Shown in pieces: positions 1-41,876 of a stretch of DNA of 41,876 nt. The number at the start of each line of letters is the position of its first letter. Within the stretch, counting starts at the first letter, position 1. The notes beneath the pieces are model-generated. The model saw nothing but the letters and a program-made list of their open reading frames with translations. It had not been told where the DNA came from and did no database searches. Position numbers and translations under genes: made by a program. Where the stretch lies: positions 1-41,876 of the forward strand of contig CALHEE010000007.1 of the NCBI GenBank assembly GCA_938023415.1, written 5' to 3'. Source of the stretch: Minisyncoccota bacterium. GTDB lineage: Bacteria > Patescibacteriota > Minisyncoccia > Minisyncoccales > GBS-2.

Positions 1-1071
1 TTGACTGTTCCATTTTCCATGATAATAAGCCATGACCCTATCTACTCCGTTTAAGTCTTTGGCGGTAATGGTAAGAGTGATCTCTTCTCCTACCTTAGCA
101 AAGGTTTTGTCAACAGAAAGGGTGCCAGAAACTGGATCTTCTCTTTGGCTTACCACATAGGTAGCAGTGGCTCTGCTAAAGAGAGAAGGATCAGCTCCAT
201 GGGTAGCTGTGACTGAGATTTGATATGCTCCAGCTGGAGTATTAGAAAGAGAGCCAACTCTCAAGGTGGCAAGACCTAGCTGGGTTGGTGGAACAGAGAT
301 TAACTCAGGAGAAATTTCACATCTCCAATTTTCGGGACATTCTGCCTTTAGTTCAAACCTTACCGGATCGCACTCTTTTGAATCTAAGTTCGAGAGATAC
401 ACCCTATAAATTAGAAGTTGCCCTGGGAAACCAGTCTGAGAAAGAGGAAAAATGTTTAATGTTGGTGCTTGATGGCTACAGACAACCGGTTTAACAATGC
501 TAAAATAGTTGTCGCTTACATCTGAAGGAAAAAGAGCCTCAGCGTTAGAGATTTTAATTCGATAATTATTTCCAGGAGGAATGAAAGAAGGAACAGTCCA
601 TGTGTAAGTTCCTTGAGAAGCTGGAACCCTCCGTGCAATTAACCAACCTGCCTCTCTTTCACCAACGATTAACTCAATCCCTACATAGTTTACATTTTCA
701 GCCACCCATTTTATTTCATAGGTCTTTCCGATCTCCCAAGTCTCACCGCCATTTGGAGAAATAACGGTGATGGTAGAGGGAACAGGGGTGGGACGAGGAA
801 TTCGGCATTCAAATCGGGAAAATTTGATAATTACTAATACCTCAGAATCACTAATTTTTCCTGCCAACCAATCAGAAATGGCCTTGCTTTCTTCTGAAGG
901 GCTAATGAAAAAGTCACCATTGAGGTCATATCTTTTAATTAACTGCTGATTTTGCTCGTAAAGAAGAGAACAAGGTGGAGGAACTTGGGCAAAGACCTTT
1001 CCCCCAACGATAATGGAAAATAAAGCTAGACTAATGGTAAGACCACTTATTAATTTTTTAATTTCCGCCAT
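1..1071 (-). CDS. Secreted multidomain surface protein, N-terminal part (runs off window)
   Basis: The frame is open for 357 codons from an ATG at 1071 to the window edge, so the C-terminus is missing. Residues 1-29 form a signal peptide (basic start, hydrophobic core, ending KVFAQ). Residues 49-60 (DLNGDFFISPSE) match a 12-residue dockerin/EF-hand calcium loop. Residues 101-193 begin ITVISPNGGETWEIGKTY and match the Kre9/Knh1-like N-terminal domain that is common in CPR surface proteins. Residues 200-310 resemble a NEW3-type beta-sandwich, and an Ig-like repeat starts near 316. It is probably an adhesin or an exported binding protein; the ligand cannot be told. It has its own promoter at 1132-1161 and is separate from the MscS gene upstream. 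The short plus-strand frames opposite it look like shadows. Domain names are recognised from motifs only. Confidence 0.85.
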   Translation of the reverse strand, partial: MAEIKKLISGLTISLALFSIIVGGKVFAQVPPPCSLLYEQNQQLIKRYDLNGDFFISPSEESKAISDWLAGKISDSEVLVIIKFSRFECRIPRPTPVPSTITVISPNGGETWEIGKTYEIKWVAENVNYVGIELIVGEREAGWLIARRVPASQGTYTWTVPSFIPPGNNYRIKISNAEALFPSDVSDNYFSIVKPVVCSHQAPTLNIFPLSQTGFPGQLLIYRVYLSNLDSKECDPVRFELKAECPENWRCEISPELISVPPTQLGLATLRVGSLSNTPAGAYQISVTATHGADPSLFSRATATYVVSQREDPVSGTLSVDKTFAKVGEEITLTITAKDLNGVDRVMAYYHGKWNSQ

Positions 1072-1131
1072 AACTTTTTATTTTTCAATTTTTAAAATTA
1101 TTTTCGACCTTTGTTTTTCGACCTTTTTATT

Positions 1132-1161
1132 ATTTTATTTTTTCCAAAAAAGCGCTGTCAA
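1132..1161 (-). promoter_or_regulatory. Promoter of secreted protein gene, with doubled AAAGGTCG element
   Basis: On the minus strand TTGACA (1156-1161), an 18-nt spacer and TAAAAT (1132-1137) form a strong sigma70-type promoter. Five nt downstream of the -10 box, AAAGGTCGAAAA occurs twice (starting at 1126 and 1112), with a 14-nt period. About 60 nt of A/T-rich leader then leads to the ATG at 1071. Confidence 0.75.
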
Positions 1162-1183
1162 GAAAAATTTTGAAATTTAAATT

Positions 1184-1705
1184 TTAACTAATTTTTTTTG
1201 AAACCATTTTAATTTGGCTATTGGGAATAGAGTGGGAAATATGATTTTCGTCAACAATAACTGTTCTTCTCAAAGTAATTTCTTTCACCTCTCCTTCAAC
1301 CCCGGCAATTTTTACTTTATCTCCTACCTGATACTGATTTTCTAAAACAATAAAGATTCCAGAAAGAAAATCAGCCAAAATATCCCTGGCTGCCATACCC
1401 ACTGCCAAACCGGTCAATCCCAGTCCAGCTAAAATCGGTGCTACATTCACCCCAAATTCAGGCAAAATCATTAAAAGGGCAACAATGTAAATTATAAACC
1501 TCAAAGTCCCGCTAAAAATAGAAACCAAAGTTTCGATTCTTTTTTTTCTTTCTTGGCCAATTTTTGCATTCAACCCTTTTTTTATTACTTTTTGAAGAAA
1601 AATCTGAGAAAACCGATTTACCAAATAAGCACCAGCTAAAATACAACCAATTTTAATGCCAGAAGAAAGCAACCAGGAAATTAACTTTGGTAAAAAATCT
1701 ACCAT
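1184..1705 (-). CDS. Short MscS-family mechanosensitive channel
   Basis: 173 aa. Membrane segments lie near residues 8-35 and 63-83. A glycine/alanine-rich pore helix spans about 90-122 (APILAGLGLTGLAVGMAARD), followed by the beta domain (QVGDKVKIAGVEGEVKEI, about 126-168). This is the classic TM3-plus-beta core of MscS small-conductance channels, which release solutes on hypo-osmotic shock. The protein ends straight after the beta domain, so the C-terminal alpha/beta cage of E. coli MscS (about 286 aa) is absent. Such short forms may be natural in reduced genomes. It lies 12 nt after the Nudix gene, so probably last in the operon that starts at 5466. Confidence 0.9.
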   Translation of the reverse strand: MVDFLPKLISWLLSSGIKIGCILAGAYLVNRFSQIFLQKVIKKGLNAKIGQERKKRIETLVSIFSGTLRFIIYIVALLMILPEFGVNVAPILAGLGLTGLAVGMAARDILADFLSGIFIVLENQYQVGDKVKIAGVEGEVKEITLRRTVIVDENHISHSIPNSQIKMVSKKIS

Positions 1706-1717
1706 ATTTTTATTTTA

Positions 1718-2155
1718 TTAGCTTTTTGTCAAAAAAGAATGGGCTTTCGTAAGTATTTCTTTTGCATTTTTAAAAGTTAATTTTTCTCTAGCCTCATCAA
1801 AGGGCAACCAAATATAGCCTATGTGTTCTGGAGAAATTTGAACCTTTTTTCTCTTGGCCTTAACCAGAAAAAAGGTGACGAATTTTAAAACATTTTTTCC
1901 ACCCCACTTAAAGAAATATTTTATTGTTTTTTTAAACCCTTCAACAAATTCAATCTCTTTCAATCCTGTTTCTTCCTCAATTTCCCTTTTAGCTGTTTCT
2001 TTTAAATTTTCATTTTTTTCAACATGCCCTTTAGGAAAATCCCAATAATCCTTTTTTGCCCGATGGGAAGAGCCTGGATAATGTAAGAGTAAATAAAAAA
2101 TTTTTCCCTTTTCCTTTCTAAAAATTACTGCTCCCGCCGATCTTTCCACTGGCAT
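1718..2155 (-). CDS. Nudix hydrolase (Ap4A-pyrophosphatase-like)
   Basis: 145 aa with a complete Nudix box: GHVEKNE, then seven residues, then REIEEETGL, which fits Gx5Ex7REUxEExGU. The N-terminus (RSAGAVIFRK) and the lysine-rich middle resemble bacterial/archaeal diadenosine-tetraphosphate (NUDT2-like) hydrolases, which cleave nucleoside diphosphates linked to another moiety. The exact substrate is not readable. The start lies 1 nt after the polX stop, so translational coupling is likely. Confidence 0.88.
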   Translation of the reverse strand: MPVERSAGAVIFRKEKGKIFYLLLHYPGSSHRAKKDYWDFPKGHVEKNENLKETAKREIEEETGLKEIEFVEGFKKTIKYFFKWGGKNVLKFVTFFLVKAKRKKVQISPEHIGYIWLPFDEAREKLTFKNAKEILTKAHSFLTKS

Positions 2156-2156
2156 A

Positions 2157-3884
2157 TTATTTCTTTAAATATTTTAGCAATGTTTCTAACGGCCAGCAAT
2201 TTACGATATCTTTTTTCTCTGCCCAACCTCTTCTTGCCTGAGCGATCCCAAATTCAATAAATCTCATCTGATCTATATGGTGGGCGTCGGTGTTAATGAC
2301 CATTTTCACACCCATTTCTTTTGCTTTTTTGATATTAATGTCGTTTAAGTCCAACCTTTCAGGATAAGAGTTAATTTCCAAAACCGTTCCCGTTTCTTTT
2401 GCCACTCTTAAAATTTTGTCCAAATCAATTTCATATTCATCTCTTTTTTGAATTAATCTTCCGGTAGGATGAGAAATAATATCGACATGAGGATTTTTCA
2501 TTGCCCGAATAATTCTTTCTGTCATTTCTTCTTTTGACATTTTAAATCTTGAATGGACACCAGCAATGACAAAATCCTGTTCTTTCAAACATTCATCATC
2601 GATATCGATAGACCCATCTGGCAAAATGTTTGCCTCGCAACCTTTTAGAATTTTGAATTTTGGATTTTGAATTTTGAATTTTGAATTTATTCTATCGATT
2701 TCTTTATTCCTTTCTTTTAATTTTTTTTCATCTAAGCCATGTTCAATTTTCAAAAATTTTGTATGATCGGCAATGCCCACATACTCATAACCCATTTTCA
2801 TGGCTTGCTTGGCAATTTCTTCGATGGTATTTGCCCCTCCGTCCCATTTTGAATGGCAATGCAAATCCCCTTTGATCTCTTTGTAATCTATTATCTTTGG
2901 CAATTTGTGATTTAAAGCAGCCTCAATCTCTCCCCTATCTTCTCTTAACTCCGGGGCAATCCAATCTAAGCCCAATTTTTGATAAATCTCTTCTTCTGAT
3001 TCTCCGGCAATCATTTTAGGTCCCTTGAAAAGACCATACTCTGAAAGTTTTAACCCTTTCTCAATGGCAATTTTCCTTAAGGCAATGTTGTGTTCTTTTG
3101 AACCGGTAAAATATTGTAAAGCTGCCCCGTAAGATCTTTTTGGTAAAACCCTAATGTCCATGTCAAAGCCTTCCCTTAACCTCACTGATGATTTAGTCGT
3201 TCCCTTCCCCCAAATTTTGACAATCCCTGGCAAAGAGGTAAAAAAATCCATTACTTTAGCTGGATTTTTTGAAATGACCAAAAAATCAACATCGCCGATT
3301 GTCTCTTTCATCCTTCTAATAGAACCTACCGCATCAACCCTTTCTACCTCTTTCAAACTTTTCAATTTCTCATAAACCTCTTTTACTTTCGGCAAAATAT
3401 CTCCCAACAAAAACCTTCCTTTTGACCTTTTGGCAAACTCTATTGCTTCCAAAATGTTTTTTTCCGTTTTTTCTCCAAAACCAAAAAGGGGAGCGATTTT
3501 GTGAGCCAAACAGGCTTTTTCTAACTCCTTTAAATTTTTGATTTTCAATTTTTCATACAAAACCCTAATCCTCTTTGGACCCAATCCTTCAATTCCCATC
3601 AATTCCTCCAAATTGAGGGGGTACTTTTTTTTATATTCTTCATGATATTTAATTTTTCCAGTTTTCAAATATTCTTCTATCTTTTCCGCAATACTTTTCC
3701 CCACACCTGGAATTTTTTCCAAGGCTTCTTTCCCTCCCTTTTTGTAAATTTCTTCGACATCTTCTTCCAATCCTTCCAAAGTAATGGCTGCTTTTTCATA
3801 AGCTATCGGCCTGAATTTATCTCCTTCCATTTGCAAAAAGAAAGAGATTTGATAAAAAATTTGGGCAAGCTCTTGATTTTTCAT
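2157..3884 (-). CDS. polX: DNA polymerase X family with PHP domain (PolX)
   Basis: 575 aa, the usual bacterial PolX length. Helix-hairpin-helix motifs lie at about 55-73 (IPGVGKSIAEKI) and 97-113 (GIEGLGPKRIRVLYEKL). The polymerase palm has GSIRR (187-191), GDVD (197-200) and a third acidic pair at D241/D243. The PHP domain starts near 338: H342 and H344 in DLHCHS, H374 (ADHTK), E417, H444, H472, and D533/H535 (TDAHH), all expected metal ligands. The family fills short gaps in base-excision repair and has 3'-5' exonuclease/AP-endonuclease activity in the PHP part. Unusual: residues about 401-413 are encoded by six copies of a 7-nt tandem repeat (2648-2689), an in-frame insertion within the PHP domain. 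Confidence 0.95.
   Translation of the reverse strand: MKNQELAQIFYQISFFLQMEGDKFRPIAYEKAAITLEGLEEDVEEIYKKGGKEALEKIPGVGKSIAEKIEEYLKTGKIKYHEEYKKKYPLNLEELMGIEGLGPKRIRVLYEKLKIKNLKELEKACLAHKIAPLFGFGEKTEKNILEAIEFAKRSKGRFLLGDILPKVKEVYEKLKSLKEVERVDAVGSIRRMKETIGDVDFLVISKNPAKVMDFFTSLPGIVKIWGKGTTKSSVRLREGFDMDIRVLPKRSYGAALQYFTGSKEHNIALRKIAIEKGLKLSEYGLFKGPKMIAGESEEEIYQKLGLDWIAPELREDRGEIEAALNHKLPKIIDYKEIKGDLHCHSKWDGGANTIEEIAKQAMKMGYEYVGIADHTKFLKIEHGLDEKKLKERNKEIDRINSKFKIQNPKFKILKGCEANILPDGSIDIDDECLKEQDFVIAGVHSRFKMSKEEMTERIIRAMKNPHVDIISHPTGRLIQKRDEYEIDLDKILRVAKETGTVLEINSYPERLDLNDINIKKAKEMGVKMVINTDAHHIDQMRFIEFGIAQARRGWAEKKDIVNCWPLETLLKYLKK
2648..2689 (-). repeat. Heptanucleotide tandem repeat (6 x 7 nt) inside polX
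   Basis: On the plus strand GAATTTT is repeated six times, with GGATTTT as third copy and GAATTTA as last: 42 nt. Because 42 is a multiple of 3 the frame is kept, and the repeat is translated as a heptapeptide-period segment containing KFKIQNPKFKI. Loss or gain of one unit would shift the frame. Confidence 0.9.
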
Positions 3885-3887
3885 AGA

Positions 3888-4523
3888 TTATGATTTTTTC
3901 TGGAGGCTTTCTTTTAAACTAAAATGGGCGCCGTGTCCAAGTAATTCTTTAATTTCATCTTTCAAAACCAATAGCAAAAGAGAGCTAAAAATTCCCAAAA
4001 CACCAACGGCAATAAAAATTGGAAAAAAACCAAATTGCATTACCACCATCCCACCCACTGCCCCTGATAACCCAATCCCCAAACCAACTAAAGTCGCATC
4101 GAGCCCCCATTCGGTTGCCTCCCAGCCTTTGTCAATATGTTTAGTAAAGATGGCTGACCAACCAGAAAGAGCTAAAGCCATGGCAAAAGCAAAAATTACC
4201 TGCAAAAAATAAATGTGAAATGGTTTTGAGGCGAAAAGATAACCAAAAGAAACTAAACTCGCCAAAAAAAATCCCAAGACCAAAGCCCAATAGTCATCTC
4301 TTTCTCCTGGAAAGATATCTAAAAAAACACTAATGGGAATTCTGAACAAAGATTTTAAAATCCAATAAATAGCTGAGGCAATCCCGGCCACAGCTGCTGT
4401 CCCTCCTTCTATTTTTTCAACAATAAAAATAGCAAAAATAGGATTAATCAGGCCCCAACCTGTCCAAAAAATTAAATCACTCAAGATTAAATATTTGATA
4501 ATCCTGTTAATTTTAAAAATCAT
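3888..4523 (-). CDS. Half-size MFS-type transporter
   Basis: 211 aa with about six hydrophobic helices; the loop between the second and third is charged (FLDIFPGERDDYW). The fifth and sixth helices are Gly-rich (LVGLGIGLSGAVGGMVVMQFG), as in MFS permeases, where the gene would normally be about 400 aa with 12 helices. It ends in a polar tail (HGAHFSLKESLQKKS), so the stop is not an obvious mid-domain truncation. Six-helix MFS-like proteins are frequent in CPR genomes and may dimerise. The substrate is unknown. The start overlaps the DUF4349 gene by 11 nt, and the stop is 3 nt before polX. Confidence 0.7.
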   Translation of the reverse strand: MIFKINRIIKYLILSDLIFWTGWGLINPIFAIFIVEKIEGGTAAVAGIASAIYWILKSLFRIPISVFLDIFPGERDDYWALVLGFFLASLVSFGYLFASKPFHIYFLQVIFAFAMALALSGWSAIFTKHIDKGWEATEWGLDATLVGLGIGLSGAVGGMVVMQFGFFPIFIAVGVLGIFSSLLLLVLKDEIKELLGHGAHFSLKESLQKKS

Positions 4524-5466
4524 TTTTCTCTATTTCAACCTTTTGACCCTTTCTTTTCTTCCAAAGTTTTCTGCCCCACCAAATCAAGAGAGCTAAAGGC
4601 ACCCAAACCTGGGCCCAGACAAAAGCTCTAATTAAAAAGTAAGAAAACCAGCGCCAAAAACCTAAAACGCTTTTCCAGCTTTGCAACAAAACATACTTTG
4701 GTCTCCATTTTTCTCCTGGCGGGATGGGTAATAATTCTTCAGAAAGGGCCAAATTAACAGTGATTGAAGACATTTTAACACTTTGCTCTAAATATTGAAT
4801 TTTCCCTTTTATTTGTTCTATTTGTTGGGTTACACTCGTTAACTCTCTTTGAACTTCCAAAATTTCGCTTACTTTCCCCGTCCTTTTCATCAATTCCAAA
4901 AGTTGACTTTCAGTCGCTTCCAAATTTCTCAACCTCGATTGTAAATCTACATATTCTTCCGTAATGTCTTGAGCTTGAATTTTTTCATTGCTTACTCTAG
5001 TAGCCAAACCTCTAAAATAACTCATTGCTTCATCAAAGTTTTCTGCCGGAACCCTCACGGTAATACTGCCTGAAGGAACCTTTTCATGTTCGAAAATGTT
5101 ACTCGAAACCACCCACCCCCCTTTCTCTTCAGCAAATTTTGAAATTTTCCTTGCTACCCCCAAAACATCTTTGACGATTAAACTCAACCAGCCAGTTTTA
5201 ACAACCATCCGGGAAGGAATTTCTCCTTGTGCCCCAAAAAAACTTTCTTGTTTAGCTGGCCCAGATAAGGAAACTTCTGGCAAAGAGAAACGAGGAGCAC
5301 TTGCCCACCTCTCAGTTGAATATGTCGTAGGAAAATATGGAGCTTTCCCTCCATTTGAATATTTCATCTGAGAAATACTTGTGAGCAAAAAGATTAAAAA
5401 TAAAGCTAAAAGAACTGAACTCAAAATTCCTATTGTCCCAAAAATTTTCCATAATTTTTGGTTCAT
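4513..5466 (-). CDS. DUF4349 membrane-anchored coiled-coil protein
   Basis: 317 aa. An N-terminal membrane anchor (about 11-32) is followed by a low-complexity linker. The DUF4349 core then starts (MVVKTGWLSLIVKDV, about 87) and continues through SGSITVRVPAENFDEAM and ITEEYVDLQSRLRNLEA. A coiled coil (about 170-235) and a second membrane helix near 270-295 follow, ending in a basic cytoplasmic tail. DUF4349 proteins are predicted cell-envelope proteins of unknown role. It is the first gene of the run DUF4349, MFS, PolX, Nudix, MscS, all with short gaps or overlaps. Confidence 0.9.
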   Translation of the reverse strand: MNQKLWKIFGTIGILSSVLLALFLIFLLTSISQMKYSNGGKAPYFPTTYSTERWASAPRFSLPEVSLSGPAKQESFFGAQGEIPSRMVVKTGWLSLIVKDVLGVARKISKFAEEKGGWVVSSNIFEHEKVPSGSITVRVPAENFDEAMSYFRGLATRVSNEKIQAQDITEEYVDLQSRLRNLEATESQLLELMKRTGKVSEILEVQRELTSVTQQIEQIKGKIQYLEQSVKMSSITVNLALSEELLPIPPGEKWRPKYVLLQSWKSVLGFWRWFSYFLIRAFVWAQVWVPLALLIWWGRKLWKKRKGQKVEIEKNDF

Positions 5467-5509
5467 AAATTTATTTGAAATTTCAATTAAATTTTAAATT
5501 TAACTTTTA

Positions 5510-5914
5510 TCATTTCCCAATTACTTTTATCAAAATTTCTCTTTCTCTGGGTCGGCTATCAAAATCAACTAAAACAACCTGCTGCCAAGTTCCCAAAATT
5601 AATTTTCCGTCTTCAACGGGAATGACTAAAAAGGGTTTAATAAGAGCGGAAAGAATATGAGAAAAGGCATTGGCCTCTCCCCAGGTTCGATCATGGCGAT
5701 AAGGTCTATTTGAGGGGACCAATTTTTCCAAAAATTCCTTAAAATCTTCAATTAAATTTGGTTCTGCTTCAATCGTTGTCAATCCAACGGTAGAGCCAGG
5801 ACAAAAAACTACACAAATTCCATCTTTTATTTTAGAGTATTTCAGCGCGGTGGCAACTTCTCCGGTAATGTCAACGATGTCATTAAATCCTTTGGTAGAG
5901 ATTTTAAATCTCAT
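5510..5914 (-). CDS. YjbQ/UPF0047 family protein
   Basis: 134 aa, the whole UPF0047 fold. Signature segments are FCPGSTVGLTTIEAEPN, then RHDRTWGEANAFSHILSAL with the conserved His/Glu/His cluster, and the C-terminal LGTWQQVVLVDFDSRPRER. E. coli YjbQ has weak thiamine-phosphate synthase activity, but the family's true role is not settled. The start codon lies within the last 11 nt of the flippase-like gene, so the two are probably translationally coupled. Confidence 0.93.
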   Translation of the reverse strand: MRFKISTKGFNDIVDITGEVATALKYSKIKDGICVVFCPGSTVGLTTIEAEPNLIEDFKEFLEKLVPSNRPYRHDRTWGEANAFSHILSALIKPFLVIPVEDGKLILGTWQQVVLVDFDSRPREREILIKVIGK

Positions 5915-6890
5915 AATTTTTTATAACATTTTTAACAGTAGAAAGACCAAAATGAATAAGAAGGATTCCTCCAGAAATAGCCATTATGAGTTCCGCCCCC
6001 CTTATAATCATGGTATAAGCAGTGGCGGTGGAGAGTTTAAGTTGAAAAGAATTGAAGACAAAAACTTGAACTGCTTCATGGGAACCTAAAGCGGCTGGAA
6101 TAGGAAAAAGTGTTGCTAAATAAGAAAAACTAAAAATAGATAAAGCAGTAAGCCATCCTATTTTTTCTCCAAGAAAAACTACTAAAAACCAACTTCTGAG
6201 ATAAAAAATCAGTGACTTTAAAAAAGCAAGACCCATAAGTTTCCAAGTTCTAATTTTTCTAAAATTAAAAGATTCAAAAATTTCTTTTTCTGTCTCTAAT
6301 GGTTGGCTATCGATTTTTTGATTAAAAAATTTTAGAAAAGTTTTGGCCAAACTTTCTTTTTTAAAAACTTTAAGATAAAAAAAAGAAGTGCCAATCAATA
6401 AAAACAAAAATGTCCCGCCAAAAATGATGGGTAATTTTCCGATAGGAAGTCCAACTTTAGAAATAAAAAATAAAATACCAATGACAATAAAAATGAGATT
6501 AACTGTCATCTCTAAAATTCTTTCAGAAATAACAGAAGCTAAAGCTTTCGTAATAGGAATTGAATTTTTCTTTTTTAGTACCATGGTCTGAAAAATTTCA
6601 TCGCTGATGGTAAGAACGGGGACTAAAATCCTTAAGGAAAGAGCAGCCCAGTAGGTCTTTAAGAGTTGAAAAAAGGAAATTTTAATGTTCTTTGTCTTCA
6701 AAATTTCTTGCCAGATTAAATTTCGCAAAAGTAAAATCAAAAAAGTCAAACAAAAAATTACTCCCCCTTTCCATCCACTAAGAACAAAAATGGTATTTTT
6801 TATTTCTTGCCAACCAACAAAATTTAAAACCAAGATAAATAAAATAGACCCAAGGAGGAGGGAGATTAAAAAAAACAATAGTTTTTTCAT
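5904..6890 (-). CDS. Lysylphosphatidylglycerol-synthase-TM / UPF0104 flippase-like membrane protein
   Basis: 328 aa with about eight membrane helices. Family marks are SLRILVPVLTISDEIFQTMVLKK near 88, then ISERILEM (about 123), and FSYLATLFPIPAALGSHEAVQ near 264, which matches the conserved PxPGGxGxxE-like motif with PIPAALGSHE. This family includes the MprF membrane domain and archaeal AglD-like proteins; lipid flipping is inferred. It has an extended -10 promoter (TGATAGAAT, around 6951-6960) just downstream of the terminator at 6976-7002. Confidence 0.85.
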   Translation of the reverse strand: MKKLLFFLISLLLGSILFILVLNFVGWQEIKNTIFVLSGWKGGVIFCLTFLILLLRNLIWQEILKTKNIKISFFQLLKTYWAALSLRILVPVLTISDEIFQTMVLKKKNSIPITKALASVISERILEMTVNLIFIVIGILFFISKVGLPIGKLPIIFGGTFLFLLIGTSFFYLKVFKKESLAKTFLKFFNQKIDSQPLETEKEIFESFNFRKIRTWKLMGLAFLKSLIFYLRSWFLVVFLGEKIGWLTALSIFSFSYLATLFPIPAALGSHEAVQVFVFNSFQLKLSTATAYTMIIRGAELIMAISGGILLIHFGLSTVKNVIKNYEI

Positions 6891-6975
6891 AACCGAGATG
6901 ATTTAAATTTTTTCTCCAAACTTTCACTCTAAAATTTCCTATTTATCTCCTGATTCTATCATATTTTTTCCAAAA

Positions 6976-7002
6976 ACAAAATCCGCCTTGGGCGGATTTT
7001 GT
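6976..7002 (-). terminator. Intrinsic terminator of the protease gene
   Basis: A perfect 12-bp stem, ACAAAATCCGCC (6976-6987) with GGCGGATTTTGT (6991-7002), has a 3-nt loop. On the minus strand a T-rich tract follows (TTTTGTTTTTGG). It sits 33 nt beyond the protease stop codon. Confidence 0.85.
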
Positions 7003-7034
7003 TATCTTTTATAATTGCCAGTTATTATCTTTAA

Positions 7035-7718
7035 TTATCGACCGTAGAGTTTTTGTAAACCAATGATATCTGGTAACTCAAGAGTTCTTTTATCGGTCTC
7101 TCCGTAATCTGAGTAACCATACATTGTCACTTGGCTACAAACACTCTGATAAACATCACCCAAACCAAGACCGTGCCCTGTTTCATGGGTGGCGATATTT
7201 TGCCAATCCATTACCTCTGGATTGGCAGTAGCGTCACCCCATGTGAACTCAGAATCAAACATCACATCGTATTCAACAATTTCCTTTGAGTATCTTGTAT
7301 ACCAAATCCTTGTCACGGCGATTACTCCTTCTTGAGGGTAATTACCTAAACTATATTCATTTCTTCCATCGGGATAGTCGTCAAAATTTGCTGACTCATC
7401 TACTTCATATCCGCCAAATAAATTAGCCCTCGTGTGAGCGTCCCATTCAACAGTAGCTGCTAAAATGGCATCTTTATTTACTTGCGGACTTATCACATAA
7501 CTCACTGGCAATCTCTTCCATTTAATCCCTAACAATTTATAACAAGTAGGTGTTTTAGCTGGCTTTGGCCTGCCTTCTACTTTTACTCTTCCGTCTCGAT
7601 AATGAATGAAAGTTATTCTATCTACCGGCTCTTTTGCTTTCGTTGGATCAGCAACTGTTGTTTGAGCTAGTCCTAAAACAATTATTCCGATTAAAATTGC
7701 ATGGAGTATTTTTTTCAT
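7035..7718 (-). CDS. Secreted matrixin-like zinc metalloprotease
   Basis: 227 aa. The signal peptide (1-23) ends near TTVAD. The zinc-binding motif is H178-E-x-x-H182-x-x-G185-x-x-D188, then a Met-turn candidate at M199-Y, and the C-terminus DIIGLQKLYGR matches the usual end of the matrixin (M10) catalytic domain. The third ligand is Asp rather than His, as in snapalysin-type enzymes. There is no obvious pro-domain cysteine switch. Monocistronic: own promoter (7762-7789) and terminator (6976-7002). Its position next to the TasA/SipW locus suggests a role at the cell surface, but that is inference. Confidence 0.85.
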   Translation of the reverse strand: MKKILHAILIGIIVLGLAQTTVADPTKAKEPVDRITFIHYRDGRVKVEGRPKPAKTPTCYKLLGIKWKRLPVSYVISPQVNKDAILAATVEWDAHTRANLFGGYEVDESANFDDYPDGRNEYSLGNYPQEGVIAVTRIWYTRYSKEIVEYDVMFDSEFTWGDATANPEVMDWQNIATHETGHGLGLGDVYQSVCSQVTMYGYSDYGETDKRTLELPDIIGLQKLYGR

Positions 7719-7761
7719 TCTTTTAAAAAATAATTAACCCTCAGACCTTTTTTCAATTTTC

Positions 7762-7789
7762 ATTTTACTCTCTTGAACCTTCTTGTCAA
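7762..7789 (-). promoter_or_regulatory. Promoter of the metalloprotease gene
   Basis: Minus strand TTGACA (7784-7789), 16-nt spacer, TAAAAT (7762-7767). AAAGGTC (7744-7750) follows 11 nt after the -10 box, as at other promoters in this window. The ATG is at 7718. Confidence 0.8.
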
Positions 7790-7839
7790 TCTAAAATAAA
7801 AATCTGATTGGGGTTCCAGCTTAAAAGTCTATTTTTAAA

Positions 7840-9003
7840 TTAAGTTGGCTTTTCTTTCTTTTTCCTTTTTATGAGGGCGAGAATAATTAAAGTGATAAGG
7901 CAAAAAATTACTAAAATTAGCTTCCATGGCGTTCTTCCTATTTCAACCAAACTGGCCAAAAGTAAAGAGGCAAACCCAGGATAAGTAAACGGGGCTTGTT
8001 TTTCTAAAGGGGGAGGTATTATTTGTTCTTCAGGTGGCAAAATTTCGCTAGGAGGTGGTACAATTTCTTCGGTTGGACTTGTCGTTTCCTCACCCAAAAC
8101 TTCTCTTTTAGGAGTTACACCCTTTTTTTCTTTTAAAAGACCAATTTCCACTTTCTTTCCCAAAGTAGTAAAACTATATTCTTGACTAATTGCCAAAGAG
8201 CCTCGAGAAACCGCTCGGAAATAATAAGTCGTTCCAGGCTCCAATCCCGTAATGGTTACTGAATGATAAATTACTTTTGGAATAATATCGTACTCTAAAG
8301 TAGTGCGAGCATAACCATATTTTGGTGGTGTTCCGGTATTATCGGTTAAATCTAAATTGTGTGGTTCTCCTTCTTTAGCATAAATCACATAACTGGTAGC
8401 GGGAAAATTTGTCATCCAAGTAATGGTGAAGCTTGTTTCCGTAGATGTAGTGACTTTTAATGTTTCTTCATAAATCATCAACCCTATTGCCGAATATTGA
8501 CCTCCCCAACCCAAAACAGCATAGCTTTCAACTTCTCTCCCCTCAAAGGTAAAGACTAAGTAAAACTCAACTTTCTTTCCTTGATATTCATTGCCGGCAT
8601 TTTGATCAAGTTGGGCAATGAACTCAAATTGAGTAGTTTTGCCATCAGGAAGATTTGAATCCGGAAGTTCAAGAGTGTTTTCAAAAAGATGAGCTAGAGT
8701 AGTTGTCACTATTTGATTTTCTTTTTTTATGGTTAAATGAATTACTTCTGCTAGATCATAAGTTGAAGTAGGACTAATTCGCTCTCCTCTCAATGATATC
8801 TTTTCGTAATCTTTGCCAGCTTCATTTTTAATGATTACAGTTGAAGTTACGGTCTGACCAGGGAAGAAATTTTCCACTTCAAAAATAGGACTAGGACTAA
8901 TTCTTATTCCACTAGCTTCAACCTGGCTTGGCCTTACCAATAAAACACCAAGGCTCAAAAGAGCAACTAATATTATTAAATTGACTTTTTCTATTTTTTT
9001 CAT
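7840..9003 (-). CDS. Exported FN3-domain protein with C-terminal membrane anchor
   Basis: 387 aa. Signal peptide 1-30 (ending VEASG). The first beta domain (about 33-165, ISPSPIFEVENFFPGQTVTS) has a look common to Gram-positive surface/TasA-associated proteins. A fibronectin type III domain covers about 180-280 (FTITWMTNFPATSYVIYA, ITGLEPGTTYYFRAVS). A Pro/Glu-rich stalk follows (about 300-340), then a membrane helix (about 360-380) with a KRKKKEK tail. It is built as a wall- or membrane-anchored surface protein. Its ATG overlaps the stop of the upstream surface gene by 4 nt, so it is the last gene of the sipW operon. Confidence 0.85.
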   Translation of the reverse strand: MKKIEKVNLIILVALLSLGVLLVRPSQVEASGIRISPSPIFEVENFFPGQTVTSTVIIKNEAGKDYEKISLRGERISPTSTYDLAEVIHLTIKKENQIVTTTLAHLFENTLELPDSNLPDGKTTQFEFIAQLDQNAGNEYQGKKVEFYLVFTFEGREVESYAVLGWGGQYSAIGLMIYEETLKVTTSTETSFTITWMTNFPATSYVIYAKEGEPHNLDLTDNTGTPPKYGYARTTLEYDIIPKVIYHSVTITGLEPGTTYYFRAVSRGSLAISQEYSFTTLGKKVEIGLLKEKKGVTPKREVLGEETTSPTEEIVPPPSEILPPEEQIIPPPLEKQAPFTYPGFASLLLASLVEIGRTPWKLILVIFCLITLIILALIKRKKKEKPT

Positions 9004-10874
9004 AGATTTGTCTTTCCAGAATTATCCTCAGGTAAAGGTTGTTCTTCATTATTGACTGAAGCATTTTCAATGATTAGTGATTCTTCACTCTTCTCTGGTC
9101 CTTGGTTAATTACCTGCTCTTCTTCATTTAACACCTCCTCGTTTGCCTTTGTTTCCTCTGGTAAGATCTCCTCAAAAATTTCTTCTTCTGTTGACCAATC
9201 TTCTTCTAAAACTGGTTCCCAGCCAGCTACCGCTACTCCAAAAGTGCCAAAAATTAAGGTTTCCACACCATCTTCTGAGGGATTGGTTCCGGGATTTGGG
9301 GTGGCATTAATGATCCAATCTGTAGCTAAATCAGTATCGTAACCTTTAATAATCCTGGCTAAAGATTTGCCTTTACCTGAAAGTGGTAATTCAAAATAGG
9401 TGGTATCATTGCCATAACTCATCGCATCAACAACTGTATCAGAAGCATCTTTAAGAATTACTCTATCTCCACTATTTGCTAAACCATTGCCAATGGCAGA
9501 GTTCAAAACAATTTTTATTGCAGCTGATGGAATTGACCATTTATCCCAGGTTGAAGCTTTATAAGTGATCACGGCAAAACCTTTTGCTGGAATTGATGGA
9601 GAAGGCGGAATTGTATCGCAAGCATTGGCATCGCAAATTTTCCACCCAGAAATGTCAACTGGAGAATCAGTAGGATTGTAAATTTCTACCCATTCGTTGT
9701 CTGGCTCTTTTCCTTTGCCAGTACCAACATGATAATAAACTTCGTTAATCACTGGATGATTAGTTGTTGCTTCGGGCGCTGAAAATTGAATTTCCAAAAT
9801 CGGCCTTAATTCAATGTTATTGCTTTCTCTTGAATGGAATTTTGCCTCATAGGCAGTTGAAGAATTCTCTTGGCTATCTTTTAACATCCAGCCATAATTT
9901 GAGTAAACTCCGTCAACAAACCCTTGAACATCACTTGTCACATTCCAAGAAAGCCAAACATTTTTAGTTGTTCCGCTGGGTATTGAATCTGTTGGGTTTG
10001 AAGCAACGCCAGGTTGATTGTTCCAATTAATTCCGTTTTCAGTCCAAAAATTAGCAACTCTCCAGACTTCATAATTTCTTGAAATTGTTGGTGCTGATTT
10101 CAGATATAATTTCAAACTAGAAGACAAAATCGTTGTTCCTGCTGGGAAATTAAAGTCAAATTTAATAAATGTTCTTTTGTTTTTATTATTTTCGCTTCTT
10201 ATTTGCAATTCACTAAATCCTCCGTAATTTTTATTAGCATCGTTTTGATTCACATAACTGTCAGCAATTGGCGAATAACCAGAAGTTATTGAGCCACCAT
10301 TTTCAATTGTATTTTCTATTTCCTCTTCATCATAAAAACCTTGACCAAAAGACAATCCATCTTGCCATCCTCTAAATATAAATTTAAATTGACAAACTGC
10401 TCCTTCTTCTGGTGGGGTATAACTATTTGATAAGGTCAAAGTAAAAAGCAAATCGTCTTGATTGTTAGAAATTAAAACCGGAGAAGAAAAATTAAGGCCA
10501 GAAAGAGTGCCATTGTAAAGAATAGTTGAGTCTAATTCAACTTTCAAACTTAAAGCATTACAAAAATTTATATTGCTGTTTTCTTCATCTATTGTTGTAC
10601 TGGCATTGTAAATAAAATCCAAACTTCCTTCTTTAATAACGCTGATAGTACTTGTCACTGAATTGCCAGGTTGTAAATCAACTGCTTTTTCTGGAGGTTG
10701 CCAGCCGTTACTGGTTAAAGAAAAGTCTAAGGTGCCGGCAGAAAAAGAATTTTCCAAAGAAGTTTCGGTATCTGAAAAGAAAGCAAAGGTTTCCCCAATA
10801 GCCAAAATTCCCGTCCAGTTTAAACTGATTAAAATGAGGATTATTAAGATTTTAAATAAAGAGTTATGTTTCAT
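9000..10874 (-). CDS. TasA-like/DNRLRE/lamin-tail surface protein
   Basis: 624 aa. The N-terminal signal and mature start contain FAFFSDTETSLENSFSAGTL, the same motif that opens the two TasA-like proteins, so it is a likely SipW substrate. A DNRLRE-type domain follows (ADSYVNQNDANKNYGG, about 202 onward). A lamin-tail domain starts near 370 (VINEVYYHVGTG, NEWVEIYNPTDSPVDISGW). A Glu-rich C-terminal tail (about 550-624) has no clear membrane helix. It is probably an extracellular structural or adhesive protein. Start overlaps sipW by 11 nt; stop overlaps the FN3 gene by 4 nt. Confidence 0.85.
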   Translation of the reverse strand: MKHNSLFKILIILILISLNWTGILAIGETFAFFSDTETSLENSFSAGTLDFSLTSNGWQPPEKAVDLQPGNSVTSTISVIKEGSLDFIYNASTTIDEENSNINFCNALSLKVELDSTILYNGTLSGLNFSSPVLISNNQDDLLFTLTLSNSYTPPEEGAVCQFKFIFRGWQDGLSFGQGFYDEEEIENTIENGGSITSGYSPIADSYVNQNDANKNYGGFSELQIRSENNKNKRTFIKFDFNFPAGTTILSSSLKLYLKSAPTISRNYEVWRVANFWTENGINWNNQPGVASNPTDSIPSGTTKNVWLSWNVTSDVQGFVDGVYSNYGWMLKDSQENSSTAYEAKFHSRESNNIELRPILEIQFSAPEATTNHPVINEVYYHVGTGKGKEPDNEWVEIYNPTDSPVDISGWKICDANACDTIPPSPSIPAKGFAVITYKASTWDKWSIPSAAIKIVLNSAIGNGLANSGDRVILKDASDTVVDAMSYGNDTTYFELPLSGKGKSLARIIKGYDTDLATDWIINATPNPGTNPSEDGVETLIFGTFGVAVAGWEPVLEEDWSTEEEIFEEILPEETKANEEVLNEEEQVINQGPEKSEESLIIENASVNNEEQPLPEDNSGKTNL

Positions 10875-11415
10875 GAATTGGTTTATTTAAACCTGATTCT
10901 TTTTTATCGTTCTTTTTAATTTCGTTTACAATGTTTTTAATTTCCTCAAAAATAATCAAAATTGCAGGTAAAATGATGATCAAGAAAAATCCCAAAGGTT
11001 TTTTGGCAAAAGCCACCGCATAACCTAAAAATGGCACGCTAAACAAAACCTTTCCCAAAATCTCTCTCTTTGTAATTTCTCTGGTATCTGGTGCATTATT
11101 GGCATCACCCTTGGTAATATAAACTGGCTGGCCATTGACCACTTTAATATCGTAAATTCTATGGGTGGTGGGCGCCTTTTTTCTACTATAAGGTCCAAAG
11201 GTTATAACATCGCCGATTTTATAATCATTAGCTGGCTTGACCACCACAATGGAACCCATTTTTATTGCCGGCGCCATTGAACCTGATTGAACAACAAATA
11301 ATTTGTAATTTCCAGTAATCGGAAAGGCCGAAAAAATTAATAACAAAGCGACCAAAACAATGAATGCCAAAAAAATATAATAAATTGTCCCAAATATTCT
11401 TCCTAAGCTTGCCAT
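10864..11415 (-). CDS. sipW: SipW-type signal peptidase I
   Basis: From the chosen ATG the protein is 183 aa. The catalytic Ser is in QSGSMAPAI (about S46) and a His replaces the usual Lys base in TTHRIYD (about H85), the mark of the ER/archaeal/SipW (S26B) type. The GDAN..D box follows (KGDANNAPDTRE). One membrane helix lies before and one after the catalytic part. SipW enzymes process TasA-family fibre proteins, and three such proteins lie beside it. An ATG at 11469 is possible, but a TATAAT box (11431-11436) lies between, giving a 9-10 nt leader for the 11415 start. Confidence 0.9.
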   Translation of the reverse strand: MASLGRIFGTIYYIFLAFIVLVALLLIFSAFPITGNYKLFVVQSGSMAPAIKMGSIVVVKPANDYKIGDVITFGPYSRKKAPTTHRIYDIKVVNGQPVYITKGDANNAPDTREITKREILGKVLFSVPFLGYAVAFAKKPLGFFLIIILPAILIIFEEIKNIVNEIKKNDKKESGLNKPIHET

Positions 11416-11436
11416 ACTTGTTTGAAAAAAATTATA

Positions 11437-11691
11437 ATGAAATTGATCCTTGAGGATAAAGATATTCAAAAATTAATTGAGGTATTTCTAACTCGCAAGG
11501 ATTTCATTGAAGCAATTTCTAATTTGGTTAATAAGGAAGATATCAATAAACTTCATCCTGCCATCGATGCCTATGCCAAGAAGGTTGATACTTATGCTTA
11601 GGAAATGATAATGTTGGCTCACAAAGTTGATCGCAATGAAAAATGGATCCATCAAATTGCTGAAAAACTGGGAATAAAATTGGAATATTAA
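11437..11691 (+). pseudogene. Small conserved coiled-coil protein gene broken by one in-frame amber codon
   Basis: Plus-strand frame of 84 amino-acid positions: it begins MKLILEDKDIQKLIEVFL, runs to DTYA, has TAG at 11599-11601 (codon 55), then continues in the same frame EMIMLAHKVDRNEKWIHQI and ends EKLGIKLEY, TAA. The composition on both sides of the TAG is coherent and resembles a small CPR-type protein with Gln at this site (CAG to TAG is one change). It has its own plus-strand terminator (11728-11751). It is either a fresh pseudogene, a stop readthrough, or a base-call error. It is divergent from sipW, and its ATG overlaps the sipW -10 region. Confidence 0.75.
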
Positions 11692-11698
11692 CCTCAAC

Positions 11699-11722
11699 AA
11701 TTTTCGATTTTCAATTTCTGAC
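11699..11722. repeat. Degenerate heptanucleotide repeat
   Basis: On the minus strand GAAATTGAAAATCGAAAATTG is spaced at about 7 nt (GAAAATC, GAAAATT). This is the same period as the repeats inside polX and pflX, but here non-coding, just after the broken small gene. Confidence 0.5.
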
Positions 11723-11727
11723 ATTCT

Positions 11728-11751
11728 CAGCTTTCAAAGAGCTGTTTTTTT
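11728..11751 (+). terminator. Intrinsic terminator of the broken small gene
   Basis: The stem CAGCT (11728-11732) with AGCTG (11740-11744) has a 7-nt loop and is followed on the plus strand by seven T residues. It supports a true plus-strand transcription unit. Confidence 0.75.
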
Positions 11752-11755
11752 ATTT

Positions 11756-11825
11756 CTTAAACCCTTTAGAGGTTGCCCCAGCTTTCGCCACAAGGAAGCC
11801 TTGAGGCAACCAAAAAGGATTTAAG
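11756..11825. repeat. Long imperfect inverted repeat downstream of second TasA-like gene
   Basis: Three paired blocks: CTTAAA/TTTAAG, CCTTT/AAAGG and GGTTGCC/GGCAACC (about 18 bp). They enclose 27 nt with a further small AAGG/CCTT hairpin. No U-tract follows on either strand, so it is not a standard terminator. It may protect the 3' end of the tasA message or be a small non-autonomous repeat. Confidence 0.6.
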
Positions 11826-11833
11826 ATGAATAT

Positions 11834-12646
11834 TTATGGCGTTACCTGTTCTAATCGGAAAGTGAGATCAAACTGGACACTATCAGATTGAATAACATTA
11901 TCGTTAATATCCCACCATTTCGTACCATCCCAAGCTTGAAGATTGCTTTCTAATTTTGCTTTAAAGAAAAAAGCAATTTCTGCACCTGGAGCAAGTGTTC
12001 CGTAGGTGAAAGTTTTATTCTCCCAACTTTTGAGACCGAAATAACCATAGTTAGTCTTCGGTCCTACTGCCCACTGACTTATAACAATTGATGGGACGCT
12101 CCAATTTTTAGGACCCCAGCCACAACTGCCTCCGGTATTAACTTCTTTACTTACTTGTGCAATAAACCATCCTTCTTCATCGTTCCGCTCTATAATTGTA
12201 GTGTAAGGCTTGGCTTCTTCCCAAATATCATCAGGATGAATCCCGGGCTTTATAAACTCGCTCAGTTCGCCATTAGTGGGATGTCCGAGGGTAGGTCTCG
12301 CCCCAAGCTTACCATAAGGCTCAGCTTCTGCTATGCTCTCGGGCGTATTTATACCATTTTCTTGATCATTCATTGTACCAAAAGTTACCGATAATATACC
12401 GGGCAAACTTCCAACATTTTTCAAGACCCATTTATAATATCCAGAATCGTCGCCTGGCTTCATATTAGAAAGAGTAACATGGACCACATTGGGATCGTCG
12501 TTGTCATCAACTTTCAAATCCAAAGTTCCGGTAATAAATGTGTTTCCAGATGAAGTTTCGGTGTCAGAAAAATAAGCAATCGTTCCGCCAATAACAATTG
12601 CTGAAACTATTCCAATTATTCCAAGGCTGAAAATTATTTTTTTCAT
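11834..12646 (-). CDS. TasA/camelysin-like fibre protein (second copy)
   Basis: 270 aa. The signal peptide runs into GGTIAYFSDTETSSGNTF, the TasA/CalY (M73 camelysin) signature. It is followed by TGTLDLKVDD and a beta-sandwich with the internal phrase KPGDDSGYYKWVLKNVGS. The C-terminal part repeats the family ending (IIQSDSVQFDLTFRLEQ). The middle has an insertion of about 80 residues absent from the neighbouring copy. Expected role: extracellular fibre or matrix subunit matured by the SipW next door. It lies 64 nt after the first copy with no promoter visible, so it is probably co-transcribed. Confidence 0.9.
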   Translation of the reverse strand: MKKIIFSLGIIGIVSAIVIGGTIAYFSDTETSSGNTFITGTLDLKVDDNDDPNVVHVTLSNMKPGDDSGYYKWVLKNVGSLPGILSVTFGTMNDQENGINTPESIAEAEPYGKLGARPTLGHPTNGELSEFIKPGIHPDDIWEEAKPYTTIIERNDEEGWFIAQVSKEVNTGGSCGWGPKNWSVPSIVISQWAVGPKTNYGYFGLKSWENKTFTYGTLAPGAEIAFFFKAKLESNLQAWDGTKWWDINDNVIQSDSVQFDLTFRLEQVTP

Positions 12647-12706
12647 AGATCTTTTAAATTATTTTTTTAACCGCAACTCTTTTAACTTTTGAAGTTAAAA
12701 AGATCT
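12647..12706 (-). promoter_or_regulatory. Leader hairpins that could mask the second tasA-like start
   Basis: AGATCTTTT (12647-12655) and AAAAGATCT (12698-12706) form a perfect 9-bp inverted repeat, and its 3' arm on the minus strand touches the ATG at 12646. Overlapping it, TTTTAACTT (12680-12688) and AAGTTAAAA (12692-12700) form a 9-bp, 3-nt-loop hairpin. The two stems share bases, so they exclude each other. No strong ribosome-binding site is visible. Confidence 0.55.
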
Positions 12707-12710
12707 ACCC

Positions 12711-13283
12711 TTAAGATTGAACCAGATTGAAGGTAATATCAAAACTGGCACTATCTGACTGAATAATATTGCCAACTGTATTGGCTATTGACCACTCAAG
12801 AGTAACATCAACTGTTTCGCTTGGACCAAGATTAGCAACATCAGAATAAGTTTTTGGTAGAAGATTGAGCGTTGTTGTTGCTATTGGATTTCCAGCTACT
12901 TTGAGTATTACATCAATATATTGGCCGAGTTCACCTCCACCAGTTGGTCCACAACTATTATCTCCGGCAGTCGTCTCTGGTTCAGTGCATCCATTGTCGT
13001 CATTAGTAATACCGCTTACTACCAAAGAAAGCTTTCCTGCAACAGTACCAACATTTTTGGCAGTCCAGGTGTAGCTACCGCTATCACCAGGCTTTGCGTT
13101 TGTAATAGTTATTTTGTCTACAGTACTACCTTCTTTATCATTTACTTTTAAATCCAAAGTTCCAGCTGAAAATGTGTTTCCAGATGAAGTTTCTGTGTCA
13201 GAAAAATAAGCAATCGTTCCGCCAATAACAATGGCAGCTATTGCCCCAATGACACTCAAACTAATTAGAATTTTTGTTTTCAT
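12711..13283 (-). CDS. TasA/camelysin-like fibre protein (first copy)
   Basis: 190 aa, compact form of the family. The signal peptide leads to IGGTIAYFSDTETSSGNTF, then SAGTLDLKVNDKEGS, TNAKPGDSGSYTWTAKNVG and the C-terminal IIQSDSASFDITFNLVQS. The first 120 nt or so are nearly identical to those of the second copy, while the bodies differ. It has two cysteines in the loop CTEPETTAGDNSC. Likely exported via Sec, cut by SipW, and assembled outside the cell. It is preceded by the elaborate leader at 13284-13690. Confidence 0.92.
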   Translation of the reverse strand: MKTKILISLSVIGAIAAIVIGGTIAYFSDTETSSGNTFSAGTLDLKVNDKEGSTVDKITITNAKPGDSGSYTWTAKNVGTVAGKLSLVVSGITNDDNGCTEPETTAGDNSCGPTGGGELGQYIDVILKVAGNPIATTTLNLLPKTYSDVANLGPSETVDVTLEWSIANTVGNIIQSDSASFDITFNLVQS

Positions 13284-13306
13284 TTTTTTAATTTTTTAAT
13301 TTTGAT

Positions 13307-13359
13307 TTGCCATTTTTATTTTGTTGGCTAAAACCTCCCAAAATGGCAATTTAGCCAAC
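13307..13359 (-). promoter_or_regulatory. Predicted H-type pseudoknot in tasA-like leader
   Basis: Two interleaved perfect 10-bp pairings: TTGCCATTTT (13307-13316) with AAAATGGCAA (13340-13349), and GTTGGCTAAA (13323-13332) with TTTAGCCAAC (13350-13359). Read on the minus strand the order is b, a, b', a', which is an H-type pseudoknot or two alternative hairpins. It ends 23 nt before the ATG. GGGAGG lies in the loop. Confidence 0.65.
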
Positions 13360-13373
13360 CCGACCTTTATAAA

Positions 13374-13407
13374 TTTAAAAAATAAAACTTCTCCTTCAAG
13401 AGAAGTT
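13374..13407 (-). terminator. Intrinsic terminator/attenuator within tasA-like leader
   Basis: On the minus strand AACTTCTC, 6-nt loop, GAGAAGTT, then TTATTTTTT. It sits about 90 nt upstream of the ATG and downstream of both promoters, so it would end transcription unless bypassed. Confidence 0.8.
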
Positions 13408-13412
13408 GAAAC

Positions 13413-13477
13413 GCGGGATATTTGTTTATCAAAAAATGAAAATTATTCACACCTTCCCGCTTAGTCCTCCTCTAAGC
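13413..13477 (-). ncRNA. Structured 5' leader with AGGAGGA-loop hairpin
   Basis: On the minus strand GCTTAG, loop AGGAGGA, CTAAGC (13459-13477) forms a hairpin. GCGGGA, which overlaps its 3' end, pairs across 36 nt with TCCCGC (13413-13418). The terminator at 13374-13407 follows at once. A structured domain in front of a terminator is the layout of an attenuator or riboswitch; no known class is recognised. Confidence 0.5.
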
Positions 13478-13487
13478 AGATTATTTA

Positions 13488-13515
13488 ATTTTATACGGCC
13501 AAAAAATTTTGTCAA
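13488..13515 (-). promoter_or_regulatory. Proximal promoter of tasA-like operon
   Basis: Minus strand TTGACA (13510-13515), 16-nt spacer, TAAAAT (13488-13493). A second TTGACA lies just upstream (13517-13522). Start predicted near 13481, giving a leader of about 200 nt. Confidence 0.75.
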
Positions 13516-13530
13516 GTGTCAATTTTTAAC

Positions 13531-13647
13531 GAGAGGCTTTCTTTGGGCACCCATACCCACCAATGATGGGAACTGACAGCAAGAAAATTTTGCCACCAGT
13601 AGTTAGGGAGGATTGTACTAACTATGGGTGCCCAAAGAAAATTTCTC
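13531..13647 (-). ncRNA. Cloverleaf-like inverted-repeat element
   Basis: Perfect 18-bp arms TTTCTTTGGGCACCCATA (13538-13555) and the complement (13623-13640), extended by GAGA/TCTC after a 3x3 internal loop. Between them are three hairpins: CCCACC/GATGGG (13556-13570), ACTG..GCAA/TTGC..CAGT (13572-13600) and AGTTAG/CTAACT (13601-13623). This makes a four-way junction. On the minus strand the last hairpin loop carries UCCUCC. A promoter reads into it from 13662-13690. It could be a structured RNA or a MITE-like element; no target duplication is seen. Confidence 0.6.
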
Positions 13648-13661
13648 TGCATTGATCCTAA

Positions 13662-13690
13662 AAGATAACACAAATTTAAAAATCTGTCAA
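13662..13690 (-). promoter_or_regulatory. Distal promoter reading into the cloverleaf element
   Basis: Minus strand TTGACA (13685-13690), 17-nt spacer, TATCTT (13662-13667) with TG one base before (extended -10). The -35 box lies inside the stem of the terminator that ends the greA operon. Start predicted near 13655. Confidence 0.55.
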
Positions 13691-13704
13691 GGAATACCTG
13701 ACAG
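13672..13704 (-). terminator. Intrinsic terminator of the greA-HD-DUF72 operon
   Basis: On the minus strand CTGTC-AGG, TATT loop, CCT-T-GACAG, then ATTTTTAAATTT. It sits about 57 nt past the last DUF72 stop. Confidence 0.65.
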
Positions 13705-13760
13705 AAATGTTCATTAGCTGGTGAAGAAGGTTTAAAATAAATTTAATGTCCTATCTTGTC

Positions 13761-14516
13761 CTATCTATTGAGTGTCCTAAGAAGTTCCTTAGCATCTTTT
13801 ACTGCATATCCGTAGGCATCATTATTGAAATAGCAATAAATATCTAAATTTTGTCTTTGCCATTTTTTGATTTTTTGAGCCAATTCCTTTAATTCTTTTT
13901 TTGTATATTTTGAGGCGAATAAAACTTTTGAGCCGTGCATCCTAATATAGACAAAATCAGCGCTCACTACCTCTCTCTTTGGCCAATGAGGAGAATCAAC
14001 AATAACCCAGGCGCAATTTTTCTCTTTTAAAATCTGATAAATTTCTTTGTCGCACCAAGTTTCGTTCCGAAATTCGAAAGCAAACTTTAATTGCCAATTC
14101 CGAGAAATTTGACTACTAATTTTACTGATCATTTCAATAAATTCTTTTAATCTTTTTGTGTCTTTTTTCCAGCCAGGAGGTAATTGAAATAAAAAGGGGC
14201 CCAATTTTTCTTTTAAATTTAGGGCCCTTTTGAAAAATATCGTCCAAAGCTCTTGGCAATCAGCTAATTTTTTAATGTGGGTAATAAACCTTGAAACCTT
14301 AACTGAGAAGATAAAATTTTTTGGTGTTCTTTTGTACCATCCTTCAAAGGCCTTTTCCCCTGGTAATCTGTAAAAAGTGTTATTGAGTTCAACTGTCTGA
14401 AAATGTTGGCAATAGTATTCAAGCTTTTTTGATTTTGGCCAGCCAACTGGGTAAAAAACGCCATTTTCCCAATGGGAATAAACATAACCTGATGTTCCAA
14501 TAAAAATTTTTGCCAT
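13761..14516 (-). CDS. DUF72 family protein (YecE-like), canonical copy
   Basis: 251 aa from the ATG at 14516 (MAKIFIGTSGYVYSHW), where DUF72 proteins normally begin; an upstream ATG at 14558 would add 14 residues. Family marks are TVELNNTFYRLP, FLFQLPPGW, FAFEFRNETW, VIVDSPHWP and VYIRMHGS. DUF72 proteins have a TIM-barrel fold and no firm function. Last gene of the greA operon, 10 nt (or 52 nt from the chosen start) after a second, diverged DUF72 gene. Confidence 0.9.
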   Translation of the reverse strand: MAKIFIGTSGYVYSHWENGVFYPVGWPKSKKLEYYCQHFQTVELNNTFYRLPGEKAFEGWYKRTPKNFIFSVKVSRFITHIKKLADCQELWTIFFKRALNLKEKLGPFLFQLPPGWKKDTKRLKEFIEMISKISSQISRNWQLKFAFEFRNETWCDKEIYQILKEKNCAWVIVDSPHWPKREVVSADFVYIRMHGSKVLFASKYTKKELKELAQKIKKWQRQNLDIYCYFNNDAYGYAVKDAKELLRTLNR

Positions 14517-14568
14517 AAGCTTCACTTTCTCTTGAGCTTTTTGAGGGAAAGCATACATTGAAAGAAGC

Positions 14569-15297
14569 TCAGTCGCTTTTTAGCTTAACTATTCTTTTAA
14601 ATTCCAAACCATTTTCAAGCATGAAGATATTGTTGAAAAGGACATAATTTATTTTCTTATCACAAAATTTTTTAAGCTGAAATAAATCCTCTTTTGTGTA
14701 GCGGTAATTTAAATTGTAAGAATTTTTACCATGGAGCCTAAAATAATTTATTTTTCCAAAGGCTGGCTTTTGCTTGAAAGGATCGACGCAATGGACTAAA
14801 TTCAATTCTTTACAAAGGCTTTCAATCAAACTTTCTTCCCATTCTCCTCTTGGCTCCCAAACAAAAATGAACTTTTCTTTCTTTATTTTCTGGAAAAAAT
14901 TTTTGAAATTTTCAATGTTTTTCTTTTCTGGTTTAAAAGAGGCCGGAGATTGAAAAACAATAATTTTGGCATTTAAGGCTTTAGCTACTTTTTTTGTCAT
15001 TTCCCAAGCTTCAAAAACCTCTTTTGTATTTTTGAAAGATCCATAATTTTTTGGATTGCCGAATTTTTCCTTTAATCTCTTGTAGGTAGAGCTTGAAATC
15101 TCATGAGTAATTACTTGGAAAGCTTTTAAGGTAAACTCAAAATCTTTTGGGGCCTCACTTTTCCATTTTTTTACCGTTTCAATTTTTTTGGGAAGTTGAT
15201 AAAATGTTGATTGAAGTTCAACTATTTTGAACTGTTGGAAGTATTCTTCTTTTTTTATTGGAAAACCGCAACAGCCGACTTTAATTGTCTCAACCAT
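14569..15297 (-). CDS. DUF72 family protein, diverged copy
   Basis: 242 aa: VGCCGFPIKKEEYFQQF, IVELQSTFYQLPK, KAFQVITH, FVWEPRGEWEE and YFRLHGKNSYNLNYRY keep the DUF72 frame, but the N-terminal GTSG is changed to GCCGFP and the FRN motif to EPRGEW. This resembles archaeal-type short DUF72 proteins more than YecE. Overlaps the HD gene by 8 nt, so translation is probably coupled. The tandem placement of two subtypes suggests partners or different ligands. Confidence 0.88.
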   Translation of the reverse strand: MVETIKVGCCGFPIKKEEYFQQFKIVELQSTFYQLPKKIETVKKWKSEAPKDFEFTLKAFQVITHEISSSTYKRLKEKFGNPKNYGSFKNTKEVFEAWEMTKKVAKALNAKIIVFQSPASFKPEKKNIENFKNFFQKIKKEKFIFVWEPRGEWEESLIESLCKELNLVHCVDPFKQKPAFGKINYFRLHGKNSYNLNYRYTKEDLFQLKKFCDKKINYVLFNNIFMLENGLEFKRIVKLKSD

Positions 15298-16549
15298 AAA
15301 ATTTCTTTTTCATTTCTTCCATCAACTGAAGAGCAAGAGGATGATCACAAGTTTCAAAGGCATACTCCCAAAGGGGAGCTGCTGAGATTTGCCCCTCTTT
15401 TTCATAAATTAATCCTTGAAGTAAAACAGAAAGAGTGTTCAATTGAGAAAGAAACTTTGCCTCTTTTGAAATTCTTTTTCTGTAATCTTCCCAAAGTTCC
15501 AAAATTTCTTTTCTTTGGGGAATTTTTCTCGTTAACTTCTCTATGGCTTTCTTTTCTTTTTTGAAATCTTTCAAAAATATCCATTCTTTTTCTTTTTTTG
15601 AAAGCCGAAGCATTTTTTCTAAAACTTTTTTTCTTCCCTTTTCGTCCTTTGGTAAAATTCGATCATAGGGAGTGGTATCTCCAGTGTAAACAGCTGATAA
15701 TTCATGGCAAAGAGCCATTTTTAAAAGTTTTTCTACATTAAACTCTTTTCTCTCTTGGCCAAAAAGCCAAGCTACAATAGCGACAGTAAAAATATGGCCA
15801 GCAACGGTCTCTGGATTTTTGATTCCTCTCAAAATCCAATAAAGTCTTGGCATTCTCTTTAATTTTCCTATTTCCAAAAGAAAATTTAAAATATCGGTTA
15901 ACTCTTTTCTTTTTAGAGAAAAAGGAAGTTGATAAAATTTTTTCTGAATAGCTTTTAAAAATTCCAACAAAATGGGGTCAGAGACTATTTCGTTTGTCCA
16001 CTCCCACCAATTTGTGTGTTCAGTTATATTTTTTGTCCCGAAATATTCAATGGATTGAATAAGGGTTTCTATACGATTCAATTGCTGAACGAATCTTCCT
16101 TCTAAAGAACTGTTTTTCTCATATCCTATCCAGAGAGAAATAATTTCATTTTTTAGACTCGGATCTAAAAATTTCACTAACTTGAAAAGAGCTTTTTTTT
16201 CTTTTTGATATTTCTTTTTTCCAATTTTTTCTTTCTCTTCTCGAGAAAGCCTCGCCCATTTCATTAAGACTTTTTTTCTCTTTTCTTTGTCTTTGGGCAA
16301 GGAAGGATAATAAAGAATGGGAGTTAAATCTCCAGCATAAACTTCACAGAGATCATGAAAAAGGGCGACTTTCATCGCCCTTCCAATATTCAACTTTCTC
16401 TTTCCAGCTAATAACCAAGTAATAAACATTAATCTAAAAGTGTGCTCGGCAATTGTTTCTGGGTTTTCAACCTCACGCCAAACCCATCCTGTTCTCGGTA
16501 TCTCTTTTAACTGATTGATTTTTAAAAGAAACTCGATCTTTTCTTTCAC
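15290..16549 (-). CDS. Tandem HD-domain phosphohydrolase-like protein (YfbR/HDDC2 type, duplicated)
   Basis: 419 aa formed by two copies of a roughly 205-residue HD unit. Copy 1: AEH (H36) and FHDLCEVYAGDLTP (H65, D66). Copy 2: AGH (H252) and CHELSAVYTGDTTP, where the HD aspartate is replaced by Glu (H282, E283). The final Asp ligand of HDDC2/YfbR proteins appears as Asn in both copies (QLNRIE near 158, QLNTLS near 371). Single-domain relatives dephosphorylate 5'-deoxynucleotides. Copy 2 is probably weakened or regulatory. It is 5 nt after greA. Confidence 0.87.
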   Translation of the reverse strand: MKEKIEFLLKINQLKEIPRTGWVWREVENPETIAEHTFRLMFITWLLAGKRKLNIGRAMKVALFHDLCEVYAGDLTPILYYPSLPKDKEKRKKVLMKWARLSREEKEKIGKKKYQKEKKALFKLVKFLDPSLKNEIISLWIGYEKNSSLEGRFVQQLNRIETLIQSIEYFGTKNITEHTNWWEWTNEIVSDPILLEFLKAIQKKFYQLPFSLKRKELTDILNFLLEIGKLKRMPRLYWILRGIKNPETVAGHIFTVAIVAWLFGQERKEFNVEKLLKMALCHELSAVYTGDTTPYDRILPKDEKGRKKVLEKMLRLSKKEKEWIFLKDFKKEKKAIEKLTRKIPQRKEILELWEDYRKRISKEAKFLSQLNTLSVLLQGLIYEKEGQISAAPLWEYAFETCDHPLALQLMEEMKKKFYG

Positions 16550-16554
16550 ATTTT

Positions 16555-17034
16555 TTACGATAATTGATATTTAATTTTCTTAATCTTGTAAACCACCCTT
16601 ATGGGAGAGGTGATAACTACCTCCTCACCTACCTTACGGCCCAAAAGGGCCCTTCCTATTGGAGATTCAGAAGAAATTTTTCCTTCATTTGGATTTGCCT
16701 CAAGAGTTCCGACTATTGTAAATTCGTTAATTGTCCCATCTTTGTCCTCTAAAGTGACCGTAGCCCCTAAATTGACAATGTTTCGCTTTCCCTTTGGAGG
16801 GGTTTTAATTAATTGAGCATTTTTTAGAATTTGATCTAACTCAGCAAGACGAAATTCTAAAAAAGTGAGATCTTCCTGAAAGACTAGATATTCTGGGTTT
16901 AAATCTTCAGAATGTAAAATAGCCGGGGGCTCTTGTTTTGATTTTGCCTCTCTTAGCCTTTTTAAATCTTCATATTCCTTTCGCAATCTGCGGAGACCTT
17001 CTTTTGTGAGATAAAATTTTCTAGTGATAGGCAT
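16555..17034 (-). CDS. greA: Transcription elongation factor GreA/GreB family
   Basis: 159 aa. The N-terminal antiparallel coiled coil (FYLTKEGLRRLRKEYEDLK to LAELDQILKNAQL) has an acidic tip (HSEDLNPEY, about 41-49), which inserts into the RNA polymerase secondary channel to trigger transcript cleavage. The C-terminal FKBP-like domain has NPNEGKISSESPIGRALLGR. It is the first cistron of a four-gene operon, behind a strong promoter, a structured 200-nt leader and a terminator-like hairpin that ends only 7 nt before its ATG. Confidence 0.95.
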   Translation of the reverse strand: MPITRKFYLTKEGLRRLRKEYEDLKRLREAKSKQEPPAILHSEDLNPEYLVFQEDLTFLEFRLAELDQILKNAQLIKTPPKGKRNIVNLGATVTLEDKDGTINEFTIVGTLEANPNEGKISSESPIGRALLGRKVGEEVVITSPIRVVYKIKKIKYQLS

Positions 17035-17040
17035 TTTTTG

Positions 17041-17067
17041 AAAAAAGCCTCCTTTCTAAGGAGGCTT
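17041..17067 (-). terminator. Terminator-like hairpin at the greA start
   Basis: Minus strand AAGCCTCC (17060-17067), 7-nt loop, GGAGGCTT (17045-17052), then TTTT and C, with the greA ATG at 17034. The 3' arm holds the only Shine-Dalgarno-like GGAGG for greA, so the stem could both stop RNA polymerase and hide the ribosome site. Confidence 0.75.
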
Positions 17068-17096
17068 GGCAGTTTTTAGCACCTTTAGCTCTCTGG

Positions 17097-17228
17097 TTAC
17101 TCTCTTTGTCCTCCACCAAACCTCCTTAAAAATTTTTTAGTATTCTTTTTTATCAGAATGAGGAAATTCTCTTCTAAATTTTTCAGGAGGAAAATTGGGT
17201 GGTAAATTTTTGTAATTTTTCTTTTCAT
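17097..17228 (-). CDS. Possible 43-aa basic small protein upstream of greA
   Basis: ATG at 17228, TAA at 17097-17099. The product begins MKRKITKIYHPIFLLK and ends RRFGGGQRE; it is very basic with a hydrophobic middle. AAGGTC, a weak ribosome-site match, precedes the ATG by 6 nt. It is placed exactly in a promoter-terminator unit, but the same bases form a long RNA helix, so coding is uncertain. No family recognised. Confidence 0.3.
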   Translation of the reverse strand: MKRKITKIYHPIFLLKNLEENFLILIKKNTKKFLRRFGGGQRE

Positions 17229-17252
17229 TTTTTGACCTTTTTTAATACCTTC

Positions 17253-17280
17253 ATTATAGAGGACTAATCAACCCTGTCAA
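17253..17280 (-). promoter_or_regulatory. Consensus promoter of greA leader
   Basis: Minus strand TTGACA (17275-17280), 16-nt spacer, TATAAT (17253-17258): full consensus in both boxes. AAAGGTC follows (17234-17240). The -35 overlaps the small dyad CCCT-TGAC-AGGG, which also lies upstream of rtcA on the other strand. Confidence 0.85.
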
Positions 17281-17322
17281 GGGGTGAAGAAAAATATGGT
17301 AAAATAAAAGAGAACTTAAGCT

Positions 17323-18354
17323 ATGAGCACAAAGATTATAGAAATTGATGGGTCGATCGGAGAAGGTGGGGGGCAAATACTAAGGATAAGTTGCGCCCTT
17401 TCTATCTTGACAAAAAAGCCCTGCCGTGTTTTCAATATTAGGAAAAAGAGACCAAACCCTGGTCTTCAAGTTCAACATCTTTTGAGTTTAAAAGCCTTAG
17501 CTGAGCTTTCTAATGGAAAGTTAGAAGGCGATTTTTTGGGCTCTAAAGAGATCAAATTTTGGCCAGGAGAAATTTCAGCAAAAGATTTAAATATAAAAAT
17601 TGAAACAGCAGGAAGCATTACTCTTCTTTTACAATCTTTAATTCCACCGGCCCTTTTTGCCTCCTCCCCTCTGAAAATTACCTTTGATGGAGGAGCGACT
17701 GATACTTTCTTTTCCCCTACCCTTGACCATTTTTCTCTTTTTTTAAAGATTTTAGAAAAAATGGGGGCGAAGATAGAAATTGAAGTCTTAAAAAGAGGAT
17801 ATTTCCCTGTAGGGGGAGCGAAAGTCATTGTTAAAATCTTCCCGTCAAAATTAAAACCAATAAACCTAACAGAGAGAGGGGAATTTAAAAAGATTTTAAT
17901 TTTGTCGAGGGCCTCAGAATTTTTAAGAGAAAAAAGGGTGGCTGAAAGACAGGCGATTGAAGCAAAGAAAATTTTCGAAAAACTAAACCTTCCCATTGAA
18001 ACTAAAATCGAATATTCCAAAACTGATTGTCCAGGAAGTTCAATATTAACGGCAGCAATTTTTACCAATACCATTTTGGCCTCCGACAATCTGGGAAAAC
18101 TGGGAAAATCAGCTGAACAAGTGGGCCAAGAGTCTGCCCTCAACCTTTTAAGGGAAGAAAAAAGCGGGGCCTCTCTTGACCGATTTATGAGCGACCAAAT
18201 TTTAATTTATTTAGCTTTGGCAGAGGGAGAATCAAAAATAACTGTTTCTGAACAGACACTCCATTTTAAAACTAACTGTTGGTTGATCCCTCAATTCTTA
18301 AATGGAAAATTTGAAATAAAAGATAACTTAATCTCTTGGGTCCCAAAAAAATAA
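17323..18354 (+). CDS. rtcA: RNA 3'-terminal phosphate cyclase
   Basis: 343 aa, normal length. N-terminal IDGSIGEGGGQILRISCAL, LQVQHLLSLKAL, TAGSITLLLQSLIPP; signature region KRGYFPVGGAKV (the third Gly of the usual GGG is Ala); C-terminal SDQILIYLAL and TLHFKTNCWLI with the predicted adenylylated His at 314. It converts RNA 3'-phosphate to 2',3'-cyclic phosphate with ATP. A lone plus-strand gene, 42 nt from the divergent greA promoter; a TAAAAT box at 17300-17305 could be its -10. No RtcB ligase in the window. Confidence 0.93.
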   Translation: MSTKIIEIDGSIGEGGGQILRISCALSILTKKPCRVFNIRKKRPNPGLQVQHLLSLKALAELSNGKLEGDFLGSKEIKFWPGEISAKDLNIKIETAGSITLLLQSLIPPALFASSPLKITFDGGATDTFFSPTLDHFSLFLKILEKMGAKIEIEVLKRGYFPVGGAKVIVKIFPSKLKPINLTERGEFKKILILSRASEFLREKRVAERQAIEAKKIFEKLNLPIETKIEYSKTDCPGSSILTAAIFTNTILASDNLGKLGKSAEQVGQESALNLLREEKSGASLDRFMSDQILIYLALAEGESKITVSEQTLHFKTNCWLIPQFLNGKFEIKDNLISWVPKK

Positions 18355-18410
18355 AATAGACCAAGGGAGATTTTTCAAAAGATCAATACCTCAACTCAAT
18401 TGCTAAGAAT

Positions 18411-18429
18411 AATCTCTTCAAAAGAGATT
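18411..18429. terminator. Possible bidirectional hairpin between convergent genes
   Basis: AATCTCTT/AAGAGATT, 8-bp stem with 3-nt loop, lies between rtcA and the convergent P-type ATPase gene. There is no clear U-tract on either strand, so terminator activity is only suggested by position. The other 100 nt here hold nothing I can name. Confidence 0.35.
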
Positions 18430-18463
18430 GAAAAAATCTTTATCAATAGCCAGGTTTCTTTTG

Positions 18464-20968
18464 TTAACTTTGCTTTTTGACCCAATGTTTAAAATAGGAG
18501 AATTTAGCAATTTCAGTAATAGCCAGATAAGCAAGAGAAATTGAAACAATGGTTAAGGTTGTTGAAAGGGTGGGTGAAATGAAACTGAAATATTCCTTGC
18601 CAAATGAGGTAAATGGTAAAGCAAAGGAAAAAATCCCGACGCAAATTGAAAGAAAAACAAGAAGAAAACTTGGGGCTTTGGCTGCTAAAAAGAATTTTCT
18701 TGTTCTTACTGAAAAAATAATAAAAAGCTCTGTTAAAATCGAAAGTAAAAACCAATGGGTCTGAATGACTTTTTCGCCTAAAGGGTAAAAAATGCCAAAG
18801 AAAACAAAATCAAAAAGAGAAGAAATGATGGCCAAAAAGAAAATCAAGGGCAAAATTTGAGAAAATTTTTGTACCTTAGGTCTTTTTAACTCTTCAGGAT
18901 CTAAAGTATCAGTGGCTACCGCCACTAAGGGCAAATCTGACAAAAGATTTAATAAGAGAATTTGAGTAGGAAGCATTGGCAAAAATGGGAAAACTAAAGA
19001 TATCCCAGCCATCGAATACATATTACCAAAATTGCTAGATAAGGTTGCTTTAATATACTTTTGGATGTTTGAAAAAATATTCCTTCCTCTTCTTATTCCT
19101 TCAATTATCGTTTTTAAGTCATCTTTCAATAAAATAATATCTGCTGTCTCTTTTGAAATCTCTGCCGCTCCTTTCACAGCAATGGCAACATTGGCTTCTT
19201 TGAGGGCGGGGGCATCGTTTATTCCTTCGCCAATAAATCCTACTTCATGTTTTTTTTGTAATGACCTTATAATTTTTAGTTTTGTCGTGGGTAAAACCCT
19301 GGCAAAAACCGAATACCTTTCGCAAGCTTCATCAAATTCTTTTTCTGAAAGTTTTTCTATATCTTTCCCCAAAATTACATTTCCCTCATTTTCGATCAAA
19401 CCTATTTCTTTTCCAATAGCTCCAGCCACCTCCGGAGCATCGCCTGTCAAAATCTTAATTTCTACGCCCAACTTCTTCGCTAAGCTCAAAGTTTGCTTGG
19501 CATCTTTTTTTAAGGGATCAATAAAAAACAAAAGCCCTAAAAATTCCAAATCTTTTTCATCTTCTTGAGAATAACTATCTTCTTTCATTTCTTTAAAGGC
19601 AACTGCCAAGACCCTCATTCCTTCTTTTCCTTTTTCCCTTCCTTTCTTCATTATTTCCTCTTTATTAAGACCATTTTTTACTAACTCCAAAATTTTTTCT
19701 GGGGCTCCTCTTACAATTAAATATTTCTTGTCTTCCTTTTCGATTAAGACACTGTTCCTTAATCGGTAGGGAGAAAAGGGTATTTCTGAAATTAATTTTG
19801 CCTTTCTTAGTTCACTAACTTTTTCTTTCACTCTCTCGTAAATAGCTAAATCAAAAGGGTTAGTAATGTTTTCTGGATCTTTTTCTAAACTTCCAGAGGC
19901 CAAAAAAGCAAATTCCAGACATTTTTGTTCGTCTTTAGCAAAAATTGCACTTAAGGTTAACTTGTTTTCAGTGATCGTTCCTGTTTTATCGGTACATAAA
20001 ATTTCGATGTTACCTAAATCCTCAATTGCAGCTAATCTTTTCACTAAAACATTTTTCTTTGCCAGCTTTAGGGCTCCGTTTGAAAGGGAAACTCCAACAA
20101 CTAAGGGCAAAGCTTCTGGGACAATGCCTACTAGCAAAGCTAAACAAAAGATCAAAAATTCAGCTACATTTTCTTGTTTTTTAATGAAAAGATTGACCAA
20201 AAAAATAAGAGCGATCGTTAACACCACAAACCTCAAAATCACCCTTGAAAAATTTCTGATTTCTTTTTCATAAACACTGGGTCTTTCAATTTGAGCGATT
20301 ATTTTCCCAATTTTTCCTATTTCTGTTTCTTTGCCAATAAAAATGACCACTCCTTTTGCTTTCCCAGAAACAATCGATGTTCCAGAAAATAGAATATTCT
20401 TTGCTTCAAAAATACTCTCTGCTTTTTTTACCTCATCTTGTATCTTTCCTACTGGTTCTGATTCTCCCGTTAAGACTGATTCGTCTACCAACAAATCTTT
20501 CGCCTCAATGATACGCAAATCTGCCGGGACAATATCTCCTGCCTGCAAAATAACAATATCGCCTGGGACCAAAAATTTTTTATCAATTATTTTTTCTTTT
20601 CCTTCCCTCAAAACATTTACATCGGGGGGAAAATACTTTTTTAACAAAGAAAGAGCGCGCTCTGCCCTAAATTCTTGAGCGAAGCCCAAAATTACATTGA
20701 AAAAAGCAAAAAGAAAAATTAAAAAAGAATCAATTTTTTCTCCCGCAAAAAAAGCCAAAATGCCAGCAAAAAACAAAAGATAAAAAAAGGCAGACTTTAA
20801 TTGCCTGAAAAAAATTTCAAAAGGAGAGGTTTCTCTTTCTTTAACTTCATTGAAGCCAAAAATTTTTCTTAATTCCTCTACCTCTTTTTCCTTCAGCCCC
20901 TCTTCTCGGCTTTTTAAAAGTTTTAAAACCTCATCTTTGCTTTTTGTGGCAAAATCTTGAAATTTCAT
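18464..20968 (-). CDS. P-type cation-transporting ATPase (MgtA/P3-like)
   Basis: 834 aa. Cation_ATPase_N domain at 1-70, TGES (167-170), PEALP in M4 (284-288), phosphorylation site D327 in CTDKTGTIT, the TGD hinge motif (KILTGDAPE) and GEGINDAPAL. The last matches the usual GDGxNDxPAL except Asp to Glu. The M5-M6 region SSNFGNMYSM..PFLPMLPTQILLLNLLSDLP resembles MgtA-type Mg2+ importers, so Mg2+ or another divalent cation is likely, though Ca2+ and H+ cannot be excluded. It has about ten membrane helices. It is 29 nt after the lipoprotein-like gene. Confidence 0.9.
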   Translation of the reverse strand: MKFQDFATKSKDEVLKLLKSREEGLKEKEVEELRKIFGFNEVKERETSPFEIFFRQLKSAFFYLLFFAGILAFFAGEKIDSFLIFLFAFFNVILGFAQEFRAERALSLLKKYFPPDVNVLREGKEKIIDKKFLVPGDIVILQAGDIVPADLRIIEAKDLLVDESVLTGESEPVGKIQDEVKKAESIFEAKNILFSGTSIVSGKAKGVVIFIGKETEIGKIGKIIAQIERPSVYEKEIRNFSRVILRFVVLTIALIFLVNLFIKKQENVAEFLIFCLALLVGIVPEALPLVVGVSLSNGALKLAKKNVLVKRLAAIEDLGNIEILCTDKTGTITENKLTLSAIFAKDEQKCLEFAFLASGSLEKDPENITNPFDLAIYERVKEKVSELRKAKLISEIPFSPYRLRNSVLIEKEDKKYLIVRGAPEKILELVKNGLNKEEIMKKGREKGKEGMRVLAVAFKEMKEDSYSQEDEKDLEFLGLLFFIDPLKKDAKQTLSLAKKLGVEIKILTGDAPEVAGAIGKEIGLIENEGNVILGKDIEKLSEKEFDEACERYSVFARVLPTTKLKIIRSLQKKHEVGFIGEGINDAPALKEANVAIAVKGAAEISKETADIILLKDDLKTIIEGIRRGRNIFSNIQKYIKATLSSNFGNMYSMAGISLVFPFLPMLPTQILLLNLLSDLPLVAVATDTLDPEELKRPKVQKFSQILPLIFFLAIISSLFDFVFFGIFYPLGEKVIQTHWFLLSILTELFIIFSVRTRKFFLAAKAPSFLLVFLSICVGIFSFALPFTSFGKEYFSFISPTLSTTLTIVSISLAYLAITEIAKFSYFKHWVKKQS

Positions 20969-20997
20969 CTTCTTTTTCTTTCATTAATTATCTTCGA

Positions 20998-22638
20998 TCA
21001 CTTTTTAAGCAATTTCAAAATAGTTTCCAAAAGGGAAGCTTGAAAAAAAGAAGGAATTTCTTTTGCCGGGAGTTGAAAACGAGAGGACCTTTTTAGTAAT
21101 CGTTGAGGACAACGATAAGATTCCTTTAAGGTTCCTTTCCCCAAACATCCCAAATTTTCTTCAATTTCTCCCATAAAACCACCAGAATCTATACAGTATT
21201 TTCCTTTTTCTGGAAAGGGCAAATCAACCACTATACAATAAGAATTCTTGGCGCTATAGCAAAAAAGATTAAGTTTTCCACCCTGGATTTTTTTAATCTT
21301 TTCTTCAATTTCTTTTAGATTGGCTCCGTAGAGGGGGTGATTAACATTTAATTTTTGATTGTGACATAAACTTTGATAACCTTCTTCATAAGAATAGAAA
21401 AATTCAGCCATCAATCCCAACCTTCTCATATTACTGATGATTTCTTCTGCTCCTTTTGGTTGGCTTTTTGTCAAAAACTGTGAATACATTTCGAAAAATG
21501 GACCAAAAATTTCCTTTAATTCTTTAGCCTCGGAAGGTTCTTCAATTTGAAGGGGTTTGTTAAATTGGGAATTCTCTAAGCTCACCCTAACCAAAAACTT
21601 GCCCTCTTTGTTTTCCTCAAACTTAGATAAGTCAAAGCTTTTTTCTCCCTTTAGACGGTACAAAAGATAGTCTTTTTTCCCAATCCAAACTTCTCCCTCT
21701 ATCTCTCCTATTTTCTCTAAAAAATCAGCAACTGCTTTCTCGATGTTTTCCTTTTCAGCAGAGAGAGAAAGACCATATTCTTTTATCATCGTTTCTTCAA
21801 GGACCTTAAAAATCTCAGCAAACATCTTTGAAAGTTCTTTTTGATTCAAACTTACTAAATAGTGGTAAACCTTAACCCCATCAATCTTCTCATCTGGAAA
21901 TTGTTTTTTTATAAGATAAAATTTTCTTTTGGAAATAATCCTTTCGATTTTCTCTTGAAGTTCTTTTTGAAGGGCTTTTTCCTTTTCTTCTCTTTCTTCA
22001 ACCTCTTTGAGCATTTCTTCTTTAATTTCCTCTTCAAATGGCATCTCTTTAAGGAAACCTTCAATTGACTCTTTGTCAGTTTTTATCCACTGATCTTTCA
22101 CCATTGAAATTATTCTATTGAGTTCTGGAACTTCTTTTAAAAATGGTATCTGAGGAAGGGTGGTAAGTTTAAGATAGGTTTTTTCTCCTAGTTTTCTTAT
22201 TTCACCACCAAAGGCAAATTTTATTCCCATTCCAGCTGGCGCATTCTTTTCGGAAAAAGAAATAGACAAGTCAAATTTTTGTCCAATCTTTGGTTTTTCT
22301 GGAAAAGTTTTATCTTCTCTGCTTTCTACATTCAATATCATCTCTCCTTGCGTTTGATTTGTTAATTTAAGGGCCAGATCCATTTTGCCATGGTAACTAT
22401 TTACCTTTTTCATTTGATTTATCATTATTGCCATTACCTTTTCTGGCTTTGGCCGGAAAGGGTTCCAAAAAGGATCCCAAAGTCTTGTAGCTAAAGTAAT
22501 GCAACAGCCAAAAAATAAAATCAAAATCAAAAAGAAAATAAAAAATAAAACACTTTTCTTTTGAGAGGAAGCTTGAAAATCTTCTGGTGGCATATTATTT
22601 TTTAAATAAAAAATTTTTGTCTTTTTCCTTTCTTTCAT
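20998..22638 (-). CDS. Membrane-anchored LppX/LolA-like protein with pilin-like C-terminal region
   Basis: 546 aa. A membrane helix (about 29-50) is followed by an exported part. Residues about 65-360 (VNSYHGKMDLALKLTN, QWIKTDKES, VKVYHYLVSLNQKE, EVWIGKKDYLLYRLKG) look like the LppX/LolA lipid-binding fold. A charged helical insertion lies at about 215-240. The last 130 residues, with paired cysteines (NSYCIVVDLPFPEKGKYCID, then LGCLGKG), resemble the C-terminal domain of CPR type IV pilins. The start may instead be the ATG at 22593. Function unknown. Confidence 0.6.
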   Translation of the reverse strand: MKERKKTKIFYLKNNMPPEDFQASSQKKSVLFFIFFLILILFFGCCITLATRLWDPFWNPFRPKPEKVMAIMINQMKKVNSYHGKMDLALKLTNQTQGEMILNVESREDKTFPEKPKIGQKFDLSISFSEKNAPAGMGIKFAFGGEIRKLGEKTYLKLTTLPQIPFLKEVPELNRIISMVKDQWIKTDKESIEGFLKEMPFEEEIKEEMLKEVEEREEKEKALQKELQEKIERIISKRKFYLIKKQFPDEKIDGVKVYHYLVSLNQKELSKMFAEIFKVLEETMIKEYGLSLSAEKENIEKAVADFLEKIGEIEGEVWIGKKDYLLYRLKGEKSFDLSKFEENKEGKFLVRVSLENSQFNKPLQIEEPSEAKELKEIFGPFFEMYSQFLTKSQPKGAEEIISNMRRLGLMAEFFYSYEEGYQSLCHNQKLNVNHPLYGANLKEIEEKIKKIQGGKLNLFCYSAKNSYCIVVDLPFPEKGKYCIDSGGFMGEIEENLGCLGKGTLKESYRCPQRLLKRSSRFQLPAKEIPSFFQASLLETILKLLKK

Positions 22639-22736
22639 TTTCTCACAAAAAAATTTAACGTCAACATTATCTTTCCAAAACTACAATTTTTAATTTTGCA
22701 CTTTTTAGAGTTTCTTTTTTTCGGTAATGAGAATTT

Positions 22737-23498
22737 TTAACCGTTAATGAGGTCTAAAATTTCTTGATGAAGTTTTTTGTTTGAGAAGAGAAGGTCGTGT
22801 TTTTCTAAATGCCAAGGGTTCCCTAAAAAATCCGTTATTTTCCCTCCTGCTTCTCTGATAAGTAAAACACCAGCTGCCACATCCCAAGGATCGATTCTGG
22901 TCACAAAAAAAGCTTCTGCCCTTCCGGAAGCTACCCAGCCCAGTTCAATTCCAGCTGAGCCTATTTTTCTTAACTCTTTAACCTTCGGAAAAATTTTAGA
23001 GAAAAGCTTTGTTATTCTTTCTCTCTTTTTTTCACCTCCGTCACAAAATAAAATGTAAGCTTGAGAAATTTCTGAGACTTTTGAAACTTCAATTCTTTTC
23101 CCATTTAAAAACGCGCCTTTACCTTTTTGAGCAAAATAAAATTCACCAATAGCTGGAGCAAAAATCGAAGAACAAATTAATGTTTTCTTTTTCATTAGGG
23201 CAAGAGAAATAGAAAAAAGAGGATTTTTGTTAGCAAAGTTAGAAGAACCATCTAAAGAATCAACCACCCATAAATAATCAGAGCTTCCTTTTAAAAATCC
23301 ACTTTCTTCAGTCAAAAGATTGTCTTTAGGATATTTTTCTTTGATTTTTTTAATTAAAAAATTATCTAAAAGCTTATCATATTTTGTCACTATCTCTTTA
23401 CTTCTCCCTCGTAAAGTAGTTAAATTTTTTTCTTTCTTAAAAAACTCTAAGGCTAGCTCTCCTGCTTCCTTTGTAATTTTTTGAAGAAATTTTTCCAT
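22737..23498 (-). CDS. Inositol monophosphatase family phosphatase
   Basis: 253 aa from the ATG at 23498 (MEKFLQKITKEAGELAL); a longer frame to 23567 overlaps DUF2905 and lacks family similarity. Metal ligands: LLTEESG (E), VVDSLDGSSNFA (DxLDG) and DPWDVAAGVLLIREAGG. The fold covers IMPase, FBPase-IV and CysQ. Which substrate (inositol phosphate, fructose bisphosphate, PAP, histidinol phosphate) cannot be fixed. It is 5 nt after DUF2905. Confidence 0.92.
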   Translation of the reverse strand: MEKFLQKITKEAGELALEFFKKEKNLTTLRGRSKEIVTKYDKLLDNFLIKKIKEKYPKDNLLTEESGFLKGSSDYLWVVDSLDGSSNFANKNPLFSISLALMKKKTLICSSIFAPAIGEFYFAQKGKGAFLNGKRIEVSKVSEISQAYILFCDGGEKKRERITKLFSKIFPKVKELRKIGSAGIELGWVASGRAEAFFVTRIDPWDVAAGVLLIREAGGKITDFLGNPWHLEKHDLLFSNKKLHQEILDLING

Positions 23499-23503
23499 AA
23501 AAT

Positions 23504-23728
23504 TTATTTGAAAAACCGAGAAAGAAAATAAAAAATTGCGGAAAAAATAATGCTTAAAATAAGACAAGTTGTTAAAGGAAAATAAAAAGTAAAAGTTTCT
23601 TTTTTAATAAAAATGTCACCTGGGAGCTTTCCCAAATAAGGGATTTTAGCACTAAAAACCAAAAGAAGGCCTAAAACAATCAAGCAAAATCCCAAAAAAA
23701 TTAAAATTTTTCCGAAGAGAGAAAGCAT
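23504..23728 (-). CDS. DUF2905 small membrane protein
   Basis: 74 aa, two membrane helices flanking the family signature GKLPGDIFIKKETFTFYFPL. Role unknown. Start overlaps the 3' end of the radical SAM gene by 28 nt. Confidence 0.92.
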   Translation of the reverse strand: MLSLFGKILIFLGFCLIVLGLLLVFSAKIPYLGKLPGDIFIKKETFTFYFPLTTCLILSIIFSAIFYFLSRFFK

Positions 23729-24864
23729 TTGTTTTTGTTATACTCGACTACAAAAGGACACTCAGGATCAGGAAAAAAGGCATTGCCCATTATCTCTTTA
23801 GCTACCGCATGACACCCTCCTCGACAATTTAACAAAAAAGGACATTCTTTACAAGGAGAGGGAGGATTTTTAATCCACTCTCGAAAAAAATTAAATTGAG
23901 AAGAGTTTTCCCAAAAAAATCTTATTTTCTCAGCCTTACCCGCAGGTTCACCCCAGAAACTACAACTTTTCACATTTCCCAAGTGATCGATGGCAGCAAA
24001 ATAATTTCCTCCTACACAACCATCATACCCAAAAAAATTTAAAATCTCTTTTTTCGCTCCACTCCAATAAGCCATTGGTAAAAAAGAACAATCAATCATA
24101 GGATGAATTTTATATTTTTTAGCCAATTTCCTTAAAAGAGAGAAAAAATTAATATACTCTTGGTGAGAAAGCTTAAGCTGAGAATATAAACTCTTTCCCC
24201 TTCCCATTGGTTTGAATCTTAAAAAAAGAACATCTTTTATGCCCATTTTTTTCGCATATTTACAAATTTCCTCTAAATGGGAGTAGCTTTTTTTATTCAC
24301 GATAAAGTTTATTCCCACTCTTATTTTTTCTTTTTTTAAAAGTTGAAGAGCTTTATGCCAACTTCTTTCTTCAAAGGGTAACTTTTCATTAAAAAGATCA
24401 ACCGAAACATGAATGACGCTAAAAACTTTACATTTTTTCACATTTTCTCTGGTAATAAACATTCCGTTAGTGGTGACAGTGGGAGAAATTCCTTTTTCTC
24501 TAGCATAAGCAGCGATGGCAAAAATATCTGGACGGGAAAAAGGTTCTCCCCCACCAAAGGCAACAGAAAAAACTTTCATTTCTGATAAAATATCGATTAT
24601 TTTTTTGATTTCTTTGAAGCTCAATCTTCTGTTTCCCTCTGGTTTAGAGTCTGAGTAACAAAAAGGACATTGCTTGGGACATTGATTGGTGAAATTAAGA
24701 TGAATAAAAAGAGGGGTAGAAAGATAGTTTTTTTCTTGATTCCAAAGCTCGCTTTCTTTCTCTCCCAAAAATTTCATATAATCTTTATCAACAAAAACTG
24801 TCATTCCCAATTTTTCAGAAAATAAAATTCCGCCAAAAGATTCAGGCCTAATTTTCCAGTCCAT
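23701..24864 (-). CDS. Radical SAM/SPASM-type enzyme
   Basis: 387 aa. Radical SAM cluster C62-x3-C66-x2-C69 (CPKQCPFCYSD), then AFGGGEPFSRPD and the TTNG strand. The C-terminal auxiliary cluster region has GCVGGNYFAAID..VKSCSF, CKECPFLLNCRGGCHAVA and DPECPF, typical of SPASM/twitch enzymes that modify peptides or proteins. The N-terminal 35 residues (IRPESFGGILFSEKLG) look like the short beta segment that precedes many such maturases. No obvious precursor peptide is next to it; the two membrane proteins upstream (24943-25838) are the nearest candidates for partners. Confidence 0.88.
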   Translation of the reverse strand: MDWKIRPESFGGILFSEKLGMTVFVDKDYMKFLGEKESELWNQEKNYLSTPLFIHLNFTNQCPKQCPFCYSDSKPEGNRRLSFKEIKKIIDILSEMKVFSVAFGGGEPFSRPDIFAIAAYAREKGISPTVTTNGMFITRENVKKCKVFSVIHVSVDLFNEKLPFEERSWHKALQLLKKEKIRVGINFIVNKKSYSHLEEICKYAKKMGIKDVLFLRFKPMGRGKSLYSQLKLSHQEYINFFSLLRKLAKKYKIHPMIDCSFLPMAYWSGAKKEILNFFGYDGCVGGNYFAAIDHLGNVKSCSFWGEPAGKAEKIRFFWENSSQFNFFREWIKNPPSPCKECPFLLNCRGGCHAVAKEIMGNAFFPDPECPFVVEYNKNKCFLSSEKF

Positions 24865-24942
24865 AAGAGTAATGATGAATTTAATTAGGATAAACTATTT
24901 TCAAGAATTAATGGATTGGTCTTCAGAAAAATTTTACTCAAA

Positions 24943-25536
24943 TTATCCCCAAAATACCCCAATTAACATCTGATAAATTGTCCAAAGTATGAGCACTCCT
25001 CCCCCTCCTATTAGCATCACAAAAGGAGGTAAAAAGAAATAACGAAAGCGAGGATGACGAACAAAAAAAGAAAAATGACTAATTAAAGAGGTCAAATAAA
25101 AAGTAATAAAAACCCAAAATAATGCTGGCAGGAGACAGCCAAATAAAAAACTACATATTAAAAAAAATATAAAAGCAATGATTTCATTTTCAAAAACATG
25201 AGAAAATGAATATTTGAAAACATCTGTAGTAACAAACCATAAAAAAAATATTCCTACCAATACACTCATTACCAACCTAATAAAATATCTTTTTAAATTT
25301 TTCTTTATCTTCTTTTTTAGCTCCTCTCTTTCTTCTTGAGAAATTATCCTTTCTCCTTTGGTAGCAATCCAAAATCCTTGAAAGAGCGAAAGGGGAATAA
25401 AAATACCTACTATACCTAAAACAGAAAGAATATTAAAAACAAAAAGATAATTAACCGCACCGCTACAATTTGGATTTTTTCCAAAAATAATTTTTAATAT
25501 TTTTCCCTTTTTTGTTTGGATATTACCATTGAACAT
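24943..25536 (-). CDS. Membrane protein with KNPN N-terminal motif (longer paralogue)
   Basis: 197 aa. The N-terminal GKILKIIFGKNPNCSGAVNY is shared with the next gene upstream (GKIFKIYFSKNPNNSSLSFY). About four or five membrane helices follow, with a charged cytoplasmic loop between the first two (SQEEREELKKKIKKNLKRY). No family recognised. Co-directional with, and 26 nt after, the 91-aa paralogue. Confidence 0.65.
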   Translation of the reverse strand: MFNGNIQTKKGKILKIIFGKNPNCSGAVNYLFVFNILSVLGIVGIFIPLSLFQGFWIATKGERIISQEEREELKKKIKKNLKRYFIRLVMSVLVGIFFLWFVTTDVFKYSFSHVFENEIIAFIFFLICSFLFGCLLPALFWVFITFYLTSLISHFSFFVRHPRFRYFFLPPFVMLIGGGGVLILWTIYQMLIGVFWG

Positions 25537-25562
25537 ATTCTTAAGCGAAATAATGATAAAAA

Positions 25563-25838
25563 CTAAAAGACCACAAAAGCCAAAAATAAAATTAAGGGTG
25601 CAAAAAAGAAAATGAATATAACCAAACCCAAGACTAAAAAAATATAAAATTTAGATTTGGTTTTTCTTTCTATATATTTCCACACTTTCCAGGTGATTAA
25701 ACTAAGAATTACTGTGAAAATTGAACCTAAAACCAAAAACATCCCTCCGCCCAAAAGAACATCATAAAAAGAAAGTGAGCTATTGTTTGGATTTTTACTA
25801 AAATAAATTTTAAAGATTTTTCCCTTAAAAATTTTCAT
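25563..25838 (-). CDS. Small membrane protein with KNPN N-terminal motif
   Basis: 91 aa with two membrane helices (about 28-49 and 66-91) and a basic loop (RKTKSK). It shares the N-terminal 20 residues with the longer neighbour. It has its own promoter at 25846-25874. Function unknown. Confidence 0.6.
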   Translation of the reverse strand: MKIFKGKIFKIYFSKNPNNSSLSFYDVLLGGGMFLVLGSIFTVILSLITWKVWKYIERKTKSKFYIFLVLGLVIFIFFFAPLILFLAFVVF

Positions 25839-25845
25839 TTTATTT

Positions 25846-25874
25846 ATTTTAAGACAAATTCACTGATTTTCCAA
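25846..25874 (-). promoter_or_regulatory. Promoter of the KNPN membrane protein pair
   Basis: Minus strand TTGGAA (25869-25874), 17-nt spacer, TAAAAT (25846-25851), just after the CapA stop codon and only 8 nt before the ATG at 25838, so the leader is nearly absent. Confidence 0.55.
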
Positions 25875-25880
25875 AAATCT

Positions 25881-26915
25881 TTAAGGTTCATTAGAAAATT
25901 TTAACTCTTCTATTATTTCTGGCTGGAAAAATTGGTTAATTTTAACTTTGATAGGCTTTACTTTTTCAATTTTACCACCCTTGACCAAAACCTCCAATAT
26001 CAATCCTTCAGTAGTGTTTTTTGAAAAATTTTGATCAAAAACAAAATTGCCGAGAGAATAAGCAATGTAGCCTTCTTTGTATTTTTCAATGGGCTGAATG
26101 ACATGAGGATGATGGCCTACTACTAAATCTGCTCCGCTCTCAATTGCTACTCTTGAAATTCGAATTTGAAATTCGGTTGGCTTTAAAAGATACTCTGTGC
26201 CATAATGAAAAGAGACAATAACAATTTCTGCTTTTTCTTTGGCCTCTTTAATTTTCTCTTTCATTTTTTCTTCTTCTAACCAACAAATTCCTGATTTCTC
26301 CATCGTTGCCTGCCAAAAAGGGCTTCCTAAATTAGTAAAAGCTAAAAAGGCAATTTTTGTCCCTTTTATTTTTTTTATTAGAGGTTCACAAGCTTCCTTT
26401 TGATTGAAACCTCCTCCTAAAGGATAAATTTTTGCTTCTTTTAATCTTTTGAAAGTATCTTCCATTGCCTCTCTGCCGTAATCGAAAATGTGGTTGTTGG
26501 CTACTGACAAAAGATCAAAGCCGGCAAATTTTAACCCTTCTATTACTTCAGGTTCTGCGCGAAAAGAATAAATAGAACCTACCTTTTTACCTTTATTAGA
26601 AATTGGTCCTTCTAAATTTCCAATTAAAATATCAGCTTCTTGAAGCTCTTTTGCCACTTTTAAAAAGGGAAATTTCCAGTCTCCATTTCCATATTTTTTC
26701 ACTTTTTCTTTCACTCCCCGATCAAGCATAATATCGCCAACAAAAACTAAAGTAATGGAAGGGTTTCTTTTTAAAAATGAAGGAGGTGGTGAGTAAAAAG
26801 AGAGCTTCAAAATTTCATTTTCAAACAGTTTAATTTGAAAAATCAAAAAACTGGCCAGAAAAATTGCTATTAAAATGAAGAGAAAGAGAAAAATAAAAGA
26901 TGAGTTCTTTCTCAT
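25881..26915 (-). CDS. CapA family (poly-gamma-glutamate-type) metallophosphatase-fold protein
   Basis: 344 aa. N-terminal membrane anchor (about 6-27). CapA/PgsA motifs: VFVGDIMLDRGV, LIGNLEGPI, SVANNHIFDYG, VSFHYGTEY, VGHHPHVIQ and YSLGNFVFDQ. The family is tied to polyglutamate capsule formation, but many members are general exported metallo-phosphoesterase-fold enzymes. No CapB/CapC here. Its ATG overlaps the pflX stop by 4 nt. Confidence 0.92.
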   Translation of the reverse strand: MRKNSSFIFLFLFILIAIFLASFLIFQIKLFENEILKLSFYSPPPSFLKRNPSITLVFVGDIMLDRGVKEKVKKYGNGDWKFPFLKVAKELQEADILIGNLEGPISNKGKKVGSIYSFRAEPEVIEGLKFAGFDLLSVANNHIFDYGREAMEDTFKRLKEAKIYPLGGGFNQKEACEPLIKKIKGTKIAFLAFTNLGSPFWQATMEKSGICWLEEEKMKEKIKEAKEKAEIVIVSFHYGTEYLLKPTEFQIRISRVAIESGADLVVGHHPHVIQPIEKYKEGYIAYSLGNFVFDQNFSKNTTEGLILEVLVKGGKIEKVKPIKVKINQFFQPEIIEELKFSNEP

Positions 26916-27847
26916 TCTCGATATAATCTTTTAAGGCCAAATTGTTTTGCCAAATTAATAGTCTCTTGATATTCTTTTTTTGTAATTTTCCTCGAAAGCT
27001 CTGGAAATTGAAAGGCCTTGTAGGCAGGCCAATATTGATCCATAATGTTTAAAAAGGTATTTTTCGAAATTTCTTTTGCTAAAAATTCAAAGATTTTCTC
27101 AGAACCTGCTAAACCATTTGGTAAAATCAAATGGCGAACTATTACTCCTCTGATTGCTACTCCTTCTGGAATTTCCAAATCATCAATTTTCAATCTGCAA
27201 TCTGCAATCTTTAAATCTCCGACTTGTCGATGCATTTCTTTAATTGCTTTTTTCATGATCTCAAAATAGTTAGGGGCAAGAGAGTATTTGCGTGCAATTT
27301 TCTCATCTGAGTACTTGAGATCTGGCAGATAAATATCAACAATTCCATCTAGCAATTTTAGAATTTCTACTGAATCATAGGAATTGGTGTTGTAAACTAA
27401 GGGAATTTTTAATCCCATTTCAATGGCCATGGAAAGTGATTTTAAAATTTGGGGAACTTGGGGAGTGGGAGTGACTAAATTTATATTATGACACCCTAAA
27501 TTTTGCAATTTAATCATCATTTTCGCCAATTCTTCAAAAGAAATTTCTCTGCCCATCCTCAGTTGAGAAATCTCATAATTTTGACAATAAACACAAGCTA
27601 AATTACAACTAGTAAAAAAAATGGTACCTGATCCATTCTTCCCAACCAAAGGAGCCTCCTCTCCAAAGTGGGGATGGAAGGCAGAAACCATTGGTAAATA
27701 TCCCAGTTGACAAAATCCTTTTTCTCTTTTCATTCTGTTCACATGACATTTTCTGGGACAAATTTCACAATTTTCTAAAATTTTAAAAAGCCTTTCTATT
27801 CTATTTTTCAGTTCTTTTTTCGAAAAATTCAAATAAGAAGGATACAT
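26912..27847 (-). CDS. PflX-type radical SAM protein
   Basis: 311 aa. N-terminal CEICPRKCHVNRMKREKGFC cysteine region, then the radical SAM cluster in SCNLACVYCQNYEIS (CxxxCxxC), VTPTPQVPQIL and IYLPDLKYSD. This is the COG1313 (PflX) subfamily, related to pyruvate-formate-lyase-activating enzymes but without a known target. Residues about 208-220 (LKIADCRLKIDD) are encoded by a 7-nt tandem repeat (27191-27211), an insertion like that in polX. First gene of a two-gene unit with capA. Confidence 0.9.
   Translation of the reverse strand: MYPSYLNFSKKELKNRIERLFKILENCEICPRKCHVNRMKREKGFCQLGYLPMVSAFHPHFGEEAPLVGKNGSGTIFFTSCNLACVYCQNYEISQLRMGREISFEELAKMMIKLQNLGCHNINLVTPTPQVPQILKSLSMAIEMGLKIPLVYNTNSYDSVEILKLLDGIVDIYLPDLKYSDEKIARKYSLAPNYFEIMKKAIKEMHRQVGDLKIADCRLKIDDLEIPEGVAIRGVIVRHLILPNGLAGSEKIFEFLAKEISKNTFLNIMDQYWPAYKAFQFPELSRKITKKEYQETINLAKQFGLKRLYRE
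27191..27211 (-). repeat. Heptanucleotide tandem repeat inside pflX
   Basis: CAATCTG, CAATCTG, CAATCTT on the plus strand: three 7-nt units, 21 nt, in frame. Translated as part of KIADCRLKI. It shares the 7-nt period with 2648-2689. Confidence 0.8.
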
Positions 27848-27860
27848 TAGTTCTATTTTA

Positions 27861-27892
27861 AAATAAAAACCGCCAGAAGATAATTCTGGCGG
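27861..27892 (-). terminator. Intrinsic terminator of the zinc-ribbon gene
   Basis: Minus strand CCGCCAGAA, TTATC loop, TTCTGGCGG, then TTTTTATTTT. Perfect 9-bp stem, 16 nt after the stop of the small zinc-ribbon gene. Confidence 0.9.
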
Positions 27893-27907
27893 GTGGGAAA
27901 CAGAAAT

Positions 27908-28087
27908 TTACTTTGAAAAACCTTCTGCCCTTCTTTTTGCCCAGCATTCTTTGCAATATATCGGTCTACCAGGCGTAGGTTCAAAAGGCAACTCAGTTAT
28001 TTCTTTTCCGCAATCTGTACAGGTCCAATGTCCTTGGTGCATTTGTCGTCGAAAATTCCTGTTTCCTCCAAATTTCTTGAGGGCCAT
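27908..28087 (-). CDS. 59-aa zinc-ribbon protein (CxxC-x18-CxxC)
   Basis: ATG at 28087, TAA at 27908-27910. The basic N-terminus (MALKKFGGNRNFRRQMHQGH) leads to C23-T-D-C26, 18 residues, and C45-K-E-C48, then a basic tail. This small zinc-binding type, with the PGRPIYCKEC phrase, is widespread in CPR bacteria and probably binds nucleic acid or the ribosome; its role is not established. It is a single-gene unit with a structured leader upstream and a strong terminator downstream. Confidence 0.88.
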   Translation of the reverse strand: MALKKFGGNRNFRRQMHQGHWTCTDCGKEITELPFEPTPGRPIYCKECWAKRRAEGFSK

Positions 28088-28099
28088 TTATTTGATAAA

Positions 28100-28115
28100 G
28101 TTACAAATTTGTAAC
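28100..28115. promoter_or_regulatory. Perfect 16-nt palindrome upstream of zinc-ribbon gene
   Basis: GTTACAAATTTGTAAC, perfect dyad, 12 nt upstream of the ATG. It could be a repressor operator or part of an RNA hairpin. A poor -35/-10 pair (TTGGGA, TTTATC) would flank it exactly. Confidence 0.5.
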
Positions 28116-28120
28116 TCCCA

Positions 28121-28151
28121 AAATTAAAAGCGACCTTTGACCTCGGTCGCT
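28121..28151 (-). terminator. Intrinsic terminator after activase operon / in zinc-ribbon leader
   Basis: Minus strand AGCGACC (28145-28151), 9-nt loop, GGTCGCT (28129-28135), then TTTAATTTT. It ends the transcript from 28208-28236 after about 80 nt. Confidence 0.8.
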
Positions 28152-28201
28152 ATTTAATTGGGCTTCAAAAAGAAACTTACTTAAATAGACTTCCCTCGGT
28201 C
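28122..28201 (-). ncRNA. Possible 80-nt leader RNA / sRNA
   Basis: Sequence between a good promoter (28208-28236) and the terminator at 28121-28151. It holds the direct repeat GACCGAGG (once near its 5' end, once in the terminator loop side). No convincing frame. It may be an attenuated leader of the zinc-ribbon gene. Confidence 0.45.
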
Positions 28202-28207
28202 CTTTTC

Positions 28208-28236
28208 ACTTTAACAAAAATCAATTCCTATGTCAA
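28208..28236 (-). promoter_or_regulatory. Promoter upstream of the zinc-ribbon leader
   Basis: Minus strand TTGACA (28231-28236), 17-nt spacer, TAAAGT (28208-28213), about 25 nt past the activase stop. Confidence 0.65.
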
Positions 28237-28260
28237 ATGAAAAGATCTTCTTTTTTGCTT

Positions 28261-29241
28261 TTAATCGTACCTCAAATTTGACCATTTACCACACCTGTCT
28301 CCCCAGCGAGCGACTATTTTTCCTTCAATTTTAGCTTGAATTACCTCGCACTTATTTGGACAGCCTGAGCACTGGAAAGAGTCACATTCGATTTCTTTAT
28401 CTGAGATTTCAAATCCTCTGAATTTTGTATTTTGGGGAGCCATTTCTTTTACTAAAAGAGCCACGCCAAAAGCTCCCATTACCGTATTGTATTTGGGAAC
28501 AATAATTTCTTGACCTAATGCCTCTCTAAAAGCCCATCTCATCCCGACATTCTCTGAAACTCCTCCCAAAAAAACAATAGGTGGTAAAATTTTTTTTCCT
28601 TTTCCCACTCCAGCTAAATAATTTCTAGCCAATCCTTGACAGAGTCCAGCGATAATATCTTCTATCTTGTGGCCGATTTGCTGTTTGTGAATCATATCTG
28701 ATTCGGCAAAAACACTACATCTACTTGCGATCTGAGTTGGGTTTTTAGACTTCAGGGCCATTTCTCCAAATTTTTCAATAGGAATTCCCAATCTAAAAGC
28801 TTGAGCATCCAAAAAAGCTCCTGTGCCTGCACTACAGAGATAATTTAATGCAAAATCAACTACAACCCCGTTTTCCAAAATGATAATTTTTGAGTCCTGA
28901 CCACCAATCTCAATTACTGTTTTGGCCTCAGGTACAAAATGGGTTACTCCTTTTGCATGAGCGGTAATTTCGTTTTTAATTACATCTGCCCCGACAATGC
29001 TTCCTATCAAATACCTTCCAGAGCCTGTAGTCCCCACTCCGCAAATTTCAATTTGAGGATTATGACTTTCAATCCAATCTTTTACTTTTTTCAGTCCATT
29101 TTTTATTGCCTCAACTGGTCTTCCTCCTGTTCTTTCATATTTCCAATATAAAACTTCTGCTTTTTCATCAATCAAAACAAATTTTATCGTCAAAGATCCA
29201 ATATCAATTCCTAAATATGTCTTAAGACTTTTTTGATTCAT
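28261..29241 (-). CDS. Acyl-CoA dehydratase activase (BadF/BcrA/HgdC-type ATPase)
   Basis: 326 aa from the ATG at 29241; an upstream TTG would add eight residues. ASKHA fold: YLGIDIGSLTIKFVLID (phosphate 1), GTTGSGRYL, IEIGGQDSKII, CSAGTGAFLDAQ and VFLGGVSENVGM. The C-terminus has Cys pairs (CDSFQCSGCPNKCEV) and RWGDRCGKW. HgdC-type proteins use ATP hydrolysis to push one electron into a partner dehydratase or reductase. The partners here are the two overlapping/adjacent HgdB-like genes. It overlaps the preceding gene by 20 nt. Confidence 0.92.
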   Translation of the reverse strand: MNQKSLKTYLGIDIGSLTIKFVLIDEKAEVLYWKYERTGGRPVEAIKNGLKKVKDWIESHNPQIEICGVGTTGSGRYLIGSIVGADVIKNEITAHAKGVTHFVPEAKTVIEIGGQDSKIIILENGVVVDFALNYLCSAGTGAFLDAQAFRLGIPIEKFGEMALKSKNPTQIASRCSVFAESDMIHKQQIGHKIEDIIAGLCQGLARNYLAGVGKGKKILPPIVFLGGVSENVGMRWAFREALGQEIIVPKYNTVMGAFGVALLVKEMAPQNTKFRGFEISDKEIECDSFQCSGCPNKCEVIQAKIEGKIVARWGDRCGKWSNLRYD

Positions 29242-30295
29242 GGTAGTTTTTGACAACATCGACAAAAGCTTCTAATCTTGTGTCGATTCCGGCTTCAGCT
29301 ACTTCTTCGTCAAAAGAAAGGGATAGAAAAGGAATACCAGTTTCCTGATGGATTTTTTCTAAAATTGGCCTGACGGTAGTTTCAGGCATACAAAATGCAG
29401 GTAAAAGCTGAATTACTCCATCGAATCCTTTTTTCACATATTTTAACATCTCATAAATTGCATCTCTTCCGTGCCCCCCCACTGTCGATCCTAAATATTT
29501 TTTAATTTTTCTTTGGATTCTCCAATCAACAAACAAAAACTTTTTACTCAAGTGATAAGAAAGGGTAATTTCCTTGTGCACCTCAATTCCTTCTCTTCCC
29601 AATTTTTTCTCAATCTCAAAATTTACCCCAGGATCACAAACAGTATAAATTTCTCCTACAATCCCCACCTTTGGTAAATTTGATATTTTTTGGATCTCAA
29701 TCTTCGAAAATTCTTCTAAGATCTCTTTTTGTACTTTTTTAAAATCTTTTTCCTTTTTTACTTTTTCTAATTTCTTTATTGCCTCAGAAAAAACTAAATC
29801 AGTCTTTCCCTTTTTTATTTCTCTGGGCCTCAAAAAGGCTGCTTTTTTTTCTATTTTTTCGATGAAAAAAAGCATTTCTAAACAAAGTTTGGCTGCTCTT
29901 AAAATCTGCCATATTGACTTTTGAGAAAATTTTTTCACTTTCAAAAAAATATCTCTTACCCCTTGATCTAAGATAATAAAGTTAACTTTCTCGCCCGATT
30001 CTTTTAAAATTTTATCTTGAGTAACCGCGTAATATCTCAACCTACAAGATCCCCCAGTGGCAGTAACCATAAAAATAGTATTGGCTCCATTTCTAATTGC
30101 GGACAAGTAATTTCCCAAATTAACCTTAAAAGGAAAACAAAACATTTCTGGGGAAATTTTTGCCCCTTCTAAAATTGCCTGAGGATTGGTCTTTTCAGGC
30201 AAAACCACTCTTATTCCCAAAGATTCAAAAAGAACTTTAAAGGCGATGGTATAGTTTCCCCAATTGGCAAATGTGACAATAGGCTCTCTTTCCAT
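29222..30295 (-). CDS. HgdB/COG3581-like activase-associated protein
   Basis: 357 aa. TFANWGNYTIAFKVLFESLG, EMFCFPFKVNLGNYL, TATGGSCRLRYYA, IYTVCDPGVN, STVGGHGRDAIYEML and FCMPETTVRPIL, with the end LSFDEEVAEAGIDTRLEAF. The Cys residues (FCFP, SCR, VCD, FCMP) are likely Fe-S ligands. It corresponds to one segment of the very large CoA-activase proteins of Firmicutes/Thermotogae (COG1924-3580-3581), here split into separate genes. The catalytic target is unknown. Confidence 0.85.
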   Translation of the reverse strand: MEREPIVTFANWGNYTIAFKVLFESLGIRVVLPEKTNPQAILEGAKISPEMFCFPFKVNLGNYLSAIRNGANTIFMVTATGGSCRLRYYAVTQDKILKESGEKVNFIILDQGVRDIFLKVKKFSQKSIWQILRAAKLCLEMLFFIEKIEKKAAFLRPREIKKGKTDLVFSEAIKKLEKVKKEKDFKKVQKEILEEFSKIEIQKISNLPKVGIVGEIYTVCDPGVNFEIEKKLGREGIEVHKEITLSYHLSKKFLFVDWRIQRKIKKYLGSTVGGHGRDAIYEMLKYVKKGFDGVIQLLPAFCMPETTVRPILEKIHQETGIPFLSLSFDEEVAEAGIDTRLEAFVDVVKNYHESKKS

Positions 30296-30327
30296 AGAAA
30301 TTTAATTTATCAAAAAATGAGAAATTT

Positions 30328-31212
30328 TTAAAGAGTGTCAACAAAAGCTTCTAATCTAGTTTGAAAACCTGCTTCACCAGTGTGTTCATCGATAATTAGA
30401 TATAAAAAAGGAATGTTTTTTTCTTTAAAACTTTTCTCCACAAATTCCTTTAAAACTGCATCACAACCGCAGGCAAAAGAAGAAATTTGAATAGCACCAG
30501 AGAGTGGATATTTTAAAACCTCTTCAATCTTTTCCATCATTTCCTTTCCAAATTCCCAATGAAATTGGATCGCAAATGCCTGACCCTGCAGGGGGGATGA
30601 AGGAACTTCATCAATAAAAATTGGCTCTATGTTCAATTTCTCCAATCTTTCTTTAACCCTTAGGTTGGTAAACTCATCATAGAGATTATATGGATGAGAA
30701 ATTAAAACGATTTTTTTCCTTTCAGAATGAATTTTTTCGAAAAAATGTTCTTTTGCTTTTTCTTTCAAAATTCCTTCTTGAAAAAGGGCTTTTTCCAAGG
30801 CTTTTCTTGTCTCTTTTTCTTTTCTTTTGAGCTTTTCCCCAAGCTCAATTATTGACTGCTGAAAGCTCTTTTTCTTTTCATCAAACTCTTGAGTTAAAAT
30901 TTTTGTTTTTAAAAGAATTTTAGCTAGATCTGGTAGACCAAAAAACTTCGGACAGTATTCTAGTTTTTCTTGGTTAGTTTTTAATCTTGGAACAAAAACT
31001 AAATCTACCTTTCCCTCTAACCACTTTAAATGTCCAAAATAAACTTTGTTTGAAAAGCAGGTTTCAGGATCAGAAATCTTCGTCCCAACTTCAATAATCT
31101 CTTTGTTAGTTTTTGGCGACAATAGAACATCAAAACCTAATTCTTGAAAAAAAGTTTCCCAAAAGAAAGGCCTTTTCCAATAAATTAAAGCTTGGGGAAT
31201 GCCAATTTTCAT
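30328..31212 (-). CDS. DUF2229/COG3580-like activase-associated protein
   Basis: 294 aa. IGIPQALIYWKRPFFWETFF, SDPETCFSNKVYFGH, LVFVPRL, SHPYNLYDEFTNL, and the ending FACGCDAVLKEF..IDEHTGEAGFQTRLEAF, which parallels the ending of the next gene (LSFDEEVAEAGIDTRLEAF). The two are thus distant paralogues and may form a heterodimer. Cys residues at ETCF, EYCP and ACGC fit a [4Fe-4S] site. It is 4 nt after endoQ. Confidence 0.85.
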   Translation of the reverse strand: MKIGIPQALIYWKRPFFWETFFQELGFDVLLSPKTNKEIIEVGTKISDPETCFSNKVYFGHLKWLEGKVDLVFVPRLKTNQEKLEYCPKFFGLPDLAKILLKTKILTQEFDEKKKSFQQSIIELGEKLKRKEKETRKALEKALFQEGILKEKAKEHFFEKIHSERKKIVLISHPYNLYDEFTNLRVKERLEKLNIEPIFIDEVPSSPLQGQAFAIQFHWEFGKEMMEKIEEVLKYPLSGAIQISSFACGCDAVLKEFVEKSFKEKNIPFLYLIIDEHTGEAGFQTRLEAFVDTL

Positions 31213-31216
31213 GTTG

Positions 31217-32473
31217 TTAAAATAATCTTCCTTGTTGAGAAATATTTTTTCTTTCGCCCTCTTGAAAAATTTTTACTTTCCCATACACCCCATCGTAGCC
31301 AGGTTGAATAAAAACTCTGCCCTCCCTTACCCTCATTATTCCTTCGGCAATTTCCGAGCTGGTGATCTTTTCTAAGTCTTCTCTTTTTACCTCCAAAAGG
31401 ACATTAAATTCATTTCCAAAACTCTCAATCAATTTTTTATATTCTTTGTTGACATTGACCGTGCCTACTTCCTGTCCTAAAACATCGGCGATTATTTCTT
31501 CTAATGGAACCAAACTTTTAAAAGGAATAGCATTTTCTGGAACAAATTTTTCTGGTCGGTCAGCTAATTGTTCTACCCTATTTAAAACCCCAATTGTCAA
31601 AGGCTTTCCGCAAATTGGACAAATCCCATCATTTTTTCTCGTCTCTTTGGGATGAAAGGCTACACCACAGTTCCTATGACCGTCGTAATGGTATTTCCCT
31701 TCTTCTGGAAAAAATTCAATCGTGTATAAAAATTTTGACCTATCTTTTTCTTTAATCGCAGTTAAAATGGCATAATAATTCAACTCGGTATCAAAAACAT
31801 TGGCTTCACGACCGATTTTTGAGGGAGAATGAGCATCAGAACAGGAAATTAAGGTAATTTTATCTAAACAAGAAAGTCGCCAATTCATCTCCGGCGAACT
31901 ACTCAATCCTGTTTCTCCCGCAAAGATATAATCTGAAAACTCTTCAAAGCACTCGTTCAAAGAATCGAATCCAGAACGAGAGCCAAAAAGACTAAAATGT
32001 GGCGTCCACATGTGAGCGGGAACGATCAGGCAGTCGGGAGAAATGTCTAAAATAATTTTTGTTAATTGTTTAGCATCCAATCCCAAGGTGGGACGGCCAT
32101 CTACATTTAAATTACCGAAGCTCTTCAACTTAATGTTGATTTTGTCAACAATTTCAAAAGAAGGAGCAAAAATAATAAGATGAATCTTCCTGATCTTTCC
32201 ATTTTTTAAATAAACACAACTAATTTCAGTAGTTAAAAGAAATCGAACATCAGAGTTTTTGTCTTTTTCCTTTTTAATTTTAAAAAGGCCGGTCTCTGCC
32301 GGTGCTAAATTTTCTTTTAATTCTTTCAGCCACCCCTGGTGAGTAAAATCCCCAGTGCCCAAAACTGTAATCCCTTTAATCTTTGCCCACTTTGCCAAAT
32401 TTTCCAAATCCATTTCTTTGCTCGTGGCTCTTGAATATTTACTATGAAGATGAAAATCAGCCACAAATTGCAT
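31217..32473 (-). CDS. Endonuclease Q family PHP nuclease
   Basis: 418 aa from the ATG at 32473; a TTG four codons upstream is less likely. The PHP domain has VADFHLHSKYSRATSK, TGDFTH, TTEISCVY, PAHMWTPHFSLFG, and SCSDAHSPSKIGREAN. A zinc-ribbon follows (NCGVAFHPKETR..GICPICGKPLTIGVLNRVEQLADR). This matches EndoQ (COG1379) of Thermococcales and some bacteria, which nicks DNA 5' of uracil, hypoxanthine or abasic sites. It is the fourth gene of the 33804-28261 operon. Confidence 0.92.
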   Translation of the reverse strand: MQFVADFHLHSKYSRATSKEMDLENLAKWAKIKGITVLGTGDFTHQGWLKELKENLAPAETGLFKIKKEKDKNSDVRFLLTTEISCVYLKNGKIRKIHLIIFAPSFEIVDKINIKLKSFGNLNVDGRPTLGLDAKQLTKIILDISPDCLIVPAHMWTPHFSLFGSRSGFDSLNECFEEFSDYIFAGETGLSSSPEMNWRLSCLDKITLISCSDAHSPSKIGREANVFDTELNYYAILTAIKEKDRSKFLYTIEFFPEEGKYHYDGHRNCGVAFHPKETRKNDGICPICGKPLTIGVLNRVEQLADRPEKFVPENAIPFKSLVPLEEIIADVLGQEVGTVNVNKEYKKLIESFGNEFNVLLEVKREDLEKITSSEIAEGIMRVREGRVFIQPGYDGVYGKVKIFQEGERKNISQQGRLF

Positions 32474-32522
32474 GTTTGAATGCAAAATTAAAATGAGACT
32501 TTTGGAAAAATTTCAAGATAAT

Positions 32523-32957
32523 CTACTTAGTTTTGAAAACTCTTTCTTCGAGAATTCTAAACACAGAAAGAATAAGAATAGTCAATAAGCTAGCAAAAAT
32601 AGCTTCAAAATAAAATTTCGTGCCCACCGCAATACCAATGCCAGCAGAAACCCAAAGAGCAGCTGCGGTAGTTAACCCAGCGACTGTTCCCCCTTGATGA
32701 AAGATTACACCTCCACAAATAAAACCAATCCCCATAGCTATTGCCTGAATGATTCTGGTAGGATCGTAATTGATACCGCTTTCTCGATAATATAAAATAC
32801 CCAATTTTAAAGCAATGATGGTAAAAAGACAACTCCCTAAGGTGGCTAAGGTATAAGTCCTCAGCCCTGCTCCTTTTTGCCGATATTCTCTTTCCAACCC
32901 AATTAAAGCTCCCAAAAGGGAAGCTAAGACTAACTGAGTTATTACTTCAATTTCCAT
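32523..32957 (-). CDS. MgtC/SapB family membrane protein
   Basis: 144 aa with four or five helices. Family marks: LLGALIGLEREYRQKGAGLRTY, LGSCLFTI, IIQAIAMGIGFICGGVIF, VAGLTTAAALWVSAGIG. MgtC-like proteins act in Mg2+ adaptation; the C-terminal ACT-like domain of some homologues is absent, as in the short form. A P-type Mg2+-like ATPase is elsewhere in the window (18464-20968). Confidence 0.93.
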   Translation of the reverse strand: MEIEVITQLVLASLLGALIGLEREYRQKGAGLRTYTLATLGSCLFTIIALKLGILYYRESGINYDPTRIIQAIAMGIGFICGGVIFHQGGTVAGLTTAAALWVSAGIGIAVGTKFYFEAIFASLLTILILSVFRILEERVFKTK

Positions 32958-32969
32958 AAATTTTAGTTT

Positions 32970-33233
32970 TTACAACTTATATACCCGATATCCCTCCCTA
33001 ACTTTCTGGTTAACCTTAAGACCAATTGTATCTCCAGCTTTTGCTTTCTTCACCTTTTGGCGATCGATTTCCATGGACTCAACAACCTGTTGAAAATCTG
33101 TTTGGCCACCAACAATTCTAATTGTTTCACCCACCTCCAAACTATCTGATAATTCAATGACCGCCACCCCAATTTTCCCAAAATAATGGGTAACTTTTCC
33201 AATTAATTTTTCTTGGGGAATGATTTCTTCCAT
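32970..33233 (-). CDS. EF-Tu domain-2-like small protein
   Basis: 87 aa beta-barrel protein: LIGKVTHYFGKIGVAVIEL, LEVGETIRIVGGQTDFQQ, VVESMEIDRQKVKKAKAGD and IGLKVNQKVREG. It matches the stand-alone translation-factor domain 2 family of unknown role. It is 7 nt after the LOG gene. Confidence 0.85.
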   Translation of the reverse strand: MEEIIPQEKLIGKVTHYFGKIGVAVIELSDSLEVGETIRIVGGQTDFQQVVESMEIDRQKVKKAKAGDTIGLKVNQKVREGYRVYKL

Positions 33234-33240
33234 AAAATTT

Positions 33241-33804
33241 TTATTTTTTCCCGACCTTTAATTTTTCCTTTTTAATTAATTCGATTAGTTTTCTCACTAG
33301 TTTTTTCGGATCTCTTTCAAAAATAATCTTTTTTACCCCCCGATAAGGACCAGTGACAATAAATCTAATTTTGTCAGCGGTCCCACCACTCCCTTCTAAA
33401 ACACCAATAGGTTTTTGGATCTCAAAGGCGGTAGCAAATTCGTGTAATGTCCCCATCCTTCCACAAATGATAATCACCCCATCAGCTGACTTGGTCATTA
33501 TCACATTTCTACCAGCATAATCTGCTCCGGTATAAACGATGACATCAAAGACATCGGTAGGAAGTTTATACACCTTTATGTGTTCGGCCTCAGAGGCAGC
33601 TGGAGAAAATCCAATGCTAAAACCACCAGCTTCTTTAAAGGCTTTGGCCACTAAATAAGGAACACCGGTGGTTGCTCCGGTAAGTAAATTACAGTTTTGG
33701 CGGGCAATTTCACGGCCTAATTCTCTAGCTAATTTTTCAATTTTTTTTCCGCAGTGATGAACTACGGCCGAACCAGAAACAGCGATTTCAAATTTTTCAA
33801 ACAT
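33241..33804 (-). CDS. LOG/TIGR00725-like Rossmann-fold protein
   Basis: 187 aa. IAVSGSAVVHHCGKKIEKLA, LLTGATTGVPYLVAKAFKEAGG, VIVYTGADYAGRNVIMTKSADG and IICGRMGTLHEFATAFEIQK. The LOG family binds nucleotides; some members are cytokinin-activating phosphoribohydrolases, but the characteristic PGGxGTxxE is changed to CGRMGTLHE. First gene of a seven-gene operon. It starts about 19 nt beyond the terminator of the structured RNA at 33823-33986. Confidence 0.85.
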   Translation of the reverse strand: MFEKFEIAVSGSAVVHHCGKKIEKLARELGREIARQNCNLLTGATTGVPYLVAKAFKEAGGFSIGFSPAASEAEHIKVYKLPTDVFDVIVYTGADYAGRNVIMTKSADGVIIICGRMGTLHEFATAFEIQKPIGVLEGSGGTADKIRFIVTGPYRGVKKIIFERDPKKLVRKLIELIKKEKLKVGKK

Positions 33805-33822
33805 ATTTTAATTTTATCAAAC

Positions 33823-33850
33823 TAAAAACGGGAAGTAAATTTTTTCCCGT
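33823..33850 (-). terminator. Intrinsic terminator of the structured RNA
   Basis: Minus strand ACGGGAA (33844-33850), 9-nt loop, TTCCCGT (33828-33834), then TTTTAG. It begins only 4 nt after the closing helix of the RNA. Confidence 0.85.
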
Positions 33851-33986
33851 CTTTAGTGAGGGGAATAACCTTAATGCCTTTGACTGGTAAGCTTAATTTC
33901 TGGCCGGACAATAGCCAGACGAGATCTCTCCAGTCTCTAGCACTAAGATTACTTGTCCTTTGGGCATATAGCCCGCACCCCTCACT
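33823..33986 (-). ncRNA. Stand-alone structured small RNA (about 164 nt)
   Basis: Bounded by a promoter (33992-34019) whose predicted start falls on the first base of the closing helix, and by the terminator at 33823-33850. Closing helix AGTGAGGGG/CCCCTCACT (33978-33986 with 33855-33863, 9 bp). Inside: ATGCC/GGCAT, GACTGG/CCAGTC, CTGGC/GCCAG with loop TATTGTCCG, and GGACAA that can pair to that loop (pseudoknot). An alternative GGGC/GCCC hairpin lies in the 5' bubble. Size and closing-stem/bubble layout recall 6S RNA, but conserved bases of 6S, SRP, tmRNA or RNase P are not recognised. Confidence 0.75.
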
Positions 33987-33991
33987 TTTAA

Positions 33992-34019
33992 ATTTTAATC
34001 TCTAAAAATGCCATGTCAA
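33992..34019 (-). promoter_or_regulatory. Consensus promoter of the structured RNA
   Basis: Minus strand TTGACA (34014-34019), 16-nt spacer, TAAAAT (33992-33997). The -35 begins 2 nt after the 3' end of tRNA-Arg. Confidence 0.85.
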
Positions 34020-34020
34020 G

Positions 34021-34092
34021 TGCCCTCGAGAGGAGTCGAACCTCTATCTCAAGCTCCGGAGGCTTGCGTTTTATCCGTTAAACTACGAGGGC
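34021..34092 (-). tRNA. tRNA-Arg (anticodon CCG)
   Basis: 72 nt. Acceptor GCCCTCG/CGAGGGC, TA, D arm GTTT/AAAC with loop AACGGATA, anticodon stem CAAGC/GCTTG with loop CTCCGGA (anticodon CCG), 4-nt variable loop, T arm AGAGG/CCTCT with loop TTCGACT, discriminator A. CCA is not encoded. It reads CGG. Its first ten bases are also the last codon and a half plus stop of the methyltransferase gene. Confidence 0.95.
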
Positions 34093-34790
34093 TTTTCAGC
34101 AATTAAGTAGATATTTGTCCTCGGATCTTTACCGCCTCGCCAACTCTTTTTTATTTTAAAACCCACCTGGGCAACCAATTTTTCTAGCCCTCTCTTTGTA
34201 AAGCAATGAAAATATCTCTCGACCAAAATTTCCCCTTTTGGGTTTCGCCAAGGAAGAAAGATGTCAAAAAAGTCCAGTTTTGATTTCCTAATTAATTTTA
34301 AAAAAGTATACTTTAAAAGTAAAACCAAGCCTTTTTTCCTTTTCCAAAAATCCCAAACCCTTAAAATCAGAGTTCCTCCTGGTTTCAATACTCTCTTTGC
34401 CTCTTTCAAATATTGGATACGAAAATCTCTCGAGGGAAGATGATGCAAAACAGAAATACTGTAAACTTTATCGAAGAATTGATCAGGAAAGGGTAATTTA
34501 AGAGCGTTTCCAACCTGAAAATTTCCCTCAGGAAATTCTTTTTTCGCAAGCTCAATTAACTTTTCAGAAAAATCAATCCCGTAGTATTGGACATTTTTTT
34601 CCTTTAAAACCTTAAATAACCTTCCATTTCCACAACCTGAATCTAAAATTTTTTCCCCGGAGAGGGCATAATCTGCTAATTCTTTGATATCTTCTGATAA
34701 AAAAGCTCTTGTTCTTGCATATTCTAAGGCGATAAGGTTATAATCTTTTTGAGTCTTTTCAAGTAAATACTCAGCGTAGTTTTTTTCCAT
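34083..34790 (-). CDS. Class I SAM-dependent methyltransferase
   Basis: 235 aa. Motif I ILDSGCGNGRLFKVL, motif II YGIDFSEKLIELAKKEFP, then VGNALKLPFPDQFFDKVYSISVLHHLP and the motif KRVLKPGGTLILRVWDFW. The arrangement, with the LLKYTFLKLIR..DIFLPWRNP insertion, resembles the TRM9/ALKBH8-type tRNA wobble-uridine methyltransferases (inference). That would fit its divergent neighbour elp3, which makes the first step of the same wobble modification. The last two codons and TAG lie inside tRNA-Arg. Confidence 0.85.
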   Translation of the reverse strand: MEKNYAEYLLEKTQKDYNLIALEYARTRAFLSEDIKELADYALSGEKILDSGCGNGRLFKVLKEKNVQYYGIDFSEKLIELAKKEFPEGNFQVGNALKLPFPDQFFDKVYSISVLHHLPSRDFRIQYLKEAKRVLKPGGTLILRVWDFWKRKKGLVLLLKYTFLKLIRKSKLDFFDIFLPWRNPKGEILVERYFHCFTKRGLEKLVAQVGFKIKKSWRGGKDPRTNIYLIAEKPS

Positions 34791-34793
34791 AAT

Positions 34794-36410
34794 ATGATTG
34801 AAGAAAAAATAATTAGGGAATTGACTAAAGAAAAACTTAAAAATCAGAGTGATTTAGATTCTTTTAAAAGAAAAATTGCCAAAAAATATAAAATTCCTTG
34901 CCCAAGCAACACCTGGCTTTTTAAAGCTTATCACAAATTGATAAAAGAAAAAAGGATAAAAAGAAAACAGAAAATAGAAGAATTATTGAAAACTAGACCT
35001 GTAAGATCTCTTTCTGGAATTGTCAATATTACTGTCTTAACAAAACCTTATCCTTGTCCAGGCCAATGCATTTTTTGTCCTTTAGAAAAGGAAATTCCAA
35101 AGAGTTATTTATCGGGAGAACCAGCGGTCGAGCGGGCAAAAAATTTAAAATACCACCCTTATCTCCAAACTAAAAAAAGAATTGAGGTCTTAAAAGAAGA
35201 AGGTCATCCTACCGACAAAATTGAATTAAGGATTGTAGGGGGAACATTTAGTTTTTATCCCCTCAAATATCGTCTCTGGTTCATTAAGGAATGTTTCCGA
35301 GCTGCCAACACCTCAAAAATGTCGCACATTAAAAAGCCATGGCAAAATAATGTGCAACAATTGTGGGAGGAATTAGTTAGTGAGCAGAAAAAAAATGAAA
35401 AGGGAAAAAATAGAATCGTAGGAATTTCGATTGAGACGAGGCCAGATTTTATAAATGAGGAGGAAATTAAAATCTTGAGAAAGCTGGGGGTGACGATGGT
35501 TGAAATGGGAGTGCAAACAATTTTTGATGATATTTTAGAGAAAAATAAAACAAATTTGACTCAAGAAAAAATTGCTCGGGCAACAAAATTATTAAAAGAC
35601 GCTGGCTTTAAAGTTTTGTATCATTTAATGCTCAATTTGCCAGGCTCTGATTTAAAAAAAGATTTTGAGTGTTTCAAGATTATTTTTTCTGATGAAAGAT
35701 TTAAACCAGATTGGATAAAAATTTATCCAGTGGCAGTAACAAAAGAAAGTCAACTCTTTAGAATGTGGCAAAAAGGAAAATATCAACCATATCCTGACAA
35801 AACACTCATTGAGCTTTTAATTAATATCAAAAAAATTCTCCCTTATTGGGTAAGGGTGGCAAGAATTTTAAGAGATATTCCAGCTCAAAAAATTGAGGCA
35901 GGTTGTAAAATTTCAAATTTGAGAGAAGTGGTAAAAAAGGAAATGGAAAAGAGAAATTTAAGGTGCAAATGTATTAGATGTCGAGAAATTAGAGAGAGAT
36001 ACAATCGAAAAGAGAAGATCTATTTATTCAGAGAAGATTACGAAGCTTCCGGTGGAAGCGAGATATTTTTGAGCCTTGAAAACAAAAATAGAACCAAATT
36101 ATACAGCTTCTTAAGATTAAGAGTCCCAAAAATCTCAGAGGAGAAATCTTCGGCAATTTTTCCGATCTTAGAAAACTCAGCAATAATTAGAGAAATTCAA
36201 ACTTTTGGCGAGCAGGTTCCAATTGCTCAAAGAAAATTAGCTCCCCAACATCGAGGTTTAGGAAAAAAATTGATAAAGGAAGCGGAAAAAATAAGTAAGA
36301 AGGAATTTGGATTAAATAAAATCGCAGTAATTTCAGGAATAGGAGCGAGGGAATATTTCCGAAAATTTGGATATAAATTGAAAGAAACTTATATGGTTAA
36401 ATTGCTTTAA
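34794..36410 (+). CDS. Elp3 tRNA wobble-uridine carboxymethyl transferase
   Basis: 538 aa. N-terminal RNA-binding helices (1-70), radical SAM cluster C88-x3-C92-x2-C95 (CPGQCIFCP), VGGTFSFYP, SIETRPDFI, GVQTIFDDIL, the Zn/Cys region (LRCKCIRCREIRE, about 383-395) and a C-terminal GNAT domain (QVPIAQRKLAPQHRGLGKKL, GIGAREYFRKFGYK). Elp3 puts cm5 on U34 of tRNA using acetyl-CoA. Elp3 without other Elongator subunits is known from archaea and some bacteria. The start codon is only 3 nt from the divergent methyltransferase start. Confidence 0.95.
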   Translation: MIEEKIIRELTKEKLKNQSDLDSFKRKIAKKYKIPCPSNTWLFKAYHKLIKEKRIKRKQKIEELLKTRPVRSLSGIVNITVLTKPYPCPGQCIFCPLEKEIPKSYLSGEPAVERAKNLKYHPYLQTKKRIEVLKEEGHPTDKIELRIVGGTFSFYPLKYRLWFIKECFRAANTSKMSHIKKPWQNNVQQLWEELVSEQKKNEKGKNRIVGISIETRPDFINEEEIKILRKLGVTMVEMGVQTIFDDILEKNKTNLTQEKIARATKLLKDAGFKVLYHLMLNLPGSDLKKDFECFKIIFSDERFKPDWIKIYPVAVTKESQLFRMWQKGKYQPYPDKTLIELLINIKKILPYWVRVARILRDIPAQKIEAGCKISNLREVVKKEMEKRNLRCKCIRCREIRERYNRKEKIYLFREDYEASGGSEIFLSLENKNRTKLYSFLRLRVPKISEEKSSAIFPILENSAIIREIQTFGEQVPIAQRKLAPQHRGLGKKLIKEAEKISKKEFGLNKIAVISGIGAREYFRKFGYKLKETYMVKLL

Positions 36411-36427
36411 AAAATCTGCCTGATTTT
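36411..36427 (+). terminator. Weak terminator-like hairpin after elp3
   Basis: AAAAATC, 4-5 nt, GATTTTT immediately after the elp3 stop codon. A/T-only stem, followed by GG; low strength. Confidence 0.35.
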
Positions 36428-36449
36428 TGGAAATTTCAAACCATCAGTC

Positions 36450-36605
36450 AGATAATATGTTGGAAAAAATTTCTCCCTTGCCAAAATTCCTCCGCAAATT
36501 CATCCAAAAGAAAGATCTACTTTTGGCTCTTTCAATCCTGGAGCTTGCCCAATATCATAACTTTGGCATTGCTTGGCCCTTCCCCAGCTACTGCTTTTTC
36601 TCAGT
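36450..36605 (-). pseudogene. Decayed uracil-DNA glycosylase-superfamily remnant
   Basis: On the minus strand one frame reads EKAVAGEGPSNAKVMILG; after a one-base slip near 36547 it continues QAPGLKEPK. GEG(x)nAKVMxxGQAPG is the motif-A region of family 4/5 UDGs. A further slip gives SFFWMNLRRNFGKGE, where the family has its PF..AG.. segment. No start codon or rest of the protein remains. The 270-nt gap between elp3 and the stomatin thus looks like a degraded gene; a plus-strand frame at 36427-36666 is antisense and unconvincing. Confidence 0.5.
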
Positions 36606-36624
36606 TTTTTCCCATTTTTGCTAC

Positions 36625-36649
36625 TATAATATAATAAACCTCAAGGTCG
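36625..36649 (+). promoter_or_regulatory. Promoter -10 and AAGGTCG element of the stomatin gene
   Basis: TATAAT (36625-36630), then 12 nt, then AAGGTCGAAAATAA (36643 onward). -35 not clear. The ATG is at 36682. Confidence 0.6.
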
Positions 36650-36681
36650 AAAATAAAAGCTGTTAAGATTCAAAAAATTTT

Positions 36682-37446
36682 ATGTGGTATCTGTTCTTAT
36701 TTTATTTAATTGTTGCCATTGTCATTTTGGGCTTTGCTGGATTGAGAATTGTCAATCAATATGAAAGAGGAGTGGTTCTCACTTTGGGAAAATATACTGG
36801 TACCTATTCTCCTGGACTTCATTGGATTTTTCCCGGTATTCAAACAATGATTAAGGTCGACATGAGAATTGTAGCAGTTGATGTTCCCAGACAAGAGGCG
36901 ATTACTAAAGACAATGTACCAGTGGGAGTGAATGCAGTGGTGTATTTTAAGGTCGAAAGGGCAGAAGATGCCGTTTTGAAAGTGAATAACTATCACTACG
37001 CAGTTTCCCAATATGCCTTAGCTGCCTTGAGAGATATTATTGGTGGAGTAGAACTTGATACTTTATTAGCCGAAAGAGAGAGGATCGCTTCAGAAATCAA
37101 AAAAGTGGTTGATATAGAAACAGAGGCTTGGGGAATTGATGTCACGGCCATAAAAATGCAAGATATCGAATTGCCGGCAGCAATGAAAAGAGCAATGGCT
37201 GCCCAAGCAGAATCAGAAAGAGCAAAAAGGGCGATTATTATCAAATCAGAAGGAGAAATTAAAGCGGCAGAGAATCTTAAAATAGCCGCCCAAATTTTGG
37301 GTGAGGTGCCTGGTGGTCTTTCTTTAAGAACATTAGAAACAATTGAAAAGATTCAACCTGATCCATCAAAGACAGTGATCTTTGCCTTACCGGTGGAAAT
37401 TTTTGAGGGAATAAAAACCCTCGCGACAAGAAAAAGAGAGTGGTGA
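36682..37446 (+). CDS. SPFH/stomatin-like membrane protein
   Basis: 254 aa. N-terminal membrane helix (3-22), then the SPFH/band-7 domain: VNQYERGVVLTLGKYTG, GLHWIFPGIQTMIKVDMR, DVPRQEAITKDNVPVGVNAVVYF, and DIELPAAMKRAMAAQAESERAKRA with the following coiled coil. Stomatins form oligomeric rings in membrane microdomains, often paired with an NfeD protease; no NfeD is in this window. It ends 3 nt from the stop of the convergent HPS-like gene. Confidence 0.95.
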   Translation: MWYLFLFYLIVAIVILGFAGLRIVNQYERGVVLTLGKYTGTYSPGLHWIFPGIQTMIKVDMRIVAVDVPRQEAITKDNVPVGVNAVVYFKVERAEDAVLKVNNYHYAVSQYALAALRDIIGGVELDTLLAERERIASEIKKVVDIETEAWGIDVTAIKMQDIELPAAMKRAMAAQAESERAKRAIIIKSEGEIKAAENLKIAAQILGEVPGGLSLRTLETIEKIQPDPSKTVIFALPVEIFEGIKTLATRKREW

Positions 37447-37449
37447 AGG

Positions 37450-38241
37450 TTACCTAATTTCTTTTAAAAATTCCTCAGCTAACTTTGCAGTTTGGGCTGT
37501 GCTTTGATAAAAAGCCTTCCAGACGACTACAATGTCGACACCGTTGAAAATTGCGCGTTGAACTTCTTGAATGGTATCACCCCCAGCTATTGCCACCATA
37601 CTATCGAATTCGTTCTTAATTCGGGCAATTTCATGGTAGGGAATTTCCGATTGTGGGTTAAAGGATTCTTCATCTACTCCCCGATGTAAAATCACTACTT
37701 CTGGAGGTTTTTTTAATTTTCTCAATATTGCTAAGGGATATTCAACATTCATCATATCAATCATGGCATCAATTTTTTGTTTTTCGCACTCTTTAATAAA
37801 GGCATCTATCGTCTCAATGGGTGCTTGTCCTAAAACAACAGCTGCACTGGCTCCTCCTTTTTTAGCGAGAGCCACTTCTGTTGCCCCCCTATCCATGCAC
37901 TTTAAATCGGCCACGATATAGGGAGTAAAGGATCTTTCTTTCTGTAAGATTTCATTTGTTGTACTCTCAGTTTTTGAACCTGAAGTTTTTAACAAAAATT
38001 TTAGCAAACTCATTTCTGGGACTTTTTCTGAACTCTCAAAAGAATAACCGAAAGTTCTCATTTGCCACCAATAACTAATTTTTTTAATTGCCTCCAAACC
38101 GTAGCTTTTAATCAGAGGTGTGCCTACTTCAATAATGATTCTCTCATCTAAGGGAATTTGGTAAATAATTTCCCTCGCTTCTTCCAGGGTATTGTTTAAG
38201 GCAATCTGCAGATATTTTTGTTTTTTGTTTAGCATTCCCAT
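37450..38241 (-). CDS. HPS/OMPDC-family enzyme (hexulose-6-phosphate synthase-like)
   Basis: 263 aa. LQIALNNTLEEAREIIYQI, IIEVGTPLIKSYGLEAIKKI and IVADLKCMDRGATEVALA with the DxKxxD catalytic motif (about 112-117), GGASAAVVLG, VVILHRGVDEES, VAIAGGDTIQEV. HPS condenses formaldehyde with ribulose 5-phosphate, and archaea use the reverse reaction to make ribulose/ribose 5-phosphate. An insertion of about 45 residues (SYWWQMRTFGYSFESS..) sits between the second strand and the catalytic motif, where the family usually has a few residues. No PHI isomerase gene is adjacent. Confidence 0.8.
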   Translation of the reverse strand: MGMLNKKQKYLQIALNNTLEEAREIIYQIPLDERIIIEVGTPLIKSYGLEAIKKISYWWQMRTFGYSFESSEKVPEMSLLKFLLKTSGSKTESTTNEILQKERSFTPYIVADLKCMDRGATEVALAKKGGASAAVVLGQAPIETIDAFIKECEKQKIDAMIDMMNVEYPLAILRKLKKPPEVVILHRGVDEESFNPQSEIPYHEIARIKNEFDSMVAIAGGDTIQEVQRAIFNGVDIVVVWKAFYQSTAQTAKLAEEFLKEIR

Positions 38242-38246
38242 TTATT

Positions 38247-39098
38247 TTAACGCATCAAAAAAGCAAAAAGCAAATAACCTCCAATAGAAAATGAGGCAAT
38301 GAGTGGTAGGGCAGGGATGGGCTTTCTGGGTGTTTGTCTGAGTAATAAATAAAAATTGGCCAAGAGACCAAAGAGGGCAAAAAAGACGACGATTAATGAA
38401 GCGAAAATTCCCTTTGACAAAAGAGAGACAGAAAACAAAAGAGGAAAAGCGACATCCCCTCCACCCAGAATCAAAAATTTTCCACCAGGTGCGATTTTTG
38501 CTAAGCTTTCTTTAAAACCAAAAACATCGGAAGGCACAATCAAACCAAAAATCACTCTTTGTTCTATCATTTCTTGAGCCATTTTCACCATATGTTTTGT
38601 TTTATAAACAGCGATAAAATCATAAATTGATAATAAGATCAAAAGCAAAACTATCACTTCTGGCTTCATTTGAAGGCCCAAAATTATCGAAATGCCAACA
38701 ATCCCAAAAATCATTAAAAGATTTTGGTTAAAAACGGATGGTTTTTTAATCCACCAAAAAAGCAAAAGAGAAATTAAAAATAAGGGAATAGGTTCTGGAA
38801 ACCAAATTTCAAAAAAAATCATTCCGGCAAAAAAAGAAATAAGCACAAAGAGGAATTTGTAAAGTTTCCCCTTAACCTTTTTTGACTTCAAAAACCTAAT
38901 GAGCAAAAAAATAAAAAGGGAAGCTAGGGCAAAATGAAAAATAAACTGAGGCAAAGAGAGAGGGTAAATTTCAATGCCTTGAAGGGCTGAAGTTTTTCTC
39001 ACTCTTTCTCCAGAAAGAATACCCAAAATTAAAGCGGAAAAAAACAGTATTCCTCCGATGATAAAAAAATTCAAAAATTCTTTATTTTTGAGATTCAT
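38247..39098 (-). CDS. Presenilin/SPP-type intramembrane aspartyl protease
   Basis: 283 aa with about nine membrane helices. Catalytic motifs: YD at 159-160 (SIYDFIAVYKTKHM), GxGD at 213-215 (LGGGDVAFPLLF, D215) and PAL at 262-264 (PIPALPLI). These match the archaeal presenilin homologues (PSH, A22 clan). It cleaves within transmembrane segments; the targets are unknown. Start overlaps the 66-aa gene by 17 nt. Confidence 0.92.
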   Translation of the reverse strand: MNLKNKEFLNFFIIGGILFFSALILGILSGERVRKTSALQGIEIYPLSLPQFIFHFALASLFIFLLIRFLKSKKVKGKLYKFLFVLISFFAGMIFFEIWFPEPIPLFLISLLLFWWIKKPSVFNQNLLMIFGIVGISIILGLQMKPEVIVLLLILLSIYDFIAVYKTKHMVKMAQEMIEQRVIFGLIVPSDVFGFKESLAKIAPGGKFLILGGGDVAFPLLFSVSLLSKGIFASLIVVFFALFGLLANFYLLLRQTPRKPIPALPLIASFSIGGYLLFAFLMR

Positions 39099-39282
39099 CC
39101 AATTTCAAAATTTCCTCAATTGGGTAGTGAGGGGCAATTTTCAAAATCTTTTCTATAATTTTTTCTTTCTCTTCCTTGGTTGTTGCGGATAAATACTTAG
39201 CCTTCAATTTTTTGATCTTTTTTCTTCTGTTTCTCTTTTTCTTAATTTCAAATTGCCTTCTTTTTGGAGAAATTTTGCCCAT
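39082..39282 (-). CDS. 66-aa basic small protein
   Basis: MGKISPKRRQFEIKKKRNRR followed by KKIKKLKAKYLSATTKEEKEKI and APHYPIEEIL. Very lysine-rich helical N-terminal half; likely binds RNA or ribosomes. It resembles the DUF6800 type of small proteins by memory of the layout (MGxI..RRxxxxRRxRRxKxxKLRxxY), not checked. 5 nt after metK. Confidence 0.75.
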   Translation of the reverse strand: MGKISPKRRQFEIKKKRNRRKKIKKLKAKYLSATTKEEKEKIIEKILKIAPHYPIEEILKLDESQK

Positions 39283-39287
39283 AATTT

Positions 39288-40442
39288 CTATTGAAGATTT
39301 TTAATTAAATCTTTGGTCTTATCAGTTTTTTCCCAACTAAATTCGGGTTCTTCCCTTCCGAAATGACCATAACAGGCTGTCTTTCGATAAATCGGCCTTA
39401 AAAGGTTCAATTGTCTAATTATCCCACCAGGACTTAAATCAAAAATTTTTGGAATTATTTTAATTATTTTTTCTTCTGAAACTTTTCCTGTTTCAAAAGT
39501 ATCGATGCTTAATTCTGTAGGTTTTGAGCCCCCAATTACATAAGAAATTCTTACCAAGCATTTCTCAGCTAGACCAGCAGCGACAATGTTTTTGGCAATA
39601 TAACGGGCCATGTAAGCTCCCGCTCTATCAACCTTAGTCGGATCTTTTCCAGAAAAAGAACCTCCGCCTACGGGAATAATTGGACCATAAGAATCCACCA
39701 CTGTCTTCCTTCCAGTCATTCCCGTATCAGAAATTGGCCCTCCAATGACGAATCTTCCAGTATTGTTTATATAAAATTTTGTTTTCTTGTCCAAAAAATC
39801 TTTACAGACAGGTTCAATCACTACCTTTTTAATGTCCTCTCTTAATTTGTTTATCGAAACCTCAGGGTCATGCTGGGCAGCAATTATGACGCTATCTAGT
39901 CTTTTAGCCTTTCCTCTTTCATATTCTAAGGTAACTTGCGCTTTCCCATCTGGCCTTAAATAATTCAATAACTTTTTTTCTCTTACCTCAGCTAATCTTC
40001 TTACTAATCTATGGGCTAATACAATGGGAAGGGGCATTAATTCTTTTGTTTCGGTGCAGGCATAGCCTATACTCGAACCCTGATCTCCTGCTCCTTGCCT
40101 TTTTGTCCCCGTCTTTCTTACCCCTCTGGAAATATCTGGGGATTGTTCAGAAATAGTATTCAAAACTGCTACTGTTCGCCAATCAAAACCATATTCTGGC
40201 TTTTCATAACCAATCTCTTTGATGGTTTCTCTTACTAAACTGTTGATGTCCACCCAGGCCTTAGTGGTAATTTCCCCTCCGACAATCACATAACCTTTGC
40301 TGACAAAAACTTCGCAAGCTACCCTTGCGTATTTGTCTTCCTTTAAAATGGCATCTAAAATTGTGTCAGCAATCTGGTCCGCTATTTTATCGGGGTGGCC
40401 AGGACAAACCGATTCTGAAGTTAAAAAATAATTTTTTTTCAT
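39288..40442 (-). CDS. metK: S-adenosylmethionine synthetase
   Basis: 384 aa, bacterial type. FLTSESVCPGHPDKIADQIAD, VGGEITTKAWVDI, GAGDQGSSIGYAC (the hexapeptide region usually reads GAGDQGIMFGYA), INNTGRFVIGGPISDTGMTGRK, DSYGPIIPVGGGSFSGKDPTKVDRAGAYMAR given here in parts. It makes SAM from Met and ATP, feeding the methyltransferase and radical SAM enzymes in this window. ATG overlaps the DUF763 stop by 4 nt. Confidence 0.96.
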   Translation of the reverse strand: MKKNYFLTSESVCPGHPDKIADQIADTILDAILKEDKYARVACEVFVSKGYVIVGGEITTKAWVDINSLVRETIKEIGYEKPEYGFDWRTVAVLNTISEQSPDISRGVRKTGTKRQGAGDQGSSIGYACTETKELMPLPIVLAHRLVRRLAEVREKKLLNYLRPDGKAQVTLEYERGKAKRLDSVIIAAQHDPEVSINKLREDIKKVVIEPVCKDFLDKKTKFYINNTGRFVIGGPISDTGMTGRKTVVDSYGPIIPVGGGSFSGKDPTKVDRAGAYMARYIAKNIVAAGLAEKCLVRISYVIGGSKPTELSIDTFETGKVSEEKIIKIIPKIFDLSPGGIIRQLNLLRPIYRKTACYGHFGREEPEFSWEKTDKTKDLIKNLQ

Positions 40443-41569
40443 ATTCTAATTTTTATTAATCTTTTTTGAGCTTCAACCTTTTCTTTGTTTGAAATTTTTG
40501 CCTTTTTAACTGCCATTTCTAAAATTCTTATTGTCCGATCATAATTTTCTCTGTCAACTGGATAAGGAACTTTATCTTTTCCTCCGTGGGCAAAAGAATA
40601 TCTAGCGGGGTCTTCAAAAGAAGGTTTAGCTCCGTAAATGATTTCTGAAACTAAGCTTAAGGCTCTGATTGTCTTTGGGCCTACTCCCTCTATCATTATT
40701 AAATTTTCAAAATTTTCTGGTTTTAAAAAATGGGCTTTTTCAATTGTCTTTTTTAGTCTTTTGAAGTCAAAATGTTCCCTTAAAACAGGATGCCAATAAA
40801 ATTCCCTCTCTTCTAATTCTATCTCACAAAATCCTGGTAATCTTTTTTGCTTCATTAAAGAATCTTTTTTTCCAAAAATTAATCTATAATCTCTTAAAAA
40901 AGTTTTTGGTTCTTCTTTCACTAACTCTAACGAAATTTTTTTATTTTCCTCGCTTTCCTTAGCCACCAAATTCAAAACCTTTGTCTTAAAATCAGAAATA
41001 ATCCCAGAATGGGGTTCTCTGGTGAAATCTTTGACATTTTGAGAAAACCAATGATATCTCCTTGCCCTTTGAAAGGTAGCATTCATTCCCTGCTGGACAA
41101 CAGCCCAAGATCCAGACTTTGTGAAAATGAAATTGTGATGGTATAAGGTAAAACCATCTTGGACTAAAGCCGAATCTACCTTGGCCACAATTTTTGAAGC
41201 ATAAATTAAATTTGGAGCAAATTCAAAACCTCTAGAAATTCCATAGGCCATAATTTCTTCCGGCGTTTTTTTTGACTCTCTTTTTCCGCCACAAACATAA
41301 ATTCCCAATTGATCTTGAATGTCAAAAAGTCCTGCTTTTAAAGCACCCAAAGTAGTCACCCCCAAACCTGAAGAATTCCAATCAAAACCCAAAACACAAC
41401 CTAAACTTTGAAACCAAATTGGATCAGAAAGTCGTCTCAAAAACTCCTCCGGACCAAACTCTTCAACGATGGCCACGGTAATCGCTCGACCCAACCTCCT
41501 CATTCTTTCAAAAAGCCATCTTGGGCATTTCCCATAATCTAAAGGAATGGTGGCAATTCCAGTTCTCAT
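40439..41569 (-). CDS. DUF763 protein with helix-hairpin-helix
   Basis: 376 aa. RTGIATIPLDYGKCPRWLF, the catalytic-like stretch VVQQGMNATFQRARRYHWF, and an HhH motif near 295 (LIMIEGVGPKTIRALSL), then YSFAHGGKDKVPYPVDRENYD. DUF763 occurs in archaea and some thermophilic/CPR bacteria and is suspected to act on DNA. Between NIF3 and metK in a tight operon. Confidence 0.92.
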   Translation of the reverse strand: MRTGIATIPLDYGKCPRWLFERMRRLGRAITVAIVEEFGPEEFLRRLSDPIWFQSLGCVLGFDWNSSGLGVTTLGALKAGLFDIQDQLGIYVCGGKRESKKTPEEIMAYGISRGFEFAPNLIYASKIVAKVDSALVQDGFTLYHHNFIFTKSGSWAVVQQGMNATFQRARRYHWFSQNVKDFTREPHSGIISDFKTKVLNLVAKESEENKKISLELVKEEPKTFLRDYRLIFGKKDSLMKQKRLPGFCEIELEEREFYWHPVLREHFDFKRLKKTIEKAHFLKPENFENLIMIEGVGPKTIRALSLVSEIIYGAKPSFEDPARYSFAHGGKDKVPYPVDRENYDRTIRILEMAVKKAKISNKEKVEAQKRLIKIRI

Positions 41570-41582
41570 TTTTTTAATTAAA

Positions 41583-41876
41583 TTATTTGCTGCGAGAGAC
41601 CCGAATCAAACCTGAACAAGGAATAATTTCAATTCCTCTTTTTTCCAACTCATCTAAAAATAAATTCATGCCTAAAGAATCTGAAGGAGTGTGGCCAGCA
41701 ACAATGACATTAAGGTGAGCTTCTCTTGCTTGCTTCCAGTGCTCTTCAGATTGATGCATGGAAACTATAGTTCCAATTCCGGCAATGGCTAATTTTTCAT
41801 AAATTTTTGGCGAACCTTCTGTTCCCCCTGTCACTTCAGTTAAGGCAATTTTTCCGCATCTGTTTTCTGGCGAGCC
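41583..41876 (-). CDS. NIF3-like dinuclear metal protein, C-terminal part (runs off window)
   Basis: 97 codons in the open frame from the window edge to TAA at 41583. CGKIALTEVTGGTEGSPKIY, GIGTIVSMHQSEEHWKQA, NVIVAGHTPSDSLGMNLFLD and GIEIIPCSGLIRVSR match the C-terminal metal-binding half of the NIF3/NGG1p-interacting-factor family (H and E ligands in the MHQSEEH and AGHTPSD segments). A GTG at 41834 is internal, not the start. Function of NIF3 proteins is not settled. First gene seen of the metK operon. Confidence 0.92.
   Translation of the reverse strand, partial: GSPENRCGKIALTEVTGGTEGSPKIYEKLAIAGIGTIVSMHQSEEHWKQAREAHLNVIVAGHTPSDSLGMNLFLDELEKRGIEIIPCSGLIRVSRSK

What the first reader, a model, noticed from the sequence alone, without database searches (positions are those of the whole stretch)
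33823..34019. Independent 164-nt structured RNA of no recognised class
Seen: a consensus promoter (TTGACA-16-TAAAAT) places the start on the first base of a 9-bp closing helix, and a terminator hairpin begins 4 nt after its end. Internal helices ATGCC/GGCAT, GACTGG/CCAGTC, CTGGC/GCCAG and a loop (TATTGTCCG) that can pair with GGACAA make a pseudoknot possible. Inference: a genuine small RNA gene, possibly a divergent 6S, or a new CPR RNA. It lies between tRNA-Arg and the LOG operon.
Basis: partly seen in the sequence, partly recalled or inferred. Interest (0 to 1): 0.75.

Follow-up and report, generated by a model that had tools for sequence, protein, structure and literature searches.

The report
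Self-pairing small RNA of Paceibacteria
Next to a tRNA gene in a tiny, uncultured bacterium lies a real gene for a small RNA of no known family; in related genomes two short stretches of it keep changing letters yet stay able to pair with themselves, so two copies of the RNA very probably lock together into a dimer.

Summary
In detail: a stand-alone RNA gene (minus strand, 33985 to about 33823; consensus promoter 34019-33992; hairpin terminator). It matches no Rfam family at E<=10; 6S, raiA and small SRP were also searched genome-wide and are absent. It is a single-copy, vertically conserved RNA of one order of Paceibacteria: 86 of 246 genomes sampled carry exactly one copy, in 22 families; one clear copy is known outside the order. 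Promoter (TTGACN in 65/70) and terminator (68/70) travel with it. Covariation supports P1, P2, P3, P4 and a GGACA/TGTCC pseudoknot. New here: two 8-nt self-complementary segments flank the pseudoknot hairpin (window GAGATCTC and TAAGCTTA). Their letters change from genome to genome (28 and 23 different fully self-complementary 8-mers) while self-complementarity persists (z about 21 and 13 against shuffles; seen again in 14 of 15 held-out homologues). Adjacent central bases covary, which cannot be pairing within one molecule, and imperfect cases favour G-U over A-C, so selection acts on RNA. Best reading: a new noncoding RNA class that homodimerises through two palindromic helices around P5. 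Function is unknown; the conserved downstream EF-Tu-domain-II-like protein is a candidate partner. No transcript or dimer has been measured.

The parts
33992..34019 (-). Promoter TTGACA-16 nt-TAAAAT
   Evidence: TTGACN at the same distance in 65 of 70 homologues, 16-nt spacer commonest
33823..33985 (-). RNA gene, about 163 nt including terminator; conserved core 33985-33856 (130 nt)
   Evidence: fold z -9.2
33978..33985 (-). P1 5' strand GTGAGGGG
   Evidence: helix 1: 95.5% of cells paired, changes on both sides at 7 of 8 pairs
33856..33863 (-). P1 3' strand CCCCTCAC
33962..33974 (-). P2 hairpin GGGC-TATAT-GCCC
   Evidence: helix 2 (GC and AU interchange in 26 sequences)
33954..33958 (-). Pseudoknot 5' strand GGACA
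   Evidence: pairs with TGTCC; variants GGCC/GGCC, GGGC/GCCC, GGATAA/TTATCC, GGCAGA/TCTGCC, GGGTC/GACCC
33939..33953 (-). P3 5' strand (15 bp in the window)
   Evidence: helix 5: changes on both sides at 11 of 12 pairs
33864..33878 (-). P3 3' strand
33930..33935 (-). P4 5' strand GACTGG
   Evidence: helix 6: changes on both sides at 4 of 4 pairs
33882..33887 (-). P4 3' strand CCAGTC
33921..33928 (-). pal1, self-complementary GAGATCTC, proposed intermolecular helix 1
33899..33919 (-). P5 hairpin TCTGGC-TATTGTCCG-GCCAGA
33906..33910 (-). Pseudoknot 3' strand TGTCC in the P5 loop
33888..33895 (-). pal2, self-complementary TAAGCTTA, proposed intermolecular helix 2
33824..33853 (-). Intrinsic terminator hairpin with T run
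   Evidence: terminator-like stem plus T run in 68 of 70 homologues
32970..33233 (-). 87-aa EF-Tu domain II / Peptidase_U32_C-like protein, the most constant neighbour; candidate partner only
   Evidence: downstream on the same strand in 66 of 72 loci; weak Pfam matches
34020..34092 (-). tRNA-Arg(CCG), upstream neighbour in about half of the loci

Best explanation
This is an independently transcribed, trans-acting noncoding RNA of a new family. Within one molecule P1, hairpin P2, long helix P3, P4 and P5 form, and the P5 loop folds back to pair with GGACA between P2 and P3. Directly 5' and 3' of P5 sit two self-complementary 8-mers. In two copies, pal1 pairs with pal1 and pal2 with pal2. Following the strands, each end of the two new helices becomes a four-way junction (pal1, P5 of one copy, pal2, P4 of the other), so the dimer is a closed, twofold-symmetric, double-crossover-like body. 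Shown by sequence: the gene, the fold, the pseudoknot, and selection for self-complementarity at RNA level. Inferred: that the pairing occurs in the cell, that the particle is a closed dimer and not a chain, and that it works as a scaffold, perhaps binding the EF-Tu-domain-II-like protein encoded downstream.
For:: a self-complementary stretch of at least 6 nt (WC only) at one place 5' of the pseudoknot strand in 83% of 71 homologues and at one place 3' of it in 45%; elsewhere along the RNA at most about 13%; pal1 sum of pairs 242 against 75 +/- 8 in shuffles (z 21), pal2 with G-U 209 against 93 +/- 9 (z 13); 28 and 23 distinct fully self-complementary 8-mers; pal1 columns, 83.5% of cells paired, 77 cells changed on both sides, 0 of 500 shuffles as high, slid partners 7-27 cells; the two ADJACENT central columns switch GC 22, UA 21, CG 6, AU 5. 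The alignment came from a model that knew nothing of the palindromes; 69 of 71 have pal1 or pal2 of at least 6 nt; held-out, more divergent homologues 14 of 15. Imperfect palindromes: interior G-T 13 against A-C 2, so selection is on RNA, not DNA. Lineages lacking pal2 (L058, L060, L062, L065) have a 12-nt pal1 such as AAAGGTACCTTT; single copy, covarying helices, own promoter and terminator.
Against: No transcript or dimer has been measured. Two 8-bp helices are weak alone (about -4 to -15 kcal/mol), so the pseudoknot, Mg2+ or a protein may be needed. Eight base pairs between crossovers is not a whole or half turn of A-form RNA, so the closed double-crossover geometry is strained unless the linkers help. 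The P5 loop reaches the P2/P3 junction only if the P3/P4 internal loop bends sharply. In the window, part of pal1 and pal2 can also pair in cis (GAG with CTT in the MFE fold). pal2 is absent in some homologues.
Confidence: 0.78

Rival explanations
1. The palindromes are DNA-level sites (binding sites of a dimeric protein, or restriction sites) inside an RNA gene.
For: Many of the 8-mers are also common restriction sites, and self-complementarity is what a dimeric DNA-binding protein would need.
Against: The sequence itself changes freely across genomes while symmetry is kept, which one DNA-binding protein would not tolerate. Imperfect cases favour G-T over A-C, a strand-specific RNA signature. 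The sites sit at fixed distances inside a covarying RNA fold.
Confidence: 0.05
2. The palindromes pair between different copies as a chain (open oligomer or condensate), pal1 to one neighbour and pal2 to another, not as a closed dimer.
For: Two separate twofold interfaces per molecule can give chains or dihedral rings, as GOLLD and ROOL show (PMC12286853). Loss of pal2 in one lineage shows the interfaces are separable.
Against: pal1 and pal2 flank the same hairpin with short linkers, and strand-tracing gives a closed pair of four-way junctions without strand clash. The lineage with one interface lengthens it, as expected for a dimer.
Confidence: 0.15
3. A divergent 6S RNA that binds RNA polymerase.
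For: Similar length, ends paired, independent gene; no clear 6S found in the order.
Against: No match to RF00013 even at permissive thresholds; a pseudoknot and palindromes in place of the open-promoter-like bubble; not found in about half of the families of the order.
Confidence: 0.04
4. A ribonucleoprotein with the EF-Tu-domain-II-like protein encoded downstream, the RNA dimer acting on translation or on that gene's expression. This is compatible with the dimer reading and concerns its function.
For: Same-strand neighbour in 66 of 72 loci, with or without the LOG-like gene between them; the domain is related to parts of EF-Tu and of the tRNA-modifying U32 proteins, often with a Lys-rich tail.
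Against: The protein is found in 206 of 246 genomes, most of them without a detected RNA, so it cannot depend on it. The RNA has its own terminator and the protein gene its own promoter-like sequences in many loci.
Confidence: 0.3

Closest known systems
OLE, GOLLD and ROOL RNAs (homo-oligomeric bacterial RNAs, PMC12286853)
   Same: Stand-alone bacterial noncoding RNA with an elaborate fold and intermolecular pairing supported by covariation of adjacent bases; OLE L9.3 switches between palindromic tetramers (GGCC, GAUC, AGCU) in exactly this way.
   Different: About 130 nt instead of several hundred; two 8-nt self-complementary segments with dozens of variants; no sequence or model similarity; restricted almost wholly to one patescibacterial order.
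HIV-1 dimerisation initiation site and other palindromic RNA dimers (reviewed in PMC7357161)
   Same: A short self-complementary RNA segment drives homodimerisation.
   Different: There the palindrome lies in a hairpin loop of one messenger or genome; here two palindromes form the strands of one internal loop either side of a hairpin and vary in sequence across a whole clade.
raiA motif / ModT RNA (RF03072; PMC11751092, PMC11706538)
   Same: Compact stand-alone bacterial RNA with closing helix P1 and a long-range loop pseudoknot, housekeeping-type promoter and terminator, function unclear.
   Different: About 210 nt, eight helices, two pseudoknots of other topology, found in Bacillota and Actinomycetota; RF03072 gives no hit in the window genome.
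6S RNA (RF00013)
   Same: Size and paired ends.
   Different: No model match, no bubble, pseudoknot and palindromes present.

Membership tests
Any Rfam 15 family | Covariance-model score above the gathering cut-off | tested here: not met
   Only tRNA in the window; nothing relevant at E<=10 for the RNA or for seven homologous loci; only tRNAs in twenty further loci
6S RNA | RF00013 match | tested here: not met
   No match in own genome; controls found
6S RNA | Binding to RNA polymerase and templated product RNA | not testable with these tools
   Needs biochemistry
raiA / ModT RNA | RF03072 match | tested here: not met
   No match in own genome, none above cut-off in five relatives
Bacterial small SRP RNA | RF00169 match and the SRP apical motif | tested here: not met
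   The RNA does not match; RF00169 finds nothing in 40 genomes of the order, with or without this RNA
Homo-oligomeric noncoding RNA (works like) | Covariation that can only be intermolecular (adjacent bases, self-complementary segments) | tested here: met
Homo-oligomeric noncoding RNA (works like) | Oligomer observed physically | not testable with these tools
   Needs native gel, mass photometry or cryo-EM
OLE / ROOL / GOLLD | Sequence and structure model match | tested here: not met
   No Rfam hit
Stand-alone trans-acting RNA gene | Own promoter and terminator conserved with the RNA | tested here: met
   TTGACN 65/70, terminator-like 68/70

The most novel reading that the evidence does not exclude
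A previously undescribed RNA class of Paceibacteria assembles, without protein, into a twofold-symmetric double-crossover particle through two freely drifting palindromes, so that each lineage's RNA recognises itself but not that of another lineage: a natural RNA with built-in self-recognition.
Probability: 0.4. Interest if true: 0.92.

Novelty: new variant of a known kind. Interest (0 to 1): 0.8.

Why it matters
Natural RNA homodimers are few, and most are inferred from single structures. Here evolution itself reports an intermolecular interface, at two places, with dozens of compensated variants. At about 130 nt the RNA is small enough for direct biophysics and cryo-EM, and it gives genome-reduced, uncultured bacteria a conserved noncoding RNA of their own. 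Covariation of adjacent bases within self-complementary segments is also a search rule for finding other self-pairing RNAs.

Tried and rejected
Plain DNA similarity found only one clear relative, so synteny with the LOG-like gene was used to seed the covariance model. A viral contigs pattern scan gave nothing. raiA was suspected from the closing helix and pseudoknot and rejected by model and topology. 6S and SRP were tested and rejected. Regions upstream of the EF-Tu-domain-II-like gene in 20 RNA-lacking genomes held no hidden relative. Weak hits in G437 and G052 do not show the conserved features well and are not counted. Cofolding of two copies is uninformative because the program cannot represent the pseudoknotted double junction. 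Literature searches found no description of this RNA, but only open-licence papers were searchable.

Full report
OBSERVATION. The minus strand of the window carries TTGACA (34019-34014), 16 nt, TAAAAT (33997-33992), then a closing helix starting at 33985, and a hairpin terminator ending near 33823. The predicted fold is 9.2 standard deviations more stable than dinucleotide shuffles. cmscan finds only the tRNA-Arg in the window, and nothing but chance matches on the RNA at E<=10.

HOMOLOGUES. Plain DNA search reached one clear relative in the same family. Looking upstream of the LOG-like gene in named genomes (Candidatus Paceibacterota, Nealsonbacteria, Parcubacteria) showed the same RNA at the same place, each with TTGACA before and a terminator after it. 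A model from seven of them (R1) found one copy, never two, in 86 of 246 genomes of the order, in 22 families. A second model (R2) found one clear copy outside the order (G313, 90.7 bits) and none elsewhere in samples of 384 genomes of the class and 380 of the phylum. These large searches use strict filters, so absence is not proof. In 30 genomes of the order chosen mainly as lacking it, searched with laxer filters, only G003 (already known) and perhaps G052 had it. The pattern is that of an inherited RNA of part of one order, not of a mobile element.

STRUCTURE. On 71 distinct homologues (alignment A5), the structure P1, P2, P3, P4, pseudoknot and pal1 gives 271 cells changed on both sides against 100 +/- 12 in shuffles and 44-72 when the partner is slid. 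RNAalifold on its own predicts P1, P2 and P3, with compensatory changes at 15 of 17 pairs. The pseudoknot joins GGACA, after P2, to TGTCC in the P5 loop; in other lineages it reads GGCC/GGCC, GGGC/GCCC, GGATAA/TTATCC, GGCAGA/TCTGCC or GGGTC/GACCC. TTGACN precedes the RNA in 65 of 70 cases, most often 33-34 nt upstream of the model start, and a terminator-like stem with a T run follows in 68 of 70.

THE PALINDROMES. Reading the homologues side by side showed self-complementary 6-8-mers at two fixed places, directly 5' and 3' of P5: GCAGCTGC, GGATATCC, GGAATTCC, AGGTACCT, GACGTC, GAAGCTTC, GTATATAC and others at the first; ACTTAAGT, CTTTAAAG, CTCGAG, CCTAGG, CAAGCTTG and others at the second. 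In the window they are GAGATCTC (33928-33921) and TAAGCTTA (33895-33888). A scan along the RNA gives two main peaks: at least 6 nt of Watson-Crick self-complementarity in 83% of homologues at the first site and 45% at the second, and at most about 13% elsewhere. Against dinucleotide shuffles with the same search freedom the sums of pairs stand at z 21 (pal1) and z 13 (pal2 with G-U). Counted on the alignment, which came from a model that knew nothing of the palindromes, pal1 has 77 cells changed on both sides against 32 +/- 4 in shuffles and 7-27 for slid partners, and its two adjacent central columns interchange GC, UA, CG and AU. Adjacent bases cannot pair within one molecule, the argument used for OLE and GOLLD (PMC12286853). 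Among imperfect palindromes the interior mismatch is G-T 13 times and A-C twice; DNA-level symmetry would not distinguish the two, RNA pairing does. Fifteen more distant homologues, not used when the pattern was noticed, repeat it: 14 of 15 have a palindrome of at least 6 nt at one site or the other. One lineage lacks pal2 and has a 12-nt pal1 instead. The shuffles do not remove shared ancestry, so the z-scores are not probabilities; the number of different palindromes is the stronger argument.

HOW IT MOST LIKELY WORKS. Shown: gene, fold, pseudoknot, and selection for self-complementarity in the RNA. Inferred: two copies pair pal1 to pal1 and pal2 to pal2. Following the strands, the 3' end of pal1 of copy A runs into P5 of A, which returns into pal2 of A; at the same ends of the two new helices lie the P4 strands of copy B. 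So each end is a four-way junction (pal1, P5-A, pal2, P4-B) and the dimer is a closed twofold body resembling a double-crossover tile. Unresolved: eight base pairs is not a natural crossover spacing, and the pseudoknot needs a sharp bend at the conserved AAGGAG/GA loop between P3 and P4. Chains or rings remain possible.

FUNCTION. Unknown. The most constant neighbour is not the LOG-like gene but an 87-aa EF-Tu-domain-II / U32-C-like protein downstream on the same strand (66 of 72 loci), often with a Lys-rich tail. It is found in 206 of 246 genomes, most without a detected RNA, so if it binds the RNA that is a lineage-specific use. I hold a scaffold or protein-binding dimer as most likely, without direct evidence.

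KNOWN OR NEW. No Rfam match; 6S, raiA and small SRP tested and not met. The literature held here has no such RNA. It works like a homo-oligomeric RNA and belongs to no described family.

Noticed in passing
L139-L158 and the loci of A5, upstream of the EF-Tu-domain-II-like gene; window about 33255-33262, minus strand: A conserved AAAGGTCG element lies shortly before the start codon of the EF-Tu-domain-II-like gene, with or without the RNA in the genome (48 of 66 RNA loci have AAGGTC; most RNA-lacking ones too), often just after a -10-like box.
   Followed up: partly
40 genomes of the order (G000-G039): The small SRP RNA model RF00169 finds nothing in any of 40 genomes of the order although it rings in 13 of 14 control genomes; the order may have a strongly divergent SRP RNA or none. 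Other SRP models were not tried.
   Followed up: partly
L058, L060, L062, L065, L084: One lineage lacks the second palindrome but has a 12-nt first palindrome (AAAGGTACCTTT, AAAGGCGCCTTT; with one G-U in L084), as if one longer interface replaced two.
   Followed up: partly
G025:C17:6834-6953: Sub-threshold 6S-like hit (28 bits, E 1.8e-4) in a genome that also has the new RNA.
   Followed up: no
L096, L072, L112, L114, downstream gene: Homologues of the 87-aa protein carry Lys-rich N-terminal tails, in L096 and L072 long and histone-H1-like.
   Followed up: no
L035 and L090 (same genome), just upstream of the RNA: A run of 37 N hides the -10 box and the first helix strand of the RNA in this contig.
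   Followed up: no
window 32523-36410: A gene block Elp3 / SAM methyltransferase / tRNA-Arg / RNA / SLOG-family (LOG-like) protein / EF-Tu-domain-II-like / MgtC is kept across distant families.
   Followed up: partly
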